Made by a program: the position numbers and the translations under genes
Notes under the pieces: generated by a model
What the model was told of the DNA's origin: nothing
The model's database searches: none
The model's input: only the letters and a program-made list of their open reading frames with translations
Shown: in pieces, positions 1 through 64,000 of the stretch
Position numbering within the stretch: the stretch's first letter is position 1
How the letters are laid out: every line of letters starts with the position of its first letter
NCBI RefSeq assembly: GCF_013034685.1
Contig: NZ_WQGO01000003.1
Location: 62,001 to 126,000, forward strand
Source of the DNA: Ruegeria lacuscaerulensis
GTDB taxonomy: Bacteria > Pseudomonadota > Alphaproteobacteria > Rhodobacterales > Rhodobacteraceae
DNA length: 64,000 nucleotides
Reading direction: 5' to 3'

Positions 1-138
1 CATCCCGTGCAGGTAATCGGTATGAAACAACCCCAACCCGATGTTGATGAAGTGAAAAAAGGCGAAGGCAAACAGGACCAGGCCGCTGCCGATCCTCAGC
101 CGGGTTGCCCACCCGCCTTGCCATAGAACGCTACTCAA
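1..138 (-). CDS. Membrane protein N-terminus, possibly adenylate/guanylate cyclase (partial)
   Basis: An open frame of 46 codons runs leftward off the window edge. It has no ATG; the only start is TTG at 138, just after a stop, with AGGTGA lying unusually close (two bases) upstream. After a short basic stretch (WATRLRIGSG) comes a hydrophobic helix (LVLFAFAFFHFINIGLGLF). This resembles the first membrane segment of the membrane-anchored adenylate cyclases seen in roseobacters, but the catalytic domain is outside the window. It follows the RES and trxB genes in the same direction. The frame and the membrane helix are visible; the cyclase identity is an inference. Confidence 0.4.
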   Translation of the reverse strand, partial: MSSVLWQGGWATRLRIGSGLVLFAFAFFHFINIGLGLFHTDYLHGM

Positions 139-196
139 TCAAATCACCTGCACGCGCTTTGTCTGAAGCCGAGTCTGGTACGGGGGAGGCGACGGG

Positions 197-646
197 TCAA
201 GAATAAGGCGGAACCCAAGCGGTCGCAGGCGCATCGACATGGATCACGTCAGCCGAAATTTTGAACAGCACGAGATGGCTGAGGTCTGGCCGGGACCGAG
301 AGCTGTAAATCAGCCCGTCCGCCCCTTGCGCACGGGCCGCTTCCGAGAACTGCCAGGTGGGCGAGGGGCGGTCCATCTCCTGCCACACGACCGAGGCTGT
401 GCGTTGTCCGCGCAGGTCGACAAGGCGTGCTTTGGTGATCCGGGCTTGTTGCAAAACACGCGGGGGATCATCCTTGCCGACATAGCGCCGGATCGCGACC
501 GCAGCCCCCTCGGCGCTGAGCGACGCGTAAAGCGCTGTCTGCCCTGCAAAATGAAAACGCCCCTCGGGCGCCTTTGCAGGGGCCAGAGGGGCGTCGCATT
601 GGGACAAAAACAGAATTCTCCAGACCGGGCCGGAGAATTCCAACAA
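197..646 (-). CDS. RES-domain protein (NAD+-degrading toxin family)
   Basis: A 149-residue protein covering a whole RES domain. Family members degrade NAD+ by phosphorolysis or glycohydrolysis and usually act as toxins beside a Xre/MbcA-type antitoxin. Candidate conserved residues are Arg10, Arg30 in GRFHFAGQ, Tyr40 in ALYASLS and Glu46 in SAEGAAVA. No ATG exists near the N-terminus; the start is TTG at 646 (or the next codon, also TTG at 643), preceded by AGGA that overlaps the trxB stop region with 7-base spacing. Only four bases separate it from trxB, so the two are surely co-transcribed. No antitoxin-like gene is next to it. It could be a tamed housekeeping variant rather than a toxin. 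Confidence 0.8.
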   Translation of the reverse strand: MLEFSGPVWRILFLSQCDAPLAPAKAPEGRFHFAGQTALYASLSAEGAAVAIRRYVGKDDPPRVLQQARITKARLVDLRGQRTASVVWQEMDRPSPTWQFSEAARAQGADGLIYSSRSRPDLSHLVLFKISADVIHVDAPATAWVPPYS

Positions 647-650
647 AGTG

Positions 651-1592
651 TTATTCCTGCTCTGCCAGGAAGCGTTCGGCGTCTAGCGCAGCCATACAGC
701 CCATACCGGCGCTGGTCACGGCCTGACGATAGATGTGGTCGGTCAGGTCCCCTGCGGCGAAAACACCGGGGATAGAGGTTTCGGTCGAGCCCGGCTTGGT
801 TACGACATAGCCGCCCATATGGGTTTCCAGCGTGTCCTTGACCAGCTCATTGGCGGGGGCATGACCGATGGCGACAAAGACACCCTTACACGGGATCTCG
901 GTGATCTCGCCGGTTTTGACGTTCTTGACGCGTACACCTTCGACGCCCAGCGGGGCATCAGTACCGACGACCTCGTCCAACTCATGAAACCAAAGGGGTT
1001 CGATCTTTTCGTTTTTGAACAGCCGGTCCTGCAGGATTTTCTCGGCCCGCAACTCGTCGCGGCGGTGGATCAGAGTGACCTTGCTGGCGAAGTTGGTCAG
1101 AAACAGCGCCTCTTCCACGGCGGTGTTGCCACCGCCGATGACCACGATCTCTTGCCCGCGATAGAAGAACCCGTCGCAGGTGGCGCAGGCCGAGACGCCA
1201 AAGCCCTTAAATTTGTCCTCGGACGGCAGGCCCAGCCATTTGGCGCGCGCGCCTGTCGCCAGAATGACGGCGTCGGCCGTATAGGTCGTGCCGCTGTCGC
1301 CCGTGGCGGTGAAGGGGCGTTTGCTGACATCCAGATCGCTGATGATGTCGCCGATGATCTCACACCCCATAGCTGCGGCATGTTCCTGCATCTTGATCAT
1401 CAGATCGGGGCCCTGCACCTCGGTAAAGCCGGGGTAGTTTTCGACTTCGGTCGTGGTGGTCAGCTGACCGCCGGGCTCGATGCCCTGAACCAGAATCGGG
1501 TTCAGCATCGCGCGGCTGGCGTAGACGCCCGCGGTGTATCCGGCAGGTCCCGATCCGATGATTAGAACCTTGGTGTGTTTCGTTTCGGCCAT
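651..1592 (-). CDS. trxB: Thioredoxin-disulfide reductase
   Basis: A full-length 313-residue flavoprotein that passes electrons from NADPH to thioredoxin in the cytoplasm. It shows the FAD-binding [10 protein letters not shown] near residue 13, the redox pair CATC in [12 protein letters not shown] near 137-140, the NADPH-binding [13 protein letters not shown], and the C-terminal FAD motif VFAAGDLTD. Length and order match the low-molecular-weight bacterial TrxB. The ATG at 1592 has a G-rich ribosome site (GGGGGT) close upstream. The RES gene follows after four bases. An Lrp-type regulator is transcribed divergently from the other side of a 213-base gap, a possible local regulator. Confidence 0.97.
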
Positions 1593-1752
1593 GGTACCCC
1601 CAACTCGATATGCCTGACTTGGGCGCTTGGCCCCTTGGCGATTGGATATAGCGACCCAGTGGCGGCGCTTAAAGCCCCTTCCTGACGGGTATCGGCCTTG
1701 CGGCTATGGAATGGCAATGAAACAAAGAATGTTGCGCAGGGGCGAAATATTA

Positions 1753-1780
1753 TTGCGCATCAAGTGGGTGCTGATATAAC
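1753..1780 (+). promoter_or_regulatory. Candidate promoter of the Lrp-type gene
   Basis: TTGCGC at 1753-1758 and TATAAC at 1775-1780 are separated by 16 bases, a plausible sigma-70 promoter whose transcript would begin about 20 bases before the AGGAG site of the Lrp gene. The surrounding DNA is AT-richer than its neighbours. Inferred from sequence only. Confidence 0.45.
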
Positions 1781-1805
1781 AACTGAAAAAAATCAGGAGC
1801 ATTTT

Positions 1806-2306
1806 ATGGTCACGACCCGGCTGGATGAGATTGACCGCAAGATTTTGGCGGAATTGCAGGCAGACGGTCGCATGACCAATGTCGAATTGGCGAAACGTGT
1901 CGGGATTTCAGCCCCTCCTTGCCTGCGTCGGGTTCGCACGCTTGAGGAATCGGGTTTTATTCGCGGGTACCACGCCGAGGTGAACGCGCGCGAATTGGGG
2001 TTCGAGGTTCAGGTCTTTGCCAGCGTCGGTCTGGAAAGTCAGGCCGAAACGGAACTGACCGCCTTTGAGGAACGCTGCCGCGAATGGCCCTTGGTCCGGG
2101 AGTGTCACATGCTGAACGGTGAGGTGGATTTCATCCTGAAATGCGTCGCCCCCGACCTCAGCAGCTTTCAGCAGTTCCTAACCGGAGAGCTGCTGACGAC
2201 GCCGAACGTGGCCAGTGTTAAAACATCACTGGTCATTCGTGGTGCTAAGGACGAGCCCGGCGTGCCTTTTGACGTGCTGGAAGAACGAATGAACCGGACG
2301 GCGTAA
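1806..2306 (+). CDS. Lrp/AsnC family transcriptional regulator
   Basis: A 166-residue feast/famine-type DNA-binding protein. The N-terminal winged helix-turn-helix (LDEIDRKILAELQADGRMTNVELAKRVGISAPPCLRRVRTLEE, broken here by motif) occupies about residues 5-60, followed by the RAM ligand-binding and oligomerisation domain (about 70-150). The ATG at 1806 was chosen over an upstream in-frame ATG (1698) because AGGAG sits seven bases before it and homology to the family begins right there. It is divergent from trxB. The effector amino acid cannot be read from sequence. Confidence 0.92.
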   Translation: MVTTRLDEIDRKILAELQADGRMTNVELAKRVGISAPPCLRRVRTLEESGFIRGYHAEVNARELGFEVQVFASVGLESQAETELTAFEERCREWPLVRECHMLNGEVDFILKCVAPDLSSFQQFLTGELLTTPNVASVKTSLVIRGAKDEPGVPFDVLEERMNRTA

Positions 2307-2422
2307 AGCGCGTCCGTTTATGTGCGGCGCAACACCTTGGCAAGATGGCCGTCACGTACAAAAACAGTACCCAACCCAATAGTATCTGCATAAAGCCCCC
2401 ACTTTGCAGTATCTGGTAATTT

Positions 2423-3205
2423 TTAAGCTGTGATCGCGTCGACCTCACCATCGCCAGCGCGCGGCATCAGCAGCGGTCCGAAATCGTTCAGCGAATCGGC
2501 ATGCGCGAACAGGTTCAGAAAGATCGACCTCAAGGAGTGGCTGATCATGCGAACCGCGTTCACGCCGGGATGATAGGTTTCAAACTGCAGTCCGTCGACC
2601 TTGATAACCGCGTGACGTTTCAGGCAGATGTGAAACAGTTCAACTGGCGTCGGCGGCAATGTCTCGATCACGTTCATTCCGTCCTGGAATTCGTGAACCG
2701 GGGTCAGGATCGTCTCATTCCCGTGTAGATGCCGAAGATGCGCCGGAGTGCCCACGATCCGGGCTGATGGCCCCGCGATCACGCCTGAAAGAGGTTTTTG
2801 CATGCCGAATGTGTCGGCCATGATGCGGGTCAGCGGACGGGTGCGCCCACGCGAATCTTCGCGCCCCGGTACCAGCGTGACCGAGCCTTTCCACAACACG
2901 ATCTGCGAGGTGCCATCCTGCGTCAGAACTGTGTCTCCGGGCAGTAGGTCTTCGATGGCGACCGGCCCGGTTTCAGTGTCGACCAGCGATCCGCGGGTAA
3001 AGGCGCAAAAGGCATCCTCGAACATCGGCAGGGCTGGCGCGATATGGCGGGTTTGCGCAATGTCACCATTGGGCAGAAGCGCACTGACCTCATAGCGCCG
3101 CAGCTGCGCCTTGGGTTTGTTCGGTGCACGTGACGCGTCGCGCAGCATCGCTGACGTATCAACCGCATTTCTGGCCGCCCGCGAGAGCGAATGTGGAATA
3201 GGCAT
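2423..3205 (-). CDS. Hint-domain (Hedgehog/intein-type) protein
   Basis: A 260-residue protein of the Hint_2 type common in Rhodobacterales. The Hint core starts near residue 67 (AFCAFTRGSLVDT, then GPVAIEDLLPGDTVLTQDG), with GTPAHLRHLHG as the likely second block and a C-terminal region of VIKVDGLQFETYHPG type. In classical Hint folds a Cys directly precedes the F-x-R-G strand and starts self-cleavage; here that place is Ala68 and a Cys lies one residue earlier (Cys67), so self-processing is doubtful. ATG at 3205 follows GGGACGG. No partner gene or secretion repeats are seen nearby. Function unknown. Confidence 0.8.
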   Translation of the reverse strand: MPIPHSLSRAARNAVDTSAMLRDASRAPNKPKAQLRRYEVSALLPNGDIAQTRHIAPALPMFEDAFCAFTRGSLVDTETGPVAIEDLLPGDTVLTQDGTSQIVLWKGSVTLVPGREDSRGRTRPLTRIMADTFGMQKPLSGVIAGPSARIVGTPAHLRHLHGNETILTPVHEFQDGMNVIETLPPTPVELFHICLKRHAVIKVDGLQFETYHPGVNAVRMISHSLRSIFLNLFAHADSLNDFGPLLMPRAGDGEVDAITA

Positions 3206-3930
3206 TGTTATTCCGTCCCTTCTAAAGTCCGCTCAGACAGGTTGACCCCTCCGTCCATGCCCGTCTGACCAGTTTTCTTCTTTGTTTTGAATGAAAGGGC
3301 GACCTTGGGGCGATCGTCGCACTGACGTCGCATCGCAGCAGTATCGCGTATCCCTTTGGTCAACATCTTGACCCCCCAGACAAACTCACAACAACGCGGG
3401 CGGAAATTGCCTGCGCACACATGCCCCTCACCCGCGCCGCATAAAATACCTGCGGCAGGGTACGCGTCAGGCCGGAGCACCCCTCTGACGCCGGTCTTGG
3501 CCCAGGAAACCGGCAGCTTGGTACCCTGAACATCGCGATCAACGCCGTGCCGCCAAGCGGCGGGCAACCCTGATCGAGTGGCTGGAAACGCCCTTCCACG
3601 GCATGTCCAGACCTTTCTCTCTGCTCGCCGCGATAACGGCGCTTAGAAAGCGAGATTTTCCCTTCATTCCTGTAGTCCTGCTCTTGTCGAGGTCGTGGCC
3701 TCAATTCCCTTTGGACCTAATCTGACGCCATATTGCGGCAGCGATAAGGCTGATCCGGGATCAATTCAGGACAAAATGAAGGATGGCAGCTCCTCTTTCT
3801 TTATGCTGTCCTGCACTGCTGGAGCATCGGCAGATAAGCACCTGAGACCGGACAATAAAACTTGGTTTCTTCCGACTCAGGTAGACACAAAGAATGTGGC
3901 GAAAAGGTGGCGATATCGCCACAATTCGGT
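3206..3930. other. 725-base stretch with no confident gene
   Basis: This gap between the Hint gene and pgeF contains only overlapping open frames without recognisable domains (for example 3208-3567 and 3360-3704 on the minus strand and 3695-3934 on the plus strand). The minus frame ending at 3208 stops two bases before the Hint start, so a short upstream gene cannot be excluded, but its composition is not convincing. No tmRNA, 6S or SRP RNA signature was recognised. The right end carries a 16-base palindrome, listed separately. Confidence 0.5.
3907..3922. repeat. Perfect 16-base palindrome
   Basis: GTGGCGATATCGCCAC is a perfect palindrome without a loop, eight bases beyond the pgeF stop. Read in the pgeF direction it is followed by CCTTTTCG, only a weak T-run, and a second GTGGCGA copy lies next to it. 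It could be a regulator site or a crude terminator; nothing in the sequence decides. Confidence 0.5.
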
Positions 3931-4695
3931 CTAGGTTAATAATTTGATTGCAGAAATCAGGCGGCCATAATCTGCTTCTTTGGCGTGGGTGGCCCGGCGG
4001 TAGGAATAAAACCGGTCCGGGTCCGAATAGGTGCAATGGCGCGTCCATTCCGCTTGGCCGATTCCCGCCTGTCGCAGACGGTGCAGGCCAAAAGCGGGCA
4101 GGTCGAATTGCAGTCGGTCGCCTTCTCCATTGGCAAAGAAACGCAGGTTATCGGGTGATTCGGCGACAAAACTGTCCAGAAAATCCGGACCGACCTCGTA
4201 GGCCCGCTGCGAGATCGTCGGGCCGATGACAGCGACTGTATTCGCGCGGTTCGCGCCAAGCGCCTCCATCGCGTCCAGTGTTGCCTCAAGCACACCGTCC
4301 AAGGCCCCGCGCCACCCGGCATGGGCAGCACCGATCACATTGGCTTGAGCATCCGCAAACAGAACCGGCTGACAGTCTGCGGTCAGAATCGAAAGCGCCA
4401 GACCCGGTGTCGCCGTCACAATCGCATCCGCTTTTGGCCGGTCGCCGGTTTGCGGGCCATCAACGGTCACCACGGTTGGCGAATGCACCTGATGCACGCC
4501 GACCAGCGCGTCGGGGTCGACCTCCATCGCGTCGGCCACGCGGCCCCGGTTGATCGACACGACCTCGGTTTGATCCGAGGACCCGTAGCCGCAATTAAGT
4601 CCGGTAAAAATCCCCGAGGAGGCACCACCCCGGCGGCTGAAGAAACCGTGGCGCACGCCTGACAACATGTCCGAGGTCAGTATTTCCAGTGTCAT
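3931..4695 (-). CDS. pgeF: Peptidoglycan editing factor / multicopper-like purine nucleosidase (YfiH family)
   Basis: A 254-residue member of the YfiH/DUF152 family (laccase-domain). Relatives act on purine nucleosides and, in Escherichia coli, prevent wrong amino acids in peptidoglycan stems. The conserved metal-site regions are present: HQVHSPTVVTVDG near residue 74, TADCQPVLFAD, and AAHAGWRGALDGV near 130. It starts with ATG at 4695 inside the stop of the methyltransferase gene (ATGA, four-base overlap), so it is the third gene of an lgt-midA-pgeF operon. That operon partner set is widespread in alphaproteobacteria. Confidence 0.93.
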   Translation of the reverse strand: MTLEILTSDMLSGVRHGFFSRRGGASSGIFTGLNCGYGSSDQTEVVSINRGRVADAMEVDPDALVGVHQVHSPTVVTVDGPQTGDRPKADAIVTATPGLALSILTADCQPVLFADAQANVIGAAHAGWRGALDGVLEATLDAMEALGANRANTVAVIGPTISQRAYEVGPDFLDSFVAESPDNLRFFANGEGDRLQFDLPAFGLHRLRQAGIGQAEWTRHCTYSDPDRFYSYRRATHAKEADYGRLISAIKLLT

Positions 4696-5759
4696 GGTTC
4701 CAATCCCGGTGGAGGTGCCGCGTAGGAGGGGTAGAGACCCAGTAATTTGAACAGGTTTCCCATTTCATCGGGATGCGTCAACCTGCGATGTGCAGCCACC
4801 AGCATTTCAAGCTTCGCCCCGCCGAGCGGTTTGGCCAAAGCTTGTGCACGGGCGGTAATGCCCAGCCGTTCCAGAAACACGCCCTGAGGGGTCAGACGGG
4901 AATGGGCGCAACCCGCGGCACGCGCTGCCAATGCGAGTGGTTCGAAATCTACATGGGCGGTCAGATCGGCCTGACCGGGTGTATCTAGCGGATCCACGCT
5001 CTCATGCCCGCGCAGGGCCTGAAACGTGTCGCCCAGTGAATGCCAGTCGCCATAATCCACGATCAGACCGGCACCGCCGTGGCTGGCGATTCGACCCGCG
5101 ATGACGGTCAGGATGGGGATTGCCGCCGCGCAAAGCTCAACCAGATTGCCATCTTTCGTGTCTTGCAATCGGTCCGTCAGAGCGACCTGATCCGCCTGAG
5201 CACCCAGTCCGAAGGTCAGCGATTCGCCCTCGGCCCCGATAAGGCGCTCGCGCCACGCAGGGCCATCGCGCAGGAACTGGCGGATGGGTAGGGCGTCAAA
5301 GAACTCGTTGGCGACCAGAAACAAGGGCGCGTCGGGCAGGTCTGTGAGCGTTGTGATCCAGCGCGGCGCAAATTCCTTTAACGTTTCTGCCTGAATGGCG
5401 CGCAGGGTCGGTGAGGCTTCGAACAACACGATCTCAGCCGCGTCATGGAAGCCACGGACCCCGCGTGTGGCCCGGAGGATGTCCACCATCAGTGTTCCGC
5501 GCCCCGGCCCAAGTTCGGCCAGAACGAAGTGATCGGGGTGGCCTTGATCCATCCAGCTTTGCGCCAGACTTAGGCCGATCAACTCACCAAACATCTGACT
5601 GATCTCAGGCGCGGTGACGAAATCGCCCTGCACACCCAAAGGGTCGCGGGTGGTGTAATAGCCATAGGTCGGGTGCAGCAGGCATTCGGTCATGTAGTCG
5701 GCCACGGTCATCGGGCCGTCTTGCGCGATGCGCTCCAGCAGATGGTCGGTCAGGCTCAT
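4692..5759 (-). CDS. SAM-dependent methyltransferase, MidA/NDUFAF7 family
   Basis: A 355-residue protein of the DUF185 family. The mitochondrial relative NDUFAF7 methylates an arginine of a complex I subunit, so a role in respiratory complex I assembly is likely. The N-terminus [17 protein letters not shown], the family hallmark [14 protein letters not shown], and the SAM-binding [16 protein letters not shown] (around residue 85-100) are all visible. A longer frame reaches 5858, but ATG at 5759 overlaps the lgt stop as ATGA and begins where homology begins. It overlaps pgeF the same way, giving two coupled junctions in a row. Confidence 0.92.
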
Positions 5760-6643
5760 CGCGCGTTTCGCGCGCGCAGGGCGAACCATAGGCCAAGCGC
5801 GATCATTGGCAGCGACAAGAGCTGCCCCATGGTCAGGCCATATCCGCCAATATGCCACGCCAGACCCAGAGGATTCCCGACCGAGATGAACTGTGCGTCC
5901 GGTTGCCGAAAGAACTCAACAATGAATCGGGACGCGCCATACCCGGCCAGAAACACGCCCATGACCAGTCCGGGTTTGCGCAGCGCGCCCTTGCGGTAGA
6001 CCAGCCAAAGCAGCGCGACCCCCAGCAGCAACCCCTCCAGCGCGGCCTCGTAAAGCTGCGAAGGATGGCGTGCACACATGCCCACTAGTACGCCGGGACA
6101 GTCCTGCGCGGCAGAGCCGGGGAAGATTACCGCCCAAGGCACCTCGCTGGGGCGGCCCCAAAGCTCGGCGTTGATGAAGTTGGCCAACCGTCCCAGCAGT
6201 AACCCCGGCGGAACAGTGTGGGCGATCAGGTCGGCCAGCGGCAGAACCGATATCTGGTGACGGCGCGCATAGATGTAAGAGGCGACAATCACCCCCAGCA
6301 GACCGCCGTGAAATGCCATGCCGCCCTGCCAGACTTTCAAAATGTCCGCTGGGTTCGCAAGGTAATAGGCGGGCTGGTAAAACAGCACGAACCCTAGTCG
6401 ACCGCCCAGAATCACCCCAAGAATGATCCAGGTGATCAGATCCTCAAGCTGCTGGGGTTTCATCGGCGGCGTGTTATCTGCCCAAAGCGCGGGGCGTTTC
6501 AGCGCCGCTGCCCCCAGCCTCCACGCGATCAGGATGCCCGCGATATAAGCCAGCGCGTACCAACGCAGCGCGAACTCCATCCCGAAGAGTGAGATCGAGA
6601 ACAGCTCGGGCGACAGATCGGGGAAATTCAGAACAGCCTGCAT
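5756..6643 (-). CDS. lgt: Prolipoprotein diacylglyceryl transferase
   Basis: A 295-residue inner-membrane enzyme that transfers diacylglycerol from phosphatidylglycerol to the lipobox cysteine of pre-lipoproteins. Seven hydrophobic segments are readable. Family motifs are [18 protein letters not shown], the Lgt signature [22 protein letters not shown] (shortened here as [14 protein letters not shown]), and [13 protein letters not shown]. The ATG at 6643 starts with a typical N-terminus. First gene of the lgt-midA-pgeF operon. Divergent from ubiK. Confidence 0.97.
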
Positions 6644-6740
6644 GTGCGTCTCATTGCCCGTGCTTTGCAGGGCAAGTCAACCTTGAGCCTGACGCAAAGT
6701 TTACCCATATAGAGAACAACCGCGATTTCGGAGAAAAACT

Positions 6741-6989
6741 ATGCAGACCCGCAACAAGATCCTCGACGATGTATCCCAACTGATGACCAACGCCATGGGC
6801 GTGGCACAAGGTGCACGGGAAGAGGCCGAGAACGCGATGAAGTCGATGATCGATCGCTGGCTGGCCGACCGCGATTTCGTCACCCGCGAAGAATTCGATG
6901 CCGTCCGCGCCATGGCGCAAAAGGCGCGCGAGGAAAACGCAGCCTTGGAACAGCGTATCGCCGCGCTAGAGGCAAAGCTGGACAAGTAA
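6741..6989 (+). CDS. ubiK: Ubiquinone biosynthesis accessory factor, UbiK/BMFP family
   Basis: An 82-residue protein of the YqiC/BMFP family. UbiK of Escherichia coli binds UbiJ and helps aerobic ubiquinone synthesis; alphaproteobacterial members were first studied as Brucella membrane-fusogenic proteins. The N-terminal amphipathic helix (ILDDVSQLMTNAMGVAQGAREE) is followed by a coiled coil (FDAVRAMAQKAREENAALEQ and onward) ending at LDK, as in the family. GGAG lies eight bases before the ATG. It is a single-gene unit, divergent from lgt. Confidence 0.9.
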   Translation: MQTRNKILDDVSQLMTNAMGVAQGAREEAENAMKSMIDRWLADRDFVTREEFDAVRAMAQKAREENAALEQRIAALEAKLDK

Positions 6990-7299
6990 CGTCCGCTGAG
7001 ATTCATCGACAACAAGAAAAGAACCGCGCAATCCTTAGTCGGGTTGTGCGGTGTTGTGCATCTTGCCGCCTTGCGGAATTTAATCAAGACAAAGCTGTCC
7101 CCGGCGCCAATATTTTGATCGCCGTGGCCATTCGTCCACAACTTATTGCTGTTATCCCCAAGAAATAGGGTTGCCAGACGGGTGCGCGCGGCGCACCATA
7201 TTTAGTACAGGCACATGGGGGAAGCCCGGCTTGTAGAGCAGGCAACTAGCGCTGGGGCGCTGCCAGCCCCAAATTGCTAGAGATAAGTGAGGTGGCATT
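6990..7299 (+). other. 310-base leader region with several hairpins, no gene
   Basis: No coding frame is supported between ubiK and ybjN. Three inverted repeats are visible: CCGCGCAA/TTGTGCGG (7024-7051, 12-base loop, could end ubiK transcription although no T-run follows), GGTGCGC-gcg-GCGCACC (7181-7197), and a larger stem at 7246-7280 listed separately. A long structured leader for ybjN or a small RNA gene are both possible. Confidence 0.4.
7246..7280 (+). repeat. Two-part hairpin just upstream of ybjN
   Basis: CTAGC (7246-7250) pairs with GCTAG (7276-7280), and inside it TGGGGC (7253-7258) pairs with GCCCCA (7266-7271) around a seven-base loop. It ends nine bases before the GAGGTGG ribosome site of ybjN. 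With no T-run it is not a terminator; a leader structure or mRNA stabiliser is more likely. Confidence 0.45.
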
Positions 7300-7800
7300 A
7301 TGGCCCTATCCGAGCAGTTTCTCGAAGAAGACCTTCATCCGATTGATATTGTTGAACACCTGGCCGAACATCACGACTGGGATTTTGATCGTATCGGCGA
7401 CGATCAGATCGCCATGGCTGTCGAAGGACAGTGGCGCACCTATTCCATCACTTTGGCCTGGTCGAACTATGACGAAACCCTGCGCATGGTGTGCTCGTTC
7501 GAAATGGACCCGCCATCCGAGCGGGAAAGCGAGCTGTATGAGCTGCTGAACAAGATGAACGATCAGTGCTGGGCCGGGGCATTTACCTATTGGGCCACCC
7601 AAAAGCTGATGGTCTATCGCTATGGTCTGGTTCTGGCGGGGGGTCAAATGGCCAGCCCCGAACAGATTGATACGATGATCTCTGCGGCTGTCCTGAGCGC
7701 TGAACGCTATTACCCGGCGATCCAACTGGTCACATGGGGCAATCGTGATCCCGAAGATGCGATGCAAGTCGCCATTGCAGAGGCTTACGGCCGCGCGTAA
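7300..7800 (+). CDS. YbjN domain-containing protein
   Basis: A 166-residue cytoplasmic protein of the YbjN family, which adopts a fold like type III secretion chaperones; in Escherichia coli YbjN affects motility and stress responses, but the molecular role is not settled. The typical pattern is visible: an N-terminal helix (HPIDIVEHLAEHHDWDFDRI), strand-rich middle (WRTYSITLAWSNYDETLRMVCSF), LLNKMNDQCWAGAFTYW, and a C-terminal helix with AERYYPAIQLVTWG. ATG at 7300 follows GAGGTGG. The 310-base leader is structured. It lies 37 bases upstream of proC in the same direction. Confidence 0.88.
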   Translation: MALSEQFLEEDLHPIDIVEHLAEHHDWDFDRIGDDQIAMAVEGQWRTYSITLAWSNYDETLRMVCSFEMDPPSERESELYELLNKMNDQCWAGAFTYWATQKLMVYRYGLVLAGGQMASPEQIDTMISAAVLSAERYYPAIQLVTWGNRDPEDAMQVAIAEAYGRA

Positions 7801-7837
7801 AGCTTTGCCCTAAGCCAGATAATGGGGAGGGGCAATC

Positions 7838-8653
7838 ATGGATATGTCGCGTGTCGCGGATCAGGGGCTGGTGCTTCTGGGATGCGGCAAGATGGGATCG
7901 GCCATGCTGGCGGGCTGGCTGGAACACGGCCTTCCTGCCTCTTCGGTCTGGGTCGTTGATCCGTACCCCTCGGACTGGCTGAAAGCACAAGGCGTCAATA
8001 TAAACACAGCAATGCCCGAAGCGCCCGCCGTGGTGCTTGTGGCCGTCAAACCGCAGATGATGGGCGAAGCATTGCCCGCGATCAAAGCGCTGGGCGGGGG
8101 AGGAAGCCTGTTCGTCTCGGTCGCTGCGGGGACGTCGATTTCCACATTCGAATCCGTGTTGGGCGCGGGCACGTCGATCGTTCGGGCGATGCCAAATACG
8201 CCTGCGGCGATCCGGCAAGGGATCACGGCGCTGATCGGCAACGCACAGGCCTCCGAGGCCGATGTGACCCTGGCCGAAAACCTGCTGTCCGCGATTGGTG
8301 AAACTGTCCGGCTGGTGGACGAGGCGCAGATGGACGCAGTGACTGGTCTCAGCGGATCGGGCCCGGCCTATGTGTTCCACCTGATCGAAACGCTGGCCGC
8401 CGCGGGGCAGGCGCAGGGCTTGCCGCATGAACTGGCAATGAAGCTGGCCAAATCTACTGTTGCAGGGGCAGGCGCGCTAGCGATGGCCGCCGACGAAGAC
8501 CCCGCGCAGCTGCGGGTCAACGTGACCTCGCCCAATGGCACCACGCAGGCCGCGCTAGAGGTGCTTATGCACGAAGAACAGGGTTTCCCCGATCTGCTGC
8601 ACCGTGCCGTCAAAGCCGCCACCGACCGATCCAAGGAGCTGTCCCGTGAGTGA
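7838..8653 (+). CDS. proC: Pyrroline-5-carboxylate reductase
   Basis: A 271-residue enzyme making proline from pyrroline-5-carboxylate with NAD(P)H. It has the dinucleotide motif LLGCGKMGSAMLAGW near residue 13, VKPQMMGEAL, VRAMPNTPAAIRQG, and the family signature TGLSGSGPAYVFHLIETLA near 168. The start MDMSRVADQG follows GGGGAGG. It overlaps the next gene (csaA) by eight bases and shares an operon with it and a hydroxyacid dehydrogenase. Confidence 0.96.
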   Translation: MDMSRVADQGLVLLGCGKMGSAMLAGWLEHGLPASSVWVVDPYPSDWLKAQGVNINTAMPEAPAVVLVAVKPQMMGEALPAIKALGGGGSLFVSVAAGTSISTFESVLGAGTSIVRAMPNTPAAIRQGITALIGNAQASEADVTLAENLLSAIGETVRLVDEAQMDAVTGLSGSGPAYVFHLIETLAAAGQAQGLPHELAMKLAKSTVAGAGALAMAADEDPAQLRVNVTSPNGTTQAALEVLMHEEQGFPDLLHRAVKAATDRSKELSRE

Positions 8654-8984
8654 GATTACCTTCGACGATTTTCTCAAGGTCGATATCCGCGTAGGTGAAG
8701 TGATCCGCGCTGAGCCGTATCCCGAGGCCCGCAAACCCGCGATCAAGATGTGGATCGACTTCGGCGATGAGATCGGCGAGCGCAAGACCTCGGCCCAGAT
8801 CACCGCGCATTACGACCCGGCCACTCTGGTCGGCAAGCAGGTGATGGCTGTGGTGAATTTCCCGCCGCGCCAGATCGGCAAGTTCATGTCCGAAGTCCTG
8901 GTGCTGGGCCTGCCCGACGAAAACGGTGAGATCGTTCTGATCGGACCGGATGGCAACGTTCCCATCGGCGGAAGGATGCACTGA
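8646..8984 (+). CDS. csaA: tRNA-binding protein, CsaA family
   Basis: A 112-residue one-domain OB-fold protein homologous to the tRNA-binding extension of MetRS and PheRS; CsaA of Bacillus has chaperone-like activity. Family features: FDDFLKVDIRVGEVIRAEPYPEARKPAIKMWIDFG, (read as FDDFLKVDIRVGEV), ITAHYDPATLVGKQVMAVVNF, QIGKFMSEVLVLG. GTG at 8646 was chosen because AAGGAG lies seven bases upstream and the protein then matches the usual length. It overlaps proC by eight bases and its stop shares one base with the following ATG. Confidence 0.9.
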   Translation: MSEITFDDFLKVDIRVGEVIRAEPYPEARKPAIKMWIDFGDEIGERKTSAQITAHYDPATLVGKQVMAVVNFPPRQIGKFMSEVLVLGLPDENGEIVLIGPDGNVPIGGRMH

Positions 8985-9934
8985 TGAAGGTATTTATTGC
9001 CCGGCCGATGACGCCAGCGGTCGAAGCGCGCGCAAGGGCTGAATTCGACGTTGAATTCCGGCCCGAGACTGCGCCGATGTCTGAGGAAGAAATGATCAAC
9101 GCGCTGAACACGTTCGACATTGTCGTTCCGACGCTGGGGGATCAGTTCTCGGCGGATATCTTTGCGCAAGTGCCTGACCCGCGTTGCAAGCTGCTGGCCA
9201 ATTTCGGCGTTGGGTATAACCATATCGACGTAAGCGCCGCGCAAGCTGCCGGAATCGCCGTCACCAACACCCCCGGCGCAGTCACTGATGCGACCGCCGA
9301 TATCGCCATGGCGCTGTTGTTGTCCACGGCCCGTCGCGCGAGCGAGGGTGAGCGCCTGGTTCGCGCCGGTGCTTGGGAAGGCTGGCATCCGACCCAGATG
9401 TTGGGCCACCACGTCACCGGCAAACGGGTTGGTATCGTGGGCATGGGTCGCATCGGTCAGGCCATCGCGCGGCGTTGCCACTATGGGTTCTCGATGCAGG
9501 TGGCCTATCAATCGCGAAGCGCGAAGGATCTGGATTTTGCGGCAGAGTTCATTCCCGATCTGTCTGCTTTGGCGGCTTCGGTCGATTTCCTTGTGCTGGC
9601 GGTTCCCGGTGGCGCCGCAACCCGGCATCTGATCAATGCGCAGGTGCTAGAGACGATGAACCCCAACGCCCTGCTGGTCAACATCGCGCGCGGAGAGGTC
9701 GTGGATGAAGCTGCCCTGATCGCAGCCCTTCAGGCGGGGCAGATCGCCGGGGCTGGGCTGGATGTCTATGAATTCGAGCCCAAGGTCCCACAAGCTCTGA
9801 TCGACATGGACAACGTGACCCTGTTCCCGCATCTGGGTACCGCGACGGAGGAAGTGCGCACGGATATGGGCAACATGGCGCTGGATAATGTCGCCGCCTT
9901 TGTCACGGGGCGCGCGCTGCCGAACCCGGTTTAG
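8984..9934 (+). CDS. D-isomer-specific 2-hydroxyacid dehydrogenase
   Basis: A 316-residue NAD(P)H-dependent enzyme of the glyoxylate/hydroxypyruvate reductase type. The Rossmann motif VGIVGMGRIGQAIARR lies near residue 150; catalytic Arg is in VNIARGEVVDE, Glu in AGLDVYEFEP and His in LFPHLGTATEE. The N-terminal substrate domain has FGVGYNHIDV. Which acid it reduces cannot be fixed from sequence; glyoxylate or hydroxypyruvate are most likely. It is the third gene of proC-csaA-dehydrogenase (TGATG junction) and its stop overlaps the convergent tdk stop by three bases. Confidence 0.93.
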   Translation: MKVFIARPMTPAVEARARAEFDVEFRPETAPMSEEEMINALNTFDIVVPTLGDQFSADIFAQVPDPRCKLLANFGVGYNHIDVSAAQAAGIAVTNTPGAVTDATADIAMALLLSTARRASEGERLVRAGAWEGWHPTQMLGHHVTGKRVGIVGMGRIGQAIARRCHYGFSMQVAYQSRSAKDLDFAAEFIPDLSALAASVDFLVLAVPGGAATRHLINAQVLETMNPNALLVNIARGEVVDEAALIAALQAGQIAGAGLDVYEFEPKVPQALIDMDNVTLFPHLGTATEEVRTDMGNMALDNVAAFVTGRALPNPV

Positions 9935-10509
9935 TCGCCCATCGCCTCGCGCCAATGCTTGCGGCAAAGCGAGACATAGGTCTCGTTCCCGCCAATCTGA
10001 ACCTGTGCGCCTTCGGTGATGGTGTTGCCGTTCTCGTCCTGCCGAATGACCATCGTAGCCTTGCGACCGCATTCGCAGATCGTGCGCACCTCGCGCATTT
10101 CATCGGCCAGCGCCAGCAGCGCGGCAGAGCCCGGAAACAGACGCCCCTGAAAGTCCACGCGCAACCCGTAGGCCAGAACCGGTATTTTCAGATCATCCAC
10201 GGCACGCGCCAGTTGCCAGACCTGATCCTCGGTCAGAAACTGCGCCTCATCAATGAACACGCAGGCCACCTTGCCCTGTTTCAGGCGCGCGTTGATCATG
10301 GCAAAAACATCGTCCTGCGCCCCGAATGTTTCGGCATCCGCCGCAATCCCGATGCGCGAGGCGATCTTGCCCACCCCTGCACGTCCATCCAGCCGGGCCG
10401 TCATCAGATAGGTATCCATGCCGCGCTCACGGTAGTTGTGCGAGGCTTGCAGTAACACGGTCGATTTGCCCGCGTTCATGGTCGAATAATTGAAGTATAG
10501 CTTTGCCAT
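9931..10509 (-). CDS. tdk: Thymidine kinase
   Basis: A 192-residue type II thymidine kinase that phosphorylates thymidine with ATP for salvage. P-loop STMNAGKSTVLLQ is at residues 9-21, FIDEAQFL is the Walker B with the catalytic Glu region, and zinc-binding cysteines appear in ICECG and near the end in SLCRKHW. The frame stays open upstream to 10728, but homology begins at ATG 10509 (MAKLYFNYST), and the longer N-terminus has no family match. It converges with the dehydrogenase gene, the stops overlapping by three bases. Confidence 0.95.
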   Translation of the reverse strand: MAKLYFNYSTMNAGKSTVLLQASHNYRERGMDTYLMTARLDGRAGVGKIASRIGIAADAETFGAQDDVFAMINARLKQGKVACVFIDEAQFLTEDQVWQLARAVDDLKIPVLAYGLRVDFQGRLFPGSAALLALADEMREVRTICECGRKATMVIRQDENGNTITEGAQVQIGGNETYVSLCRKHWREAMGD

Positions 10510-10866
10510 ACGCCCGGGTCTAAAACGCCTGAACGGCGCGGGCAAGGGACCAATATAAACCAAGAAAGCGTCGTCGCCGTTGTCGTTGCAAGGGTCGAGC
10601 GCAAGCTCATTGGGGATGGATACCCCCGCTTCAACAACAGCGACGCCGTCGGCCGTCATACGGCCTAACCATTGCAGGACCAGAAAAACGCCCCGCGGAT
10701 ACTCATAACCGGCTGGAAACGCCGCCACTCACTCACAAAATCCCTTCAATTCTGAGGGATAGTCAATTTATGCCATTTCAATTATGACTCGAGTATGGGA
10801 AATTTCCGCACCGTTTCCCCCACACTGGCAGATGTGGTGGTGAAGCCAGGCAGCAAAGGTTGAAAC
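10510..10866. other. 357-base intergenic region between divergent genes
   Basis: No supported gene. The minus frame continuing upstream of tdk is uninformative. A six-base stem ATCCCT/AGGGAT with nine-base loop lies at 10740-10760, and the DNA from about 10735 to 10800 is AT-rich, probably holding the promoter of the rightward gene starting at 10867, which has AAAGG eight bases before its ATG. Confidence 0.4.
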
Positions 10867-11328
10867 ATGGCAGATATCGGGGCCTACCTGAAAAAGCATA
10901 CCGAGGCATTGGTCAAAGACGTGGGCATCGAATCCGCCTGCGAGATTACCGGGAAATCCAAGGCGACCCTGGGCCGGTATTATTCCGACAATGCCGAGCA
11001 CGCCGACCGGTTCATGCCGGTGGACGCGGTTGCCCGGCTTGAGGCCGTGTCCAACTTTCCGCATGTGACCTCGGCTTTGGCGGACCTAAAGAACATCACG
11101 CTGTCCTATGATGGTCGCAACTCGGACGCGCCCCGAACCGGAGGGGTGAATGCAGACGTTATCGCGCTAAGCCAGCGCTTTGCCATGCTGATGACCGAAT
11201 ACCAGGCCGCCATCGAAGACGGCATCATCACAGTGAACGAAGCCAAGCGTTTGTTGAAAGAGACCAGCCAGTTGCAGCAGGTTTTGATCGAGATGAAGCT
11301 GCATCTGGAAGAGGAAAGCGTGAGCTGA
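10867..11328 (+). CDS. Putative HTH regulator, resembling phage CII/CP76-type proteins
   Basis: A 153-residue cytoplasmic protein. Residues about 18-45 (VGIESACEITGKSKATLGRYYS) read like a helix-turn-helix; then come VDAVARLEAV and HVTSALADL, an order seen in phage CP76/CII-like regulatory proteins, and a C-terminal coiled coil (AIEDGIITVNEAKRLLKETS, then QLQQVLIEMKLHLEEE). Such stand-alone copies are common in roseobacter chromosomes, so it need not be part of a prophage; no phage genes are nearby. It sits next to an orphan immunity-type gene in a small accessory pocket. Family assignment is tentative. Confidence 0.6.
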   Translation: MADIGAYLKKHTEALVKDVGIESACEITGKSKATLGRYYSDNAEHADRFMPVDAVARLEAVSNFPHVTSALADLKNITLSYDGRNSDAPRTGGVNADVIALSQRFAMLMTEYQAAIEDGIITVNEAKRLLKETSQLQQVLIEMKLHLEEESVS

Positions 11329-11399
11329 GCGCTTCTCATATCTTCGAGCAAAAAAAACTTGAGCGGCGCGTTCTACGAACGGCTATGCCTGCACTTGAG

Positions 11400-12050
11400 C
11401 TATTCCTCTTCCTGACAGCGTTCGTAGCTATCGCTCTGCGTTCTCAAAAAACGGCTTCCAACGGGTTCTGACAGGAGATGAACAAAACTGTCATCACGGT
11501 TTAACACCGCACCAATAGCGACATAGCTGCATGGCGTGTCATCGTATTCTTCTTGCGACAGTTGTTCTACATCCGCGCGGATGCGCCAGCCGGTATCGGG
11601 ATACTTGTCTTCTTCTTCATGTTCGGAATCTTCACGATAAACATATCCCACGCGGGCGCGCCGTTCCAAAACTGCGTCATCAACGAAACAGCGGCCAAAC
11701 CACTTGTTGAAGTCGTTTGAAAAACGCATTTGCAATTCCGGGTCATCCCAATCTATTCCAACTATGTGGTGGATTTTGAACTCGACCGGATCGCCGAGTG
11801 TCAATGCGGGTATGTCTTCTGGGGTGTTGTCGAGCCTACCTAGCAAATTTGAGCCGTCGCGGCGTTCTACGATAACCCACATTCTCTCCGCATCGTATTG
11901 TCCGGATTCAGGAACAGCGCTGAAAATCAGCTTTACGATTGTTCCAATACCGACTTCAGCAAGCTCTTCTTCGCTTGGTAAATGGAACGTGTATGGGTTT
12001 TCTTTTTGCGTTGGGCGCGGGTCGTGAAGGCGAAAACTGGGGCTTGTCAC
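11400..12050 (-). CDS. Orphan immunity-type protein (DUF2314 + DUF2185/Imm33-like)
   Basis: A 216-residue acidic cytoplasmic protein. Residues about 35-105 (GTIVKLIFSAVPESG, ERMWVIVERRDG, LTLGDPVEFKIHHIVGI) resemble DUF2314; residues about 150-205 (GWRIRADVEQLS, YVAIGAVLNRDDSFVHLL, EPVGSRFLR) resemble DUF2185, also called Imm33, found as immunity proteins of polymorphic toxins. The start is GTG at 12050 with AAGG eight bases upstream; no ATG is available. Base composition is visibly more AT-rich than neighbours, suggesting acquired DNA. No toxin gene is adjacent. Confidence 0.7.
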   Translation of the reverse strand: MTSPSFRLHDPRPTQKENPYTFHLPSEEELAEVGIGTIVKLIFSAVPESGQYDAERMWVIVERRDGSNLLGRLDNTPEDIPALTLGDPVEFKIHHIVGIDWDDPELQMRFSNDFNKWFGRCFVDDAVLERRARVGYVYREDSEHEEEDKYPDTGWRIRADVEQLSQEEYDDTPCSYVAIGAVLNRDDSFVHLLSEPVGSRFLRTQSDSYERCQEEE

Positions 12051-12171
12051 AAATGCAACCTTGATCTGCTTTACATTTCATCTTCTTGTTTGTTTTCAGC
12101 GCTAATGTGGTCAAGCTGCGGGTTAAAGGTAAGAATACCCTGCTGTGAAAGTCGCCACTTGCAGATGATGT

Positions 12172-13296
12172 TTATCCGCACCGCTTCACGATCACTGAAC
12201 CCACGGAATACCCCGCCCCGAAGGAGCAGATCAGACCGACATCGCCATCTGCGAAATCGTCCGAGTATTTCGAGAACGCGATGATCGATCCGGCCGAAGA
12301 TGTGTTGGCATAATCTTGCAGGATGTTGGGCTGTTCGCCCGGTTCGGGTTCGCGGCCCAATACCTTTTTGCCGATGAAATCGTTCATCGTCTTGTTGGCC
12401 TGATGCAACCAAAGACGTTTCAGGTCCGAACTGTTCAGCCCTTCGGAATCCATATGGTCGGCGATGTGCTTACTGACCATCGGCAGCACTTCCTTGAAGA
12501 CTTTGCGTCCGTTCTGCATGAACTGCATATCACGCCGGTCGACCACGCCATCAGGGCGCGAGCGGCGCAAGTAACCGTTATTGTTGCGGATATTGTTGGA
12601 AAATTCGGTGGCGCAGCGGGTTGAGAGAATCTCGAAATAGGGGCCGTTTGCGTCCTCGACGCGTTCGATCAGGGTGGCGGTGGCGACGTCTCCGAAAATG
12701 AAATGGCAATCGCGGTCGCGCCACTCTAGATGGCCAGAGCAGATCTCAGGGTTCACCACCAGCGCGGATTTCACCGATCCCGATCGGATCATATCCGCCG
12801 CCGCCTGAATGCCAAACGTGGCCGAGGAACAGGCTACATTCATATCAAAGCCAAAGCCTTTGATCCCCAGCGCCTGCTGGATTTCGATCGCAATCGCTGG
12901 ATAGGCACGTTCGTGGTTCGAGGCGGCGCAGATCACCAGATCCACGTCCTCGGGTGCGCGCCCGGCTTGCGCCAGCGCCTTTTTGCACGCATCTACGGCC
13001 ATCTCGGTCATGATGCCGGGTTCATCATCACTACGCTGACGCAGCAACGGGTGCATCACGTCGGGGTCAAGTACGCCGGTCTTGTCCATCACATAGCGGT
13101 TGTGGATGCCCGAGGCCTTGACGATGAATTCTTCCGAGGAATGTTGCAGCGGTTCCATGTCACCTGCGGCAATCGCGTCGGCATGCTCGGCATTGACCCT
13201 GTCGGCATAGGCGTTGAAGGCGGTGACGAGTTCTGCGTTGGTGATGATGTTCTCTGGCGTGAATACACCGGTGCCGGTGATTGCTGGCGTGTGCAT
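12172..13296 (-). CDS. Beta-ketoacyl-ACP synthase III family protein (FabH-like)
   Basis: A 374-residue thiolase-fold condensing enzyme, longer than housekeeping FabH (about 320). The catalytic triad is intact: Cys156 in NVACSSATFG, His298 in LHQANKTM and Asn331 in ANTSSAGS. The N-terminal region carries an extra segment (residues 30-60) and the late part an insert near 310-325. Such long forms are thought to condense special acyl chains, but the substrate is unknown here. It is divergent from the MarR-efflux operon across a 169-base gap that holds two inverted repeats. Confidence 0.9.
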   Translation of the reverse strand: MHTPAITGTGVFTPENIITNAELVTAFNAYADRVNAEHADAIAAGDMEPLQHSSEEFIVKASGIHNRYVMDKTGVLDPDVMHPLLRQRSDDEPGIMTEMAVDACKKALAQAGRAPEDVDLVICAASNHERAYPAIAIEIQQALGIKGFGFDMNVACSSATFGIQAAADMIRSGSVKSALVVNPEICSGHLEWRDRDCHFIFGDVATATLIERVEDANGPYFEILSTRCATEFSNNIRNNNGYLRRSRPDGVVDRRDMQFMQNGRKVFKEVLPMVSKHIADHMDSEGLNSSDLKRLWLHQANKTMNDFIGKKVLGREPEPGEQPNILQDYANTSSAGSIIAFSKYSDDFADGDVGLICSFGAGYSVGSVIVKRCG

Positions 13297-13399
13297 AGGT
13301 GAACCTGCGTTTTTCGGATTTGCTCAAAATGCCGCCAATACCCGGTCAGTTCAAGAGAGATTGACCCAAGGGAATGCCAAAGTTGGCGTCCAAATGCGC

Positions 13400-13435
13400 T
13401 TCAATTCTTGAATAGTTCATTTTTTGAAGTATATG
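13400..13435 (+). promoter_or_regulatory. Promoter with two inverted repeats upstream of marR-efflux operon
   Basis: Two 13-base inverted repeats, TTCAATTCTTGAA (13400-13412) and TTCATTTTTTGAA (13416-13428), lie 16 bases apart centre to centre. TTGAAT (13408-13413) and TATATG (13430-13435), 16 bases apart, form a plausible promoter that both repeats overlap. This is the usual layout of a MarR autoregulatory operator; the binding itself is inferred. Confidence 0.6.
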
Positions 13436-13465
13436 CGGTCGCGAGGTCTCTAAGGGATTCGGTCC

Positions 13466-13933
13466 ATGACATTCGATGACAGTGCGCTGGTAAAACGGCT
13501 CAGTCCTGAAATGCAGGCCATGATGGGCGTGTATGCCTTGTACTGGAAGCTTGAAGAAAGCTTTGACTCGTTGGAAATCGAGCTGACCCATCAGGAATGC
13601 CACATGTTGATCAAGCTAGACCAGCCCAAGCGCATGGGGGTTCTGGCGTCGGATATGTTGACAGTGCCCTCCACGATCACCTCTACGGCGGACGCGTTGG
13701 AAGCATCGGGGTATCTATCCCGACAACGCGACCCTGAAGATCGCCGCGCCTGGTTGTTGGTGCTGACCGACAAGGGGCTTGAAATGCGTCAGGCCCTGGT
13801 GGCCGAAGCGGGGGCTTTGTTTCACCGCGCGTCGGGGTTGGATGCTGATGAGACGGCAGAATTTGCGCGTCTGGCCCGGAAAATCCGGGAAAACATATTG
13901 AAAACGGGAATACCCGAGGGGTTGAAGAAATGA
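13466..13933 (+). CDS. MarR family transcriptional regulator
   Basis: A 155-residue winged-helix repressor, typically released from DNA by phenolic or lipophilic compounds. The recognition region is LASDMLTVPSTITSTADALEASGYLSRQ (shorter: VPSTITSTADALE), followed by the wing DPEDRRAWLLVLTDKG. ATG follows AAGGGA. Its stop overlaps the ATG of the membrane fusion gene (ATGA), so it is the first gene of an efflux operon that it probably represses. The name given here stops at the family because the ligand is unknown. Confidence 0.92.
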   Translation: MTFDDSALVKRLSPEMQAMMGVYALYWKLEESFDSLEIELTHQECHMLIKLDQPKRMGVLASDMLTVPSTITSTADALEASGYLSRQRDPEDRRAWLLVLTDKGLEMRQALVAEAGALFHRASGLDADETAEFARLARKIRENILKTGIPEGLKK

Positions 13934-14967
13934 AATTGATCTCTGTTTTGGGCATTGCCCTTGCCCTGCTGGCCACCTCTGCCACGGCGCAAGAGACGGC
14001 CAAACCAGTCAAGCTGATGGTTGTGCAGGAAACTACACCGGGGTTTTCGCGTCAGTTCTTTGGTCGTGTGGCTGCGCGCCAAACGGTCGATCTAGCGTTT
14101 CAGGTGGCTGGGCAGATCATGGACATGCCCGTGACCGAGGGGTTCGTGATCCCCAAGGACGAGTTGATTGCCGAGCTAGACCGTGAGCCGTTCCAGCGCC
14201 GCTATGACCGGGCTGTGTTGCAAAAAGAACAAGCCGATCGAACGCTGGCACGCTTGTCCCGTTTGCGCGGTACGGCGGCCAGTCAGGTTGCTGTGGATGA
14301 CGCCGAAACAGCGGCACAACTAGCCGATATCGCTGTGCGCGATGCGCTTTATGATCTGGAACAGGCGACGCTAACCGCGCCCTTTGACGCGCTGGTCTCA
14401 AGCCGCGCGGTGGAATCCTTTACAACCGTATCGGCCGGAACCCCCATCGTTCGTATCCACGACATGTCCGAGCTGCGGATCGAAGTGGATGTGCCCGAAA
14501 TTCTGTTTCAACGCTCGGGCCAGCAAGATGACATCACCATCACCGCCAAATTCCCTGTCAGCGATGAGGTGTTCCCGCTGCAAATCCGCGAGTTTGATGC
14601 TGAATCTTCGAGCGTTGGTCAAACCTTCCGCATTCAGTTCGGCCTGACCCCGCCGGAAGGGCTGCAGATTCTGCCGGGGTCTTCAGTGACGGTGAACGTT
14701 CAGGTACAGGATCAACGTACAGGCATCGTGGTCCCGGCGACCGCGATTGTGGCGGATGCCGAAGGAACGCTTGGCATTTTCGTATTCACGCCGACAGGGG
14801 CCGATGAAGGCACGATCACGCGGGTGCCGGTGACGATCGAACCCACGGAAAGTGGGGACGTGCGCGTTCTGAGCGGGCTGAACAATGGCGATGAGGTCGT
14901 GGTCGCAGGCGGTGGAGCATTGACCGACGGGCAGACGGTGCGCCGTTTTGCCGGTTTTGCGAATTAA
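13930..14967 (+). CDS. RND efflux periplasmic adaptor (membrane fusion protein)
   Basis: A 345-residue exported adaptor linking an RND pump to an outer-membrane channel. A signal peptide (MKLISVLGIALALLATSATA) ends near residue 21. The barrel-sandwich halves are seen around VDLAFQVAGQIMDMPVTEG and ATLTAPFDALVSSRAVE, with a coiled coil between (LQKEQADRTLARLSRLRG), then beta-barrel and membrane-proximal domains (GIVVPATAIVADAEGTLG). It overlaps marR by four bases and precedes the pump gene by 13 bases. No outer-membrane channel gene is in the operon. Confidence 0.92.
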   Translation: MKLISVLGIALALLATSATAQETAKPVKLMVVQETTPGFSRQFFGRVAARQTVDLAFQVAGQIMDMPVTEGFVIPKDELIAELDREPFQRRYDRAVLQKEQADRTLARLSRLRGTAASQVAVDDAETAAQLADIAVRDALYDLEQATLTAPFDALVSSRAVESFTTVSAGTPIVRIHDMSELRIEVDVPEILFQRSGQQDDITITAKFPVSDEVFPLQIREFDAESSSVGQTFRIQFGLTPPEGLQILPGSSVTVNVQVQDQRTGIVVPATAIVADAEGTLGIFVFTPTGADEGTITRVPVTIEPTESGDVRVLSGLNNGDEVVVAGGGALTDGQTVRRFAGFAN

Positions 14968-14980
14968 AGAGGGCAGGGTC

Positions 14981-17900
14981 ATGAACATCGCGCGCGCATC
15001 CATTGACCGGCCGATCTATACGTGGCTGATCATTCTGATCGCTCTGTTTGGCGGCATCTGGGGGTTCCTGTCGCTGGGTCGGCTGGAAGACCCGGCCTTT
15101 ACGATCAAGAACGCGGTCATCGCCACGCAATATCCCGGTGCCACTGCCGAACAAGTGGCGCTTGAGGTCTCGGAACCTCTGGAATCGGCGATCCAGCAGA
15201 TGGGAGAGGTCAAAACCATTACTTCGGTCAACCAACCGGGGTTCTCGCTGATCGAAGTTGAGGTGAAGTCTACCTATGACGGAACCGAATTGCCCGAAAT
15301 CTGGACCAAGCTGCGCGCCAAGGTCCGCGATGCGGCTCGCGCGTTGCCGTCAGGTGTCAGCCAGCCGCTTGTAAATGATGGATTTGGCGATGTTTTCGGG
15401 CTGTTCTATGCGGTCACCGCGGATGGATTCTCGGATGCTGAAAAGCACGAGTTGTCGACCTTTCTGAGGCGCGAATTGCTGACCGTCGAGGGCGTAGCGG
15501 ATGTCGAGGTGATGGGCCTGCCGGAAGAAGCTATTTTCGTGGAGCCCGACCTAGCCATCTCGGTCAATCAGAATGTGCCGTTGCAGGCGATCAACGATGC
15601 CATCGTCAATGCGGATTCGGTGAATGCATCGGGTTCGCTGCGGTCAGACAATGACCGTACCACGGTCCTGACTGCCGAAGGGTCCGATACGGTTTCGGCC
15701 ATCGCGGGGTTGTCGGTTGGCTCGCAAGGGCAGGTGATCAACCTGTTTGATATGTCCAATGTCTATCGCGGGCGCCAAACCGACCCCGAGGTCATCATCC
15801 GCTTTAACGGCGCCGAGGCGTTCACGCTGGGCATCGCGGGCCTGTCGACCGAGAACATTGTCGAGGTCGGCAAGCGCGCCGATGCGAAATTTGCCGAACT
15901 GGACGGGCAGATTCCCTATGGTGTGGAAATCCTGCCGATCTATCAGCAACATGTTGTGGTCGAGCAGGCCTCGAACGATTTTCTGGTGAACCTGGCTTTG
16001 TCGGTGGCGATTGTAGTGACGGTTCTGGCCATCTTCATGGGCTGGCGCGCCGCGATTGTGGTGGGCTCGACCCTGCTGCTGACCGTGGTGGGAACGCTGC
16101 TGTTCATGGCCATCTTCTCGATCGAGATGGAGCGGATTTCGCTGGGCGCGTTGATCATCGCCATGGGGATGCTGGTCGACAATGCCATCGTCGTGGCCGA
16201 GGGGATGCAGATCGCCATGCTGCGCGGCAAAAACGCGCGCGATGCGGCGGATGAGGCTGCGTCCAAAACACAAATCCCGCTGCTGGGCGCGACGATCATC
16301 GGTATCATGGCGTTTGCTGGTATCGGTCTCAGCCCGGACGCATCGGGTGAGTTCCTGTTCTCGCTGTTTGCGGTCATCGCGATCTCATTGCTGCTGAGTT
16401 GGATTCTGGCACTGACGGTGACGCCCATGCTGGGGCACTATTTCTTCAAACAGGGTAAAGAAGGCGCGGTGGATGCTTATGGCGGACTGATGTTCCGTAT
16501 CTACGGGACCGTCCTGCGCTGGGCTTTGCGGTTCCGCTGGCTGGTGATCGCCGCCTTGGTGGGGGTGACGGTGGCCTGTTTCGCCGGGTTCGGTCTGGTC
16601 AAGCAGCAATTCTTCCCGGATTCGAACACACCTCTTTTCCTTGTGCATTATAAATTGCCGCAAGGTACTCCGATTTCCCGCACCGCTGATGATATGGCCG
16701 TGTTTGAAGAATGGCTGACCAACAGGGATGAAGTCGTGTCGGTCGCAACTTTTGTCGGACAGGGCGCGACCCGGTTTTTGCTGACCTATTCGGCCGAAAA
16801 GCCGAACCCCAGCTATGGTCACCTGATCATCCGAACCGAAACCCTAGAAGACATCCCGCAACTGCGCGCGGATCTGGAAGAATTCGGCTCGGCCCAGTTC
16901 CCTGAGGGTGAGTTTCGCACCCGCCGTTTGATCTTTGGTCCGGGTGGCGGCGATCCGATCCAGGCGCGGTTCTCGGGCAGCGATCCGGTAGTTTTACGGC
17001 AACTGGCAGAGGAGGCGGTCCTGCGGATGCGCGCCGCGTCCGATAATGCCCTGCACGTGCATCACAACTGGCGTGAAAAAGAGCTGGCGGTTCAACCGAT
17101 CTACGCGACCGAGCGCGCCCAAACTGCAGGTGTCAGCCGCGAAGACATCGCAGCCACGTTGCAGTTTTCAACCGATGGCATCACCGGCGGGGTGTTTCGT
17201 GAACGCGATCGCCTGATCCCAATCATCCTGCGCCGCGCTGCGAATGGCGATTACTCGATCGTGGATCAGGTGGTGTATTCCGATCAGTCCGAACGCTTTG
17301 TTCCGATCGAGCAGATGGTGGACGGGTTCGAATACAAGGCCCTGAACACGCTGGTACATCGGCGGGATCGGGTCCTGACCATCACTGTTGGTGCAGATAT
17401 CCCGGCAGGTTTCACGGCGGCTCAGGTCCATTCCGAAGTCCGGGCGGCCATCGAAGACATGGATTTGCCCGCCGGATACCGGATGGAATGGGGTGGTGAA
17501 TTTGAAAATGCCGGTGAGGCCAATGAAAGCCTTGGACGGCAACTGCCCTTGAGCCTGCTGATCATGGTCTTGATCTCGGTGCTGATCTTCAACGCGATCC
17601 GGCAGCCGATCATCATCTGGCTGCTGGTGCCGATGTCGGTAAATGGGGTAGTCATCGGGTTGCTGGGCACCGGGTTACCATTTACCTTTACGGCGCTGCT
17701 TGGGCTGCTGAGCTTGTCGGGGATGCTGATCAAAAACGGCATCGTTCTGGTGGAAGAGATCGACCTGGTTCGCGCAACCGGTAAGGGACTGCACGAGTCG
17801 ATCGTCGAAGCCTCGGTCTCGCGTTTGCGCCCGGTGATGCTGGCGGCGATTACGACCATTCTGGGGATGGCACCGCTGTTGACGGATGCGTTCTTCAAAT

Positions 17901-18031
17901 CGATGGCGGTGACGATCATGGGGGGGTTGGCCTTTGCCACGATCCTGACCATGGTGGCCGCGCCCGTGTTCTACATGGTGTTCTTCCTGCCGGAATACCG
18001 GCGCAAATCAGCGCCGCAACCTGTTGTTTAA
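14981..18031 (+). CDS. RND efflux inner-membrane pump (AcrB/HAE-type)
   Basis: A 1016-residue proton-driven pump with twelve expected membrane helices and two large periplasmic loops. Seen: N-terminal helix after ARASIDRPIYTWLIILIALFG (first membrane segment), PGATAEQVALEVSEPLE, the proton-relay region GALIIAMGMLVDNAIVVAEGM with its key Asp, and C-terminal SGMLIKNGIVLVEEID and SRLRPVMLAAITTILGMAPL. ATG at 14981 (MNIARAS) fits the family better than an upstream ATG at 14948, and has GCAGGG just upstream. Substrate unknown; the MarR partner suggests an inducible drug or solvent pump. Confidence 0.95.
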   Translation: MNIARASIDRPIYTWLIILIALFGGIWGFLSLGRLEDPAFTIKNAVIATQYPGATAEQVALEVSEPLESAIQQMGEVKTITSVNQPGFSLIEVEVKSTYDGTELPEIWTKLRAKVRDAARALPSGVSQPLVNDGFGDVFGLFYAVTADGFSDAEKHELSTFLRRELLTVEGVADVEVMGLPEEAIFVEPDLAISVNQNVPLQAINDAIVNADSVNASGSLRSDNDRTTVLTAEGSDTVSAIAGLSVGSQGQVINLFDMSNVYRGRQTDPEVIIRFNGAEAFTLGIAGLSTENIVEVGKRADAKFAELDGQIPYGVEILPIYQQHVVVEQASNDFLVNLALSVAIVVTVLAIFMGWRAAIVVGSTLLLTVVGTLLFMAIFSIEMERISLGALIIAMGMLVDNAIVVAEGMQIAMLRGKNARDAADEAASKTQIPLLGATIIGIMAFAGIGLSPDASGEFLFSLFAVIAISLLLSWILALTVTPMLGHYFFKQGKEGAVDAYGGLMFRIYGTVLRWALRFRWLVIAALVGVTVACFAGFGLVKQQFFPDSNTPLFLVHYKLPQGTPISRTADDMAVFEEWLTNRDEVVSVATFVGQGATRFLLTYSAEKPNPSYGHLIIRTETLEDIPQLRADLEEFGSAQFPEGEFRTRRLIFGPGGGDPIQARFSGSDPVVLRQLAEEAVLRMRAASDNALHVHHNWREKELAVQPIYATERAQTAGVSREDIAATLQFSTDGITGGVFRERDRLIPIILRRAANGDYSIVDQVVYSDQSERFVPIEQMVDGFEYKALNTLVHRRDRVLTITVGADIPAGFTAAQVHSEVRAAIEDMDLPAGYRMEWGGEFENAGEANESLGRQLPLSLLIMVLISVLIFNAIRQPIIIWLLVPMSVNGVVIGLLGTGLPFTFTALLGLLSLSGMLIKNGIVLVEEIDLVRATGKGLHESIVEASVSRLRPVMLAAITTILGMAPLLTDAFFKSMAVTIMGGLAFATILTMVAAPVFYMVFFLPEYRRKSAPQPVV

Positions 18032-18035
18032 ATGA

Positions 18036-18064
18036 AAAACCCCCGGTCAGAGACCGGGGGTTTT
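18036..18064. terminator. Bidirectional intrinsic terminator
   Basis: ACCCCCGGTC and GACCGGGGGT-type arms around a short AGA-like loop, flanked by AAAA on the left and TTTTGCTTTTTT on the right. It can stop the efflux operon from the left and carB from the right, since the two converge here. Confidence 0.9.
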
Positions 18065-18091
18065 GCTTTTTTCTGTAACCGGGCGGTGGGG

Positions 18092-21000
18092 TTAACCCTG
18101 CAGGGATTTGACCTCGACATCGCCCTCGGCCTGCGCCTTGATTGCCAAAGCTGCGGCATGGCTGGCGGCCGCAGTGGTGAAATAGGGGATCTTGTCATAC
18201 AGCGCGATGGAGCGGATGGACTTGCTGTCTTCGACCGCCTGCGCGCCTTCGGTGGTGTTCATTAGCAGCTGCACCTGACCGTCCTTGAGCATATCGGCCA
18301 CGTCGGGTCGGCCTTCATAGACCTTGTTTACCACGTCGCAGTCGACGCCTTGCTCTGCCAGCCAGGCTTGCGTGCCGCGCGTTGCAACCAGTGAGAAACC
18401 CTGTTCGGTCAGCACCTGCGCCGCCTCAAGCATTGCGGGTGTCTTGTCGGCATCCTTGATCGAGATAAATGCGCGGCCCTCGGACGGCAGCACCATACCA
18501 GCGCCCATCTGCGCCTTGAGGAAGGCGCGCGGGAAGTCGCGGTCCCAGCCCATGACCTCGCCGGTCGAGCGCATTTCGGGGCCCAGAATGGTATCAACGC
18601 CGGGGAAGCGGGCGAAGGGCAGCACGGCCTCTTTCACCGAGAACCACGGCATGTCCGGGTCGGCCAACGTCATCTGGTCGGCAATCTTTGTGTCCTGACC
18701 TTCCTTGTACGCGGGGCGCATCGGGAAGGTTGAGAGCTTCTCACCAGCCATGATACGCGCTGCGATGGACGCAATCGCGCTGTCGGTCGCCTTGGCGACG
18801 AAGGGCACGGTGCGTGAGGCGCGCGGGTTCACTTCGATCAGGTAGATCTCATCGTCTTTGATCGCGAACTGAACATTCATCAGACCGACCACGTTCAGAG
18901 CCTTAGCCAATTTGAACGCCTGATCCTTGATCTGATCGAGGATCTCCTTGGACAGCGAGTAGGGCGGCAGAGAACAGGCCGAGTCGCCCGAATGCACGCC
19001 GGCCTCTTCGATATGCTGCATGATACCTGCCACGTGCACATCGGTGCCGTCGCACAGCGCGTCCACGTCCAACTCAACCGCGCCCGCCAGATAGCTGTCC
19101 AAAAGAACGGGGCTGTCGCCCGAGACGACGACGGCCTCGTTGATATAGCGCCGCAGCTGATCCATATCGCGCACGATTTCCATGGCGCGCCCGCCCAGAA
19201 CGTATGAGGGGCGGATGACCAGCGGGAAGCCGATCTCGTCTGCAATCTCAAGCGCCTGTTCGTCGGTCGAGGCGATGCCGTTCTTGGGCTGTTTCAGGCC
19301 TAGTTCGTTGACCAGCGCCTGGAAGCGTTCGCGGTCTTCGGCAAGGTCGATGGCGTCGGGCGTGGTGCCGAGGATCGGAATGCCTTCGGCCTCAAGCGCG
19401 TTGGCTAGTTTCAGCGGGGTCTGACCGCCGAACTGAACGATCACACCGTGCAGCGTGCCGTTTTCCTGCTCTTTCGTCAGGATCTCCATGACGTGTTCGA
19501 AGGTCAGCGGCTCAAAGTACAGGCGGTCCGAGGTGTCATAGTCGGTGCTGACGGTCTCGGGGTTGCAGTTGACCATAATGGTCTCATAGCCCTGTTCGGT
19601 TAGCGCGAAACAAGCGTGGCAGCAGCAATAGTCGAACTCGATCCCCTGACCGATCCGGTTGGGGCCACCGCCGAGGATGACAACCTTTTTACGGTCGCTC
19701 GGGCGCGCCTCACACTCGACCTCACCCATCATCGGGGCTTCGTAGGTCGAGTACATGTAGGGTGTCTGCGCTTCGAACTCGGCGGCGCAGGTGTCGATAC
19801 GCTTAAACACGGCGGTGACGCCTAAGTTGAGACGGGCACGGCGGACATTGCTCTCATCTCGGCCGGTCAGGCTGCCCAGACGGGCATCGGTGAAGCCCAG
19901 CATTTTCAGCTTGCGAATACCGTCCTCGGTGACGGGCAGGCCATCTTTGCGCACCTGACGCTCGGCTTCGATGATCTCGCGGATGCGGGCCAGGAACCAC
20001 GGGTCGAACTTGGTGACGCCGAAAATCTCGTCGTCGGTCAGACCATGGCGCATGGCCTGCGCGATTGTGCGCAGGCGATCCGGTGTCTGCTGGCTGATCG
20101 CCTTGATCACGGCAGCCTTGTCGTCAGCCGCATCCCACAAACCCACGTTGAGGCCGGGGATTTCAATCTCATCAAAGCCGGTCAGGCCCGATTCCATCGA
20201 TGCTAGAGCCTTTTGCATCGATTCGTGGATGGTGCGACCGATGGACATGGCCTCACCCACCGACTTCATCGCGGTGGTCAGGTATGGCTCGGAACCAGGG
20301 AATTTCTCGAACGCGAATTTCGGGATTTTGGTGACGACATAGTCGATGGTCGGCTCGAAAGACGCAGGCGTGACCTTGGTGATGTCATTGTCCAGCTCGT
20401 CCAGCGTGTAGCCCACGGCCAGTTTCGCGGCGATTTTCGCAATCGGGAAGCCGGTCGCCTTGGACGCCAGCGCAGACGAGCGCGACACGCGCGGGTTCAT
20501 CTCGATCACGACCATGCGGCCATCGACGGGGTTGATCGCCCATTGCACGTTCGATCCGCCGGTCTCGACCCCGATCTCGCGCAGCACGGCAATCGAGTGG
20601 TTGCGCATGATCTGGTATTCTTTGTCGGTCAGCGTCAGGGCAGGGGCCACGGTGATCGAGTCACCCGTATGCACACCCATCGGATCGACGTTTTCGATGG
20701 AACAGACGATGATGGCATTGTCGGCGGTGTCGCGCACCACCTCCATCTCATATTCTTTCCAGCCCAGCAGGCTTTCGTCGATCAGGATCTGACCCACGGG
20801 GGACGCATCCATGCCTGTGCGGCAGATATGAATGTAATCCTCGCGGTTATAGGCCACGCCGCCGCCGGTGCCGCCCAATGTAAAGGCGGGGCGGATGATG
20901 GCGGGCAGACCGACGGTCTCCAGTGTCTCAAGCGCCAGCGCTACGCCCGCGTCCAGATCTTTTTTGCCGTCCGCGACCTTGGGCGCGGTTACAATCTCGG

Positions 21001-21436
21001 CTTTGGGGTTTTCGATGCCCAGCCTGTCCATCGCCTCGCGGAACAGTGCGCGGTCTTCGGCCATCTCGATGGCGTCACGCTTGGCACCGATCATCTCGAC
21101 GCCGAACTTGTCCAGCACGCCCATCTCTTCCAGCGCCAGCGAAGTGTTCAGCCCGGTCTGTCCGCCCATGGTAGGAAGCAGGGCGTCGGGGCGCTCTTTC
21201 TCGATGATCTTGGCAACAACTTCGGGGGTGATCGGCTCGATATAGGTAGCGTCGGCCAGACCTGGGTCGGTCATGATCGTGGCGGGGTTCGAGTTCACCA
21301 GAATGACCCGGTAGCCTTCTTCGCGCAGCGCTTTACATGCCTGTGCGCCGGAATAGTCGAACTCGCATGCCTGACCGATGACAATGGGCCCCGCCCCGAT
21401 GATCATGATCGACTTGATGTCGGTTCTTCTCGGCAT
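18092..21436 (-). CDS. carB: Carbamoyl-phosphate synthase large subunit
   Basis: A 1114-residue synthetase subunit that uses two ATP, bicarbonate and ammonia from CarA to make carbamoyl phosphate for pyrimidines and arginine. Two homologous ATP-grasp halves begin at [21 protein letters not shown] and [19 protein letters not shown]; the C-terminal regulatory MGS domain ends the protein ([26 protein letters not shown]). ATG at 21436 was chosen over GTG at 21442 because AAGGA then has eight-base spacing. CarA is not in the window. Long antisense frames here are shadows. Confidence 0.98.
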
Positions 21437-21618
21437 GGCCACGTTCCTTCAATTGTTCGCGAGTCAGGGCACCCCCAAGCGCCCAAATTGTCCTGCGTTA
21501 TAGGGACAGCGCGAAAAGGTTCAAGGGGTATCGGAAACAGGGGTGAAATTGCCGCTTTCCCCTCTTTCCCTCGGCACCGTATTCTCTATACCGCGCAGCA
21601 CGGCAAATGAGGATGCAG

Positions 21619-22740
21619 GTGCGTATTCGTTTCGATCAGGGCCCGGCCGGGCAAGGGACCACTTTTGACCGGCCCACGCAGGTGATCTGCGCCGACCGCG
21701 CGGAGGACGTGCCCCACGCGTTGGAGGCGCTGGATTCCGCGCGCGCGGATGGTGCGTGGTTGGCCGGTTATGCCAGCTATGAGCTTGGTTATGCGCTGGA
21801 GCCGAGGTTGTCCGCGCGGATGCCCGAGGGCCGCCGCCTGCCATTGCTGTGCTTTGGCGTCTTTGACACGCCAGCCCAAAGCGACCTGCCTGCGCCTGCG
21901 GGTGGAGTGACCGGTTTCGCGCCTCGCTGGGACGAGGCGCGCTATACCCAAGCCTTCGCGCGCGTGCATGAGGCGATCGGCGCGGGCGATATCTATCAGG
22001 CCAACCTGACCTTTCCGATTGATCTGACGGTCGAAGGTACCAGCGCTGCGCTTTATGCCGCGCTGGCGGCGGGTCAGCCCGTGGGCCACGGCGCGCTTGT
22101 GCAGCAGGACGGTTTGCCTGACTTGCTCAGCCGCTCGCCCGAGCTGTTTTTCCGTACCGATGCCGACCGTTTGATCGAAACGCGCCCGATGAAAGGCACC
22201 CAACCGCGCAGCGAGGATTTGGCCGAAGACGCCCGCCGCCGCGATTTCCTGTCGAGTGACGCAAAGAACCGGGCCGAGAACCTGATGATCGTCGACCTGC
22301 TGCGCAACGATATCAGCCGTGTGGCGCTGCCCGGTTCGGTCAACGTGCCCGAACTGTTCAAGGTCGAAACTTATGCGACCGTGCATCAGATGATCTCGCT
22401 GGTGCAGGCGCAGCTGCATCTGGGGGCCGAGCTTTCGGACATTCTGATGGCGCTTTTCCCCTGCGGCTCGATCACGGGTGCGCCCAAAATCCGCGCGATG
22501 GAGATTCTATCCGACCTCGAACCTTGGCCGCGCGACATCTATTGCGGCGCGATTGGCTGGGCCGCGCCGGATGGGCGGTCGGAGTTTAACGTGGCCATCC
22601 GCACGCTGATGGTCGAGGGCGGCAAAGCCACCCTGAATGTGGGCGGCGGCGTGGTCTGGGACAGCACCGCCCCATCCGAATATGAGGAGGCGCTATGGAA
22701 AGCCCGCTTCGCCCGCCAGATGACCCTAACTTTCGCCTGA
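21619..22740 (+). CDS. pabB: Aminodeoxychorismate synthase component I
   Basis: A 373-residue chorismate-utilising enzyme that adds ammonia to chorismate for p-aminobenzoate and folate. Family motifs: AGDIYQANLTF, SRSPELFF, ETRPMKGTQPR, NLMIVDLLRNDISRV, LFPCGSITGAPKIRAMEIL, and YCGAIGW. Candidate starts are ATG 21607, ATG 21613 and GTG 21619; GTG 21619 has GAGG six bases upstream and gives an N-terminus (MRIRFDQGPAG) typical of relatives. The gene overlaps pabC by 46 bases. The glutaminase PabA is not nearby, so it probably uses the one shared with tryptophan synthesis. Confidence 0.94.
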   Translation: MRIRFDQGPAGQGTTFDRPTQVICADRAEDVPHALEALDSARADGAWLAGYASYELGYALEPRLSARMPEGRRLPLLCFGVFDTPAQSDLPAPAGGVTGFAPRWDEARYTQAFARVHEAIGAGDIYQANLTFPIDLTVEGTSAALYAALAAGQPVGHGALVQQDGLPDLLSRSPELFFRTDADRLIETRPMKGTQPRSEDLAEDARRRDFLSSDAKNRAENLMIVDLLRNDISRVALPGSVNVPELFKVETYATVHQMISLVQAQLHLGAELSDILMALFPCGSITGAPKIRAMEILSDLEPWPRDIYCGAIGWAAPDGRSEFNVAIRTLMVEGGKATLNVGGGVVWDSTAPSEYEEALWKARFARQMTLTFA

Positions 22741-23342
22741 TCGAAACGCTGGCCTTCCGGCCGGGGCAGGGGTTTGTGCGCCGTGATCGCCATCTGGCGC
22801 GCATGGCGCGATCGGCTGAGGCGTTGGGAGTGCCGTTTGATCGGGCCCGCGCCGTGGCCGCTTTGGAAGATGTCGCGGGTCCATCCCCTCTGCGTTGCCG
22901 GCTGACGCTAGATATGGCAGGCGCTGTGGAGGTGACGACCGGTGTGCTGCTCGAGAACCCGCCGTTCTGGCGTGTGGCAATCGCGGATCAGCGTTTGCGG
23001 GCCTCGGATGTGTGGTTGCAGCACAAGACCACACAACGCGCGCTGTATGATGACGCCCGCGCATCGCTGCCACCGGGAATTGACGAACTGCTGTTCCTGA
23101 ATGAACGCGACGAACTGTGCGAGGGCACGATCAGCAATCTGTTTCTGCACATGCCTGATGGACGCGGCCTGACGCCCGCGCTGTCCTGCGGCGTGCTGCC
23201 CGGCATACTGCGCGAAGAGGCGCTGGATAATAAACAGGTGACTGACGCGGTGTTATCCTTGACCGACCTGAGCGATGCGACAGAAGTATATGTCGGAAAT
23301 TCCTTACGCGGCCTGATCCGGGCGGAGTTGGTAGAACAGTGA
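22695..23342 (+). CDS. pabC: Aminotransferase class IV, probable aminodeoxychorismate lyase
   Basis: A 215-residue PLP enzyme of fold type IV that would release pyruvate and p-aminobenzoate from aminodeoxychorismate. The PLP lysine is in LQHKTTQRALYD, and the family motif DELCEGTISNLFLH is near residue 140; CGVLPGILREEAL follows. At 215 residues it is shorter than typical PabC (about 270), lacking part of the N-terminus, a form frequent in alphaproteobacteria. Start 22695 lies inside the end of pabB (46-base overlap), an unusually long overlap that ties the two stoichiometrically. Confidence 0.88.
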   Translation: MESPLRPPDDPNFRLIETLAFRPGQGFVRRDRHLARMARSAEALGVPFDRARAVAALEDVAGPSPLRCRLTLDMAGAVEVTTGVLLENPPFWRVAIADQRLRASDVWLQHKTTQRALYDDARASLPPGIDELLFLNERDELCEGTISNLFLHMPDGRGLTPALSCGVLPGILREEALDNKQVTDAVLSLTDLSDATEVYVGNSLRGLIRAELVEQ

Positions 23343-24010
23343 GCAAACAAACCGAGTGGGCCGAGAGCGCGCCTCAAACGCTGCGGCTGCGTGTCGAGTT
23401 TGGGCTGTTCTTCATCGCTGTCCCGGTGCTGATCGCAGTGTTCTTTCCGCCCAGTTGGATGTTCCCGTCGCTGTTCAGCTTCACGGCGCTTGGCATCTTA
23501 CTGCTGCACTATACACCGGGCTTTGAATGGGCCGAACTGCGATACAACCATGGCAACTGGTCCTGGACCGAAGTTGCCCTGTTTGCCGTTGCGATGACTC
23601 TGTTTTGCGTGGCGGTTGTGATGATCGCCCGCCCCGAGGCCGCCTTTTTTCTGCTGCGCGAACGGCCCGAGATCCTGCTGATGATCTGGGTCTTCTACCC
23701 CTTCATCTCGGCCCTACCGCAAGAGCTTCTGTTTCGGTCGCTGTTCTTCCGCCGCTATCATGCAATCCTGCCGGGCGAGCGCGCGGCCTATCTGCTGAAC
23801 GCTGCGCTGTTTTCGCTGGCGCATCTGATGTACTGGAGCTGGATCGTCGCTGTCATGACATTTGCGGGTGGGCTACTGTTCACTTGGGCCTATCGCAAAC
23901 GCGGCTCATTTTTCTATGCGGTGCTGTTGCATGCGATTGCGGGCAATATCATCTTTGCGGTCGGTCTGGGCATCTATTTCTACTCGGGCAACGTGCAAAG
24001 GCCGTTTTGA
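23339..24010 (+). CDS. CPBP family intramembrane glutamic protease
   Basis: A 223-residue multi-spanning protein of the CAAX protease/bacteriocin-processing (Abi) family. The active-site motif 1 is PQELLFRSLFFRR, with Glu129 and Arg133 (the first Glu of the EExxxR form is Gln128, a common variant); His162 in FSLAHLMYW and His198 in LLHAIAGN complete the predicted site. Six to seven hydrophobic helices are visible. GTG at 23339 overlaps the pabC stop (GTGA). Why it sits in a folate operon is not clear; the coupling may be for translation only. Confidence 0.88.
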   Translation: MSKQTEWAESAPQTLRLRVEFGLFFIAVPVLIAVFFPPSWMFPSLFSFTALGILLLHYTPGFEWAELRYNHGNWSWTEVALFAVAMTLFCVAVVMIARPEAAFFLLRERPEILLMIWVFYPFISALPQELLFRSLFFRRYHAILPGERAAYLLNAALFSLAHLMYWSWIVAVMTFAGGLLFTWAYRKRGSFFYAVLLHAIAGNIIFAVGLGIYFYSGNVQRPF

Positions 24011-24089
24011 GCGGGATACCTGCCTTGACTTTCGCGGCCCGACGGGGTGTATCGGCGCGACGAATTCTGCGCCCGAAGGGATATGATCC

Positions 24090-25865
24090 ATGCACGCCTA
24101 TCGCAGCCACACCTGCGCCGCTCTGACCGCCGCCAATGTCGGTGAAACCGTCCGCCTGTCTGGCTGGGTGCATCGGGTCCGCGACCACGGTGGCGTGCTG
24201 TTCATCGACCTGCGCGATCACTTTGGTGTGACGCAAGTTCTGTGCGACGGCGACAGCGCCGCCTTTGCCGAGCTGGAAAAAGTACGCTCCGAATGGTGTA
24301 TCCGCATCGACGGTACCGTCAAAGCGCGCGACCCGGAACTGGTGAATCCGAAACTGCCCACCGGTGAGGTCGAGGTTTACGTGCGCGAGCTAGAAGTGCT
24401 GGGCGCAGCCGACGAACTGCCGTTGATGGTTTTCGGCGATCAGGAATACCCCGAGGAAACCCGCCTGCGCTATCGCTATCTGGACCTGCGCCGCGAGGCG
24501 ATGCAGCAGAACATGACCCTGCGCTCGGACGTTGTCGCCTCGATGCGCCGCCGCATGTGGGATCAGGGCTTCCGCGAATACCAGACGCCGATCATCACGG
24601 CGTCCTCTCCCGAAGGCGCGCGCGACTTTTTGGTGCCCTCGCGCCTGCATCCGGGCAAGTTCTATGCGCTGCCGCAGGCCCCACAGCAGTTCAAACAGCT
24701 GATCATGGTGTCGGGCTTCGACAAGTATTTCCAGATCGCGCCGTGCTTCCGCGATGAAGACCCGCGCGCCGACCGTTCGCCCACCGATTTCTACCAGCTT
24801 GACCTTGAGATGTCGTTTGTTGAGCAGCAGGACGTGTTCGACACGATCCAACCGGTTCTGACCGGTGTGTTCGAAGAGTTCGGCGGTGGCCGCAAGGTCG
24901 ATCAGGAATGGCCGCAGATTTCCTATAAGGACGCAGCCCTTTGGTACGGCAGCGACAAGCCAGACCTGCGGAACCCTATTAAAATGCAAGTGGTCTCCGA
25001 CCACTTCCGCGGGTCTGGCTTTGCGATTTTCGCAAAGCTGTTGGAGCAGGACGGCACCGAAATCCGCGCTATCCCGGCGCCGACCGGCGGCAGCCGCAAG
25101 TTCTGTGACCGTATGAACGCCTTTGCCCAGAAAGAGGGTCTGCCGGGGATGGGCTACATTTTCTGGCGCGATCAGGGCGATGGGATGGAAGCCGCAGGTC
25201 CACTGGCCAAAAACATAGGCCCCGAGCGCACCGAGGCGATCCGTCAGCAACTGGGCCTGGGTGTCGGGGACGCGGCGTTCTTCCTGGGTGGCAAGCCGAA
25301 GGCCTTTGAAAAGGTGGCTGGTAAAGCTCGTGACGTGATCGGTGATGAGCTGGGTCTTACCGAAAAAGACCGCTTTGCCTTTGCCTGGATCGTCGATTTC
25401 CCGATCTATGAGCAGGACGAAGAAACCGGCGCGATCGACTTTGAACATAACCCGTTCTCGATGCCGCAGGGCGGCATGGAGGCGCTAAACGGCAACCCTC
25501 TGGACGTGCGCGGCTATCAGTACGATCTGGCCTGTAACGGGTATGAGTTGGTCTCGGGCGCGATCCGGAATCATAAGCCCGAGATCATGCTGAAAGCTTT
25601 TGAGCTGGCAGGCTATGGCGCGGATGAGGTAAAATCTCGCTTTGGTGCTTTGTTCAATGCGTTCCACTATGGCGCGCCGCCGCACGGCGGCTGTGCTGCC
25701 GGCATCGACCGGATCGTGATGCTGCTGGCGGATGAGGCCAACATCCGCGAGGTCATGATGTTCCCGATGAACCAGCGCGCCGAAGATCTGATGATGGACG
25801 CGCCATCCGATCCAAGCTCGGATCAGTTGATGGAGTTGGGATTGCGGATCATCCCGCAGGACTGA
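24090..25865 (+). CDS. aspS: Aspartyl-tRNA synthetase
   Basis: A 591-residue class II synthetase, bacterial type with the GAD insertion domain. N-terminal OB-fold anticodon-binding domain: [23 protein letters not shown] (OB strands). Class II motif 2: [20 protein letters not shown]; motif 3: [14 protein letters not shown]. In alphaproteobacteria this enzyme can be non-discriminating if GatCAB is used; sequence alone does not settle that here. AAGGGA lies nine bases before the ATG. A strong terminator follows. Confidence 0.98.
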
Positions 25866-25870
25866 CAAGA

Positions 25871-25905
25871 AAACCCGTCGCAACGCTTGCGGCGGGTTTT
25901 TTCTT
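25871..25905 (+). terminator. Intrinsic terminator after aspS
   Basis: AACCCGTCGCAA and TTGCGGCGGGTT arms (one G-T pair) around a CGC loop, followed by TTTTTTC. Directly after the aspS stop. Confidence 0.92.
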
Positions 25906-25928
25906 TGGTCGAATGTTTCGCGAAGAGG

Positions 25929-26063
25929 TCAAAGCTGTCCGGTTTGCTCCAGTGGATCGTTGACTAAGGCACGGGCGGCGCGAATGTTGCGGGCCGCCGC
26001 GCGGGTCTGGCAATAGATCCAAAGGCTCAGCAGCGTAGCCGTCGCGAAATAGGCTGTTGCCAT
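25929..26063 (-). CDS. Small single-span membrane protein coupled to a response regulator
   Basis: A 44-residue frame starting with ATG at 26063, one base after the stop of the response-regulator gene (TGAgATG), so it is probably translated by coupling. It consists of a hydrophobic helix (MATAYFATATLLSLWIYCQT) followed by a basic, then acidic tail (RAAARNIRAARALVNDPLEQ). No family is recognised. The regular membrane-protein pattern and the tight junction support a real gene; absence of a good ribosome site of its own is a caution. Confidence 0.55.
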   Translation of the reverse strand: MATAYFATATLLSLWIYCQTRAAARNIRAARALVNDPLEQTGQL

Positions 26064-26064
26064 C

Positions 26065-26781
26065 TCAGATCGCCTCACGCTGTTCCAGGCGAGCCTGAAC
26101 GATCCCGGCGACCTGAGCGGCCAATGCGGTGACGGGCGTCCCTTCGGCACGGGACGCGGCCAAGCGTTTGGCCGCGTCTGCCAGCACTTTGTCATCGGCA
26201 TCGCGGGCAACCCCCCGCAGGAACTGGGCGGCATAGTCCAGCGTGCGGTGATCATTCGGGCCAGCCAGCACATCGGCGATATGGGCCATGTCATCCTGAT
26301 AGGCCAGCGGATCGGGGTTAATGACCTGATCCCGGACAGCGTTCAAGCTGCTGGGGCGGCGATCCTCGGGCAGGTGCTGCAGCACCATGGATTGAAAGTA
26401 AGAAAGCGATTTCAGCGGCTTGGCCAGAAAACCGTCAGCCCCGACCTGCATAGCTGCGTTTTCGGTGTCGCTGTCGCTGGACATCGCCAGAATGGCCCCG
26501 ATACGCGGCGATGCTTCGGTCAATTCGGCAATCAGCTCGGCCCCTGAGCCATCCGGCAGCCCCATATCGACCAAGATGACCGAGGGACGGTAGATCTGCA
26601 AATGCCGCCTTGCCGATTTCAGGCAATCCGCGCGTCGGATCCGGGCACCGGAATGCAGGCACATCAGTCGGATCGCGTCGCAAGCATAGCGGCTGTCTTC
26701 GACAACCAGAATGGTTTGTCCCAGCAAAGGCCGCATCGCCGTTGGCTGTGCGGCTGAGGTGAAGGGGCTCGAATCGTCCAT
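26065..26781 (-). CDS. Response regulator with receiver domain and degenerate Hpt-like helical domain
   Basis: A 238-residue cytoplasmic signalling protein. The receiver spans about residues 22-140: acidic pair Glu28-Asp29 in LVVEDSRYA, phospho-acceptor Asp72 in LVDMGLPDGSG, and Lys121 in FLAKPLKS. No DNA-binding domain follows. The C-terminal helices (DMAHIADVLA, LDYAAQFLRGVARDADDKVL, ADAAKRLAAS) look like an Hpt fold in which the His is missing, an inference from helix pattern. ATG at 26781 (MDDSSPF) has AGGAG eight bases upstream, better than 26811. No sensor kinase is adjacent. Confidence 0.85.
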   Translation of the reverse strand: MDDSSPFTSAAQPTAMRPLLGQTILVVEDSRYACDAIRLMCLHSGARIRRADCLKSARRHLQIYRPSVILVDMGLPDGSGAELIAELTEASPRIGAILAMSSDSDTENAAMQVGADGFLAKPLKSLSYFQSMVLQHLPEDRRPSSLNAVRDQVINPDPLAYQDDMAHIADVLAGPNDHRTLDYAAQFLRGVARDADDKVLADAAKRLAASRAEGTPVTALAAQVAGIVQARLEQREAI

Positions 26782-26915
26782 GGCAGAACTCCTAATCAGC
26801 AGATGCCTCACGCTAGGAACTTCTGGCTAACACGACGTTAACGGCAATTTGGCGCACTTGTTCTTTGATTGAACTGCCCCCATAACCGCTGCAACGCAGA
26901 ATAGAGGAGAGTTCT

Positions 26916-27320
26916 ATGATCGGTCGCCTGAACCATGTTGCCATCGCCGTGCCTGACCTTGAGGCCGCGTCCGCGCAATATCGCAATGCATTGGGAGCCA
27001 AGGTCGGCGCGCCTCAGGACGAACCCGATCACGGCGTAACCGTGGTGTTCATCGAACTGCCAAACACCAAGATCGAACTACTGTACCCATTGGGCGATGA
27101 TAGCCCGATCAACGGGTTTCTGGAAAAGAACCCGGCTGGTGGCATTCACCATGTCTGCTATGAGGTCGAAGATATCATCGCGGCCCGCGACCATCTGAAG
27201 GAAACCGGTGCGCGCGTGCTGGGCTCGGGTGAACCCAAGATTGGGGCTCATGGCAAGCCAGTGCTGTTTTTGCACCCCAAAGACTTTAACGGCTGTCTGG
27301 TCGAGCTAGAACAGGTCTAA
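26916..27320 (+). CDS. mce: Methylmalonyl-CoA epimerase
   Basis: A 134-residue VOC-superfamily metalloenzyme converting (S)- to (R)-methylmalonyl-CoA in propionate breakdown. Metal ligands are visible at His7 in RLNHVAIAVPDLE, Glu and His in the second half (GIHHVCYEVED) and Glu in LVELEQV. IELPNTKIELLYPLG is a family signature. The ATG at 26916 follows AGGAG with a good spacing. It sits 16 bases before a DUF1467 gene; the same pair is found together in many alphaproteobacteria. Confidence 0.95.
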   Translation: MIGRLNHVAIAVPDLEAASAQYRNALGAKVGAPQDEPDHGVTVVFIELPNTKIELLYPLGDDSPINGFLEKNPAGGIHHVCYEVEDIIAARDHLKETGARVLGSGEPKIGAHGKPVLFLHPKDFNGCLVELEQV

Positions 27321-27336
27321 CCCAAGCGAGGCTGCC

Positions 27337-27612
27337 ATGACGATCACCGCTGCATTGGTTCTGTTTGCCGTTATCTGGTTTCTGACATTGCTGGTCGTAT
27401 TGCCGATCTGCATCAAGACGCAGGGCGATCTGGGCGAGATCGTTCCGGGCACCCATGCGGGTGCGCCGGAAGTGCATCATATGAAGAAAAAGCTGTGGAT
27501 CACCACCGGGTTGACGGTGGTGCTTTGGGCGATCATCGCGGGGATCATCATTTCGGGCGTCATCTCAGTGCGGGATTTCGACTGGTTGAACCAGCTTGAG
27601 CCGCGCGGTTGA
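27337..27612 (+). CDS. DUF1467 family membrane protein
   Basis: A 91-residue protein with two membrane helices (ALVLFAVIWFLTLLVVLP near residue 6 and LWITTGLTVVLWAIIAGI near 54) joined by a loop with the family sequence CIKTQGDLGEIVPGTHAGAP. DUF1467 is largely alphaproteobacterial and of unknown function. It follows mce in one operon and converges with the EI24 gene three bases later. Confidence 0.9.
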   Translation: MTITAALVLFAVIWFLTLLVVLPICIKTQGDLGEIVPGTHAGAPEVHHMKKKLWITTGLTVVLWAIIAGIIISGVISVRDFDWLNQLEPRG

Positions 27613-27615
27613 GCC

Positions 27616-28305
27616 TCAGACGGACAGCCTGTGGTAGATATGGGTGAACGTGGCCACTCCGACAATCGGGATGACAAGATTCACCAGCGGCACGGTCAGA
27701 GGAATGGCCATCAAAGTGCCCGCCAGCCAGATCGTGACCATATGTTTGCCCCGTAGCTTGCGCGCGCCTTCGCGCCCGATCCGCCGCATCGCGACCAAAG
27801 TGAAATATTCCCGACCCAGTAGAAACCCGTTCATGCCCCAAAAGATGAACGGGGCCAGCGGCGTGAAGATTACATAGAGGATCAGTGCCAGCAAGTTGGC
27901 GACGATCAACACCCCCATAAAGCTGAGCGCATCGCGCAACCCGTCACTGATGGCAATTCCGGGCACCTTTGGCAGGGTGGGATAGTGTTTGTCCTCGACC
28001 GCCTGAGCGACCTCTTCCAGAAACAGAGAGATGATGGCCGAGGCGACCGGCATCATCAGGAAGACCGGCAGAATCACCACCGCAAAAATACCGGAATAAT
28101 TCAACACGTCGTTCAGCCACGGAACGGCTCCGACGAAGGGCAGTGTGATTTCGCCGCTGGACAGCCAGTTGATCAACCAGATCGCGCCTGCGCAGGCTGC
28201 GATCAGCAACACGATTGTCAGGCCCACGCCCCGGAACAGAACCGAACGGAATTTGGGATCTCCGATCTGTCCGATTGCCGCGAAAAATGCGTTGAGGATG
28301 ATCAT
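27616..28305 (-). CDS. EI24 domain-containing membrane protein (CysZ-like)
   Basis: A 229-residue integral membrane protein with about four to six helices. CysZ relatives import sulfate; the wider EI24 family includes eukaryotic etoposide-induced proteins with other roles. The family pattern is seen in the central region VAQAVEDKHYPTLPKVPGI and FWGMNGFLLGREYF. Overlaps the nitroreductase gene by four bases (ATGA), so the two are coupled. Substrate cannot be assigned; no sulfur genes are nearby. Confidence 0.8.
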   Translation of the reverse strand: MIILNAFFAAIGQIGDPKFRSVLFRGVGLTIVLLIAACAGAIWLINWLSSGEITLPFVGAVPWLNDVLNYSGIFAVVILPVFLMMPVASAIISLFLEEVAQAVEDKHYPTLPKVPGIAISDGLRDALSFMGVLIVANLLALILYVIFTPLAPFIFWGMNGFLLGREYFTLVAMRRIGREGARKLRGKHMVTIWLAGTLMAIPLTVPLVNLVIPIVGVATFTHIYHRLSV

Positions 28306-28880
28306 TCAGGAACCCATTCGGTCAGTGCGGCCACGTCCGGGCGGGGACGTTCTGGCGGGGCCGCGGACTCGGTGGCAATGTGGATCAGACCAGCGATCCG
28401 TTCATTGTCTTGCAGTCCAAAGGCGGTGCGGCAAAACTCGGCGTCATGTGACTGCCAACCCGACAGCCAGTTCGCACCCCAACCCGCCGCCAATGCCGCG
28501 TTCAGCAACGCCAGACACACGGCACCGGCGGAGTAGGTCTGTTCAATCGCGGGGACTTTTTCGGACGGTTTTTGAACCTCGACCACAGCTACGGCCAGAT
28601 GACCCATGTCGAACTGGTTGCATGCTTTGGCGATCTCTTCAGGCGATTTACCCAGCCGTTCACCGCATTCCTGCGTCAGCGCTGACAAACGGGGCATCGC
28701 GCCGCTTTCCAGAACGATGAATCGCCAGGGCTCGAGCTTGCCGTGATCGGGGCTGCGGGCGGCAGCGGTCAGTAGGGGGGCTAGTTCATCCCGCGTCGGC
28801 GCGGGAGCGACCAGGGTTTTTGCAGGGCGGGACCGGCGGGACAGCAGAAACTCAAGTGCGGCCGGGTTCTTCAAGGACAT
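28302..28880 (-). CDS. Nitroreductase family protein (YdjA-like)
   Basis: A 192-residue FMN-dependent oxidoreductase of the short, YdjA type. FMN-binding features: RRSRPAKTL near residue 15-22, AARSPDHGKLEPWRFIVLE, GAVCLALLNAALAAGWGANWLSG, and GLQDNERIAGLIHI. Natural substrate unknown; small nitroreductases reduce quinones or nitro compounds. First gene of a two-gene unit with the EI24 gene. Confidence 0.9.
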   Translation of the reverse strand: MSLKNPAALEFLLSRRSRPAKTLVAPAPTRDELAPLLTAAARSPDHGKLEPWRFIVLESGAMPRLSALTQECGERLGKSPEEIAKACNQFDMGHLAVAVVEVQKPSEKVPAIEQTYSAGAVCLALLNAALAAGWGANWLSGWQSHDAEFCRTAFGLQDNERIAGLIHIATESAAPPERPRPDVAALTEWVPE

Positions 28881-29016
28881 ATGTTAACTTCCTTTACATG
28901 GGCTTTCTGTATCTGGTTGAGCCTCTGGCGGGTTTCAAGTGCAAAGGGCTGGGCTTGGTGGATCAATTCCATCCCAGGGCCAGCCGTGCAACAGTGTTTT
29001 GGGATCGGAGGATGAG

Positions 29017-29292
29017 ATGGCCAAACTTAAACTATGCAATCTGCCGGATCTGAGCGATCTGACCCATGCGAGGGCCGAGATTGCGGTGAAGGTGACGCCA
29101 AAGGCAGCCTCGGACCGGATCACGCGGGATGGCGGTGTAATGCGCATCCATGTGACCACTGCGCCCGAAGACGGCAAGGCGAACGAGGCTGTGCGCCGCA
29201 TCCTCGCTGCGGCCATGGGGGTGGCCACGTCATCGCTGAGCCTGAAGCGCGGACATACGGCGCGGGACAAGGTCTTTGTCTACGATCCTTAA
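29017..29292 (+). CDS. DUF167 family protein (YggU)
   Basis: A 91-residue protein of the YggU/UPF0235 family, of unknown function but widely conserved. The signature is IAVKVTPKAASDRI near residue 22, and TTAPEDGKANEAVRRILAAAMGV, then GHTARDKVF. ATG at 29017 was preferred to 28939 because GGAGG lies five bases upstream and homology starts nearby. Its stop overlaps the next, convergent stop by three bases. Confidence 0.88.
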   Translation: MAKLKLCNLPDLSDLTHARAEIAVKVTPKAASDRITRDGGVMRIHVTTAPEDGKANEAVRRILAAAMGVATSSLSLKRGHTARDKVFVYDP

Positions 29293-29528
29293 TCCGGTGT
29301 TTCGTGGATTTGGTACACCCCCTCGGGCAAATCCAGCGCAGCAGCCAGATCGCGGACCTGTTCCGGCGACAGCGTGATTTTCTGGACCTGATCGGTTCGA
29401 GGATCAAACTGCTCTAGCGTCACGCATTCTGCGAAATTGTTGATCACCACATCCTCTTGCAAAGGCTTTTCGCCTTCGTCCACCAGCGTAATGACCGTCG
29501 AGTCGAATTCATGCTCAATCGAAAACAT
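29289..29528 (-). CDS. Conserved hypothetical protein
   Basis: A 79-residue acidic protein (MFSIEHEFDSTVITLVDEG, then PLQEDVVI, CVTLEQFDPRTDQVQKITLS and LAAALDLPEGVYQI). No domain is named, but it has the look of a conserved small roseobacter protein. An in-frame ATG at 29582 would add 18 residues (MNAIVRVAKRN...); the inner ATG at 29528 is preferred because the added part looks unrelated, although neither has a strong ribosome site. Confidence 0.65.
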   Translation of the reverse strand: MFSIEHEFDSTVITLVDEGEKPLQEDVVINNFAECVTLEQFDPRTDQVQKITLSPEQVRDLAAALDLPEGVYQIHETPD

Positions 29529-29650
29529 GATGGCAGAGTGCAGGGCGATGTTCCGCTTGGCAACCCGTACTATCGCATTCAACCGGTGGCAGTCCCAAGG
29601 GGTCTGCGCTATGGTCAGCCAAACGGCGTGACCGTTTTAAAGGATGATCC

Positions 29651-30358
29651 ATGCACCGTTTGATGTACCTGTTGTTTCCCGTGTTTCTGGCCGCCTGCGA
29701 CGCCGATGCGCTGCGGGTTCAACCTGCCGAGGACTGGATACAGGGCGAGGGGGATTTCAGGGTCGAAGCCGCCACTTTTCAGCAGATCAGCCAAAGGGTC
29801 GGCGAACAGGCCAGGGTCGAATGTTTGCGACGTGCCAGTGTCAAGAATTGCGACTTTACCACATTGGTCGATCTGGACCCGAAAGCCCCTGCCAACGCAT
29901 TTCAAACACTGGATAAAAACGACCAGCCGGTGATCATTTTTACCCGCGCGATGATCGAATCCGCTCAGAACGCGGATGAGTTGGCCTTTGTGATGGGGCA
30001 CGAAGCCTCCCATCACATCCTGCGTCATATTCCGCGCCAATCGGTGAATGCACGCGAAAGTGCCGAGATTTTCGGCGATCTGGCGCGATTGGCCGGTGCC
30101 GAAGGGGCCGCCGTGGAAGAGGCGCAGAAACTGGGCGCGCGGGTGGGGACGCAGGTCTATGTGCGTGACTTTGAACTTGAAGCTGATGAGCTTGGAACGA
30201 TCATAACCTTTCGCGCCGGGTATAACCCTTTGATCGGTGCGAAATATTTCGACCGCCTGCCAGATCCCGAAGACAGTTTCCTCAGCACCCATCCCCCCAA
30301 CGCCAAACGGGTCGAGGTGGTGAAGCAGACCGCCCGCGGGCTTGGGTTGACGCAATGA
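29651..30358 (+). CDS. M48-type metalloprotease, lipoprotein
   Basis: A 235-residue envelope protease. The N-terminus MHRLMYLLFPVFLAAC is a lipoprotein signal with the lipobox Cys at residue 16. Zinc ligands are His117 and His121 in MGHEASHHIL with Glu118 as the catalyst, and a Glu in FELEADELGT as the third ligand. FLSTHPPNAKRVEVV is the family C-terminal mark. Relatives (BepA, LoiP) check outer-membrane protein assembly. Overlaps the next gene by four bases. Confidence 0.93.
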   Translation: MHRLMYLLFPVFLAACDADALRVQPAEDWIQGEGDFRVEAATFQQISQRVGEQARVECLRRASVKNCDFTTLVDLDPKAPANAFQTLDKNDQPVIIFTRAMIESAQNADELAFVMGHEASHHILRHIPRQSVNARESAEIFGDLARLAGAEGAAVEEAQKLGARVGTQVYVRDFELEADELGTIITFRAGYNPLIGAKYFDRLPDPEDSFLSTHPPNAKRVEVVKQTARGLGLTQ

Positions 30359-30723
30359 CCGCAGTGAAAAAGCTGGGGGTGATCCTGACGGATCGGGGCT
30401 CGAAATACGCAGTATCCGGTGCGCCCGTGTCATCGCGGACCGAGGTCGACGCTGTGCTGCATGCGCTTAAGGCGGATAAATCATATGCCAAGGCCACACA
30501 TAATACATGGGCGGCGGTACTGCCCACTGGGGCGCTCAAGGCGGATGATGGGGAAAGTGGCGCGGGGATGGTGATCCTGCGGATGATGGAACGGGCCGAC
30601 GTGCAGAACCACGTCGTGATAGTCACCCGCTGGTATGGGGGCAAAAAGCTGGGCGGGGACCGCTTTCGGCGGGTGCAGGACGCAACGCGAACCTATCTGG
30701 ATCAGATCGACACCGGGGCTTGA
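30355..30723 (+). CDS. YigZ/IMPACT family protein (UPF0029 N-terminal domain only)
   Basis: A 122-residue protein holding only the IMPACT (UPF0029) domain: DDGESGAGMVILRMMERADVQN, (DDGESGAGM is the core) and IVTRWYGGKKLGGDRF. Classical YigZ is about 200 residues and has a second C-terminal domain, absent here. Molecular function in bacteria is unclear; the eukaryotic relative binds GCN1. It is coupled to the M48 protease gene through ATGA. Confidence 0.85.
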   Translation: MTAVKKLGVILTDRGSKYAVSGAPVSSRTEVDAVLHALKADKSYAKATHNTWAAVLPTGALKADDGESGAGMVILRMMERADVQNHVVIVTRWYGGKKLGGDRFRRVQDATRTYLDQIDTGA

Positions 30724-30791
30724 CCTGTATCAAGGGCCTGCGCCGCCGCATCCGCTAACCTGATCGAAACGCATCAGGGAAAGGGTGCCAT

Positions 30792-31055
30792 ATGTCCAAC
30801 AGAGAGACCCTGAAACATCACGCGGGCCTCGTCGATCAGATGGCAACGCGAGTAGGCATCGACCTGGAAGACGCAGCGCTTCGGGGTGATGTCTCGATCG
30901 ATGAGATATCCGAAGCGGTTCTGCGCTGCACAGGATGCGCCAATCCCGGACATTGCGAAGCGCTGCTGGCGCAAGTGGCGGTATCGCAGGACACGCCGGA
31001 ATATTGCCGCAACAAAGGCCTGTTCGCCCAGATCAAGCCACGTAAGGGGCGGTGA
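30792..31055 (+). CDS. DUF6455-type four-cysteine protein, copy 1
   Basis: An 87-residue soluble protein with cysteines at 46, 49, 55 and 72 (CTGCANPGHC, then EYC). The motif resembles DUF6455, a small roseobacter family of unknown function in which the cysteines may hold a metal. The N-terminal half is a helical segment (DEISEAVLRC) that aligns with the next two genes. It is first of three tandem paralogues, with TGATG linking it to copy 2. Confidence 0.8.
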   Translation: MSNRETLKHHAGLVDQMATRVGIDLEDAALRGDVSIDEISEAVLRCTGCANPGHCEALLAQVAVSQDTPEYCRNKGLFAQIKPRKGR

Positions 31056-31324
31056 TGCAAACGCTTGGGGCTGTCATGACGCACCTACGGCTTGTCCTGC
31101 GTATGGGGCAGGCAACAGGCGCGGACGTGGTTTCAGCGCATCGGCAGGGCCGCTTGAGCCAGGAGGACTGGGCCAGCATGGTACGGGCCTGTCAGGGATG
31201 CGCTTGGGCCAGATGCTGCCCCGATTGGTTGGATCAAAACAAGGGCGCGACCCAGGCACCTCGAACCTGCCCGAATCGGGCCAGATTTGCCACGCTTAGG
31301 TCCGGGAAAACTCGAGAGGGTTGA
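31055..31324 (+). CDS. DUF6455-type four-cysteine protein, copy 2
   Basis: An 89-residue paralogue with cysteines at 46, 49, 54, 55 and 72 (CQGCAWARCC, then TC), almost the same register as copy 1. The segment GRLSQEDWASMVRAC is also found in diverged form in copy 3. ATG at 31055 shares a base with the stop of copy 1 and has AAGGGG upstream; GTG at 31052 is an alternative. The N-terminus is hydrophobic-basic rather than a clear signal. Confidence 0.78.
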   Translation: MQTLGAVMTHLRLVLRMGQATGADVVSAHRQGRLSQEDWASMVRACQGCAWARCCPDWLDQNKGATQAPRTCPNRARFATLRSGKTREG

Positions 31325-31326
31325 GA

Positions 31327-31584
31327 ATGAAAGATATTCTTGGGGACGTCGAAAAACACTTCTGGCTGACGCGGTCCGTCGCGCGCTGCATGAATCTGTC
31401 CCTGACCGAGGCGATGACCGAAGGGCGTCTTAGCGCCGAACGCTACGCGGAAATGGTCACGAAATGTCGCGCTGCCGATTGCAGCCAGACATGTGCGATT
31501 TGGTTGGCCGAACAGCAGGCCAAGGCGGACAAAGCGCCTGAGTTTTGCGTGAACGCGCAGGCTTTGAACGCGCTGAAACCCTAA
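31327..31584 (+). CDS. DUF6455-type four-cysteine protein, copy 3
   Basis: An 85-residue paralogue with cysteines at 21, 47, 52, 56 and 74 (CRAADCSQTC, then EFC). The region EGRLSAERYAEMVTKC matches copy 2. ATG at 31327 comes two bases after the stop of copy 2 with GAGAGGG six bases upstream; an in-frame TTG at 31321 is less likely. Its stop overlaps that of the convergent CDGSH gene by a few bases. Confidence 0.8.
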   Translation: MKDILGDVEKHFWLTRSVARCMNLSLTEAMTEGRLSAERYAEMVTKCRAADCSQTCAIWLAEQQAKADKAPEFCVNAQALNALKP

Positions 31585-31823
31585 ATTCTGGAGTGCGAGC
31601 CGTCACATAGCGGCGGGTTGGCGCTGTGTTTGCATCCGCAAAAGAACACTTTCTTGTCTGCCTCTGCGGTGTATTTGACCGGTTCAATCCCCGTTCCCTT
31701 ATGTGAACCGTCACAAAAAGGCTGACGCGAGGATTTACCACAGGCGCACCAGAAATAGTTTTTCCCTTCGGTCACTTCGACGGGATAGGGGGCTTTCTGA
31801 GAAATGATCGGTGCGTCTGACAC
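31581..31823 (-). CDS. Double CDGSH iron-sulfur protein
   Basis: An 80-residue protein with two CDGSH zinc-finger-like motifs, each binding a [2Fe-2S] cluster through three Cys and one His: Cys26, Cys28, Cys37, His41 and Cys62, Cys64, Cys73, His77. Bacterial members of this type are thought to serve in redox or iron handling. Start is GTG at 31823 with GGAG eight bases upstream. It converges on the DUF6455 trio with a short overlap; whether the two cooperate is unknown. Confidence 0.95.
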   Translation of the reverse strand: MSDAPIISQKAPYPVEVTEGKNYFWCACGKSSRQPFCDGSHKGTGIEPVKYTAEADKKVFFCGCKHSANPPLCDGSHSRI

Positions 31824-32021
31824 GTGGCTTCTCCGGAGTTTGCTGATGTCTGCTGGTCAGACAGTTTAGCGTCCGATTTCCGTTCTGCCATGGCAGCATG
31901 GATTTGCCGTTTTCACATTCACGTGATCAGATTTGTTGCAAAAATGCCAGCGAAGTCGTATTTTGAGACTGGCCCCGAATTTCTGGGCAAAATCAGAAAA
32001 TTATTAGAAGGAATGACGGAC

Positions 32022-32210
32022 ATGAAACTTAGATTTGCCGCCGTTGGTGCGTTTGCTTTGGTCGTTGCAGCCTGTTCTCAGCAGGAAGAACCAGCTCCGG
32101 TTTATATTACACCCGAATATGACAAGTTTGGTACGCCGAGCTGTCCGGCCGGAACCGCATTGGCCACGACTGAGGCAGGCCAGACTGTCTGTAACCCGGT
32201 CGCGCAATAA
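32022..32210 (+). CDS. Small lipoprotein
   Basis: A 62-residue envelope protein. MKLRFAAVGAFALVVAAC is a lipoprotein signal with the lipobox Cys at 18, followed by a short mature part (SQQEEPAPVYITPEYDKFG) containing two more cysteines (SCPAG and VCNPV) that could form a disulfide. ATG at 32022 gives nine-base spacing from AAGGA, whereas ATG at 32013 would abut it. Function unknown. Two terminators follow. Confidence 0.8.
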   Translation: MKLRFAAVGAFALVVAACSQQEEPAPVYITPEYDKFGTPSCPAGTALATTEAGQTVCNPVAQ

Positions 32211-32218
32211 CAAACCTT

Positions 32219-32248
32219 CAGGCGGCTCGCGCGCGGGCCGCCTGCTTT
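32219..32248 (+). terminator. Hairpin terminator after the small lipoprotein gene
   Basis: AGGCGGC (32220-32226) and GCCGCCT (32237-32243) with a ten-base GC-rich loop, followed by GCTTTC. The T-run is poor, so a second hairpin downstream may do the main work. Confidence 0.65.
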
Positions 32249-32258
32249 CAGATAGATG

Positions 32259-32279
32259 CCGCCCACTGGGCGGTTTTTT
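32259..32279 (+). terminator. Intrinsic terminator upstream of dgkA
   Basis: CCGCCC-ACT-GGGCGG followed by TTTTTT. Compact and typical; lies 58 bases before the dgkA start. Confidence 0.88.
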
Positions 32280-32336
32280 CTTGCCTGTAATTGCCGGTTT
32301 GGGTTTTTGTCTGCGAGAGCGCTGTGCAGGGAACAC

Positions 32337-32693
32337 ATGAAAAACTTTCTAATCCGTCTAAAACATCGCACAGTCTGGAGCTGGCAAGGGCTGGCCGCGA
32401 CGTGGCGCGATGAGTACTCGTTTCGCGTATGGGGATGGGCCAACCTGATCTCGGTGGGGCTGGCAATTGGACTACCCCTCAGCGGCGGTATGCGCGCGTT
32501 GATTGTCATCATGGGAATTTTGGTTCTGGTCGCCGAACTATTCAACACGGCGATAGAACGGGCCGTGGATCACACATCTACAGACCACAACACTTTGGCC
32601 GGCCAAGCCAAAGACGCCGCCAGCGCAGCGGTAGCGCTGACGGCCATTGCCGCTGCGGTGGCATGGATGGCGGGTCTTGTGGCTATGCTCTGA
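32337..32693 (+). CDS. dgkA: Diacylglycerol kinase
   Basis: A 118-residue inner-membrane kinase with three helices that phosphorylates diacylglycerol to phosphatidic acid. N-terminal amphipathic region RTVWSWQGLAATWRDEYSFR, catalytic signature VLVAELFNTAIERAVD near residue 65, followed by AKDAASAAVALTAIAA. ATG at 32337 was chosen because the upstream frame (from 32256) begins inside the terminator and does not match the family. AGGGAAC lies just upstream. Confidence 0.95.
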   Translation: MKNFLIRLKHRTVWSWQGLAATWRDEYSFRVWGWANLISVGLAIGLPLSGGMRALIVIMGILVLVAELFNTAIERAVDHTSTDHNTLAGQAKDAASAAVALTAIAAAVAWMAGLVAML

Positions 32694-32702
32694 CGGTCGT
32701 CA

Positions 32703-33107
32703 TTACTTGATTCGATACCGCCCGTACCCGCGGTGAGATCTGTGATACCGGACTCCTCGATAAGATCTTTGATGCCGGAACGCGTGTTTCTTCGGCACAT
32801 AGTACCGATGGTAACGTTTCTTGCTGTGTTTGAACTTCGACCGGTGGTGCTTTTTGACCGGCTTGGCATGATGCACCTTGGCTTTCGCGACCGGCTTGTG
32901 GACCTTTTTCTTATACACTTTGGGCGCAACGAAGTGTTTGTGGACACGATGTTTGCCGCGATAGTGGATGCCAAAGGATTTCCCTCCGACCAGCGTGAAC
33001 TGAGCCGTGCTGCTTGAGCGCACTTCTGCAAAAGCAGGCGCTGCAAATAGTTGTACCGCCAGGAGCGCGACGGCGCATTTCGTTGCGAAAGGACGCAATT
33101 TAGACAT
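32703..33107 (-). CDS. Exported, extremely basic His/Lys/Tyr-rich protein
   Basis: A 134-residue protein with a Sec signal (MSKLRPFATKCAVALLAVQL, cleavage after AFA near residue 27). The mature part is dominated by Lys, His, Arg and Tyr: repeated short blocks such as KVHKPVAKAKVHHAKPVKKH, KKRYHRYYVPKKH and YRGVRYHRSHRGYGRY. No enzyme motif is present and no family is recognised. A role in binding anions, metal or the cell surface is only a guess. GGAGGGTTACC lies before the ATG. Confidence 0.8.
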   Translation of the reverse strand: MSKLRPFATKCAVALLAVQLFAAPAFAEVRSSSTAQFTLVGGKSFGIHYRGKHRVHKHFVAPKVYKKKVHKPVAKAKVHHAKPVKKHHRSKFKHSKKRYHRYYVPKKHAFRHQRSYRGVRYHRSHRGYGRYRIK

Positions 33108-33216
33108 GGTAACCCTCCTTTTTGGACGTGTTTGGGTTCTGTCTAAATCTGGGGCCTGATGCGGGGGATCGCCAATAAACTTGGCTCACGCTTGCCCTAT
33201 CGGTGGTTACATTGCC

Positions 33217-34605
33217 TCAGCGCAGCGTGCCCCACAGGTCATATTCCCCAGCCTCGTCCACCTCGACCGAGACGATGTCGCCGGGTTTGAGGTCTTCGAA
33301 CCCTTCGTCGACGAACAGGTTGCCGTCAATTTCGGGGGCGTCGGCCTTGGTGCGGCAGATGGCAGCCTCGTCATCGACCTCATCCACGATCACGTCTAGC
33401 CTTTGTCCGACCTTTGCGGCCAGCTTCGCCTCGGATATCGCCTGCGCTTTTTCCATGAACCGTTCCCAGCGGTCCTGTTTGACTTCGGACGGGACATGAT
33501 CGGGCAGGTCGTTCGAGCGCGCCCCGTCCACGTTTTCGTACTGAAAACAGCCAACGCGATCCAATTGAGCCTCGTCCATCCAATCCAGCAGGGTCTGGAA
33601 CTCGGACTCGGTCTCGCCGGGATAGCCGACAATAAAGGTCGAGCGCAGGGTGATATCGGGGCAGGTCGCGCGCCATGCGGCGATCTCGTCCAGCGTTTTG
33701 GCAGCCGCCGCCGGGCGAGCCATGCGTTTCAAAACGTCTGGGTGGGCGTGCTGGAACGGAATATCCAGATAGGGCAGCACGTTGCAGCCCGCATCGGCCA
33801 TCAGCGGAATCAACTCGCGCACATGCGGGTAGGGGTAGACGTAGTGCAGGCGCACCCACGCATCGAACTGACCCAACTCGCGCGCCAGATCGGTGATGTG
33901 GCTGCGGACCTCGCGATCTTTCCACGGGTTCACGTCATATTTGCGATCCAGCCCATAGGCAGAGGTGTCCTGAGAAATCACCAGCAGCTCACGCACGCCA
34001 TTGTCGACCAGCTTTTCGGCCTCACGCAGCACGGCGTGGGCGGGGCGGCTGGCCAGTTTGCCGCGCATGTCAGGGATGATGCAGAACTTGCACTTGTGGT
34101 TACAGCCCTCGGATATTTTCAGATAGCTGTAGTGGCGCGGGGTCAGTTGCACGCTGGCGGCCGGCAGCAGGTCTACAAACGGGTCGGGATCGGGTGGAAC
34201 GGCTTGATGTACGGCGTCCAGCACTTGTTCGTATTGATGCGGCCCGGTGACGGCCATGATGCGGGGGTGATGCTCGCGGATGTAATCCGGTTCGGCACCC
34301 AGACAGCCGGTGACAATGACCTTGCCGTTTTCCACTAGTGCCTCACCAATCGCGTCCAGCGACTCGGCCTTGGCGCTATCCAGAAACCCGCAGGTGTTCA
34401 CGATCACGGCATCTGCGCCTGAATAATCGGGCGAAATCCCGTATCCTTCGGCCCGCAGGCGCGTCAGAATACGCTCACTATCCACCAAAGCCTTGGGGCA
34501 GCCCAAAGACACCATACCAATGGTGGGCTGGTTCGGACGGGGCGTGTCGGTGATCCGGGCGGCAGGCGCCAGGTCGGGGCGGAGGTTCGGCGGGTTCGTG
34601 GTCAT
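33217..34605 (-). CDS. rimO: Ribosomal protein S12 methylthiotransferase
   Basis: A 462-residue radical-SAM enzyme that adds a methylthio group to an aspartate of ribosomal protein S12. The N-terminal [4Fe-4S] cysteines are 36 ([10 protein letters not shown]), 72 (NTCGFLDS) and 101 (GCLGA); the radical-SAM cluster is held by Cys168, 172 and 175 (GCNHKCKFC). A C-terminal TRAM domain ends the protein. ATG at 34605 is preferred to 34641 because homology starts after it. Single-gene unit divergent from the AsmA gene. Confidence 0.97.
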
Positions 34606-34700
34606 GGCGCGGCATATAGTGGGGAACGCTTCCCCTTGCAAATGGCCGCTGGGCTTTGAATGATAATTTCAACGCATAACAAAAAGCAAAGAGCGGTAAA

Positions 34701-36659
34701 ATGAAGTGGCTGGTGCGCATTCTCTTTCTCATCGTGGCCGTGATCGGGCTGGTTATCGGGGCCTTGCTGATGATGCCCGGCGACAAGCTGGCGCGTATCC
34801 TGGCCGAGCAGGTCAAGGCCGAAACGGGCCGGGATCTGACCCTGACAGGAGATGTGAAACTGTCATTCTGGCCAGTGCTAGGGATGGAGACCGGGCCTGT
34901 GACGTTTAGCAATGCCCCTTGGGCCGGGTCCGAGCCGATGCTCAGCGCGGATCATCTGGCCGTTGGTGTGGATGCGGCGGCGTTGATGTCAGGGGATTTG
35001 CGTATCCGGCGGGTGATTGCGGAAAACCCGACGCTGCGGTTGGAACTGTCTGACGGGCGCGGCAATTGGGAGTTTGGCGCGTCAGCTCCTGCGGCGGCGT
35101 CCTCGGGATCTGGCACCTCTGCCGCCCCGCAGGGGCAACCGGGTGTCGTAACGCTGGATAGGTTGGAATTAACAAATGCGCGTCTGCTCTATCTGGAAAA
35201 CGGGGCGGTGACGTTCGATTTCTCGCAAGTCGACCTGTCGGCAAGCTGGCCCGAGGTCACTGCACCGCTGTTGCTAGAGGCGAAAATGGCGGTGCCGGGG
35301 GGCGCGGTTGAGGTGGATATGAAAATCCCCGATCTGCCCGCTTATGCAACTGGCGCGGCCACCCAGTTGGATCTGTTGCTGCGCGCGCCCGGGGGTGAGG
35401 TCGACTTTGACGGTCGCGTGAATCTTGCCGGAGAGATGGACGGCGACCTGCACCTTAAAACCCAAAATACCGAGACATTGCTGGCCGCTTTCGGACAGCC
35501 TGGTACAGCCGTGCCTTTGGGGCTGGGTCGCCGCGCGGAACTGGCCGGTCGTATGACCTATACGCAAGACGGGCGTCTGTCGGTGCGTGAATTGGTGGCG
35601 CAACTGGACGACAACCGCCTGACCGGCGAGGCGGATATCGTGATCTCGGACCCACCACAGATCACCGCGCGGTTTGACGCGGGCGATTTGGATCTGTCCC
35701 GATTCAACGAGTCTAATGGAGGCTCGGGCGGTGGTGGCGGCGCTGCGCCAAGCCAATCCGATGGCTGGTCGACCACACCGATTGACGCCTCGGCGCTGGC
35801 TTTGGCGAATGGGCAAATCCGGCTGAAGGCGAATTCGATAGCAGTGCCCGACCTGACCGTCGGTCCCAGCGATCTGACCTTGAATCTGGACCGGTCACGC
35901 GCGGTGTTGCAGATGAACCCGGCCACCTTGTTCTCGGGTCAGTTGACCGGTCAGGTCGTCGCGAATAACCGCAACGGGCTGTCTGTCGGTGGCAACATGA
36001 AGGCAGACGGGATCGACATCCAACAGGCCCTGATGACGCTGGCCGATATTGACCGATTGTCCGGCACGGGCACCGGTTCGTTCGAGTTTCTGGGCGTTGG
36101 GCAAAGCGAGGATCAGATCATGCGTTCACTCAGCGGCAAGGGTCGCGTGGATGTGGGGCAGGGGGTGATCAACGGGTTCGACCTGGACCGCCTGATGGGG
36201 CGGGGCGAAAGGTCAGGCGGCACTACTGTGTTCAACAGTCTTGCCGCTAGTTTCACCATTGATCAGGGTGTTCTCAGGAATGATGACCTGCTGATGTCAC
36301 TGGATAATTTCCGTGCCGATGGCGCCGGTCGCGTCGGCTTGGGCGAGCGCAATATCGACTATCTGTTCACCCCCACAGCGTTGCGGGCAAATTCTGGTCA
36401 GGGCCTGTCGGTGCCGGTTCGCATTGTCGGACCGTGGAGCAACCCGTCGATCAAACCCGACCTCAGCAAAGTGATCGAAGCGGCTGCTGAAGGGAAAATC
36501 AAAGAGCTTGAGGAAGACGCCAAACAACAGGTGCTGGACAAGGTGAGCAACGAGCTTGGGACTGCAGTGACAGACACCGAAAGCATCGAGGATGCGGTGA
36601 AGAACAAGTTGCAGGAAGAGGCCACGAAAGGGCTGCTGAAACTGCTGGGTGCGGATTGA
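34701..36659 (+). CDS. AsmA family protein
   Basis: A 652-residue envelope protein with one N-terminal membrane helix (LVRILFLIVAVIGLVIGALL) and a large periplasmic part of the AsmA type, now viewed as bridge-like lipid carriers between membranes. Family marks: GRDLTLTGDVKLSFWPVLG near residue 43, FSNAPWAG, GKGRVDVGQGVINGFDLDRL (shortened), and RIVGPWSNPSIKPDLSKV near the end. A Gly/Ser-rich linker (NGGSGGGGGAAPS) occurs near 340. No neighbours in the same operon. Confidence 0.93.
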   Translation: MKWLVRILFLIVAVIGLVIGALLMMPGDKLARILAEQVKAETGRDLTLTGDVKLSFWPVLGMETGPVTFSNAPWAGSEPMLSADHLAVGVDAAALMSGDLRIRRVIAENPTLRLELSDGRGNWEFGASAPAAASSGSGTSAAPQGQPGVVTLDRLELTNARLLYLENGAVTFDFSQVDLSASWPEVTAPLLLEAKMAVPGGAVEVDMKIPDLPAYATGAATQLDLLLRAPGGEVDFDGRVNLAGEMDGDLHLKTQNTETLLAAFGQPGTAVPLGLGRRAELAGRMTYTQDGRLSVRELVAQLDDNRLTGEADIVISDPPQITARFDAGDLDLSRFNESNGGSGGGGGAAPSQSDGWSTTPIDASALALANGQIRLKANSIAVPDLTVGPSDLTLNLDRSRAVLQMNPATLFSGQLTGQVVANNRNGLSVGGNMKADGIDIQQALMTLADIDRLSGTGTGSFEFLGVGQSEDQIMRSLSGKGRVDVGQGVINGFDLDRLMGRGERSGGTTVFNSLAASFTIDQGVLRNDDLLMSLDNFRADGAGRVGLGERNIDYLFTPTALRANSGQGLSVPVRIVGPWSNPSIKPDLSKVIEAAAEGKIKELEEDAKQQVLDKVSNELGTAVTDTESIEDAVKNKLQEEATKGLLKLLGAD

Positions 36660-36675
36660 GCGGCGGGGCGCAGGC

Positions 36676-36694
36676 GGGGCGCAACACGCGCCCC
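36676..36694. terminator. Weak hairpin between convergent genes
   Basis: GGGGCGC-aacac-GCGCCCC, a perfect seven-base stem between the AsmA stop and the phosphomannomutase stop. No T-run follows on either strand, so termination is uncertain. Confidence 0.4.
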
Positions 36695-36701
36695 AAAGGC
36701 C

Positions 36702-38198
36702 CTAGATTGTCTGGTCGTAGTCGCCCACGCCGGGTTCTGTACGGATGACAGCGTCGATATCGGCAAATATCGCTCTCATCTCATCCTCGCTTTCGCTACT
36801 TTCGCAGACCACAACCAGATTGGGCGTGTTCGAGGATGCCCGCACCAGACCCCAGCTGCCATTGTCCAGAATGACCCGAGCGCCATTGACGGTGACGACC
36901 TCTTTGATCGCGCGCCCGGCGAAGGAATCACCCGCCTCGGATTTGGCCACCAGCTTGTCGACCAGACGGGCGAGGATGTCATATTTCTCGGTATCTGCCG
37001 CATAGGGCGACATGGTGGGAGTCGACCAAGTCTTGGGCAGGGCCTTGCGCAGATCAGACATGCTCTGATCGGGGTTGCGGTCCATCAGTTTGCAGATCTC
37101 AACCGCCACGCGCATGCCGCAGTCATAGCCACGCCCGATCGGTTCAGCCAGAAAGTAGTGGCCCGACTTCTCGAACCCGGCCAGCGCATTGATTTCCTTG
37201 ACCCGGCGCTTCATGTGGCTGTGTCCGGTTTTCCAGTAATCTGCCTTGACCCCACGGGCCTGCAACTGCGGATCACTTGCGAACAGACCGGTTGATTTCA
37301 CATCAGCCACAAAGGTCGCGTTCGGGTACAGCTTGGCCAGATCGCGGGCCATGATCACACCGACCTTGTCGGCGAAAATCTCTTCACCTTCATCATCGAC
37401 AACACCACACCGGTCGCCGTCGCCGTCAAACCCCAGCGCCAGATCGGCACCGCTGGATTTCACGCTGTCGGACATGTCGTGCAGCATCTCCATCGCTTCG
37501 GGGTTCGGGTTGTAGTTGGGGAACGTGTAGTCCAGCCGGTTGTGGCTGGGCACAACCTCGACCCCCATTCGTTCAAAAATCTCGGGCGCAAAGGCCGAGG
37601 CGGTGCCGTTCCCGGTGGCGCAGACCACTTTCAGCGGGCGGGACATTTTGAAATCGCCGACCAGATCGTCGATATAAGCCTCTTTTACACCATCCACGAA
37701 CTCATACGAACCACCCTCATGCGGCTGACCCTCGCCATTCAGGACGATGTCGCGCAACTCGGACATCTCATCAGGGCCGTGGGTCAGAGGACGCTCGAAC
37801 CCCATCTTGACCCCGGTCCAGCCATTGGGGTTGTGGCTGGCTGTGACCATCGCCACTGCAGGCACGTCCAGATGAAATTGCGCGAAATAGGCCATGGGGC
37901 TGAGCGCGGGGCCGATATCCTTGACCTGAATGCCGGCCTGCATAAGCCCCAGGATCAGCGCGTTCTTGATGGCCAGCGAATAGTCGCGGTAGTCGTTGCC
38001 CACCGCGATCACCGGTGCAATCCCGCGCCTGCGCATCTGCGTCCCAAGCCCCAAACCCAGCGCGGTCATGCCGGGCAGGTTGATTTCCTCGGGGTATTTC
38101 CATCTGGCGTCATATTCACGGAAACCCGTGGGTTTGATCATGGCATCGCGCAGAAAGCTCCAGGTGTTCGGGGTCACCTCGGGGATTGGTTTGGTCAT
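36702..38198 (-). CDS. Phosphomannomutase/phosphoglucomutase
   Basis: A 498-residue alpha-D-phosphohexomutase, interconverting 1- and 6-phosphates of mannose or glucose. Active-site Ser lies in VTASHNPNGWTG, metal loop in GFDGDGDRCGVVDD, sugar loop near GYDCGMR and phosphate loop near RASSNTPNLVV. ATG at 38198 was preferred to TTG at 38210. It is directly after kdsA (15 bases) and near capsule export genes, so a role in activating sugars for surface polysaccharide is likely. Confidence 0.93.
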   Translation of the reverse strand: MTKPIPEVTPNTWSFLRDAMIKPTGFREYDARWKYPEEINLPGMTALGLGLGTQMRRRGIAPVIAVGNDYRDYSLAIKNALILGLMQAGIQVKDIGPALSPMAYFAQFHLDVPAVAMVTASHNPNGWTGVKMGFERPLTHGPDEMSELRDIVLNGEGQPHEGGSYEFVDGVKEAYIDDLVGDFKMSRPLKVVCATGNGTASAFAPEIFERMGVEVVPSHNRLDYTFPNYNPNPEAMEMLHDMSDSVKSSGADLALGFDGDGDRCGVVDDEGEEIFADKVGVIMARDLAKLYPNATFVADVKSTGLFASDPQLQARGVKADYWKTGHSHMKRRVKEINALAGFEKSGHYFLAEPIGRGYDCGMRVAVEICKLMDRNPDQSMSDLRKALPKTWSTPTMSPYAADTEKYDILARLVDKLVAKSEAGDSFAGRAIKEVVTVNGARVILDNGSWGLVRASSNTPNLVVVCESSESEDEMRAIFADIDAVIRTEPGVGDYDQTI

Positions 38199-38213
38199 AG
38201 AAAATCTCAATCG

Positions 38214-39047
38214 TTAAATCTGAATGGGGTTTGCCTTGGCCAGCGCATCAAAGCGCATCAAAGTGTCAATAAGTTGCGGCATCTGGTCAAGATAGATCAT
38301 ATTGGGGCCGTCAGATGGCGCATTGTCAGGGTCCTGATGGGTTTCAATGAACACAGCTCCGACACCCAATGACACTGCCGCACGCGCCATGACCGGCGCA
38401 AACTCCCGCTGACCGCCAGAGGACCCACCTTTGCCACCTGGTTGCTGTACCGAATGCGTTGCGTCCATCACGACCGGGTAGCCCGTTTTCGCCATTTGCG
38501 GCAGGCCGCGCATATCAGCAACCAGTGTGTTGTATCCAAAAGATGTGCCGCGTTCCGTCAAGAGGATATTCGTGTTTCCCGTGCTTTCGATCTTGTCAAC
38601 GATGTTGCCCATTTCCCAAGGCGCAAGAAACTGACCTTTCTTGACGTTAACGGCTTTCCCGGTTTCACCAGCAGCCAGCAACATATCCGTCTGGCGGCAG
38701 AGAAAGGCGGGAATCTGTAAGACGTCTACGGCCTCGGCCGCTAAGGCACATTGGGATTCGGTATGAACATCAGTCAGAACAGGAATACCCATCGAGTTGC
38801 GAATATCGCCCAGAACTTTCAATCCAGCGTCAATACCCAGGCCACGGACACCAGACAAGGAAGTACGGTTGGCTTTGTCATATGACGCCTTGAAAACGTA
38901 CTGTGCTCCGGCCGCATCGCAGGCCTCTTTCATTTTGCCGGCGATCATCTGGGCATGATCGGCGCTTTCAAGCTGACAGGGACCGGCAATGATTGTCAGA
39001 GGCAGATCATTGCCGACCGTGAGATCGGAGATTTTTACATGTTTCAT
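38214..39047 (-). CDS. kdsA: 3-deoxy-8-phosphooctulonate synthase
   Basis: A 277-residue aldolase condensing arabinose-5-phosphate and PEP to KDO-8-phosphate. Motifs: IAGPCQLESADHA, FKASYDKANRTSL, DVHTESQC, FLCRQTDMLLAAG and DATHSVQQPGG. As KdsA belongs to lipopolysaccharide and also to KDO-linked capsules, the position right after kpsE (five bases) suggests it supplies KDO for capsule export in this operon; a second housekeeping copy may exist elsewhere. Confidence 0.97.
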   Translation of the reverse strand: MKHVKISDLTVGNDLPLTIIAGPCQLESADHAQMIAGKMKEACDAAGAQYVFKASYDKANRTSLSGVRGLGIDAGLKVLGDIRNSMGIPVLTDVHTESQCALAAEAVDVLQIPAFLCRQTDMLLAAGETGKAVNVKKGQFLAPWEMGNIVDKIESTGNTNILLTERGTSFGYNTLVADMRGLPQMAKTGYPVVMDATHSVQQPGGKGGSSGGQREFAPVMARAAVSLGVGAVFIETHQDPDNAPSDGPNMIYLDQMPQLIDTLMRFDALAKANPIQI

Positions 39048-39052
39048 GTGTC

Positions 39053-40624
39053 TTACGAGGATACCTGTTCACGAAGGACCGACGCGGTAAGCGAGATCAA
39101 CAGGTAGATACCAGCAAACAACAGGAATGCCAAAATCGTATTTTCGAATTTCCTCGGATAGGTCGGATCCTGGCTGGGAACCGGGTTCACTGAGACGGTC
39201 AGATACCGCACCTTGCGGTTGGCCTCGGTCCGGGTGGTTTCCATTTGCTGCATGGCTGCTTGCAGCATCATGTCACGTGCGGCCAGATCAGCCTGCGCAG
39301 TCTGGATTCGCAAGGTCAGACGCACCAGCGAGTTTTCGCCAGCCGAGACATCCAACATCTCGGCGTTCAGCTCCTCCAGCACTTCTTCGAAGCGCGCAAT
39401 TTCGGCGCGTACACCGTCCACTTTGGCCTGATTGGGCCGCAGATTGTCTAAAAGCGAAGCCAGTTGCAGTTCTTTATCCTGCAATTGCGCCTCAAGTGTG
39501 TTTATTCGGCCGCGTAGGCCGGCAAGCACGTTTTCCGGGTCCAGCAGAGCGCCTTGCAGTTGCGCTTCGATCAGGGCTTCCTGCGCTTTGTTGCGTGCCT
39601 CCTGCGCCAGTTCGAAACTGGCCACGGCGTCGCGCATCTGGTCTTCGCGTTTCAGTTCGGACAGTCCGTTGATGGTGTCTTCGGCATAGGACAGCAACTT
39701 GTCCGAGATCGCGACTGCGATATCAGGTGTGGGCGCGGCGACCTCCATGCGGATGATGCCGTCGCTGGGGTCATAGCCGATGGTGATCATCCGCATGTAC
39801 AGCTTGTGGGTCTCTTCCAGACTTGCGTCGGGCGACAGACGCTGGATCGGATCAATCCAGTCCTGTTTGAATATCTCGGAAAACCCCATGTCGCGCTCAA
39901 GCCGTAGCAGAGCGTCCTTGGATTCCAGAAATTCCTGCGTGGCAACCGAATCCTGCGCGGTTGCGTATTGGGTGCCCGCCAAGAAACCTCCGAATGAGGC
40001 TCCGCCGCCATCCGCTTGAAGTATAGAGAAGGCCGAATCGCTGGCATACATCGGCGTTGCAAAGCGATAGAAATAAGTCCCGACCACAAGCGTCGGCAGC
40101 AATACAAACACTGCCAAACGCGCAAACAGAGCAAACAGTTTGCGTCTGCGGCGGCGCGCGATGTCCTTCTGAATTTGCCCGATCTCATAGTTGCGCCTTT
40201 CCGCGGGGCTCATCTCGGGGCCGGGCAGAGTTTCGGGCGCTTGCAGAATGGGCTGAGGCAGTTGGATCGTCACCTTGTCTTTGGTTTCATCTTCGACACG
40301 CTTTTTCTCGGCGGCAAGGTCCAGCAGGCTGCTGCGTTCGAATGGGTCGATACCCTTTTTGCGCAACAAGCGCACAGCGTCATAATCCGAGTCCGCCTCG
40401 ATCCCGTTTTTCTGCGCCAGCTTTCGCGCAATGCGAAGCTGCCGACCGGTTAGCCCCTCAGCCTTGATCTTTTCCAACTCAGAGGTCTGTGCATCATTGG
40501 CCGCCTCGGGTGGTCGCGTCGCTTTGCGAATGCGTGAGATCGCGTCGGCGCGGGCCTCGGCATCTGCCGGGCCCTGACGTTTGCGCCGCCAGTTGTAGAT
40601 TCTAGCCTTGGGTTTGGTAGTCAT
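39053..40624 (-). CDS. Capsule polysaccharide export inner-membrane protein (KpsE/CtrB/BexC type)
   Basis: A 523-residue PCP-3 type protein with a long cytoplasmic N-terminus (about 170 residues, charged, RRRRRK before the first helix), first membrane segment LFALFARLAVFVLLPTLVVG, a periplasmic coiled-coil body (LREGRINTLEAQLQDKEL-like region; AGLRGRINTLEAQ and LRPNQAKVDGVRAEIARF), and a second helix near the C-terminus (FENTILAFLLFAGIYLLI). ATG at 40624 overlaps kpsT by 23 bases. KpsE joins the ABC exporter to the outer membrane. Confidence 0.9.
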   Translation of the reverse strand: MTTKPKARIYNWRRKRQGPADAEARADAISRIRKATRPPEAANDAQTSELEKIKAEGLTGRQLRIARKLAQKNGIEADSDYDAVRLLRKKGIDPFERSSLLDLAAEKKRVEDETKDKVTIQLPQPILQAPETLPGPEMSPAERRNYEIGQIQKDIARRRRRKLFALFARLAVFVLLPTLVVGTYFYRFATPMYASDSAFSILQADGGGASFGGFLAGTQYATAQDSVATQEFLESKDALLRLERDMGFSEIFKQDWIDPIQRLSPDASLEETHKLYMRMITIGYDPSDGIIRMEVAAPTPDIAVAISDKLLSYAEDTINGLSELKREDQMRDAVASFELAQEARNKAQEALIEAQLQGALLDPENVLAGLRGRINTLEAQLQDKELQLASLLDNLRPNQAKVDGVRAEIARFEEVLEELNAEMLDVSAGENSLVRLTLRIQTAQADLAARDMMLQAAMQQMETTRTEANRKVRYLTVSVNPVPSQDPTYPRKFENTILAFLLFAGIYLLISLTASVLREQVSS

Positions 40625-41261
40625 ACAGTTGCTTTGCCTCTTCCAAGGAGTCGAACACATGCAGTTGCCCATCGACAAGGACAGCGGCCTTCTGTGCAAA
40701 TTTTTCTAACACGGTCGGGTTGTGCGACACGATCACCAATGTCGTCGTCCGAAGCCTTTCTTGCAGGATATCCCCTGCTTTTCTGTTAAATTCGACATCC
40801 GTCGTGGCGGGCATGCCCTCGTCAATCAGGTACATGTCGAAGTCCAGCGCCAGCATCAGCGCAAAAGTAAACCGCCCCCGCATCCCCGAGGAATAGGTGG
40901 CCATCGGTTGATCGAAATACTCGCCCAGACCACATAGCCACTTGCAATAGGCTTCGACATAGTCGGGGTCCATACCATAGATCTTGGCGATATAGCGCGC
41001 GTTTTCCAGCGCCGACAGTTTGTTGGCGACACCACCTGTGAAACCCATTGGAAAGGACACCCGGCACGATTTGCGGATGACGCCTTCATCCGGTTTCTCC
41101 AACCCCGCCATCATGTTGATTAACGTCGTCTTGCCGGTGCCGTTCGGGGCGAGGATGCCGATCGAGGTGCCAAGCTCGACCCGGAACGAGACACGATCCA
41201 GGATCACCTTGCGGCGCGTCCCGGTCCAAAAGGACTTACTGACATTCTCGAACTCAAGCAT
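40602..41261 (-). CDS. Capsule polysaccharide ABC exporter ATPase (KpsT/CtrD/BexA type)
   Basis: A 219-residue ATPase: Walker A APNGTGKTTLINMM at 38-51, a signature-like region in ATYSSGMRGRFTFALMLALD, Walker B MYLIDEGMPATTD, and switch His in VIVSHNPTVLEKF. Its partner permease KpsM is not beside it in this window: only 225 non-coding bases lie upstream. Together with kpsE, kdsA and phosphomannomutase it forms a leftward group of four genes with short gaps or overlaps. Confidence 0.93.
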   Translation of the reverse strand: MLEFENVSKSFWTGTRRKVILDRVSFRVELGTSIGILAPNGTGKTTLINMMAGLEKPDEGVIRKSCRVSFPMGFTGGVANKLSALENARYIAKIYGMDPDYVEAYCKWLCGLGEYFDQPMATYSSGMRGRFTFALMLALDFDMYLIDEGMPATTDVEFNRKAGDILQERLRTTTLVIVSHNPTVLEKFAQKAAVLVDGQLHVFDSLEEAKQLYDYQTQG

Positions 41262-41486
41262 TTCGGGCCTGTGTGCTCATTTCCGGCGCGGCGTTTGCGT
41301 GCCGTGATCCATAACTCGTGACTGGCCATGTTGGCCATATTATGTCCAATTTTGCAGGGCAGGATCAATCCACCCCGCGATGGGCTGTTGCTATTGTGAC
41401 TTTTCCATCTGTTGGTCCTCGCGCCTGCGTTGACTATCTTTGGCTTCAAGCGTCAACCAATCTGCCTCAGGAAATCTTGCGATCTG

Positions 41487-42074
41487 ATGAATTCACTTGA
41501 AAAAGACATCACCGCTTGCCGGATTTGTGCCGACAGGTTTGCCGCAACTGAAACCGCGCATGAGCCGCGCCCAGTCGTGTGGTTCCGGCAGGGTGCCCCG
41601 ATCCTGATCGCAGGGCAGGCGCCGGGCGCGCGGGTTCATGCCTCGGGCCGTCCGTTTACGGACCCCTCGGGGGATCGTCTGCGCGACTGGTTGGGGATCG
41701 GGGAAGACGTGTTTTATGACCGCGCCCGTGTCTCGATCGTGCCGATGGCCTTTTGCTTTCCGGGCTATGATGCGCGCAAGGCCGATCTGCCGCCGCCACC
41801 GATCTGCGGGAAGACGTGGCATGACAAGGTGATGCAGACGCTGGGTTATGTACCGCTGACCGTGCTGGTTGGGGGGCACGCGCATAAATACCACCTCAAG
41901 GCACGCAGATCCGTGACCGAGACGGTACGCAACTGGCAGGACCATGCGCCGCGCGTCTTTGCCTTGCCTCATCCGTCCTGGCGGAATACGGCATGGATGA
42001 AGAAAAACCCGTGGTTCGAGGCCGACCTTCTGCCGGTCCTGCGCGCACGGGTGCAAGAGGTTCTGAATGACTGA
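41487..42074 (+). CDS. Uracil-DNA glycosylase family protein
   Basis: A 195-residue member of the UDG superfamily that excises uracil or related bases. Motif A is IAGQAPGARVHASGRPFTD, motif C is ALPHPSWRNTAWMKKNPWF. The N-terminus has ACRICAD, but without the complete four-Cys cluster of families 4 and 5. ATG at 41487 was chosen over 41412 because homology starts there. It overlaps the SseB gene by eight bases, so both belong to one operon. Actual activity is unproven for this subfamily. Confidence 0.87.
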   Translation: MNSLEKDITACRICADRFAATETAHEPRPVVWFRQGAPILIAGQAPGARVHASGRPFTDPSGDRLRDWLGIGEDVFYDRARVSIVPMAFCFPGYDARKADLPPPPICGKTWHDKVMQTLGYVPLTVLVGGHAHKYHLKARRSVTETVRNWQDHAPRVFALPHPSWRNTAWMKKNPWFEADLLPVLRARVQEVLND

Positions 42075-42855
42075 CATGACCGCTCTGGACTCGGCCCATT
42101 CCGGGATGGAGGCCGCGCCGCAGGACGATGCCGCCCGGTTGCGGTTCTTTGAGCGGCTGGCCGATAGCGAACTGTTCCTGCTTCTGACCGAAGAGGCAAA
42201 GGGCGAAAACATCTCGCCCGAGTTGTTTGACGTGGCCGATGGCCGCTTTGTTCTGGCGTTCGACCGCGAGGATCGTTTGGCGCGCTTTGCTGAACGCCCT
42301 GTTCCCTACGTCGCCCTGTCAGGGCGGGTGTTGTCGAACATGCTGGCCGGGCAGGGGATCGGATTGGGCCTGAACCTTGAGGTCGCACCGTCCTCGATGC
42401 TGATCCCGTCCGAGGCGCTGGGCTGGTTGGCGACCACCTTGCAGCACGCGCCGGAAGAGGTGCAGCAGCACTTGTCGGAATTCCTGCCCCCAGTCGGTTT
42501 GCCCCACGATCTACTGACGGCTTTGGATGCCAAACTGGCAACGGCCGTTGGTCTGGCGCAATCCGCCTATCTGGTCGGCACCAAGACATCTGAGGGGGGG
42601 ACCGGCCACCTTCTGGGTTTTGTCGGCGCGGTTGAAGGGGCGGAAGCGGCCTTGGCCAAGGCCGCGTCCGAAGCGCTGACTTTTTCAGGGATCGAGGCGG
42701 GCGCAATGGATGTGGGTTTTTTTGCAGCCCACGACGCTGCCGCGTCCGCTCTGGCGCGGGTGGGGCTACGGTTCGATTTACCGCAGCCGGAAACCTCTAA
42801 GTTCCAGCGGACCGCGCCGGGCAGTGACCCGGAAAAGCCACCAATCCTCAGATAA
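42067..42855 (+). CDS. SseB family protein
   Basis: A 262-residue soluble protein with the SseB N-terminal domain (AARLRFFERLADSELFLLL, then VLAFDREDRLARFAE, SGRVLSNMLAGQGIGLGLN) and an SseB-type C-terminal part. SseB was named in Escherichia coli for serine sensitivity; the molecular role is unknown. It begins within the end of the UDG-like gene. Confidence 0.87.
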   Translation: MTDMTALDSAHSGMEAAPQDDAARLRFFERLADSELFLLLTEEAKGENISPELFDVADGRFVLAFDREDRLARFAERPVPYVALSGRVLSNMLAGQGIGLGLNLEVAPSSMLIPSEALGWLATTLQHAPEEVQQHLSEFLPPVGLPHDLLTALDAKLATAVGLAQSAYLVGTKTSEGGTGHLLGFVGAVEGAEAALAKAASEALTFSGIEAGAMDVGFFAAHDAAASALARVGLRFDLPQPETSKFQRTAPGSDPEKPPILR

Positions 42856-42892
42856 ATAGGGCCTCACCAGATCCCGGCGAGGCCCGACAGGT

Positions 42893-43771
42893 TTATTCCG
42901 CAGCAGCTTCTAGCTTGTCCTGCGTGCGGGTTTCAAAGTCGCTGGCTTCGTGGCGCTCATGAAGCTGCAAGTGCTTTTCGCCAAACGGGCGGTTCACCAT
43001 GCGTCCGCGCAGAACGGCTGGGCGTGCGTCGATCGCTTTGGCCCAACGCATGACATTCTTGTAGGATTCGACGTCCAGGAATTCGGCCGCATCATAAAGG
43101 CGACCCAGAACCAGTTGCCCATACCAGGGCCAGATGGCCATGTCGGCAATGGTATAGTCTTCACCAGCAATATAGGTGTTCTCGGCCAATTGCTTGTCCA
43201 GAACATCAAGCTGACGCTTGGTTTCCATTGTAAAGCGGTCGATCGGGTATTCGAATTTCTCGGGCGCATAGGCGTAGAAATGGCCAAATCCGCCGCCCAG
43301 ATAGGGCGCGCTGCCCATCTGCCAGAACACCCAGTTCATCACCTCGGTCCGCTCGGGTCCTGACTTGGGCAGGAAGGCGTCAAACTTTTCGGCCAGATGG
43401 AACAGGATCGAGGCGCTTTCGAAGACGCGCACTGGCTTGTCGCCGGATCGGTCCCACAGCGCAGGGATTTTCGAGTTTGGGTTGGCTTCGACAAAGCCCG
43501 ACCCGAACTGATCGCCTTCGCCGATATTGATCAGCCACGCATTATACTCGGCTTCTTCATGACCCAGGGCCAGCAATTCTTCCAGCAGTACCGTGACCTT
43601 CACGCCGTTTGGCGTGGCCAGTGAATACAGCTGCAGGGGATGGCGTCCGACAGGCAAATCCTTATCGTGGGTCGCACCGGCGATGGGGCGGTTGATATTG
43701 GCAAACTGCCCGCCATTCTGACTGTCCCATGTCCAGACCTTCGGGGGGGTATAGGTCGATTGCTCGCTCAT
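42893..43771 (-). CDS. yghU: Glutathione-dependent disulfide-bond oxidoreductase (YghU type)
   Basis: A 292-residue nu-class glutathione transferase relative that binds two glutathiones and reduces organic disulfides and peroxides. The N-terminal thioredoxin-like domain carries LYSLATPNGVKVTVLLEELL, then FGSGFVEANPNSKIPALWD; the C-terminal helical domain has APYLGGGFGHFYAYAPE. The extended N-terminus (YTPPKVWTWDSQNGGQFA) is typical of YghU. Single-gene unit, divergent from the YHS gene. Confidence 0.95.
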   Translation of the reverse strand: MSEQSTYTPPKVWTWDSQNGGQFANINRPIAGATHDKDLPVGRHPLQLYSLATPNGVKVTVLLEELLALGHEEAEYNAWLINIGEGDQFGSGFVEANPNSKIPALWDRSGDKPVRVFESASILFHLAEKFDAFLPKSGPERTEVMNWVFWQMGSAPYLGGGFGHFYAYAPEKFEYPIDRFTMETKRQLDVLDKQLAENTYIAGEDYTIADMAIWPWYGQLVLGRLYDAAEFLDVESYKNVMRWAKAIDARPAVLRGRMVNRPFGEKHLQLHERHEASDFETRTQDKLEAAAE

Positions 43772-44018
43772 CTCTTGCCTTTCTCAGCAAATCTGGGGTG
43801 AATTGTCCGTCCGTCACAACAGCTAATATTGCAAAGCGCCGAGTCCAACCCCGGTTGTTGGCTTCTTTCTGTAACATTCGGCAGGAATAGTCTCACGTTT
43901 CTTCATTCGACGTCACAGCCCCGCGAGCAGGACTGCTCTGTCGGCTGGAATCACCTATTGTCTGAGCAGACCCGGAACACGGGTGCCCCTTAAACCTGAG
44001 GACAAAAGGACGACCTAT

Positions 44019-44537
44019 ATGAAACGTTTTGCCCTAACCGTTGCAGCGACCCTGGCTTTCGCTGTTCCCGCTTTTGCCGGTGATCAGTATGTAGACGGTA
44101 CCGGATTCGCTGTATCGGGTTACGATGTTGTGGCCTACCGCAGCCTGGATCAGGCCCCGGTTGGTCAGTCCCAGCCAGAAGGTGTGCGTGGCCGTTCCGA
44201 CATCACCGCAGAATATAACGGTGCGACATGGGCGTTCTCGACTGAAGAGAACCGCGACAAGTTTCTGGAAAACCCCGCCTATTACGCACCGGAATATGAC
44301 GGGCACTGTGCCTATGGTGTTTCGCGCGGCGGTAAGGTTCCGGCAAACCCGAACCTGTGGCGCATCGTTGATGACAAGCTGTACCTGAACATCACCGATG
44401 TAGTTGTTGGGTTCTTTGAAGAAGACATTCCGGGCAACATCAACCTGGCCGAAGGCAACTGGCCGGGGATCGAGCCTGCGAAAGCATCGACTGCAGTCAT
44501 TCCGAAATTCACTTCGAAAGGCCCGATCTCGAACTAA
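44019..44537 (+). CDS. Exported YHS-domain protein
   Basis: A 172-residue periplasmic protein. Signal peptide MKRFALTVAATLAFAVPAFA is cut near residue 20. The YHS-like core is FAVSGYDVVAYRSLDQAPVG and YNGATWAFSTEENRDKFLENPAYYAPEYDGHCAYGVSRG (read as ATWAFSTEENRDKFLENP and YDGHCAYGVS). YHS domains are linked to metal handling, often copper. ATG at 44019 follows AAAAGGA. A strong terminator follows. Confidence 0.88.
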   Translation: MKRFALTVAATLAFAVPAFAGDQYVDGTGFAVSGYDVVAYRSLDQAPVGQSQPEGVRGRSDITAEYNGATWAFSTEENRDKFLENPAYYAPEYDGHCAYGVSRGGKVPANPNLWRIVDDKLYLNITDVVVGFFEEDIPGNINLAEGNWPGIEPAKASTAVIPKFTSKGPISN

Positions 44538-44551
44538 GGGTCCACTCACAG

Positions 44552-44583
44552 AAAAGCCCGGCTGTCATTTGCCGGGCTTTTTT
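44552..44583 (+). terminator. Intrinsic terminator after the YHS gene
   Basis: AAAGCCCGGC and GCCGGGCTTT arms around an eight-base loop, then a T-run. It may also act for the convergent J-domain gene because of the A-rich left flank. Confidence 0.92.
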
Positions 44584-44592
44584 ACGTTTTGA

Positions 44593-45246
44593 TCAGCTTG
44601 CCAGGCAGAATTCGTCTCGTATCTGCTTACTTGCGTCAAAACGGATACGCACGCTTTTGGCGCCGGGGAATTTGCGATCGCGGATCGTGTCAGGCACCAC
44701 AACCTCACCACCGCCGGTTTCCTTGGCCTGAAAGCTCAGCACTTCGGTTTCGGTACGGCGTGCACCAGCCAGAACCGAAGTAGGCAAAGCCACCCGGTTT
44801 TGCCCCTGCCGAACGGGCGAGGACACGAAATAGGTCAGGTTACGGCCATGAAAGCCGACCGCCTCGGGGATGTGATCGGAATCGCCAATCTGGTCAGCGG
44901 TGCAAGTCTCGTCTGCGCCGCCGGCACTTTGCGGAAGCGCTTTGTTCAAAAGCGTCCGGCAGGCATCGATATCGGTAATATCCAGCGAGATGACCCGCTT
45001 GCGCAATTTCGGACGTCGTGGTTTGCCGGGCTGCGCGCCCTTGCTGACCAAACCTTCCAGCCGCAACAGGTCATAGGCTTCTTTCGCACGGGTAAATTCC
45101 GAGCTGTCGCCCCTGGTTCGATCAGAATGCACATTGAACGCAATGTTGCGCCACGCTTGTCTGATATCCTCAGAACCGGCGGTCTGATCTAGGCCAAGGG
45201 CGGCCAGCGCCGCAGCGCGGGCCTTCATCTTTTCAACAGCTTCCAT
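44593..45246 (-). CDS. J-domain-like protein with altered HPD motif
   Basis: A 217-residue protein whose N-terminus is a J domain in outline: LGLDQTAGSEDIRQAWRNIAFNVHSDRTRGDSSEFTRAKEAYDLL by its parts LGLDQTAGSEDIRQAWRNIA and AKEAYDLL. The HPD that stimulates Hsp70 is His40-Ser41-Asp42 (HSD), which would weaken or abolish the activity. The rest is a mostly beta-rich region of no known family (ALPTSVLAGARRTETEVLSF, GEVVVPDTIRDRKFPGAKSV). ATG 45246 was preferred to TTG 45252. Related proteins occur in other roseobacters, as far as I recall. Confidence 0.75.
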   Translation of the reverse strand: MEAVEKMKARAAALAALGLDQTAGSEDIRQAWRNIAFNVHSDRTRGDSSEFTRAKEAYDLLRLEGLVSKGAQPGKPRRPKLRKRVISLDITDIDACRTLLNKALPQSAGGADETCTADQIGDSDHIPEAVGFHGRNLTYFVSSPVRQGQNRVALPTSVLAGARRTETEVLSFQAKETGGGEVVVPDTIRDRKFPGAKSVRIRFDASKQIRDEFCLAS

Positions 45247-45336
45247 ACCCAAAACACTCGTTAAAACAACAACGTGCTCTTAGTGTTGGGATGGCCGCAT
45301 TTTTGTCAAATTTGATGGTTTTTTGAGGCTAAACGT

Positions 45337-45370
45337 AGAACAATCCCGCCATGCACTGCGGGATTGTTCT
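45337..45370. repeat. Perfect 13-base stem-loop
   Basis: AGAACAATCCCGC (45337-45349) and GCGGGATTGTTCT (45358-45370) with an eight-base loop, between the J-like gene start and the metF stop. No T-run follows on either strand. Transcription from metF would read through it; processing site, weak terminator or operator are possible. Confidence 0.6.
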
Positions 45371-45402
45371 GGTGTATGTGCTTGTGAGAGCCGACTTTTC
45401 GC

Positions 45403-46269
45403 TCAGGCCACGTTTTGCAGATCGGCTTTAGGCGTAATGCCCAAGGCGAAACAAACGTCGCGGGTCAATTCGGGGCGATTCAGCGTGTAGAAATGCAGCT
45501 TGTCCACACCGCCCTCGATCAAATCCGAGCAGAGCTCGGTGCACAGTGCGGTTGCCAGCAAGTCTTCGCGGTCGTCGCGGATAGCCTTGTCAAAAGCCTG
45601 TTCAACCCACGCGGGGATACGTGTGCCGCAGCGTTTGGCAAAACTGCGCGCGCCCTTCCAGTTCTCGATGGGCAGGATGCCCGGCACGATGGGCTTGTCG
45701 ATGCCCGCCTTGGCGCACGCATCGCGGAAGCGAAAGAACGTCTCGGCCTCGAAAAAGAACTGTGTCAGCGCCTCGTCGGCTCCCGCGTCCAGCTTGGCTT
45801 TCAGCCAGTCAATGTCCGTACGGGCGCATTGGGCCTCGGGGTGGATGTCGGGATAGGCACCCACGCGGATATTGAAGTTTCCAGTGTCAGCCAGTGCCTT
45901 GATCAGCTCAACCGAATTGGCAAAACCTTCCGGGTGAGGCACGAACTTTTCCTGTCCTTTTGGGGGATCGCCGCGCAAGGCAACGATGTCCCGCACGCCT
46001 GCTTTTGCAAAGGAATCGGCGATTTTCAGGGTTTCTTCGCGCGTGGCATCCACACAGGTCAGGTGCGCGGCAACCGGCAGGCCGGATGATTTGTGCAAGG
46101 TGGCGACCGCGTCGCGAGTCAGCTCACGTGTTGTGCCGCCTGCGCCGTAGGTGACCGAGACGAATCGGGGCTCAAGCGGGGCGAGCGTTTGAACCGTATC
46201 CCAAAGGCGGAACGAAGCTTCGAGCGTTTGGGGCGGGAAGAACTCGAATGAAATCTCAGGTTGGGTCAT
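45403..46269 (-). CDS. metF: Methylenetetrahydrofolate reductase
   Basis: A 288-residue FAD-dependent enzyme producing 5-methyltetrahydrofolate for methionine synthesis. Family marks: ISFEFFPPQTLE near residue 6, VSVTYGAGGTTR, AHLTCVD, IVALRGDPPKG, FFFEAETFFRFRD, and PGILPIENW. The frame stays open far upstream (to 46887) through the antisense of metR; the start is ATG at 46269 or 46272, with GAGG five bases before the former. Divergent from metR, whose product probably controls it. Confidence 0.97.
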   Translation of the reverse strand: MTQPEISFEFFPPQTLEASFRLWDTVQTLAPLEPRFVSVTYGAGGTTRELTRDAVATLHKSSGLPVAAHLTCVDATREETLKIADSFAKAGVRDIVALRGDPPKGQEKFVPHPEGFANSVELIKALADTGNFNIRVGAYPDIHPEAQCARTDIDWLKAKLDAGADEALTQFFFEAETFFRFRDACAKAGIDKPIVPGILPIENWKGARSFAKRCGTRIPAWVEQAFDKAIRDDREDLLATALCTELCSDLIEGGVDKLHFYTLNRPELTRDVCFALGITPKADLQNVA

Positions 46270-46318
46270 CATGGCCTCGCATATTCCAGTTGTGGGTCTT
46301 GTGCCATGTGACGCATTG

Positions 46319-46331
46319 TGAGACAAACTCA
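46319..46331. promoter_or_regulatory. Candidate MetR operator between metF and metR
   Basis: TGAGACAAACTCA is an interrupted palindrome close to the MetR consensus TGAA-N5-TTCA and of LysR-box type. It lies in the 93-base gap between the divergent metF and metR starts, where a MetR site is expected. Binding is inferred from position and form. Confidence 0.55.
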
Positions 46332-46362
46332 TATTCCTCAAGAACAACATGAGTTCCATTGA

Positions 46363-47268
46363 ATGCATATCGAATTTCGGCACCTGCGCACAATCAAGGC
46401 GATTCATGAGTGCGGCGGGTTGGCCCGCGCGGCGGATCAGCTGCATATCACTCAGTCGGCGCTGAGCCATCAGATCAAAGGTCTTGAGGATCAGGCCGGC
46501 GTGGAATTGTTCCTGCGCCGCTCCAAACCGATGAAACTGTCTGCGGCGGGGCTGCGCCTGTTGCGGCTGGCCGAACAGATTCTGCCGCAGGTCGAAGCGA
46601 CGCAGCAGGAGTTCACCTCGCTGCGCGATGGGCGCACTGGTCGAATGCATATCGCCATCGAGTGCCATGCCTGCTTCGAATGGCTTTTTCCGGTGCTGGA
46701 ATCCTTTCGCAAATCCTGGGGCGATGTGGATGTAGATATCCGCCCCGGTCTGGCCTTTGACGCTTTGCCCGCGCTGCAAAAGGAAGAGGTCGATCTGGTC
46801 GTCTCGTCCGACCCTGAGGACCTGCCGGGGGTCGAGTTCATAAAACTGTTCGACTATGACGCGGTGTTTGTTGCGGCCTCGGCACACCCATTGGCGCAGA
46901 AGAATTTCATCGAGGCCGAGGATTTTCGCGGCCAGACCCTAATCACGTACCCGGTCGAGCGCACCCGGTTGGATGTATTCAGCCAATTGCTGATCCCGGC
47001 GCGGGTAGAACCAGCCGCTATTCGGCAGGTGGAACTGACGGCGGTGATCCTTTTGCTGGTCGCTTCTAACCGGGGGATCTCGGTCTTGCCAGACTGGGTG
47101 GTGCGGGAAGTGAAGTACAATTCAGACTATGTGACCCGCCCGCTGACCAAGGATGGGATCACCCGTAGCTTGTATGCGGCAGTGCGGGCTGACGACCTTG
47201 AAAAACCCTATGTGCAGGAATTGATCGACCTTGCCGGAACCGAGGCGCACAAGCTGCAATCGCAATAG
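46363..47268 (+). CDS. metR: LysR family regulator, probable MetR
   Basis: A 301-residue LysR-type regulator. The N-terminal HTH is FRHLRTIKAIHECGGLARAADQLHITQSALSHQIKGLE, recognised by parts such as LARAADQLHITQSALSHQ; the effector domain begins near residue 90 (GRMHIAIECHACFEWLFPVL), where MetR has the same IECH sequence. MetR senses homocysteine and activates methionine genes. Divergence from metF supports the naming. Confidence 0.92.
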   Translation: MHIEFRHLRTIKAIHECGGLARAADQLHITQSALSHQIKGLEDQAGVELFLRRSKPMKLSAAGLRLLRLAEQILPQVEATQQEFTSLRDGRTGRMHIAIECHACFEWLFPVLESFRKSWGDVDVDIRPGLAFDALPALQKEEVDLVVSSDPEDLPGVEFIKLFDYDAVFVAASAHPLAQKNFIEAEDFRGQTLITYPVERTRLDVFSQLLIPARVEPAAIRQVELTAVILLLVASNRGISVLPDWVVREVKYNSDYVTRPLTKDGITRSLYAAVRADDLEKPYVQELIDLAGTEAHKLQSQ

Positions 47269-47364
47269 GCGTGAAACGCGGGTCTGCTATGCGCATCAAG
47301 CCTCTTGGCAAGGGCGCATTGCATCAGTATACGCGCGGTTTGACCGAACAGGAGCCGTGGGACA

Positions 47365-48150
47365 ATGGTAGGCAGTGCAAACCTCAACATCATGATCAAA
47401 GCCGCGCGCAAGGCGGGGCGGTCTCTGGTCAAGGACTTTCGTGAAGTCGAGAACCTGCAAGTCTCGATGAAAGGCGCGGGCGATTTTGTCTCCAAGGCCG
47501 ATATTGCTGCTGAAAACATCCTGAAAGAGGAACTGCTGGGTGCCCGCCCGACCTATGGCTGGCTGGGTGAAGAAGGCGGCGGGCAGGCCGGTGAAGACCC
47601 GACACGCCGCTGGATCGTTGACCCGCTGGACGGCACCACCAACTTCCTGCACGGGCTGCCGCATTGGGCGATTTCTATCGCTTTGGAACACAAGGGCAAG
47701 ATCGTTGCCGGCGTGATCTATGACCCCGCCAAGGATGAGATGTTCTTTGCCGAAAAAGGTGAGGGCGCGTGGATGAACGACACCCGCATCCGCGTTTCGG
47801 GCCGCCACCGCATGATCGAGTCCATTTTCTCGACCGGTTTGCCCTTTGGCGGACGTTCTGATTTGCCTGCGACCCTTCAGGATCTGGCGCGGATCATGCC
47901 CACCTGCGCAGGCGTGCGCCGCTGGGGCGCGGCAGCGCTGGATATGGCCTATGTGGCTGCAGGCCGCTACGAGGGTTTCTGGGAGCGCCGCCTGAACGCG
48001 TGGGACGTGGCGGCCGGTGTCATCATCGTGAAAGAAGCCGGTGGCTTTGTGCAGGCTCTGAACCCCGAAGGTAGCGTCTTGGAAGATGGCGAGGTTATCT
48101 GTTCGAATGAACCGATCTTCGACCAGTTCTCGAAGGTGATCCGGGGCTGA
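47365..48150 (+). CDS. suhB: Inositol monophosphatase family protein (SuhB type)
   Basis: A 261-residue Mg-dependent phosphatase. Metal-site motifs: WLGEEGGGQ near residue 68, IVDPLDGTTNFLHGLPHWAI, and ERRLNAWDVAAGVIIVKEAGG. In Escherichia coli the homologue SuhB also works in rRNA antitermination. The start is ATG at 47365, the first codon that agrees with family length. A terminator follows. Confidence 0.93.
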   Translation: MVGSANLNIMIKAARKAGRSLVKDFREVENLQVSMKGAGDFVSKADIAAENILKEELLGARPTYGWLGEEGGGQAGEDPTRRWIVDPLDGTTNFLHGLPHWAISIALEHKGKIVAGVIYDPAKDEMFFAEKGEGAWMNDTRIRVSGRHRMIESIFSTGLPFGGRSDLPATLQDLARIMPTCAGVRRWGAAALDMAYVAAGRYEGFWERRLNAWDVAAGVIIVKEAGGFVQALNPEGSVLEDGEVICSNEPIFDQFSKVIRG

Positions 48151-48171
48151 CTTGCAGAACCCTGAGACGAA

Positions 48172-48203
48172 CAAGCGCGCCCTGTCCGAGGCGCGCTTTT
48201 TTG
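48172..48203 (+). terminator. Intrinsic terminator after suhB
   Basis: AAGCGCGCC and GGCGCGCTT arms around an eight-base loop, followed by TTTTTTG. Confidence 0.92.
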
Positions 48204-48255
48204 TTGTCGGCAGCACAGGCGATCAAGGCCGCCAATGTCGTGCAAGGATATGCAT

Positions 48256-48999
48256 CTACCGGCGCGGGATTCGGGGGATGCGGGATTGTGACAGTTTGTA
48301 TGTATGCTCGGGGTGCGGCGGGTGGCCATGTGTTCGGTTCCAATACCGCGTACCGCCCCGCCGCGCCCAAAGCGGGATGCACAAAAGCAGACCGACAAAG
48401 AACCCGCCGGTATGAGCCCAATAGGCAACGCCGCCTTCGTCCGGGTTGCTGGCAAGGCTGCCCAGGAATTGCATCCCCAGCCAGACCCCCAGCATGACGA
48501 AGGCCGGGATGGTGAAAACCCGCACATAGACGATCAGGATCAGCAGAATATCCACGCGGGCCTTAGGGAACATCAACAGGTATCCCCCCATGACCCCGGC
48601 GATTGCACCAGAGGCCCCGATGGTCGGCACCACTGATCCCGGGGCCGTCAGGACGTGGATCAGGCCTGCTCCGATACCGGCCATCGTATAGAAAAGCAAA
48701 AAGGGCAGGTGGCCCATCTCGTCTTCCAGATTGTCGCCGAATATCCAAAGGAACAGCATGTTCCCTGCCAGATGCATCCAGCCGCCGTGAAGGAACATTG
48801 AGGTGAACAGCGTCTCATACGCGACCCCGTCTTCGATCCGGGCCGGGATGACCGCGTAGTCGAAATAAAGCCGGTTGAGCAACCGCGCATCATCCATGAT
48901 GCCCACATAGCTGAGGAAAATCAGAATGTTCGCGGCCATCAGCAGATAGACGACGTATGGGGTGCGCCCCGAGGGGTTATGGTCACGGATCGGAAACAT
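48256..48999 (-). CDS. Rhomboid family intramembrane serine protease
   Basis: A 247-residue protease with six to seven membrane helices. The catalytic dyad is Ser130 in TIGASGAIAGVMGGY and His196 in VAYWAHTGGFFVG; His76 and Asn80 in WMHLAGNMLFLWIFGDN complete the family pattern. The long L1 loop and the charged tail (RRGGTRYWNRTHGHPPHPE) are typical of roseobacter members. Substrates unknown. Single-gene unit. Confidence 0.95.
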   Translation of the reverse strand: MFPIRDHNPSGRTPYVVYLLMAANILIFLSYVGIMDDARLLNRLYFDYAVIPARIEDGVAYETLFTSMFLHGGWMHLAGNMLFLWIFGDNLEDEMGHLPFLLFYTMAGIGAGLIHVLTAPGSVVPTIGASGAIAGVMGGYLLMFPKARVDILLILIVYVRVFTIPAFVMLGVWLGMQFLGSLASNPDEGGVAYWAHTGGFFVGLLLCIPLWARRGGTRYWNRTHGHPPHPEHTYKLSQSRIPRIPRR

Positions 49000-49134
49000 G
49001 GCGCGACGCTGGGCTTTCGGGCGGGCAAGGTCAAGGTACGTTTACGCAGCATACGGCATGGTGGCGAGGTGTGTGACGAAGACTTGAACGAGCCCAAGGG
49101 TTGACGCAGCCTGTCTGCGCGTCACCATAGACAC

Positions 49135-49701
49135 ATGAAACACATCGCCTCAGCCTTTGTCGTGCTGGTCGCAGGCACCATCGCTGCCCATTCACAGGAC
49201 TGTCCCGCCGCTCCGGATCACTCGGACGGGGTGGCCGGGATTATCTCTCAAATTCAACAGGCCGAGACCGAGCGCGCCGCGCAGGTTTTGTCGGGCAAGC
49301 TTTGGGAGTTTTGGACAGATGCACCGGATAGCAAGGCACAAGTCGCGCTGGACAGGGGGATGACACGTCGTAGTCAAAGCGATCTGCTGGGCGCAATCGA
49401 AGACTTCAACTCGCTGATAGATTACTGCCCATCTTATGCCGAAGGATATAACCAGCGCGCCTTCGCCTATTTTCTGGGCCGGGATTATCAGGCCGCTCTG
49501 CCGGATCTGGATCGGGCAATCGAACTGTCGCCCAATCATGTGGCAGCAATCAGTGGGCGTGCACTGACTTTGTTAGGGCTTGGGCGGATCGACGAAGCTC
49601 GCGAGGCTTTGGAACAGGCGCTGGAGCTGAACCCGTGGCTCTCTGAACGCCACTTGATGGACCCCGGAGGGCCGTTGGCACCACAAGGCCAAGACATCTG
49701 A
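49135..49701 (+). CDS. Exported TPR-repeat protein
   Basis: A 188-residue periplasmic protein. Signal peptide MKHIASAFVVLVAGTIAAHS is cut near residue 20. Three TPR-like units follow: SQSDLLGAIEDFNSLIDYCP, YFLGRDYQAALPDLDRAIEL and LLGLGRIDEAREALEQALEL. TPRs bind partner proteins; the partner is not evident. A bidirectional terminator separates it from phoX. Confidence 0.88.
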   Translation: MKHIASAFVVLVAGTIAAHSQDCPAAPDHSDGVAGIISQIQQAETERAAQVLSGKLWEFWTDAPDSKAQVALDRGMTRRSQSDLLGAIEDFNSLIDYCPSYAEGYNQRAFAYFLGRDYQAALPDLDRAIELSPNHVAAISGRALTLLGLGRIDEAREALEQALELNPWLSERHLMDPGGPLAPQGQDI

Positions 49702-49706
49702 AATAC

Positions 49707-49737
49707 AAAACCCCCGACCAAACAGGCCGGGGGTTTT
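49707..49737. terminator. Bidirectional intrinsic terminator
   Basis: AAAACCCCCG and CGGGGGTTTT arms with an eleven-base loop that can end both the TPR gene and the convergent phoX gene. Confidence 0.92.
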
Positions 49738-49749
49738 CGATCTTGGGAC

Positions 49750-51639
49750 TTAGCCGACAAGACCGTTATCGGCGCGTTTGATCGCAATGACCGACGAGCG
49801 CGGCGTGCCGCCGTCGGGCCAGTTGCTGCCGGGGTGCTGGATGCCGACAAACATGGTCCGCAGGTCTGTGGACCACGCCAGACCGGTCACCTCACAGCCG
49901 TTCGGGCCAGTCATGAAGCGTGCAATCTCACCGGTCACGGGATCACCAACCAGCATCTGGTTGTTGCCGTTGCCTGCGAAATCTTCCTCGTTGTCGTCAT
50001 TCCCGTCTGTCTGGATCCAGATCAGACCGGTCGAATCGATCACCATACCGTCGGGCGAGTTGAACAGGTTGCCCTCGTTCACGTTGGGCGAACCGGCGCG
50101 GTCATCGGAATGCACGGTGGGGTTGCCTGCCATGACGTACAGGTCCCAATCGAACGCTTGGGCGGCGTGGTCGTCATTGGCCGGACGCCAGCGAACGATC
50201 TGACCATACTTGTTGGCTTCACGCGGGTTGGCCGCGTTGACCGAGGTATCATCACCACCGGCGTTTGGCTTGACGCCGCGGTTCTTGTTGTTGGTCAGGC
50301 AGCAATAGGCCTCGACCGCGACCGGGCTGGAGGCGACCCATTCGGGGCGGTCCATGGTGGTGCCGCCCGCTTTGGAGGCGGCCATGCGGGTAAAGATGCG
50401 AATCTCGGCATCGTCCATTCCGGTGGTTTCCGCGGTCAGAGCCAGCCATTCACCCTTCATGTCGTCGTTGAACTTGGCGACATAAAGCGTGCCGTCGTTC
50501 AGCAGGCTCTCGGTTTCACCACCGGGCTGATAGGTGCCGTTCGAGACGAACTTGTACAGGTATTCACCACGTTCATCGTCGCCCATGTAGACAACCACGC
50601 GACCGTCGGCAGCCAGGGTGACTTCGGCGTTTTCGTGCTTGAAACGACCCAGACCAGTGTGTTTGACAGGGGTGCTGTCAGGCTTGGTTGGGTCAATCTC
50701 GACGATCCAGCCTGCGCGATGCGGCTCGTTGGGGTTCTTCGAGGTGTCAAAGCGCGGGTCAAAGAACTCGTAACCGTTCCAGCTTTCGGCCTTGATACCG
50801 TAGCGCGCCATACCGTCCGAGACCTTCTGGTCATAGGCGGCATTTTCATCCGACGAGCCGAAGTAGCCATTGAAATTCTCTTCGCAGGTCAGATAGGTGC
50901 CCCAGGGCGTCTTGCCCGCACCACAGTTGTTCATGGTGCCCAACGAGGTGGTGCCGGTCGGATCAGCCTCGGTTTTCAGCAGGTCATGACCGGCTGCGGG
51001 GCCAACGATTTTCATCGGAGTGTTATGATGAATACGGCGGTTGAAGGGGCTGTCTTTGACAACCGACCAGCCCTCAGGGCCCTCGGTGATTTCCATGACT
51101 GTCACGCCTTGGATGTTCTGCAGCTTCAGAACATCACCTGCGTTTGCCGGAACACCTTCCGCAGCGGCCGGCAGGTTGATCTTGCGGTTGGGGTATTCGT
51201 GGTTGATCGCGATCAGTTCGTGACCCTGAAACGAGAAGGTTTCCATCCCGTCAGTGTTCTCACCAAAGATACGGTCGGATTTTTCGACCGAACCACCATC
51301 GGCGATGTCATAGCCGTCGGCATCCGAGAACAACGGATCGCCCCAGCGCATCATGACTTTCCATTCGTACCCTTCGGGGACGTGAACGGTGCCGTCGGTC
51401 TGGGCTGCGATCGGGGTAAAGGCAAAGCGCGACGCGTCAGCGGCCTGCGCCGAGGTCGAGCTGAACAGACCTGTGCCCATTGCGGCAGCGCCCGATCCAA
51501 AGGCCACCACACCGGCCAGAAAACCACGGCGGGAAATGGCGCTTTCGACCACGCGGTCAAAGTCGTTTTCCTCGGGGCGGGGGAAGTGTAGCTCGTCCCA
51601 GTCGTCTGCGGAAAGTGTGGTGTTGTCGACGTCTTTCAT
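49750..51639 (-). CDS. phoX: PhoX family alkaline phosphatase (DUF839)
   Basis: A 629-residue enzyme of the PhoX type (calcium and iron dependent), releasing phosphate from organic esters outside the cell. A Tat signal is seen at residues 37-44 (SRRGFLAG, then hydrophobic GVVAFGSGAAAMG). Family marks: MMRWGDPLFSDADG, INHEYPNRKINLP, NCGAGKTPWGTYLTCEENF and SPDGMVIDSTGLIWIQTDG. ATG at 51639 follows AGGAG. A Pho box lies upstream, so it is probably induced at low phosphate. Confidence 0.95.
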   Translation of the reverse strand: MKDVDNTTLSADDWDELHFPRPEENDFDRVVESAISRRGFLAGVVAFGSGAAAMGTGLFSSTSAQAADASRFAFTPIAAQTDGTVHVPEGYEWKVMMRWGDPLFSDADGYDIADGGSVEKSDRIFGENTDGMETFSFQGHELIAINHEYPNRKINLPAAAEGVPANAGDVLKLQNIQGVTVMEITEGPEGWSVVKDSPFNRRIHHNTPMKIVGPAAGHDLLKTEADPTGTTSLGTMNNCGAGKTPWGTYLTCEENFNGYFGSSDENAAYDQKVSDGMARYGIKAESWNGYEFFDPRFDTSKNPNEPHRAGWIVEIDPTKPDSTPVKHTGLGRFKHENAEVTLAADGRVVVYMGDDERGEYLYKFVSNGTYQPGGETESLLNDGTLYVAKFNDDMKGEWLALTAETTGMDDAEIRIFTRMAASKAGGTTMDRPEWVASSPVAVEAYCCLTNNKNRGVKPNAGGDDTSVNAANPREANKYGQIVRWRPANDDHAAQAFDWDLYVMAGNPTVHSDDRAGSPNVNEGNLFNSPDGMVIDSTGLIWIQTDGNDDNEEDFAGNGNNQMLVGDPVTGEIARFMTGPNGCEVTGLAWSTDLRTMFVGIQHPGSNWPDGGTPRSSVIAIKRADNGLVG

Positions 51640-51676
51640 GGATGGCTCCTGGCTAAAATGAAAGTTGATGAACGGC

Positions 51677-51709
51677 ATTTAAGAGGTCTTTGTGACAGGT
51701 TCTTAACAG
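51677..51709 (-). promoter_or_regulatory. Pho box and promoter of phoX
   Basis: Read on the minus strand, CTGTTAAGAAC and CTGTCACAAAG (51709-51688) are two adjoining 11-base units matching the PhoB consensus CTGTCAT-A4-type repeat, followed after five bases by TTAAAT as a -10 element (51682-51677). This is 48 bases upstream of the phoX ATG. PhoB binding is inferred from this close match. Confidence 0.8.
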
Positions 51710-51776
51710 CGCCATTAAAGCCGCTGTATTTCGACCTGAAAATAGACTCATTTTTGATGCGCTGAAACGCGCCAAA

Positions 51777-51806
51777 GCCCTGTCTGCGAGACGCAAGCAG
51801 GGTTTT
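51777..51806 (-). terminator. Weak hairpin after the ABC ATPase gene
   Basis: CCCTG and CAGGG arms with an inner TGC/GCA pairing and a two-base mismatch, lying between the ugpC-type gene and phoX. Only CTTT follows in the direction of transcription, so termination would be partial. Confidence 0.35.
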
Positions 51807-51845
51807 CAGTCATCAAAGCGGATTGATCACATCGTCGTGATTGGG

Positions 51846-52838
51846 TTAGCGCAGCCGCTGCCCATCAGCATTGAACCGATACGCTTTTTCGGGCGCGAAC
51901 CCAAGACGCAGGTCTTGGCCTTCGGATATTGCGTGTTGCCCGAACAAGCGCGCCGTCACCGAATGGTTCTGAACGGTCGCAATGACGTTGGTATCACCGC
52001 CCAGCTTTTCGACATGGCTGACCTGCGCTGACAGTGGGCCGTCGTCAGATAGGAATAGGTCTTCGGGGCGAATACCAAGGGTGTCTGACCCCTGATCCAG
52101 CAGGCTTTCGGGCAGGAAGTTCATCGAAGGAGATCCAAGGAATCCCGCAACAAACTGGTTGGCGGGGTTGTTATACAGCTCCATCGGTGAGCCGATCTGT
52201 TCCACCCGGCCATCGCGCAGAACTACGATCTTGTCGGCCAGTGTCATCGCCTCGGTCTGGTCGTGGGTGACATAGATCATCGAGGCATCCAGTGCCCGGT
52301 GAAGGTTTGCAATCTCAATACGTGTGTTCATCCGCAGCGCCGCGTCGAGGTTCGAAAGCGGTTCGTCAAACAGAAACAGTTTCGGCTCACGCACGATAGC
52401 CCGCCCGATGGCGACGCGTTGGCGCTGACCGCCGGACAGCTCAGATGGATAGCGGTCCAGATATTCCTCAAGGTTCAGCATCCGGCTGGCGCTGGCGACG
52501 CGCTCCTCGATCACCGCTTTGGGCTGCTTCTCTTGTTTCAGCGCCAGTGTCATGTTCCCGCGCACGTTCAGATGGGGATAGAGCGCATAGCTTTGGAATA
52601 CCATCGCGATGCCACGTTTCGACGGCGGCACCAGATTGACGGTCTGGCCGTCGATATTGATCTCACCCGAGGACGCATCCTCCAACCCTGCGATCACCCG
52701 CAGCAGGGTGGATTTGCCACAGCCCGAGGGGCCGACGAAAACGACAAACTCGCCTTCTTCGACCTCAAGCGAGATGTCTTTGAGGACATGCACCTCGCCA
52801 AAGGATTTGTTCACATTGGTCAAGGTCAGAGCAGTCAT
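51846..52838 (-). CDS. Sugar ABC transporter ATPase (UgpC/MalK type)
   Basis: A 330-residue ATPase of the CUT1 carbohydrate class. Walker A is GPSGCGKSTLLRVIAG, the signature LSGGQRQRVAIGRAIV, Walker B LFLFDEPLSNLD; residues 230-330 form the OB-fold regulatory domain (GIRPEDLFLSDDGPL). It is the last gene of the leftward amino-sugar operon and overlaps the dehydrogenase by four bases. Confidence 0.95.
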   Translation of the reverse strand: MTALTLTNVNKSFGEVHVLKDISLEVEEGEFVVFVGPSGCGKSTLLRVIAGLEDASSGEINIDGQTVNLVPPSKRGIAMVFQSYALYPHLNVRGNMTLALKQEKQPKAVIEERVASASRMLNLEEYLDRYPSELSGGQRQRVAIGRAIVREPKLFLFDEPLSNLDAALRMNTRIEIANLHRALDASMIYVTHDQTEAMTLADKIVVLRDGRVEQIGSPMELYNNPANQFVAGFLGSPSMNFLPESLLDQGSDTLGIRPEDLFLSDDGPLSAQVSHVEKLGGDTNVIATVQNHSVTARLFGQHAISEGQDLRLGFAPEKAYRFNADGQRLR

Positions 52839-53869
52839 GTTGCGGACTCCTTAAGCGAAACGGGCTGGCCGGTGCGGATGCTTTCATCTGCGGCCAGACA
52901 AATGGCGAGGGATTGGACGGCGTCATTCATATGGCGCGTCAGGTCGATATCGTCAGCAATGGCGCGCAGCATATACGCCTGCTCGGCGTCACAAAGCTCC
53001 TGATGGCCGGGCTCATTGGGCATCTCAACCGTACGGTCACCGCCCGAAGTGTGGATCAGCAGACCACCAACCTTGGTATGGCCGTCGATATCCGCCGACG
53101 CGCCCTTGTTGCCATCGGTGATCGAGACCGAGCCATTGGGCGAGACAATGTCTTTCACGAAGAACGCGGTTTCGGACATCATCGGGCCCCACCCGGCCTC
53201 ATACCAGCCGACCGAGCCGTCCTCGAAAATCACCTGAAATTGGCCGTAATTGTACATGTCCTCGGCGATTTCGTCGGACAGGCGCAGGCCCATGCCATGC
53301 ACGCGGACGGGCTGCGCATCGGTGATCTGGCACATCACATCCACATAATGCACACCACAATCCACGATGGGCGAGGTCGTCTGCATCAGCGCCTTATGTG
53401 TCTCCCACTCAGCGCCTGAGGATTGCTGGTTCAGGTTCAGGCGGAACACATACGGCCCGCCCAGGTCCCGCGCCTCGGCAATCAGGCGCATCCAAGAGGG
53501 GTGGTGGCGCAGGATATAGCCCACGACCAGTTTGCGGTTCAGGCGAGTGGCGGTTTCGACCACGCGCCGTGCATCGGCCACGTTGGTGGCCAGCGGCTTT
53601 TCGACAAACACATGCGCGCCAGCCTCCATTGCGGCGCAGGCGAAATCGGCGTGGCTGTCGGAATAGGTGGCGACGACCACCAAATCGGGTTTGGTCTCGG
53701 CCAGCGCGGTGTGGAAATCCGAATAGGCGGGGTATTGGCCCAGCTCGGGGTGATCCACGTGACCCGAGCGGTTCACCAGCCCCACGATCTGCGCGTCCGC
53801 GTGGTTGTGATGAGCCAGCGCGTGGCTGAGACCCATATTGCCAAGGCCAGCGATCAGAACTTTGGTCAT
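52835..53869 (-). CDS. Gfo/Idh/MocA family oxidoreductase
   Basis: A 344-residue NAD(P)-dependent dehydrogenase. The Rossmann motif GLGNMGLSHALAHHNHADAQ lies at residues 8-27; HVFVEKPLATNVADARRVVE holds the family EKP, and VDCGVHYVDVMC the probable catalytic His region. Relatives oxidise sugars, including anhydrosugars, at C2 or C3. It overlaps both neighbours (permease and ATPase) by four bases, so it is fully part of the transport operon and probably handles the imported sugar. Confidence 0.92.
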   Translation of the reverse strand: MTKVLIAGLGNMGLSHALAHHNHADAQIVGLVNRSGHVDHPELGQYPAYSDFHTALAETKPDLVVVATYSDSHADFACAAMEAGAHVFVEKPLATNVADARRVVETATRLNRKLVVGYILRHHPSWMRLIAEARDLGGPYVFRLNLNQQSSGAEWETHKALMQTTSPIVDCGVHYVDVMCQITDAQPVRVHGMGLRLSDEIAEDMYNYGQFQVIFEDGSVGWYEAGWGPMMSETAFFVKDIVSPNGSVSITDGNKGASADIDGHTKVGGLLIHTSGGDRTVEMPNEPGHQELCDAEQAYMLRAIADDIDLTRHMNDAVQSLAICLAADESIRTGQPVSLKESAT

Positions 53870-54705
53870 TTGACAGCTCCCGAAGTGATGCCGCGGATCA
53901 GTTGGCGCGAGAAGATGACATACAGAACCAGCACTGGCAGGATCGCCATCGACAGGGCCGACAGAACCGCGTTCCAGTCGGTGACGAACTGTCCGATAAA
54001 GACCTGACTGCCCAGCGTGAGCGTCTTGGTTTCTTCAGCCGGGGCGAGGATCAGCGGGAACCACAGGTCATTCCAGATCGGGATCATGTTGAACACGGCC
54101 ACGGTCGCCATCGCGGGCCTGACCAGAGGCAGAACCAGCCGGAAAAAGATCGTATATTCCGACAGCCCGTCGATACGGCCCGCGTTTTTCAGATCATCAC
54201 TGACCTGTCGCATGAACTCCGACAGGATGAACACGGCCAACGGCAGCCCTTGCGCGGTGTAAACCAGGATCAGCGCCCAAAGCGTGTTCACCAGCCCGGT
54301 GGCCACCATCATCTCAAGGATCGCCACAGTGCCGATGCGTATCGGGATCATGATCCCCAGCGCCAGATACAGCCCCATCAGCAGGTTGCCCTTGAACTGA
54401 TATTCCGACAGCGCATAGGCCGCCATGGCCCCGAACAGCAAGATGAAAAACAGCGATGCGACGGTGACGATCATAGAGTTCTGGAAATAAAGGAAGAAAT
54501 CCCCCTGCTTCATCACCGTCTCATATCCGATCATCGAGAAACTGTCGGCATTCGGTAGCGCCAGCGGTTCCCGAAAGATCGCGCGGCGGGATTTGAAGCT
54601 GTTGATCAGGATCACAAAGACCGGGAACAGGGCGATCAGCGTGTAAAGGATCAGCGCCCCGTGCATCGCGGCGGTATTCAGCGGGTTATGGCGTGCTTTG
54701 TTCAT
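53866..54705 (-). CDS. Sugar ABC transporter permease (MalG type)
   Basis: A 279-residue inner-membrane permease with six helices. The EAA loop, which docks to the ATPase, is DDLKNAGRIDGLSEYTIFFRLVLPLVRPA by its core AGRIDGLSEYTIFFRLVLP. ATG at 54705 was chosen because the frame upstream reads through the other permease gene in a wrong frame. Ten bases separate it from the first permease gene. Confidence 0.94.
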   Translation of the reverse strand: MNKARHNPLNTAAMHGALILYTLIALFPVFVILINSFKSRRAIFREPLALPNADSFSMIGYETVMKQGDFFLYFQNSMIVTVASLFFILLFGAMAAYALSEYQFKGNLLMGLYLALGIMIPIRIGTVAILEMMVATGLVNTLWALILVYTAQGLPLAVFILSEFMRQVSDDLKNAGRIDGLSEYTIFFRLVLPLVRPAMATVAVFNMIPIWNDLWFPLILAPAEETKTLTLGSQVFIGQFVTDWNAVLSALSMAILPVLVLYVIFSRQLIRGITSGAVK

Positions 54706-54715
54706 CGCGGGACCC

Positions 54716-55630
54716 TCACAGTTGATACCGACGCATCCGGGTCTGGATGCCAAAAAGGTAGATGCAAACGCCCACAAGGATGATCGCGAACATGGCCCCG
54801 GCAATGGCCGATCCCATATGCGGGTCGCCCAGCTGCAGCTGGAAGCCAAAGAAGGTGCGGTACATGAAGGTGCCCAGAATATCGGTTGAGAAATCCGGCC
54901 CCGCCAGCGCGCCTTGGGCGGCATAGATCAGGTCGAACGCGTTGAAGTTGCCCACAAAGGTCAGGATCGAGATGATCCCGATCGAGGGCAGGATCAGCGG
55001 CAGCTTGATCTTCCAGAAGGCCGAGGCCCCGGTGATGCCGTCAATCTCTCCGGCCTCAAGGATTTCCTCGGGGATGGTCAGCAGGGCGGCATAGATCAGC
55101 ATCATCGGAATGCCCACGAATTGCCAGACCGAGATCAGCGCTAGCGTGGTGAGTGCATATTCCTCTTTCCCCAACCACGGCGCGAACAGGGATTTCAGGC
55201 CCACAGCGTCCAGCATCGAGGGCGCGATGCCCCAGATCGGCGACAGGATCAGTTTCCACGCAAAGCCCACGATCACGAAACTCAGGATCGTCGGGATGAA
55301 GATTGCAGACCGATAGAGCGCCGAGAACCGCAGGCGCGGGTGGCTGAGCAGGGCTGCCAGTGCGATCCCGATGGGGTTTTGAACAAGCATATGGATCAGG
55401 AAGAACCAGAAGTTGTTGCCCAAAGCGTTCCAGAACTGCTCGGACCAGATGGGATCGAAAAACAGCGTTTGAAAGTTCTGCAAGCCCACGAACACGCGGC
55501 TCTGATCCACTTCGGAATAGAGCGCCAGCCGCAGCGTGTTGAACAGCGGGAAGATCATCACCGCCGTATAGACCAGCACAGCAGGGGCCAGAAACACGAC
55601 GATATGCCAGCGGAAGCGGGGGCGGTTCAT
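54716..55630 (-). CDS. Sugar ABC transporter permease (MalF type)
   Basis: A 304-residue permease with six helices and the EAA motif EILEAGEIDGITGASAFWKIKLPLILP by its core EAGEIDGITGASAFWKIKLP. Starts with MNRPRFRWHIVVFLAPAVLV, typical of CUT1 permeases. It is separated from the binding-protein gene by 66 bases containing a perfect stem-loop. Confidence 0.94.
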   Translation of the reverse strand: MNRPRFRWHIVVFLAPAVLVYTAVMIFPLFNTLRLALYSEVDQSRVFVGLQNFQTLFFDPIWSEQFWNALGNNFWFFLIHMLVQNPIGIALAALLSHPRLRFSALYRSAIFIPTILSFVIVGFAWKLILSPIWGIAPSMLDAVGLKSLFAPWLGKEEYALTTLALISVWQFVGIPMMLIYAALLTIPEEILEAGEIDGITGASAFWKIKLPLILPSIGIISILTFVGNFNAFDLIYAAQGALAGPDFSTDILGTFMYRTFFGFQLQLGDPHMGSAIAGAMFAIILVGVCIYLFGIQTRMRRYQL

Positions 55631-55659
55631 GGGTCAGCTTTCAAAGGGGTGTCAGGGGG

Positions 55660-55687
55660 TACTCGGGCGGGATGAGCCGCCCGAGTA
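55660..55687 (-). repeat. Stem-loop between binding-protein and permease genes
   Basis: TACTCGGGCGG and CCGCCCGAGTA form a perfect 11-base stem around a six-base loop (gatgag). It lies in the only wide gap inside the operon, right after the binding-protein gene, where such structures protect the upstream mRNA and lower permease expression. Confidence 0.75.
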
Positions 55688-55696
55688 TGGGTCAGT

Positions 55697-56950
55697 TTAC
55701 TGGTGCGGCGCGTACCAGGAGGCGAGGCCTTCCTGCAACTCGGCGCCCAGTTCTTCGGGCGATTTGGCGCCCTTGATGGCGGCGACCGATGCGCCCCAGG
55801 TCTCATTCTCGAGGTTCGGCGTGCCGCGCGACAGGATTTGGTAGGTCGAGCGGATGGTCGATTCACACTCATCACGCCAGCCGACGATTTCCTTGGCTAG
55901 CGGGTCTTGCAGCTCGACCGGGGTGCTGGACAGCGGGAAAAAGCCGGGCAGGGCGTTGCCGAAGATTTCCGCGAACTCGGGGCTTGCGACCCAGGCCAGG
56001 AACGTCTCAGCCGCTTCGGGGTTCTCGGTGGCGGCGTTCATGCCGATGCCGATATCGGTGTGATCCGAGATATAGCAAGTGTCGCCCGCGTTGCGGACCG
56101 GCGGCTTGAATGCGCCCATCTGGAAATCGGCCTGCGTGTTAAAACCCGAAATCTCCCACGAACCGGCGGGATAAATCGCGGCGCGGCCTAGCGTGAAAAT
56201 GTTCTGGCTGTCGGGATAGGTCTGTGCCTCATACCCGTCGCCCATATACTCGCCCCAACGGGCCAGTGTTGCGTAAGGTGCGGTCCAGGCCTCATCCGTC
56301 AGCTTCTGCTCACCTTTGATAAGCGCTTGACGGCCTTCTTCACCTTTCCAGTAGTTCGGGCCGATGTTGTTGTAACCCATTGTGGCGGCTTCCCACTGGT
56401 CATTGGTGCCCATCGCGATCGGGATATAGGTGCCGTCTTCCTTGATCTTGTCCAGCGCGGCAAAGAACTCATCCTCGGTGGTGGGCACGTCGATGCCTAG
56501 CTCGTTGAAGGCGTCCTTGTTGTAGATGAAGCCGTGGATCACCGAGGCCATCGGAACGCAGAAGCTGACCGCGCCGTCATCGGTCTGCCACGCGGATTTG
56601 GCGACGTCCGAAAAGTTGCTCATGGCCTCAACGCCCGAAAGGTCCGTCAGGTGTCCTGCCTCATACAACGCCAGCGAAGCATCGAAGGGGCGACAAGTGA
56701 TCAGATCACCGGCCGAGCCCGCATCCAGTTTCGAGTTCAGAACAGCGTTGTATTCGGCGGGCGCCGATGGGGTGAACTGGACCTTGATGCCGGGGTTGGC
56801 GGCCTCGAATGCGGGGATGATCTGGTCTTGCCACAGGGTCAGGTCATCATTGCGCCAGCTTTCGATGGTGATCGTCACGTCTTCGGCCAAGGCCGATGTT
56901 GCCACCAAGGTTGTGCCCAGCAGGGCCAGTTTCAGGCTTTTGTGTTTCAT
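55697..56950 (-). CDS. Sugar ABC transporter substrate-binding protein
   Basis: A 417-residue periplasmic protein of solute-binding family 1. A signal peptide (MKHKSLKLALLGTTLVATSALA) is cut near residue 22. Mature part: VTITIESWRNDDLTLWQDQI, FTPSAPAEYNAVLNSKLDAG, and GSWEISGFNTQADFQMGAF, all typical of the family. ATG at 56950 has GGAG six bases upstream, better than ATG 56962. It follows murQ by 17 bases. The ligand is inferred from neighbours to be an amino sugar, perhaps MurNAc or GlcNAc. Confidence 0.93.
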   Translation of the reverse strand: MKHKSLKLALLGTTLVATSALAEDVTITIESWRNDDLTLWQDQIIPAFEAANPGIKVQFTPSAPAEYNAVLNSKLDAGSAGDLITCRPFDASLALYEAGHLTDLSGVEAMSNFSDVAKSAWQTDDGAVSFCVPMASVIHGFIYNKDAFNELGIDVPTTEDEFFAALDKIKEDGTYIPIAMGTNDQWEAATMGYNNIGPNYWKGEEGRQALIKGEQKLTDEAWTAPYATLARWGEYMGDGYEAQTYPDSQNIFTLGRAAIYPAGSWEISGFNTQADFQMGAFKPPVRNAGDTCYISDHTDIGIGMNAATENPEAAETFLAWVASPEFAEIFGNALPGFFPLSSTPVELQDPLAKEIVGWRDECESTIRSTYQILSRGTPNLENETWGASVAAIKGAKSPEELGAELQEGLASWYAPHQ

Positions 56951-56967
56951 TTCAGTCTCCAAGTTGG

Positions 56968-57861
56968 TTAGCGGTTGTTATCTGTTGTAAGAACGGTGCT
57001 GAGGTTTCCGCCCGAGTTGCCCAGGTGGGTCATGGCCTCGGGCAATGACAGGCCGAGCGCCGCGATCAGGATCGCTGGTTTGACCTCACCCTTGGCTGTG
57101 TCCAGCGCGGATTGCGCGGCAGCGGTGTCTACATTTGCGATACGCGCTACGATCCCTGCGGCGCGGGCGCGCAACTTGTCATTGTCGGCGCGCAGGTTGA
57201 CCATCATGCCGCCATGCACATGCCCCAACTCTAGCGCCATAAGGGATGACAGCATGTTCAGGGCTATCTTCTGCGCCGTACCAGCCCCCATGCGGGTCGA
57301 GCCCGAGATCAACTCCGGCGGCGTGGCCAGCAGGATCGGGATGTCCGCATTCAGCAGCAGGGGGCTGCCTGCATTGTTGGCGATGCCGATCACCTTGGCA
57401 CCTTTGGACTGTGCGATGGTGCTGGCGATTAGGGTGTAGGGTGTCGATCCACTGGCCGACACAGCGATGACAGTGTCATGCGGGCGCAAGTCTTGCAACG
57501 CGTCGGCAAGGCCCGCATCCGCGTCTTCTGCTGCGCCGGGCATTTCAACCCCGGTGGGCAGGCCTCCTGCCATGTGAATGCGCAACCGCGCGGGTGAGAT
57601 CGAAAACGTGCCGCCCAGCTCTTGGGCATCTGCGGCGGCCATCAATCCTGACGAGCCGGCCGCCACATAGTGCAGCACCCCGTCCGTACGCAAAGTCTCT
57701 GCCATTGCCAGCGCAGCCTGCGCGATGCTGTCGACGGCTCCCTCAATCGCCTGCGCCGCAGCGATTTGACCGGCGGCCAAGGCGCGGGCGGAGCCTGCCA
57801 GATCGCTCGGGTCAAGTCGTGCGGCATCAGTGTGCAGTTGTTCAGTCGACGGCAGCGTCAA
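56968..57861 (-). CDS. murQ: N-acetylmuramic acid 6-phosphate etherase
   Basis: A 297-residue SIS-fold enzyme that splits the lactyl ether of MurNAc-6-phosphate, giving GlcNAc-6-phosphate and lactate. Motifs: VAAGSSGLMAAADAQELGGT, AGAAEDADAGLADA, VSASGSTPYTLIA, PPELISGSTRMGAGTAQKI, and HVHGGMMVNLRADNDKL. TTG at 57861 was chosen over ATG 57906 since GGGGG lies six bases before it and the protein then has the usual length; the longer N-terminus would be translated from the operator. First gene of the leftward operon. Confidence 0.92.
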   Translation of the reverse strand: MTLPSTEQLHTDAARLDPSDLAGSARALAAGQIAAAQAIEGAVDSIAQAALAMAETLRTDGVLHYVAAGSSGLMAAADAQELGGTFSISPARLRIHMAGGLPTGVEMPGAAEDADAGLADALQDLRPHDTVIAVSASGSTPYTLIASTIAQSKGAKVIGIANNAGSPLLLNADIPILLATPPELISGSTRMGAGTAQKIALNMLSSLMALELGHVHGGMMVNLRADNDKLRARAAGIVARIANVDTAAAQSALDTAKGEVKPAILIAALGLSLPEAMTHLGNSGGNLSTVLTTDNNR

Positions 57862-57887
57862 GAGAATCCCCCTTACAGTTCCTTTAC

Positions 57888-57904
57888 AATACCTATCTAA
57901 TACC
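57888..57904 (-). promoter_or_regulatory. Operator of the murQ operon: two GGTATT repeats
   Basis: On the minus strand GGTATT occurs at 57904-57899 and again at 57893-57888, an exact 11-base period. TGGACA and TATTGT, 16 bases apart, form a possible promoter overlapping it. The same element pair, mirror-oriented, lies before the kinase gene. Likely bound by the GntR regulator of the locus (inference). Confidence 0.65.
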
Positions 57905-58008
57905 ACCTGTCCATAACTTTCTTATTGCGACCGAGATGAACGATTTTTTCGCATAAATCTTTCTAAAATTGCTGATCATAGCAGGTTTAATCTTTTCTGA
58001 TGGCAAAA

Positions 58009-58025
58009 GGTATTATAATGGTATT
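58009..58025 (+). promoter_or_regulatory. Operator/promoter of the kinase operon: two GGTATT repeats with TATAAT
   Basis: GGTATT at 58009-58014 and 58020-58025 repeat with an 11-base period; between them is a perfect TATAAT (58014-58019). The kinase ATG is at 58029, only nine bases after TATAAT, and no Shine-Dalgarno sequence intervenes, so the transcript would be nearly or fully leaderless. Repressor binding here would cover the -10 element. Confidence 0.65.
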
Positions 58026-58028
58026 GTC

Positions 58029-58904
58029 ATGAGTGAGTCTGAAAACCACGCAGTTTTGGCCGTTGATGGCGGTGGAACCCGATGCCGGGTTGCCTGTGAT
58101 GTGGATGGTGAAGTCCATGCGGTCGAAACAGGTGCGGCCAATGTCTCAACCGATTTTGAGGGTGGTGCCGACCAGATCAGGACGGGCGTCGCGCGTTTGG
58201 CCGAACGTCTCGGACGGCCCGCCGCCGACCTGTTCGATTGGCCCGCTTTCGTAGGCTTGGCCGGAGTGACTGGGGATGCGGTAGCTGGGCGCTTGCAGGC
58301 TGTTCTGAACTTGACGAATGCCCGGGTGGAAGATGATCGACCGGCCGCCGTCCGAGGGGCCTTGGGCGCGACAGACGGCCTTGTCGCGCATTGCGGCACG
58401 GGCTCATTCCTTGCGCTCCAGACTCGTGGTCGCATGCGGTTTGCTGGGGGATGGGGGTCAGTCCTTGGAGATGAGGCCTCGGCCCAATGGGTCGGACGTC
58501 GCGCCTTGGCCGAAGCGTTGAATGTTGCAGATGGGGTTCAGGAAAGCTCGGGCCTGACCCGGGCCCTGTCTGATCGGTTGGGTGGTACCGCAGGCATTGT
58601 TGCATTTGCAGGCCAAGCGTCGCCGGGAGAGTTTGGCACGTTGGCACCGCAGGTTACGTCGGCGGCGGTCGATGGAGATATCGTTGCCCGGAAAGTCCTG
58701 CAAACAGGTGCGGATTACCTTACGGATATGGCCGCCCGTTTGGGTTGGAAACCCGGTCTGACGCTATGTCTGACCGGGGGAATTGCGCCGCACTACGCCG
58801 ACTACCTGCCCGGCGAAATGCAAGAGGCAATCCGTCCGCCGCAGGGGGAACCGCTGGCAGGTGCGTTGGCTTTGGCAAAGGAGGTGGCAGATGAGCATCG
58901 CTGA
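58029..58904 (+). CDS. BadF/BadG-type sugar kinase (GlcNAc/MurNAc kinase-like)
   Basis: A 291-residue ASKHA-fold ATPase. Phosphate-1 motif is LAVDGGGTRCRVA near residue 10; VAHCGTGSFLALQ and GGWGSVLGDEASAQWVGRRAL are phosphate-2 type; CLTGGIAPHYADYLP is the adenosine motif. Relatives phosphorylate GlcNAc, glucosamine or, as for MurK of Clostridium, MurNAc and GlcNAc, which would fit MurQ here. The start ATG 58029 has no ribosome site. It overlaps the GntR gene by 14 bases. Confidence 0.88.
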   Translation: MSESENHAVLAVDGGGTRCRVACDVDGEVHAVETGAANVSTDFEGGADQIRTGVARLAERLGRPAADLFDWPAFVGLAGVTGDAVAGRLQAVLNLTNARVEDDRPAAVRGALGATDGLVAHCGTGSFLALQTRGRMRFAGGWGSVLGDEASAQWVGRRALAEALNVADGVQESSGLTRALSDRLGGTAGIVAFAGQASPGEFGTLAPQVTSAAVDGDIVARKVLQTGADYLTDMAARLGWKPGLTLCLTGGIAPHYADYLPGEMQEAIRPPQGEPLAGALALAKEVADEHR

Positions 58905-59640
58905 ATTCCTGCGCGCCGATGCATGGCTAAGCCCTGAAAACGGCCCTCGATACGTACAGCTGCGCCGCCGGTTGCAAGAGGGGATCGACACCGGTGTGCT
59001 GGCCCCCAATGCGTCGCTGCCGTCAGAACGGGAATTGGTGGAAATCACTGACCTGTCCCGCGTCACCGTACGCAAAGCTATCCAGGAGCTGGTGCAAGAA
59101 GGCGTGATCGAACAGCGTCAGGGGTCGGGCTCATTCATCCGCGAGCGCGTGCCTCGGGTCGAGCAATCGCTGACCCATCTGACATCATTCACCGAAGATA
59201 TGTCGAGCCGGGGGATGCAGACCACCTCTAAATGGCTGGAACGTGGCGTGTTCGCCGCAACACCACACGAGGTGGCCGCGCTGAACCTGTCGGACGGCGC
59301 GCAAATCGCCCGTATCTATCGTCTGCGCGAGGCAGATGGCCGCCCGCTGGCGTTGGAAAAAGCGGCCTTGCCCTTGGACATCCTGCCGAACCCGATCGAG
59401 GTGACGACCTCGCTCTACGAGGTGCTGGATGGGTTGGGTCATCGTCCGGTGCGGGCGGTTCAGAAGATCTCGGCGCTTAATCTGGCAGCGCGCGAGGCCG
59501 AGTTGCTGGACGTACCTGAAGGGGCGGCGGGGCTGAATATCGAACGTCTCTCATTTCTCAAAAACGGTCGGGTCGCAGAGCTGACCCGTTCGCTCTATCG
59601 CGGTGACGCCTATGATTTCGTCGCCGAGCTACGGCTATAA
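58891..59640 (+). CDS. GntR family regulator (HutC/NagR type)
   Basis: A 249-residue repressor. The N-terminal winged helix reads LPSERELVEITDLSRVTVRKAIQELVQEGVIEQRQGSGSFI by its parts LPSERELVEITDLSRVTVRK and QRQGSGSF; the UTRA ligand-binding domain follows (about 85-245), with RIYRLREADGRPLALEKA. AAAGGAGGT lies six bases before ATG 58891. It likely senses a sugar phosphate of this pathway and binds the GGTATT pairs on both sides of the divergent gap. Confidence 0.93.
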   Translation: MSIAEFLRADAWLSPENGPRYVQLRRRLQEGIDTGVLAPNASLPSERELVEITDLSRVTVRKAIQELVQEGVIEQRQGSGSFIRERVPRVEQSLTHLTSFTEDMSSRGMQTTSKWLERGVFAATPHEVAALNLSDGAQIARIYRLREADGRPLALEKAALPLDILPNPIEVTTSLYEVLDGLGHRPVRAVQKISALNLAAREAELLDVPEGAAGLNIERLSFLKNGRVAELTRSLYRGDAYDFVAELRL

Positions 59641-59659
59641 CCGGAAGGATCAAAGGCCG

Positions 59660-60688
59660 ATGTCCGAACATACATCCAAGATGCGTCAGGAAATTCTGGA
59701 AATTCCCGATGCGGTCGACCGGCTGCTGGGCAGTGGCGCGGCCAATATTCAAAACGCCGCTGGGCTGGTCCGCGACGCCGATCCGCGGTTCCTGATCACC
59801 GTGGCGCGCGGGTCGTCGGACCATGCGTGCAGCTATCTGAAATACGCCAGTGAGTTGCTGCTTGGTCTGCCTGTGGCCTCGGTCGGACCGTCGGTCAGTT
59901 CAATCTACGGGGCCGAACTGATGGCGCGGGGGGCGGTCTGTGTGTCCGTGTCGCAGTCCGGCCAAAGCCCTGACATCGTGGGGTTGACGCGGTCCTTGCG
60001 GTCTTCGGGCGCTGTGGCACTGGCGATCACAAACAATTCAACCTCGCGTCTGGCGGAAACCGCTAATGCGGTGCTGCCGCTGCACGCCGGTCCTGAACTG
60101 AGCGTTGCGGCGACCAAGACCTTCGTAACCTCGCTTGTCGCGGGTCTGTGGATGCTGGCCGAGGTCAAAGGGGATGCCGACTTGCTGGCGGCTATCCGGG
60201 CTCTGCCCGCCCAATTGGACCGGGCAGCCCGATGCGACTGGTCCGCAGCGGCGTCTGCGATCACGGGGCGGTCGCTGTTCACGCTGGGCCGGGGGCCGTC
60301 CTTTGCGGTGTCGGGCGAGGCGGCGTTAAAGATCAAGGAGACCTGCCAGATTCACGCTGAAAGCTATTCGGCTGCCGAAGTGCTGCACGGCCCCGTCTCG
60401 ATCGTTGAAGAGGGGTTCCCTGCAATCATTTTCGCTGCTCAGGATGCGGCGGAGGAGACAACCGCACAGGCTGCTGATGCTTTGGCTGAAAAAGGCGCGG
60501 TGGTTTTTGCGACGACGGATCGGGTCACGCGAGCGCAGTCTTTGCCGGTCGAGCGCACGGATCACTGGATCACCGATCCGATCACGGCGATCACCGCCTT
60601 CTACAGCATGGTCGAATCGGTTGCCAGTATGCGAGGAATCGACCCTGACGCGCCACGCCACCTCAAGAAAGTGACCGAGACGGTATGA
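59660..60688 (+). CDS. SIS-domain glucosamine-6-phosphate deaminase (NagB-II type)
   Basis: A 342-residue protein with two SIS domains, like the isomerase half of GlmS. It would turn glucosamine-6-phosphate into fructose-6-phosphate and ammonia. Motifs: VARGSSDHACSYLKYASELL, SVSQSGQSPDIV, PELSVAATKTFVTSLVA, SLFTLGRGPSFAVSGEAALKIKE by its part LFTLGRGPSFAVSGEAALKI, and the C-terminal DPDAPRHLKKVTETV. No glutaminase domain is present. ATG at 59660 has AAAGG five bases upstream. It overlaps nagA by four bases. Confidence 0.92.
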   Translation: MSEHTSKMRQEILEIPDAVDRLLGSGAANIQNAAGLVRDADPRFLITVARGSSDHACSYLKYASELLLGLPVASVGPSVSSIYGAELMARGAVCVSVSQSGQSPDIVGLTRSLRSSGAVALAITNNSTSRLAETANAVLPLHAGPELSVAATKTFVTSLVAGLWMLAEVKGDADLLAAIRALPAQLDRAARCDWSAAASAITGRSLFTLGRGPSFAVSGEAALKIKETCQIHAESYSAAEVLHGPVSIVEEGFPAIIFAAQDAAEETTAQAADALAEKGAVVFATTDRVTRAQSLPVERTDHWITDPITAITAFYSMVESVASMRGIDPDAPRHLKKVTETV

Positions 60689-61806
60689 CAACGAACAGGG
60701 TGATCTTTCGAAACGGGGAAATCTTTGATGGTAAGCGGTTGCTGTATGATCATGCGTTGGTCTTTGACGGCGATGCGACCGGGAGGATTGTGTCCGATGC
60801 GGATATAGCGACCGGTGACTATGTCGATCTGAACGGAGACATCGTCAGCCCCGGTTATGTGGACTTGCAGGTGAATGGTGGCGATGGGGTCATGCTGAAT
60901 GACGCCCCTTCGGTGGAGACGATCCGGCGCATCGCGCAGGCCCATCGCCGGATGGGGGTCGCCGCGCTGCTGCCGACTTTGATCACGGATACGGCCGATA
61001 AGACCCGTGCCGCGATTGATGCTGCCATTCACGCCGTCAATGAGGGTGTGCCGGGCGTCGCCGGGTTACATCTGGAGGGGCCCCACCTGTCGGTTGCACG
61101 CAAAGGGGCGCATGATGGCGATCTGATCTGTCCGATGTCTGATGCAGACCTCGCTGCCTTGATAGAGGCGGCGGGTCATCTGCCCTGTCTCAAAGTGACT
61201 GTGGCGCCCGAATCGGTGTCAGAGCAGCAGGTTCGCGCGCTAACCGATGCGGGTGTACTGGTATCGTTGGGGCACACTGATGCGGATTTCGCCACCTGCC
61301 AGCGCTATGCCGCCGCAGGTGCGCGATGTGTGACCCATCTGTTCAACGCCATGAGCCAGTTGGGCAACCGCGAACCCGGATTGGTCGGCGCGGCGCTGTC
61401 GAATGGTGGGTTTTCGGCCGGGCTGATTGCTGATGGCATCCATGTCCACCCGCAGGTCATGCGGGCGGCGTGGGCGGCTAAAACCGGACCGGGGCAAATC
61501 TATCTGGTCAGCGACGCGATGGCGGTTGCAGGAACGGATAAATCCGAGTTTCGTCTGGAAGGTCGCAGGATCACCCGCACTGACGGGCGGCTGACGCTGG
61601 AAGACGGGACGCTGGCTGGCGCGGATTTGGATTTGACGACTGCCATCCGGGTGCTGGTCACGCAAGTGGGCGTGCCTTTGCCTGCGGCGCTGGCCGCTGC
61701 CACCACCTATCCTGCACAGTTGATCGGGCGAATGCCGGGCGCTGCCATCACCCGCGACAGCATGATCCGCATCAGCGGAACGCTCGACAAGTGCGCGTGG
61801 CTGTAG
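60685..61806 (+). CDS. nagA: N-acetylglucosamine-6-phosphate deacetylase
   Basis: A 373-residue amidohydrolase removing acetate from GlcNAc-6-phosphate. Seen: YVDLQVNGGDGVML, GLHLEGPHLSVARKGAH with the metal-binding Glu and His, VSLGHTDADFATC, CVTHLFNAMSQLGNREPG, and LVSDAMAVAGT with the catalytic Asp. Coupled to the deaminase gene through ATGA. Last gene of the rightward operon, followed by a tRNA gene. Confidence 0.96.
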   Translation: MTTNRVIFRNGEIFDGKRLLYDHALVFDGDATGRIVSDADIATGDYVDLNGDIVSPGYVDLQVNGGDGVMLNDAPSVETIRRIAQAHRRMGVAALLPTLITDTADKTRAAIDAAIHAVNEGVPGVAGLHLEGPHLSVARKGAHDGDLICPMSDADLAALIEAAGHLPCLKVTVAPESVSEQQVRALTDAGVLVSLGHTDADFATCQRYAAAGARCVTHLFNAMSQLGNREPGLVGAALSNGGFSAGLIADGIHVHPQVMRAAWAAKTGPGQIYLVSDAMAVAGTDKSEFRLEGRRITRTDGRLTLEDGTLAGADLDLTTAIRVLVTQVGVPLPAALAAATTYPAQLIGRMPGAAITRDSMIRISGTLDKCAWL

Positions 61807-61927
61807 GCAGTCGCGCCCTTTTTCTGCCGCACCGGGCGGGAGATTATTTTCCAGGAATGATTTTGAAATCCGGCACCGAACGGCGCTTGACGCCATCTGA
61901 CGCATCGCTTAAACCGACCTCCGCTGA

Positions 61928-62002
<75 letters not shown>

Positions 62003-62129
62003 AATCAGCCCTTACATTCTGCGTCAAAAGGCCCGTTTGAGGCTGCATTTCTGTCGTGCAGCTTGACCCCACCTGCACTGACCGCCAAGAAGCGCATTAG
62101 TAAGTTTGAACACGACGTAGGGCCCAGTC

Positions 62130-63950
62130 ATGGCAAGAAACGCCTCAGCCAGTCCATCCGCAAAAGCTGCGCCCGGCGCTAGCGGAGAGCGCGCGCGATC
62201 CCGGAAAATAGGCGTTCTGGCCTCTCTTTGGCCCTTCATGAAGCCGTACCGCCTGTTGATGATCGGGGCGACGCTGGCATTGATCCTCACGGCCAGTATG
62301 ACGCTGACCCTGCCACTGGCCGTGCGCCGAGTGGTCGACAATTTCCGCATCGAAGATGGCGAGCTGCTGGATTGGTATTTTCTGGCCGCGCTGGGCATTG
62401 CTGGAATTTTGGCCATCGGTACAGGCATCCGCTATGCGCTGGTGACGCGGCTGGGTGAGCGCGTGGTGGCCGATATTCGCAAGGCCGTCTTCGATCGCGT
62501 CATCGGGATGAGCCCCGAATTCTACGAACGGATTATGACCGGAGAAGTTCTAAGCCGGATCACCACAGACACCACGTTGATCCAGTCGGTGCTGGGTTCG
62601 TCCGTGTCGATTGCGCTGCGCAACATGTTGATGTTTGTCGGCGGATTGGTGCTGATGTTGCTGACCTCGGCCAAGCTGACAGCGATGGTCCTTCTGCTGA
62701 TCCCGCTGGTCGTAGTACCGATTCTGGTTCTGGGTCGCCGTCTGCGGGTCATCAGTCGCGAAAATCAGGACTGGATCGCCGCCTCATCCGGCAATGCAGG
62801 CGAGGCACTGAGTGCGGTTCAGACCGTTCAGGCGTTTACCCACGAACAGGCAAGCCGCGCTCAGTTCGGTGAGATGACAGAAACTTCGTACGAAGTTTCT
62901 CTGCGCCGAATCCAGACTCGTGCGGTGCTGACGGTGATCGTGATTTTTCTGGTCTTCTCCGGCATCGTGGGCGTTTTGTGGATGGGGGCGAATGACGTCC
63001 GTAATGGCGTGATGACCGAGGGCGTTTTAATCCAGTTCGTGATCTATTCAATCATCATGGCAGGCTCGGTCGCGGCCCTGTCCGAGATCTGGAGCGAACT
63101 TCAGCGCGCCGCGGGGGCGACCGAACGCCTGGTTGAATTGCTGAATGCACAAGACACGGTGAACGATCCAACGGCGGCCAAAGCGCTGCCTACACCCGTG
63201 CGTGGCGAAATCAGGTTTGAAAACGTAACCTTCCGTTATCCTGCGCGCCCCGATGTTGTTGCGCTGGACCAGATGTCGTTGACCGTAAGTCCTGGCGAAA
63301 CAGTTGCCTTTGTCGGTCCTTCTGGAGCAGGCAAAACGACTGTCATTCAGATGATCCAGCGGTTTTATGACCCAGACGCTGGTGGCGTTAGTCTGGACGG
63401 TGTCGACCTGCGCAACCTGCACCGGGCTGAATTCCGCCGCCACATGGCGCTGGTGCCGCAGGACCCGACGATCTTTGCCGCATCGGCCCGCGAGAACATT
63501 CGCTTTGGTCGTCTGGACGCAACAGATGCCGAGGTCGAGGCCGCTGCCCGGGCCGCTGCTGCGCATGATTTCATCTCGGCGTTGCCAGAAGGCTATGACA
63601 GTTTTGTCGGCGAGCGCGGGGTGATGCTGTCGGGCGGTCAGAAACAGCGCATCGCCATCGCGCGCGCCATCCTGCGCGATGCACCGGTTCTGCTGCTGGA
63701 CGAGGCGACCTCGGCGCTGGATGCAGAAAGTGAGCGCGCGGTGCAGGGGGCCGTGGATCAGATGCGCGCCGGACGAACCACTCTGATCGTGGCGCACCGT
63801 CTGGCCACCGTCAAAAAGGCCGACCGTATCGTGGTGATGGAGGCAGGCCAAATTGTGGCACAGGGCACCCACGACGACCTGGTAGCACAAGATGGGCTAT
63901 ATGCACGTCTGGCGCGACTTCAGTTCACAGACGGGGTCGCGGCTGAATAG
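62130..63950 (+). CDS. MsbA-like ABC exporter (fused permease and ATPase)
   Basis: A 606-residue exporter half: an N-terminal six-helix membrane domain (LMIGATLALILTASMTLTL for the first helix; MLMFVGGLVLMLLTSAKL) and a C-terminal ATPase with Walker A GPSGAGKTTVIQMIQRF, Q-loop LVPQDPTIF, signature LSGGQKQRIAIARAIL, Walker B VLLLDEATSALD and switch His in VAHRLATV. It would work as a homodimer, exporting lipid or drug; relatives in this group are annotated as lipid-type exporters. The tRNA gene lies just upstream. Confidence 0.94.
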   Translation: MARNASASPSAKAAPGASGERARSRKIGVLASLWPFMKPYRLLMIGATLALILTASMTLTLPLAVRRVVDNFRIEDGELLDWYFLAALGIAGILAIGTGIRYALVTRLGERVVADIRKAVFDRVIGMSPEFYERIMTGEVLSRITTDTTLIQSVLGSSVSIALRNMLMFVGGLVLMLLTSAKLTAMVLLLIPLVVVPILVLGRRLRVISRENQDWIAASSGNAGEALSAVQTVQAFTHEQASRAQFGEMTETSYEVSLRRIQTRAVLTVIVIFLVFSGIVGVLWMGANDVRNGVMTEGVLIQFVIYSIIMAGSVAALSEIWSELQRAAGATERLVELLNAQDTVNDPTAAKALPTPVRGEIRFENVTFRYPARPDVVALDQMSLTVSPGETVAFVGPSGAGKTTVIQMIQRFYDPDAGGVSLDGVDLRNLHRAEFRRHMALVPQDPTIFAASARENIRFGRLDATDAEVEAAARAAAAHDFISALPEGYDSFVGERGVMLSGGQKQRIAIARAILRDAPVLLLDEATSALDAESERAVQGAVDQMRAGRTTLIVAHRLATVKKADRIVVMEAGQIVAQGTHDDLVAQDGLYARLARLQFTDGVAAE

Positions 63951-64000
63951 GCTGACGCGAGGGAAAGGCCTAACCGCCGCAGCGTCATTTTGTTTTTCTG

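Follow-up and report, generated by a model that had tools for sequence, protein, structure and literature searches.

Do the two tandem GGTATT sites in the amino-sugar locus of Ruegeria lacuscaerulensis act separately, each on its own promoter, or together across the DNA between them? A sequence-only reading of the window (the whole 64,000-nucleotide stretch of DNA that we analyzed) had described two GGTATT pairs with 11-base spacing, in opposite orientation and about 105 bases apart. This description was confirmed: exact GGTATT-N5-GGTATT pairs are present at 57888-57904 on the reverse strand (GGTATTAGATAGGTATT, operator 1) and at 58009-58025 on the forward strand (GGTATTATAATGGTATT, operator 2), each with a repeat unit of 11 bp, and the operators are separated by a gap of 104 bp (start-to-start distance 121 bp). 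The window contains 12 matches to the GGTATT pair at up to two mismatches, compared with an average of 1.6 across 100 shuffled versions. No other exact pairs exist in the whole 4.6-Mb genome. The genome-wide search for further boxes used a one-mismatch pattern and returned 10 further sites, none of which reached 10 bits when the operator matrix (built from the sites of relatives, with the window's own sites among them) was applied to the 3-kb stretch around each of these 10.

Tandem operators between divergent amino-sugar genes

The features of the locus, with the evidence for each, are as follows.

52835 to 56962, reverse strand: downstream of murQ, a Gfo/Idh oxidoreductase and the binding protein and two permeases of an ABC sugar transporter
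56968 to 57861, reverse strand: murQ-like N-acetylmuramic acid 6-phosphate etherase (PRK05441 subfamily model above cut-off; putative TTG start at 57861)
57886 to 57891, reverse strand: putative murQ -10 element TATTGT, sharing bases with the second repeat (conserved TATNNT)
57888 to 57904, reverse strand: operator 1, murQ side, tandem NagQ-type box (exact match; 27.4 bits; kept in relatives)
57905 to 58008, no strand: 104-bp spacer, the proposed loop DNA, whose AT-rich steps recur every ~10.5 bp and keep phase with the two operators (AT power, phase scores, population profile)
57908 to 57913, reverse strand: putative murQ -35 element TGGACA (46 distinct murQ-side operators have a conserved TWGACA with 16 bp between it and the downstream TATNNT)
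58009 to 58025, forward strand: operator 2, nagK side, tandem NagQ-type box (exact match; 36.1 bits; kept in relatives)
58011 to 58016, forward strand: putative nagK -10 element TATTAT, sharing bases with the first repeat (conservation of T7 and A8)
58029 to 58904, forward strand: BadF/NagK-like N-acetylglucosamine kinase (PF01869 above cut-off, NF046058 below cut-off; ATG 3 nt past operator 2)
58891 to 59640, forward strand: GntR/HutC (UTRA) regulator, likely a NagQ-type repressor (PF07702 and PF00392 above cut-off; YvoA/NagR and DasR the best solved relatives)
59660 to 60688, forward strand: NagB-II/SIS-type glucosamine-6-phosphate deaminase (NF046059 below cut-off; putative start)
60685 to 61806, forward strand: nagA, N-acetylglucosamine-6-phosphate deacetylase (TIGR00221 above cut-off)

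The operators lie between the murQ-like and nagK-like genes, and the latter is followed by gntR, the NagB-II-type gene and nagA; on the other side, the binding protein and permeases occur in identical order in many relatives. NagQ, a GntR regulator of the HutC subfamily known from alpha-, beta- and some gammaproteobacteria, is described as having operators of direct TGGTATT repeats at N-acetylglucosamine genes (PMC4494728, PMC5343134), motifs that PMC5343134 terms tandem. The operator type found here is already known, as the tandem TGGTATT "NagQ box" of GntR/HutC regulators. The earlier remark that direct-repeat operators are unusual for GntR proteins is correct as far as it goes, but such operators had been described for NagQ (PMC4494728, PMC5343134). 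The protein encoded at 58891-59640 contains the GntR winged helix-turn-helix and UTRA domains, direct TGGTATT repeats are present, and genes for N-acetylglucosamine use are nearby. On the basis of this domain type, box and gene context, the protein is likely to be a NagQ-type repressor. Its binding to the GGTATT repeats is a prediction well supported by conservation and by the published NagQ motifs.

In an alignment, the window's GntR protein retained Arg38 and Arg48, which read guanines in NagR, as well as Arg133 and Arg135, which bind phosphate in NagR; the latter pair would fit, as a suggestion only, release of the box by an amino-sugar phosphate. NagR/YvoA and DasR, the closest solved structures, share the two guanine-reading arginines. 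The dre sites of NagR are inverted repeats with half-sites six bases apart, whereas the boxes in the window are direct repeats without an inverted partner, and in the aligned sites the dre-type pattern GG-N6-CC was not found, the CC positions (8 and 9) being nearly always A or T. A hidden inverted half-site was also rejected, as no conserved ACC follows the GGTATT boxes in the aligned operators, and each operator is therefore a plain direct repeat.

Comparison with relatives showed that each operator sits in its own putative promoter. On the murQ side, a conserved TWGACA-N16-TATNNT places the first box within the spacer of the promoter and the second box over its -10 element. On the nagK side, T at operator position 7 and A at position 8 were far more conserved than on the murQ side. 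The ATG lies 2-4 nt past the second nagK-side box in 90 of 134 loci and immediately after it in 1; no ATG occurs within the searched stretch (up to 23 nt) past this box in the other 43. A -10 element over the first box together with so close an ATG would make the nagK message leaderless or nearly so. The mirror placement of the operators would follow from the orientation of each box along its own divergent promoter.

Conservation of the repeats beside the same locus in relatives had been named as a check on the sequence-only reading, and it was observed. A match to the GntR protein (E 1e-40) was present in 48 of 149 family genomes (50 matches, own genome counted), and both operators were present in 32 of the 35 scored loci, being absent as a pair in three (L059, L083, L084); the 15 unscored loci are those with neither murQ nor the ABC binding-protein gene located in the stretch. 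The window's GntR protein is about 92% identical to the GntR encoded on several Ruegeria contigs. A consensus of (A/T)GGTATT-N5-GGTAT(T/C), with an 11-bp repeat, was obtained from 46 distinct murQ-side and 48 distinct nagK-side sites, which had been selected by means of their GGTAT pairs. A class-wide pattern search of 385 genomes gave matches in four, all from the window's own family. The pattern scan of contigs yielded at least 119 stretches, and those from Bacteroidales, Prolixibacteraceae, Sphingomonas, Oleiagrimonas, Oceanospirillaceae and others were excluded where the sites had no match to murQ, nagK or gntR up to 300 bp away.

Several other loci drew attention during these searches. 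A paralogous GntR group (L045, L049, L052-L057; ~50% identical) adjoins another transporter and was excluded from the distance statistics. Part of its members combine a GGTATT-N5-GGTAG direct-repeat box with a GGTAT-N9-ATACC palindrome, the palindrome on the gntR side and the box on the other; both sites were present, 101-102 bp apart, in 4 of 8 loci. Metagenome-assembled contigs of Bacteroidales/Prevotellaceae (L132, L144, L145, L174, L222) showed mirror pairs separated by 92 bp, likewise lacking a match to murQ, nagK or gntR up to 300 bp away; in L132, L144, L174 and L222, the four inspected, the pairs take the form of arrays of ~11-bp GGTATTATAAT-like repeats. In Prolixibacteraceae (L155, L178, L181, L188, L193, L208, L211), mirror arrays of GGTATGACAGT-like 11-mers surround AATTCG-rich DNA, the array sequences having been inspected for L155, L181, L193 and L211. 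UBA6029, of the same family, has several array copies, perhaps of a mobile or repeat element.

Operator distance and helical phase

Across the family, a strict double operator was found in 46 of 394 genomes (47 pairs), using a search pattern that covers distances of about 88-148 bp. The distances fell at 91-94, 101-104, 111-114 and 121-124 bp, with no intermediates among these four clusters, and then at 130, 133, 134 and 145 bp. These 47 pairs exclude G105:C4, which had no neighbor match, and one reading each of the triple-box sites in G158 and G250, of which the longer reading was used in the smooth-null test and the shorter in the period and bootstrap estimates. The best period was 10.32 bp (resultant R 0.84; bootstrap 9.98-10.54), and the best of 5000 smooth null samples reached R 0.56. 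A second sample of 32 loci, chosen by protein and not selected by operator (L059, L083 and L084 were removed by name), had distances of 82, 90-92, 101-104, 111-113, 121-123, 145, 166 and 189 bp and gave R 0.83 at 10.5 bp and 0.86 at its best period of 10.70 bp.

We then placed 134 loci with both operators and differing spacers on a MurQ plus NagK tree. This set resulted from 208 loci by skipping 53 that had no murQ or divergent partner in the stretch, which left 155, and by removing 19 duplicate spacers and L083 and L084, which are without two operators. Some of the skipped loci hold real pairs (for example L101, 101 bp; L130, 112 bp; L131, 102 bp; L148, 145 bp; L152, 90 bp; L186, 113 bp; L216, 113 bp). 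L101 and L130 are two double-operator regions on one contig of the same genome (G231). By parsimony, the distance class changed 37 times on the tree. The 26 tree-independent pairs, defined as sharing no branch and differing by at least 4 bp, differed by 8-12 bp in 20 cases, by 20-23 bp in 5 and by 53 bp in 1, and never by 4-7 or 13-19 bp. Their mean cosine was 0.79 at 10.5 bp (V z 5.7), and none of 100,000 jittered sets was as good, with the limit that these pairs alone barely distinguish a period of 10.5 bp from one of 11.0 bp (0.74). Additionally, when the phase was fixed on the first set, 53 held-out loci outside Rhizobiales, partly close relatives of that set, gave a mean cosine of 0.74 (z 7.6).

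Outside Rhizobiales, the distances cluster at 71, 81-82, 90-94, 100-104, 111-115, 121-124, 133-135 and 144-145 bp, and those falling outside the clusters are 130, 136, 166 and 189 bp, of which the 130-bp and 189-bp cases miss the grid by about 3 bp or more. The 36 Rhizobiales loci have a nearly constant distance, mostly 135-138 bp (102 and 114 bp also occur), which departs from the grid of the other loci by about a quarter turn (mean cosine -0.03 at 10.35 bp). The best period for all 134 loci, within the range 9.5-11.5 bp, was 11.0 bp (R 0.73), a value probably caused by the pull of the Rhizobiales. A plasmid search, in which 15 loci were examined from 25 listed of 343 matching records, gave two candidate sites of at least 6 bits in 12 loci, several with one site below 12 bits, at distances of 144, 137, 81, 131, 136, 91, 147, 112, 71, 136, 136 and 137 bp. 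Among these were Ruegeria sp. TM1040 (144 bp), Ruegeria sp. B32 (112 bp), Paracoccus (81 and 91 bp, the 91-bp pair being weak) and Sagittula (71 bp, second site 11.5 bits). Rhizobium leguminosarum, at 131 bp versus 137 bp in Sinorhizobium meliloti (L260, L263), lies about half a turn off its relatives; in its stretch, murQ, nagB and nagA are unannotated, the plasmid gene table being incomplete. Three Azospirillum loci (L261, L266, L271) have murQ beside a related GntR gene and had no operator pair at 6 bits or more. At L261, one site of 15.7 bits stands alone, flanked by a SIS-domain gene and ptsG.

The helical-phase rule was thus shown, by comparison of sequences, to hold for the window's family and for relatives outside Rhizobiales; the Rhizobiales loci speak neither way.

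An AT pattern in register with both operators

The DNA between the operators was compared in the same manner. In the spacer of the window, AT power at 10.5 bp exceeded that of 99.6% of same-length stretches of its own locus, and the phase scores were 2.6 and 3.0. Across relatives, 105 spacers had a mean of 4.6 versus 2.4 for 57 non-coding control stretches (Mann-Whitney P 1.1e-8), with only 35% of these spacers above the 95th percentile of the controls. When 95 spacers were each compared with their own locus, the median percentile was 0.956 and 53% exceeded the 95th, and the pattern was missing in some, the 15 lowest lying at the 41st-69th percentile.

When spacers were aligned on either operator, the AT fraction oscillated from about 0.3 to 0.9 every 10.3-10.5 bp. 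After pruning of similar spacers and exclusion of the 135-138-bp group, the AT amplitude was 0.129 for 82 spacers anchored on operator 2 (maximum 0.037 in 5000 rotations) and 0.113 for 67 anchored on operator 1 (maximum 0.045 in 5000 rotations). The steps AA/TT, AT and TA shared their peaks, and the peaks of GG/CC, GC and CG were displaced from these by half a turn, an antiphase of the kind seen in wrapping DNA. Among the 98 loci outside the 135-138-bp group, scarcely any base of the spacer was conserved besides the -35 regions. The phase score was positive in 116 of 121 paired spacers relative to operator 2 and in 91 of 105 relative to operator 1; largely these spacers had also served to fit the phase. 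Together with the distances, these comparisons showed that operator distance evolves almost only by whole helical turns and that the AT steps of the spacer are in register with both operators.

The Rhizobiales-type spacers (135-138 bp) had weaker mean scores of 1.1 and 0.4, and the 14 that remained in a pruned group peaked about -65 and -54.5 from either end, their best period being 9.8-10.0 bp. In two orthologous loci without a strong second operator, the sole controls of this kind, the array was absent (scores -0.5 and -1.7); one of them, L084, has a weak candidate site at 87 bp, which misses the grid by half a turn. In the paralogous direct-repeat loci, 5 of 5 phase scores were positive (one of them 0.18), and a second site was found in 4 of the 5.

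Strong intrinsic curvature was rejected as a property of these spacers, since a dinucleotide-wedge model gave 47.7 degrees compared with 43.2 degrees for shuffled spacers, and because of this small extra bend we limit our claim to directional bendability. By extrapolation of the pattern into the operators, the major groove would face inward at positions 3.4 and 13.8 of operator 2 and 4.4 and 14.8 of operator 1, within one to two bases of the repeat centers at 2.5 and 13.5. On this extrapolation, AT-rich minor grooves that point to the inside of a bend would bring the major grooves of the GGTATT boxes to the inside as well.

A putative repressor loop and its alternatives

We judge it probable that the repressor encoded at 58891-59640 uses the two sites as its NagQ-type tandem operators and that these operators, as a helically phased pair, close a DNA loop. 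Looping between the operators had been raised in the sequence-only reading without evidence; it is now favored by two lines of comparative support, the helical quantization of operator distance and the phase-locked AT/GC pattern of the spacer. Two operator-type sites flank the spacer, presumably bound by one and the same repressor, and phase dependence was seen in its evolutionary form, outside Rhizobiales. In the model that we propose, repressors on operator 1 and operator 2 would touch, or one dimer would bridge both, and this contact would close a loop of roughly 70-190 bp, with the AT/GC pattern easing the bending of the spacer and the repressor-binding faces turned inward. The loop would silence the genes for murQ and the ABC transporter jointly with nagK-gntR-nagB-nagA, until glucosamine-6-phosphate or N-acetylglucosamine-6-phosphate freed the repressor and opened it, as suggested by NagR (PMC4333415). 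A repressor inside a short loop would account jointly for the spacing, the spacer pattern and the mirror symmetry.

Helical phasing alone leaves the loop-closing protein unnamed. One arrangement, which we regard as rather doubtful, is that each NagQ dimer spans the two operators, with one DNA-binding domain on each, so that two dimers staple the promoters together. If true, this would explain direct repeats without an inverted partner, the mirror symmetry, the phasing and the dyad-symmetric, nucleosome-like bending code. It would also remove the puzzle of a symmetric dimer reading direct repeats, and binding and looping would be one act, with the loop inherent in the operator design. Alternatively, several dimers may occupy one operator, as is known for NanR of Escherichia coli (PMC8012715), a GntR protein on the near-identical direct repeats (GGTATA)3, to which three dimers bind. 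NanR differs in belonging to the FadR subfamily and in having its three repeats at one operator, and a mirror-operator loop is not mentioned in the available part of that account (PMC8012715).

The phased array might instead be common to RNA polymerase at both promoters, as a UP element or curved DNA, with the operators in phase by way of their promoters and with no contact between repressors. Promoters are known to be activated by AT arrays upstream of them, the array here comes as close as a turn or two to each promoter, and A-rich positions lie directly upstream of the murQ -35 element. However, the AT peaks fall at about -47, -57 and -67 from the putative start sites, approximately half a turn from the adenines contacted by the alpha subunit in the rrnB P1 UP element, which are described at -41 to -43 (PMC4390567); a UP element would have its A-rich minor groove at about these positions and again one turn farther upstream. 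The array was also missing in the two orthologous loci without a strong second operator, whereas 116 of 121 paired spacers had a positive score. Its phase and its absence at these loci (two only, and with start sites that are themselves predicted) weaken this explanation, which we consider unlikely.

Less probable still is that the operators are independent, each covering its own -10 element, and that helical distances were inherited or arose by slippage of the 11-bp repeat unit. Each operator does overlap its own putative -10 element, and published work treats pairs of operators that lie farther apart in longer intergenic regions as independent (PMC4494728). Against this, phase was kept through 26 tree-independent changes, the spacer pattern is locked to both operators, and the bootstrap period of 10.0-10.5 bp is not the 11 bp of slippage, a value that the 26 pairs alone would allow. 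Least probable of all, and by our estimate very improbable, is that the operators are phased not to each other but to a nucleoid-associated or other protein by which the spacer is bound or wrapped; the nucleosome-like AT/GC pattern would match the preference of a wrapping protein, but apart from the AT/GC alternation, the middle of the spacer has no conserved sequence element in the 98 loci outside the 135-138-bp group.

The repressor loop that we favor has relatives among known systems. The genes nagE and nagB are divergent in E. coli. There, the amino-sugar repressor NagC needs two sites and binds cooperatively by means of DNA looping (PMC5401889). NagC is an unrelated protein of the ROK family (PMC5343134), whereas the repressor here belongs to the GntR/HutC group and the evidence is evolutionary only. 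The MocR-type proteins GabR and TauR are also GntR proteins with direct repeats on one DNA face and proposed looping (PMC5320631), and differ in having an aminotransferase-like sensor domain and a spacing of two or three turns between the direct repeats of a single operator. NagQ itself is described as a HutC-subfamily GntR regulator beside N-acetylglucosamine genes with direct TGGTATT repeats, as here; this literature, in the portions available, covers motif and regulon and not phased mirror operators or a phased spacer (PMC4494728, PMC5343134). PMC4494728 compares operator distances in divergent operons and, in its available portion, gives no helical period. Helical phasing or looping by NagQ was absent among the literature matches listed, which include few subscription journals. 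The NagQ-box type is known, and the helically phased pairing of its operators appears to be new.

If the loop is true, it would be a second independent solution beside NagC looping at nagE-nagB, and a motif from comparative genomics would become a predicted looping switch. The 26 independent spacing differences are evolutionary evidence for selection on helical phase and on bendability between the operators, with the base sequence left largely free. Distance-variable operator pairs have been read as independent (PMC4494728); a helical-phase test would sort out those that are not, and it is applicable to any regulon.
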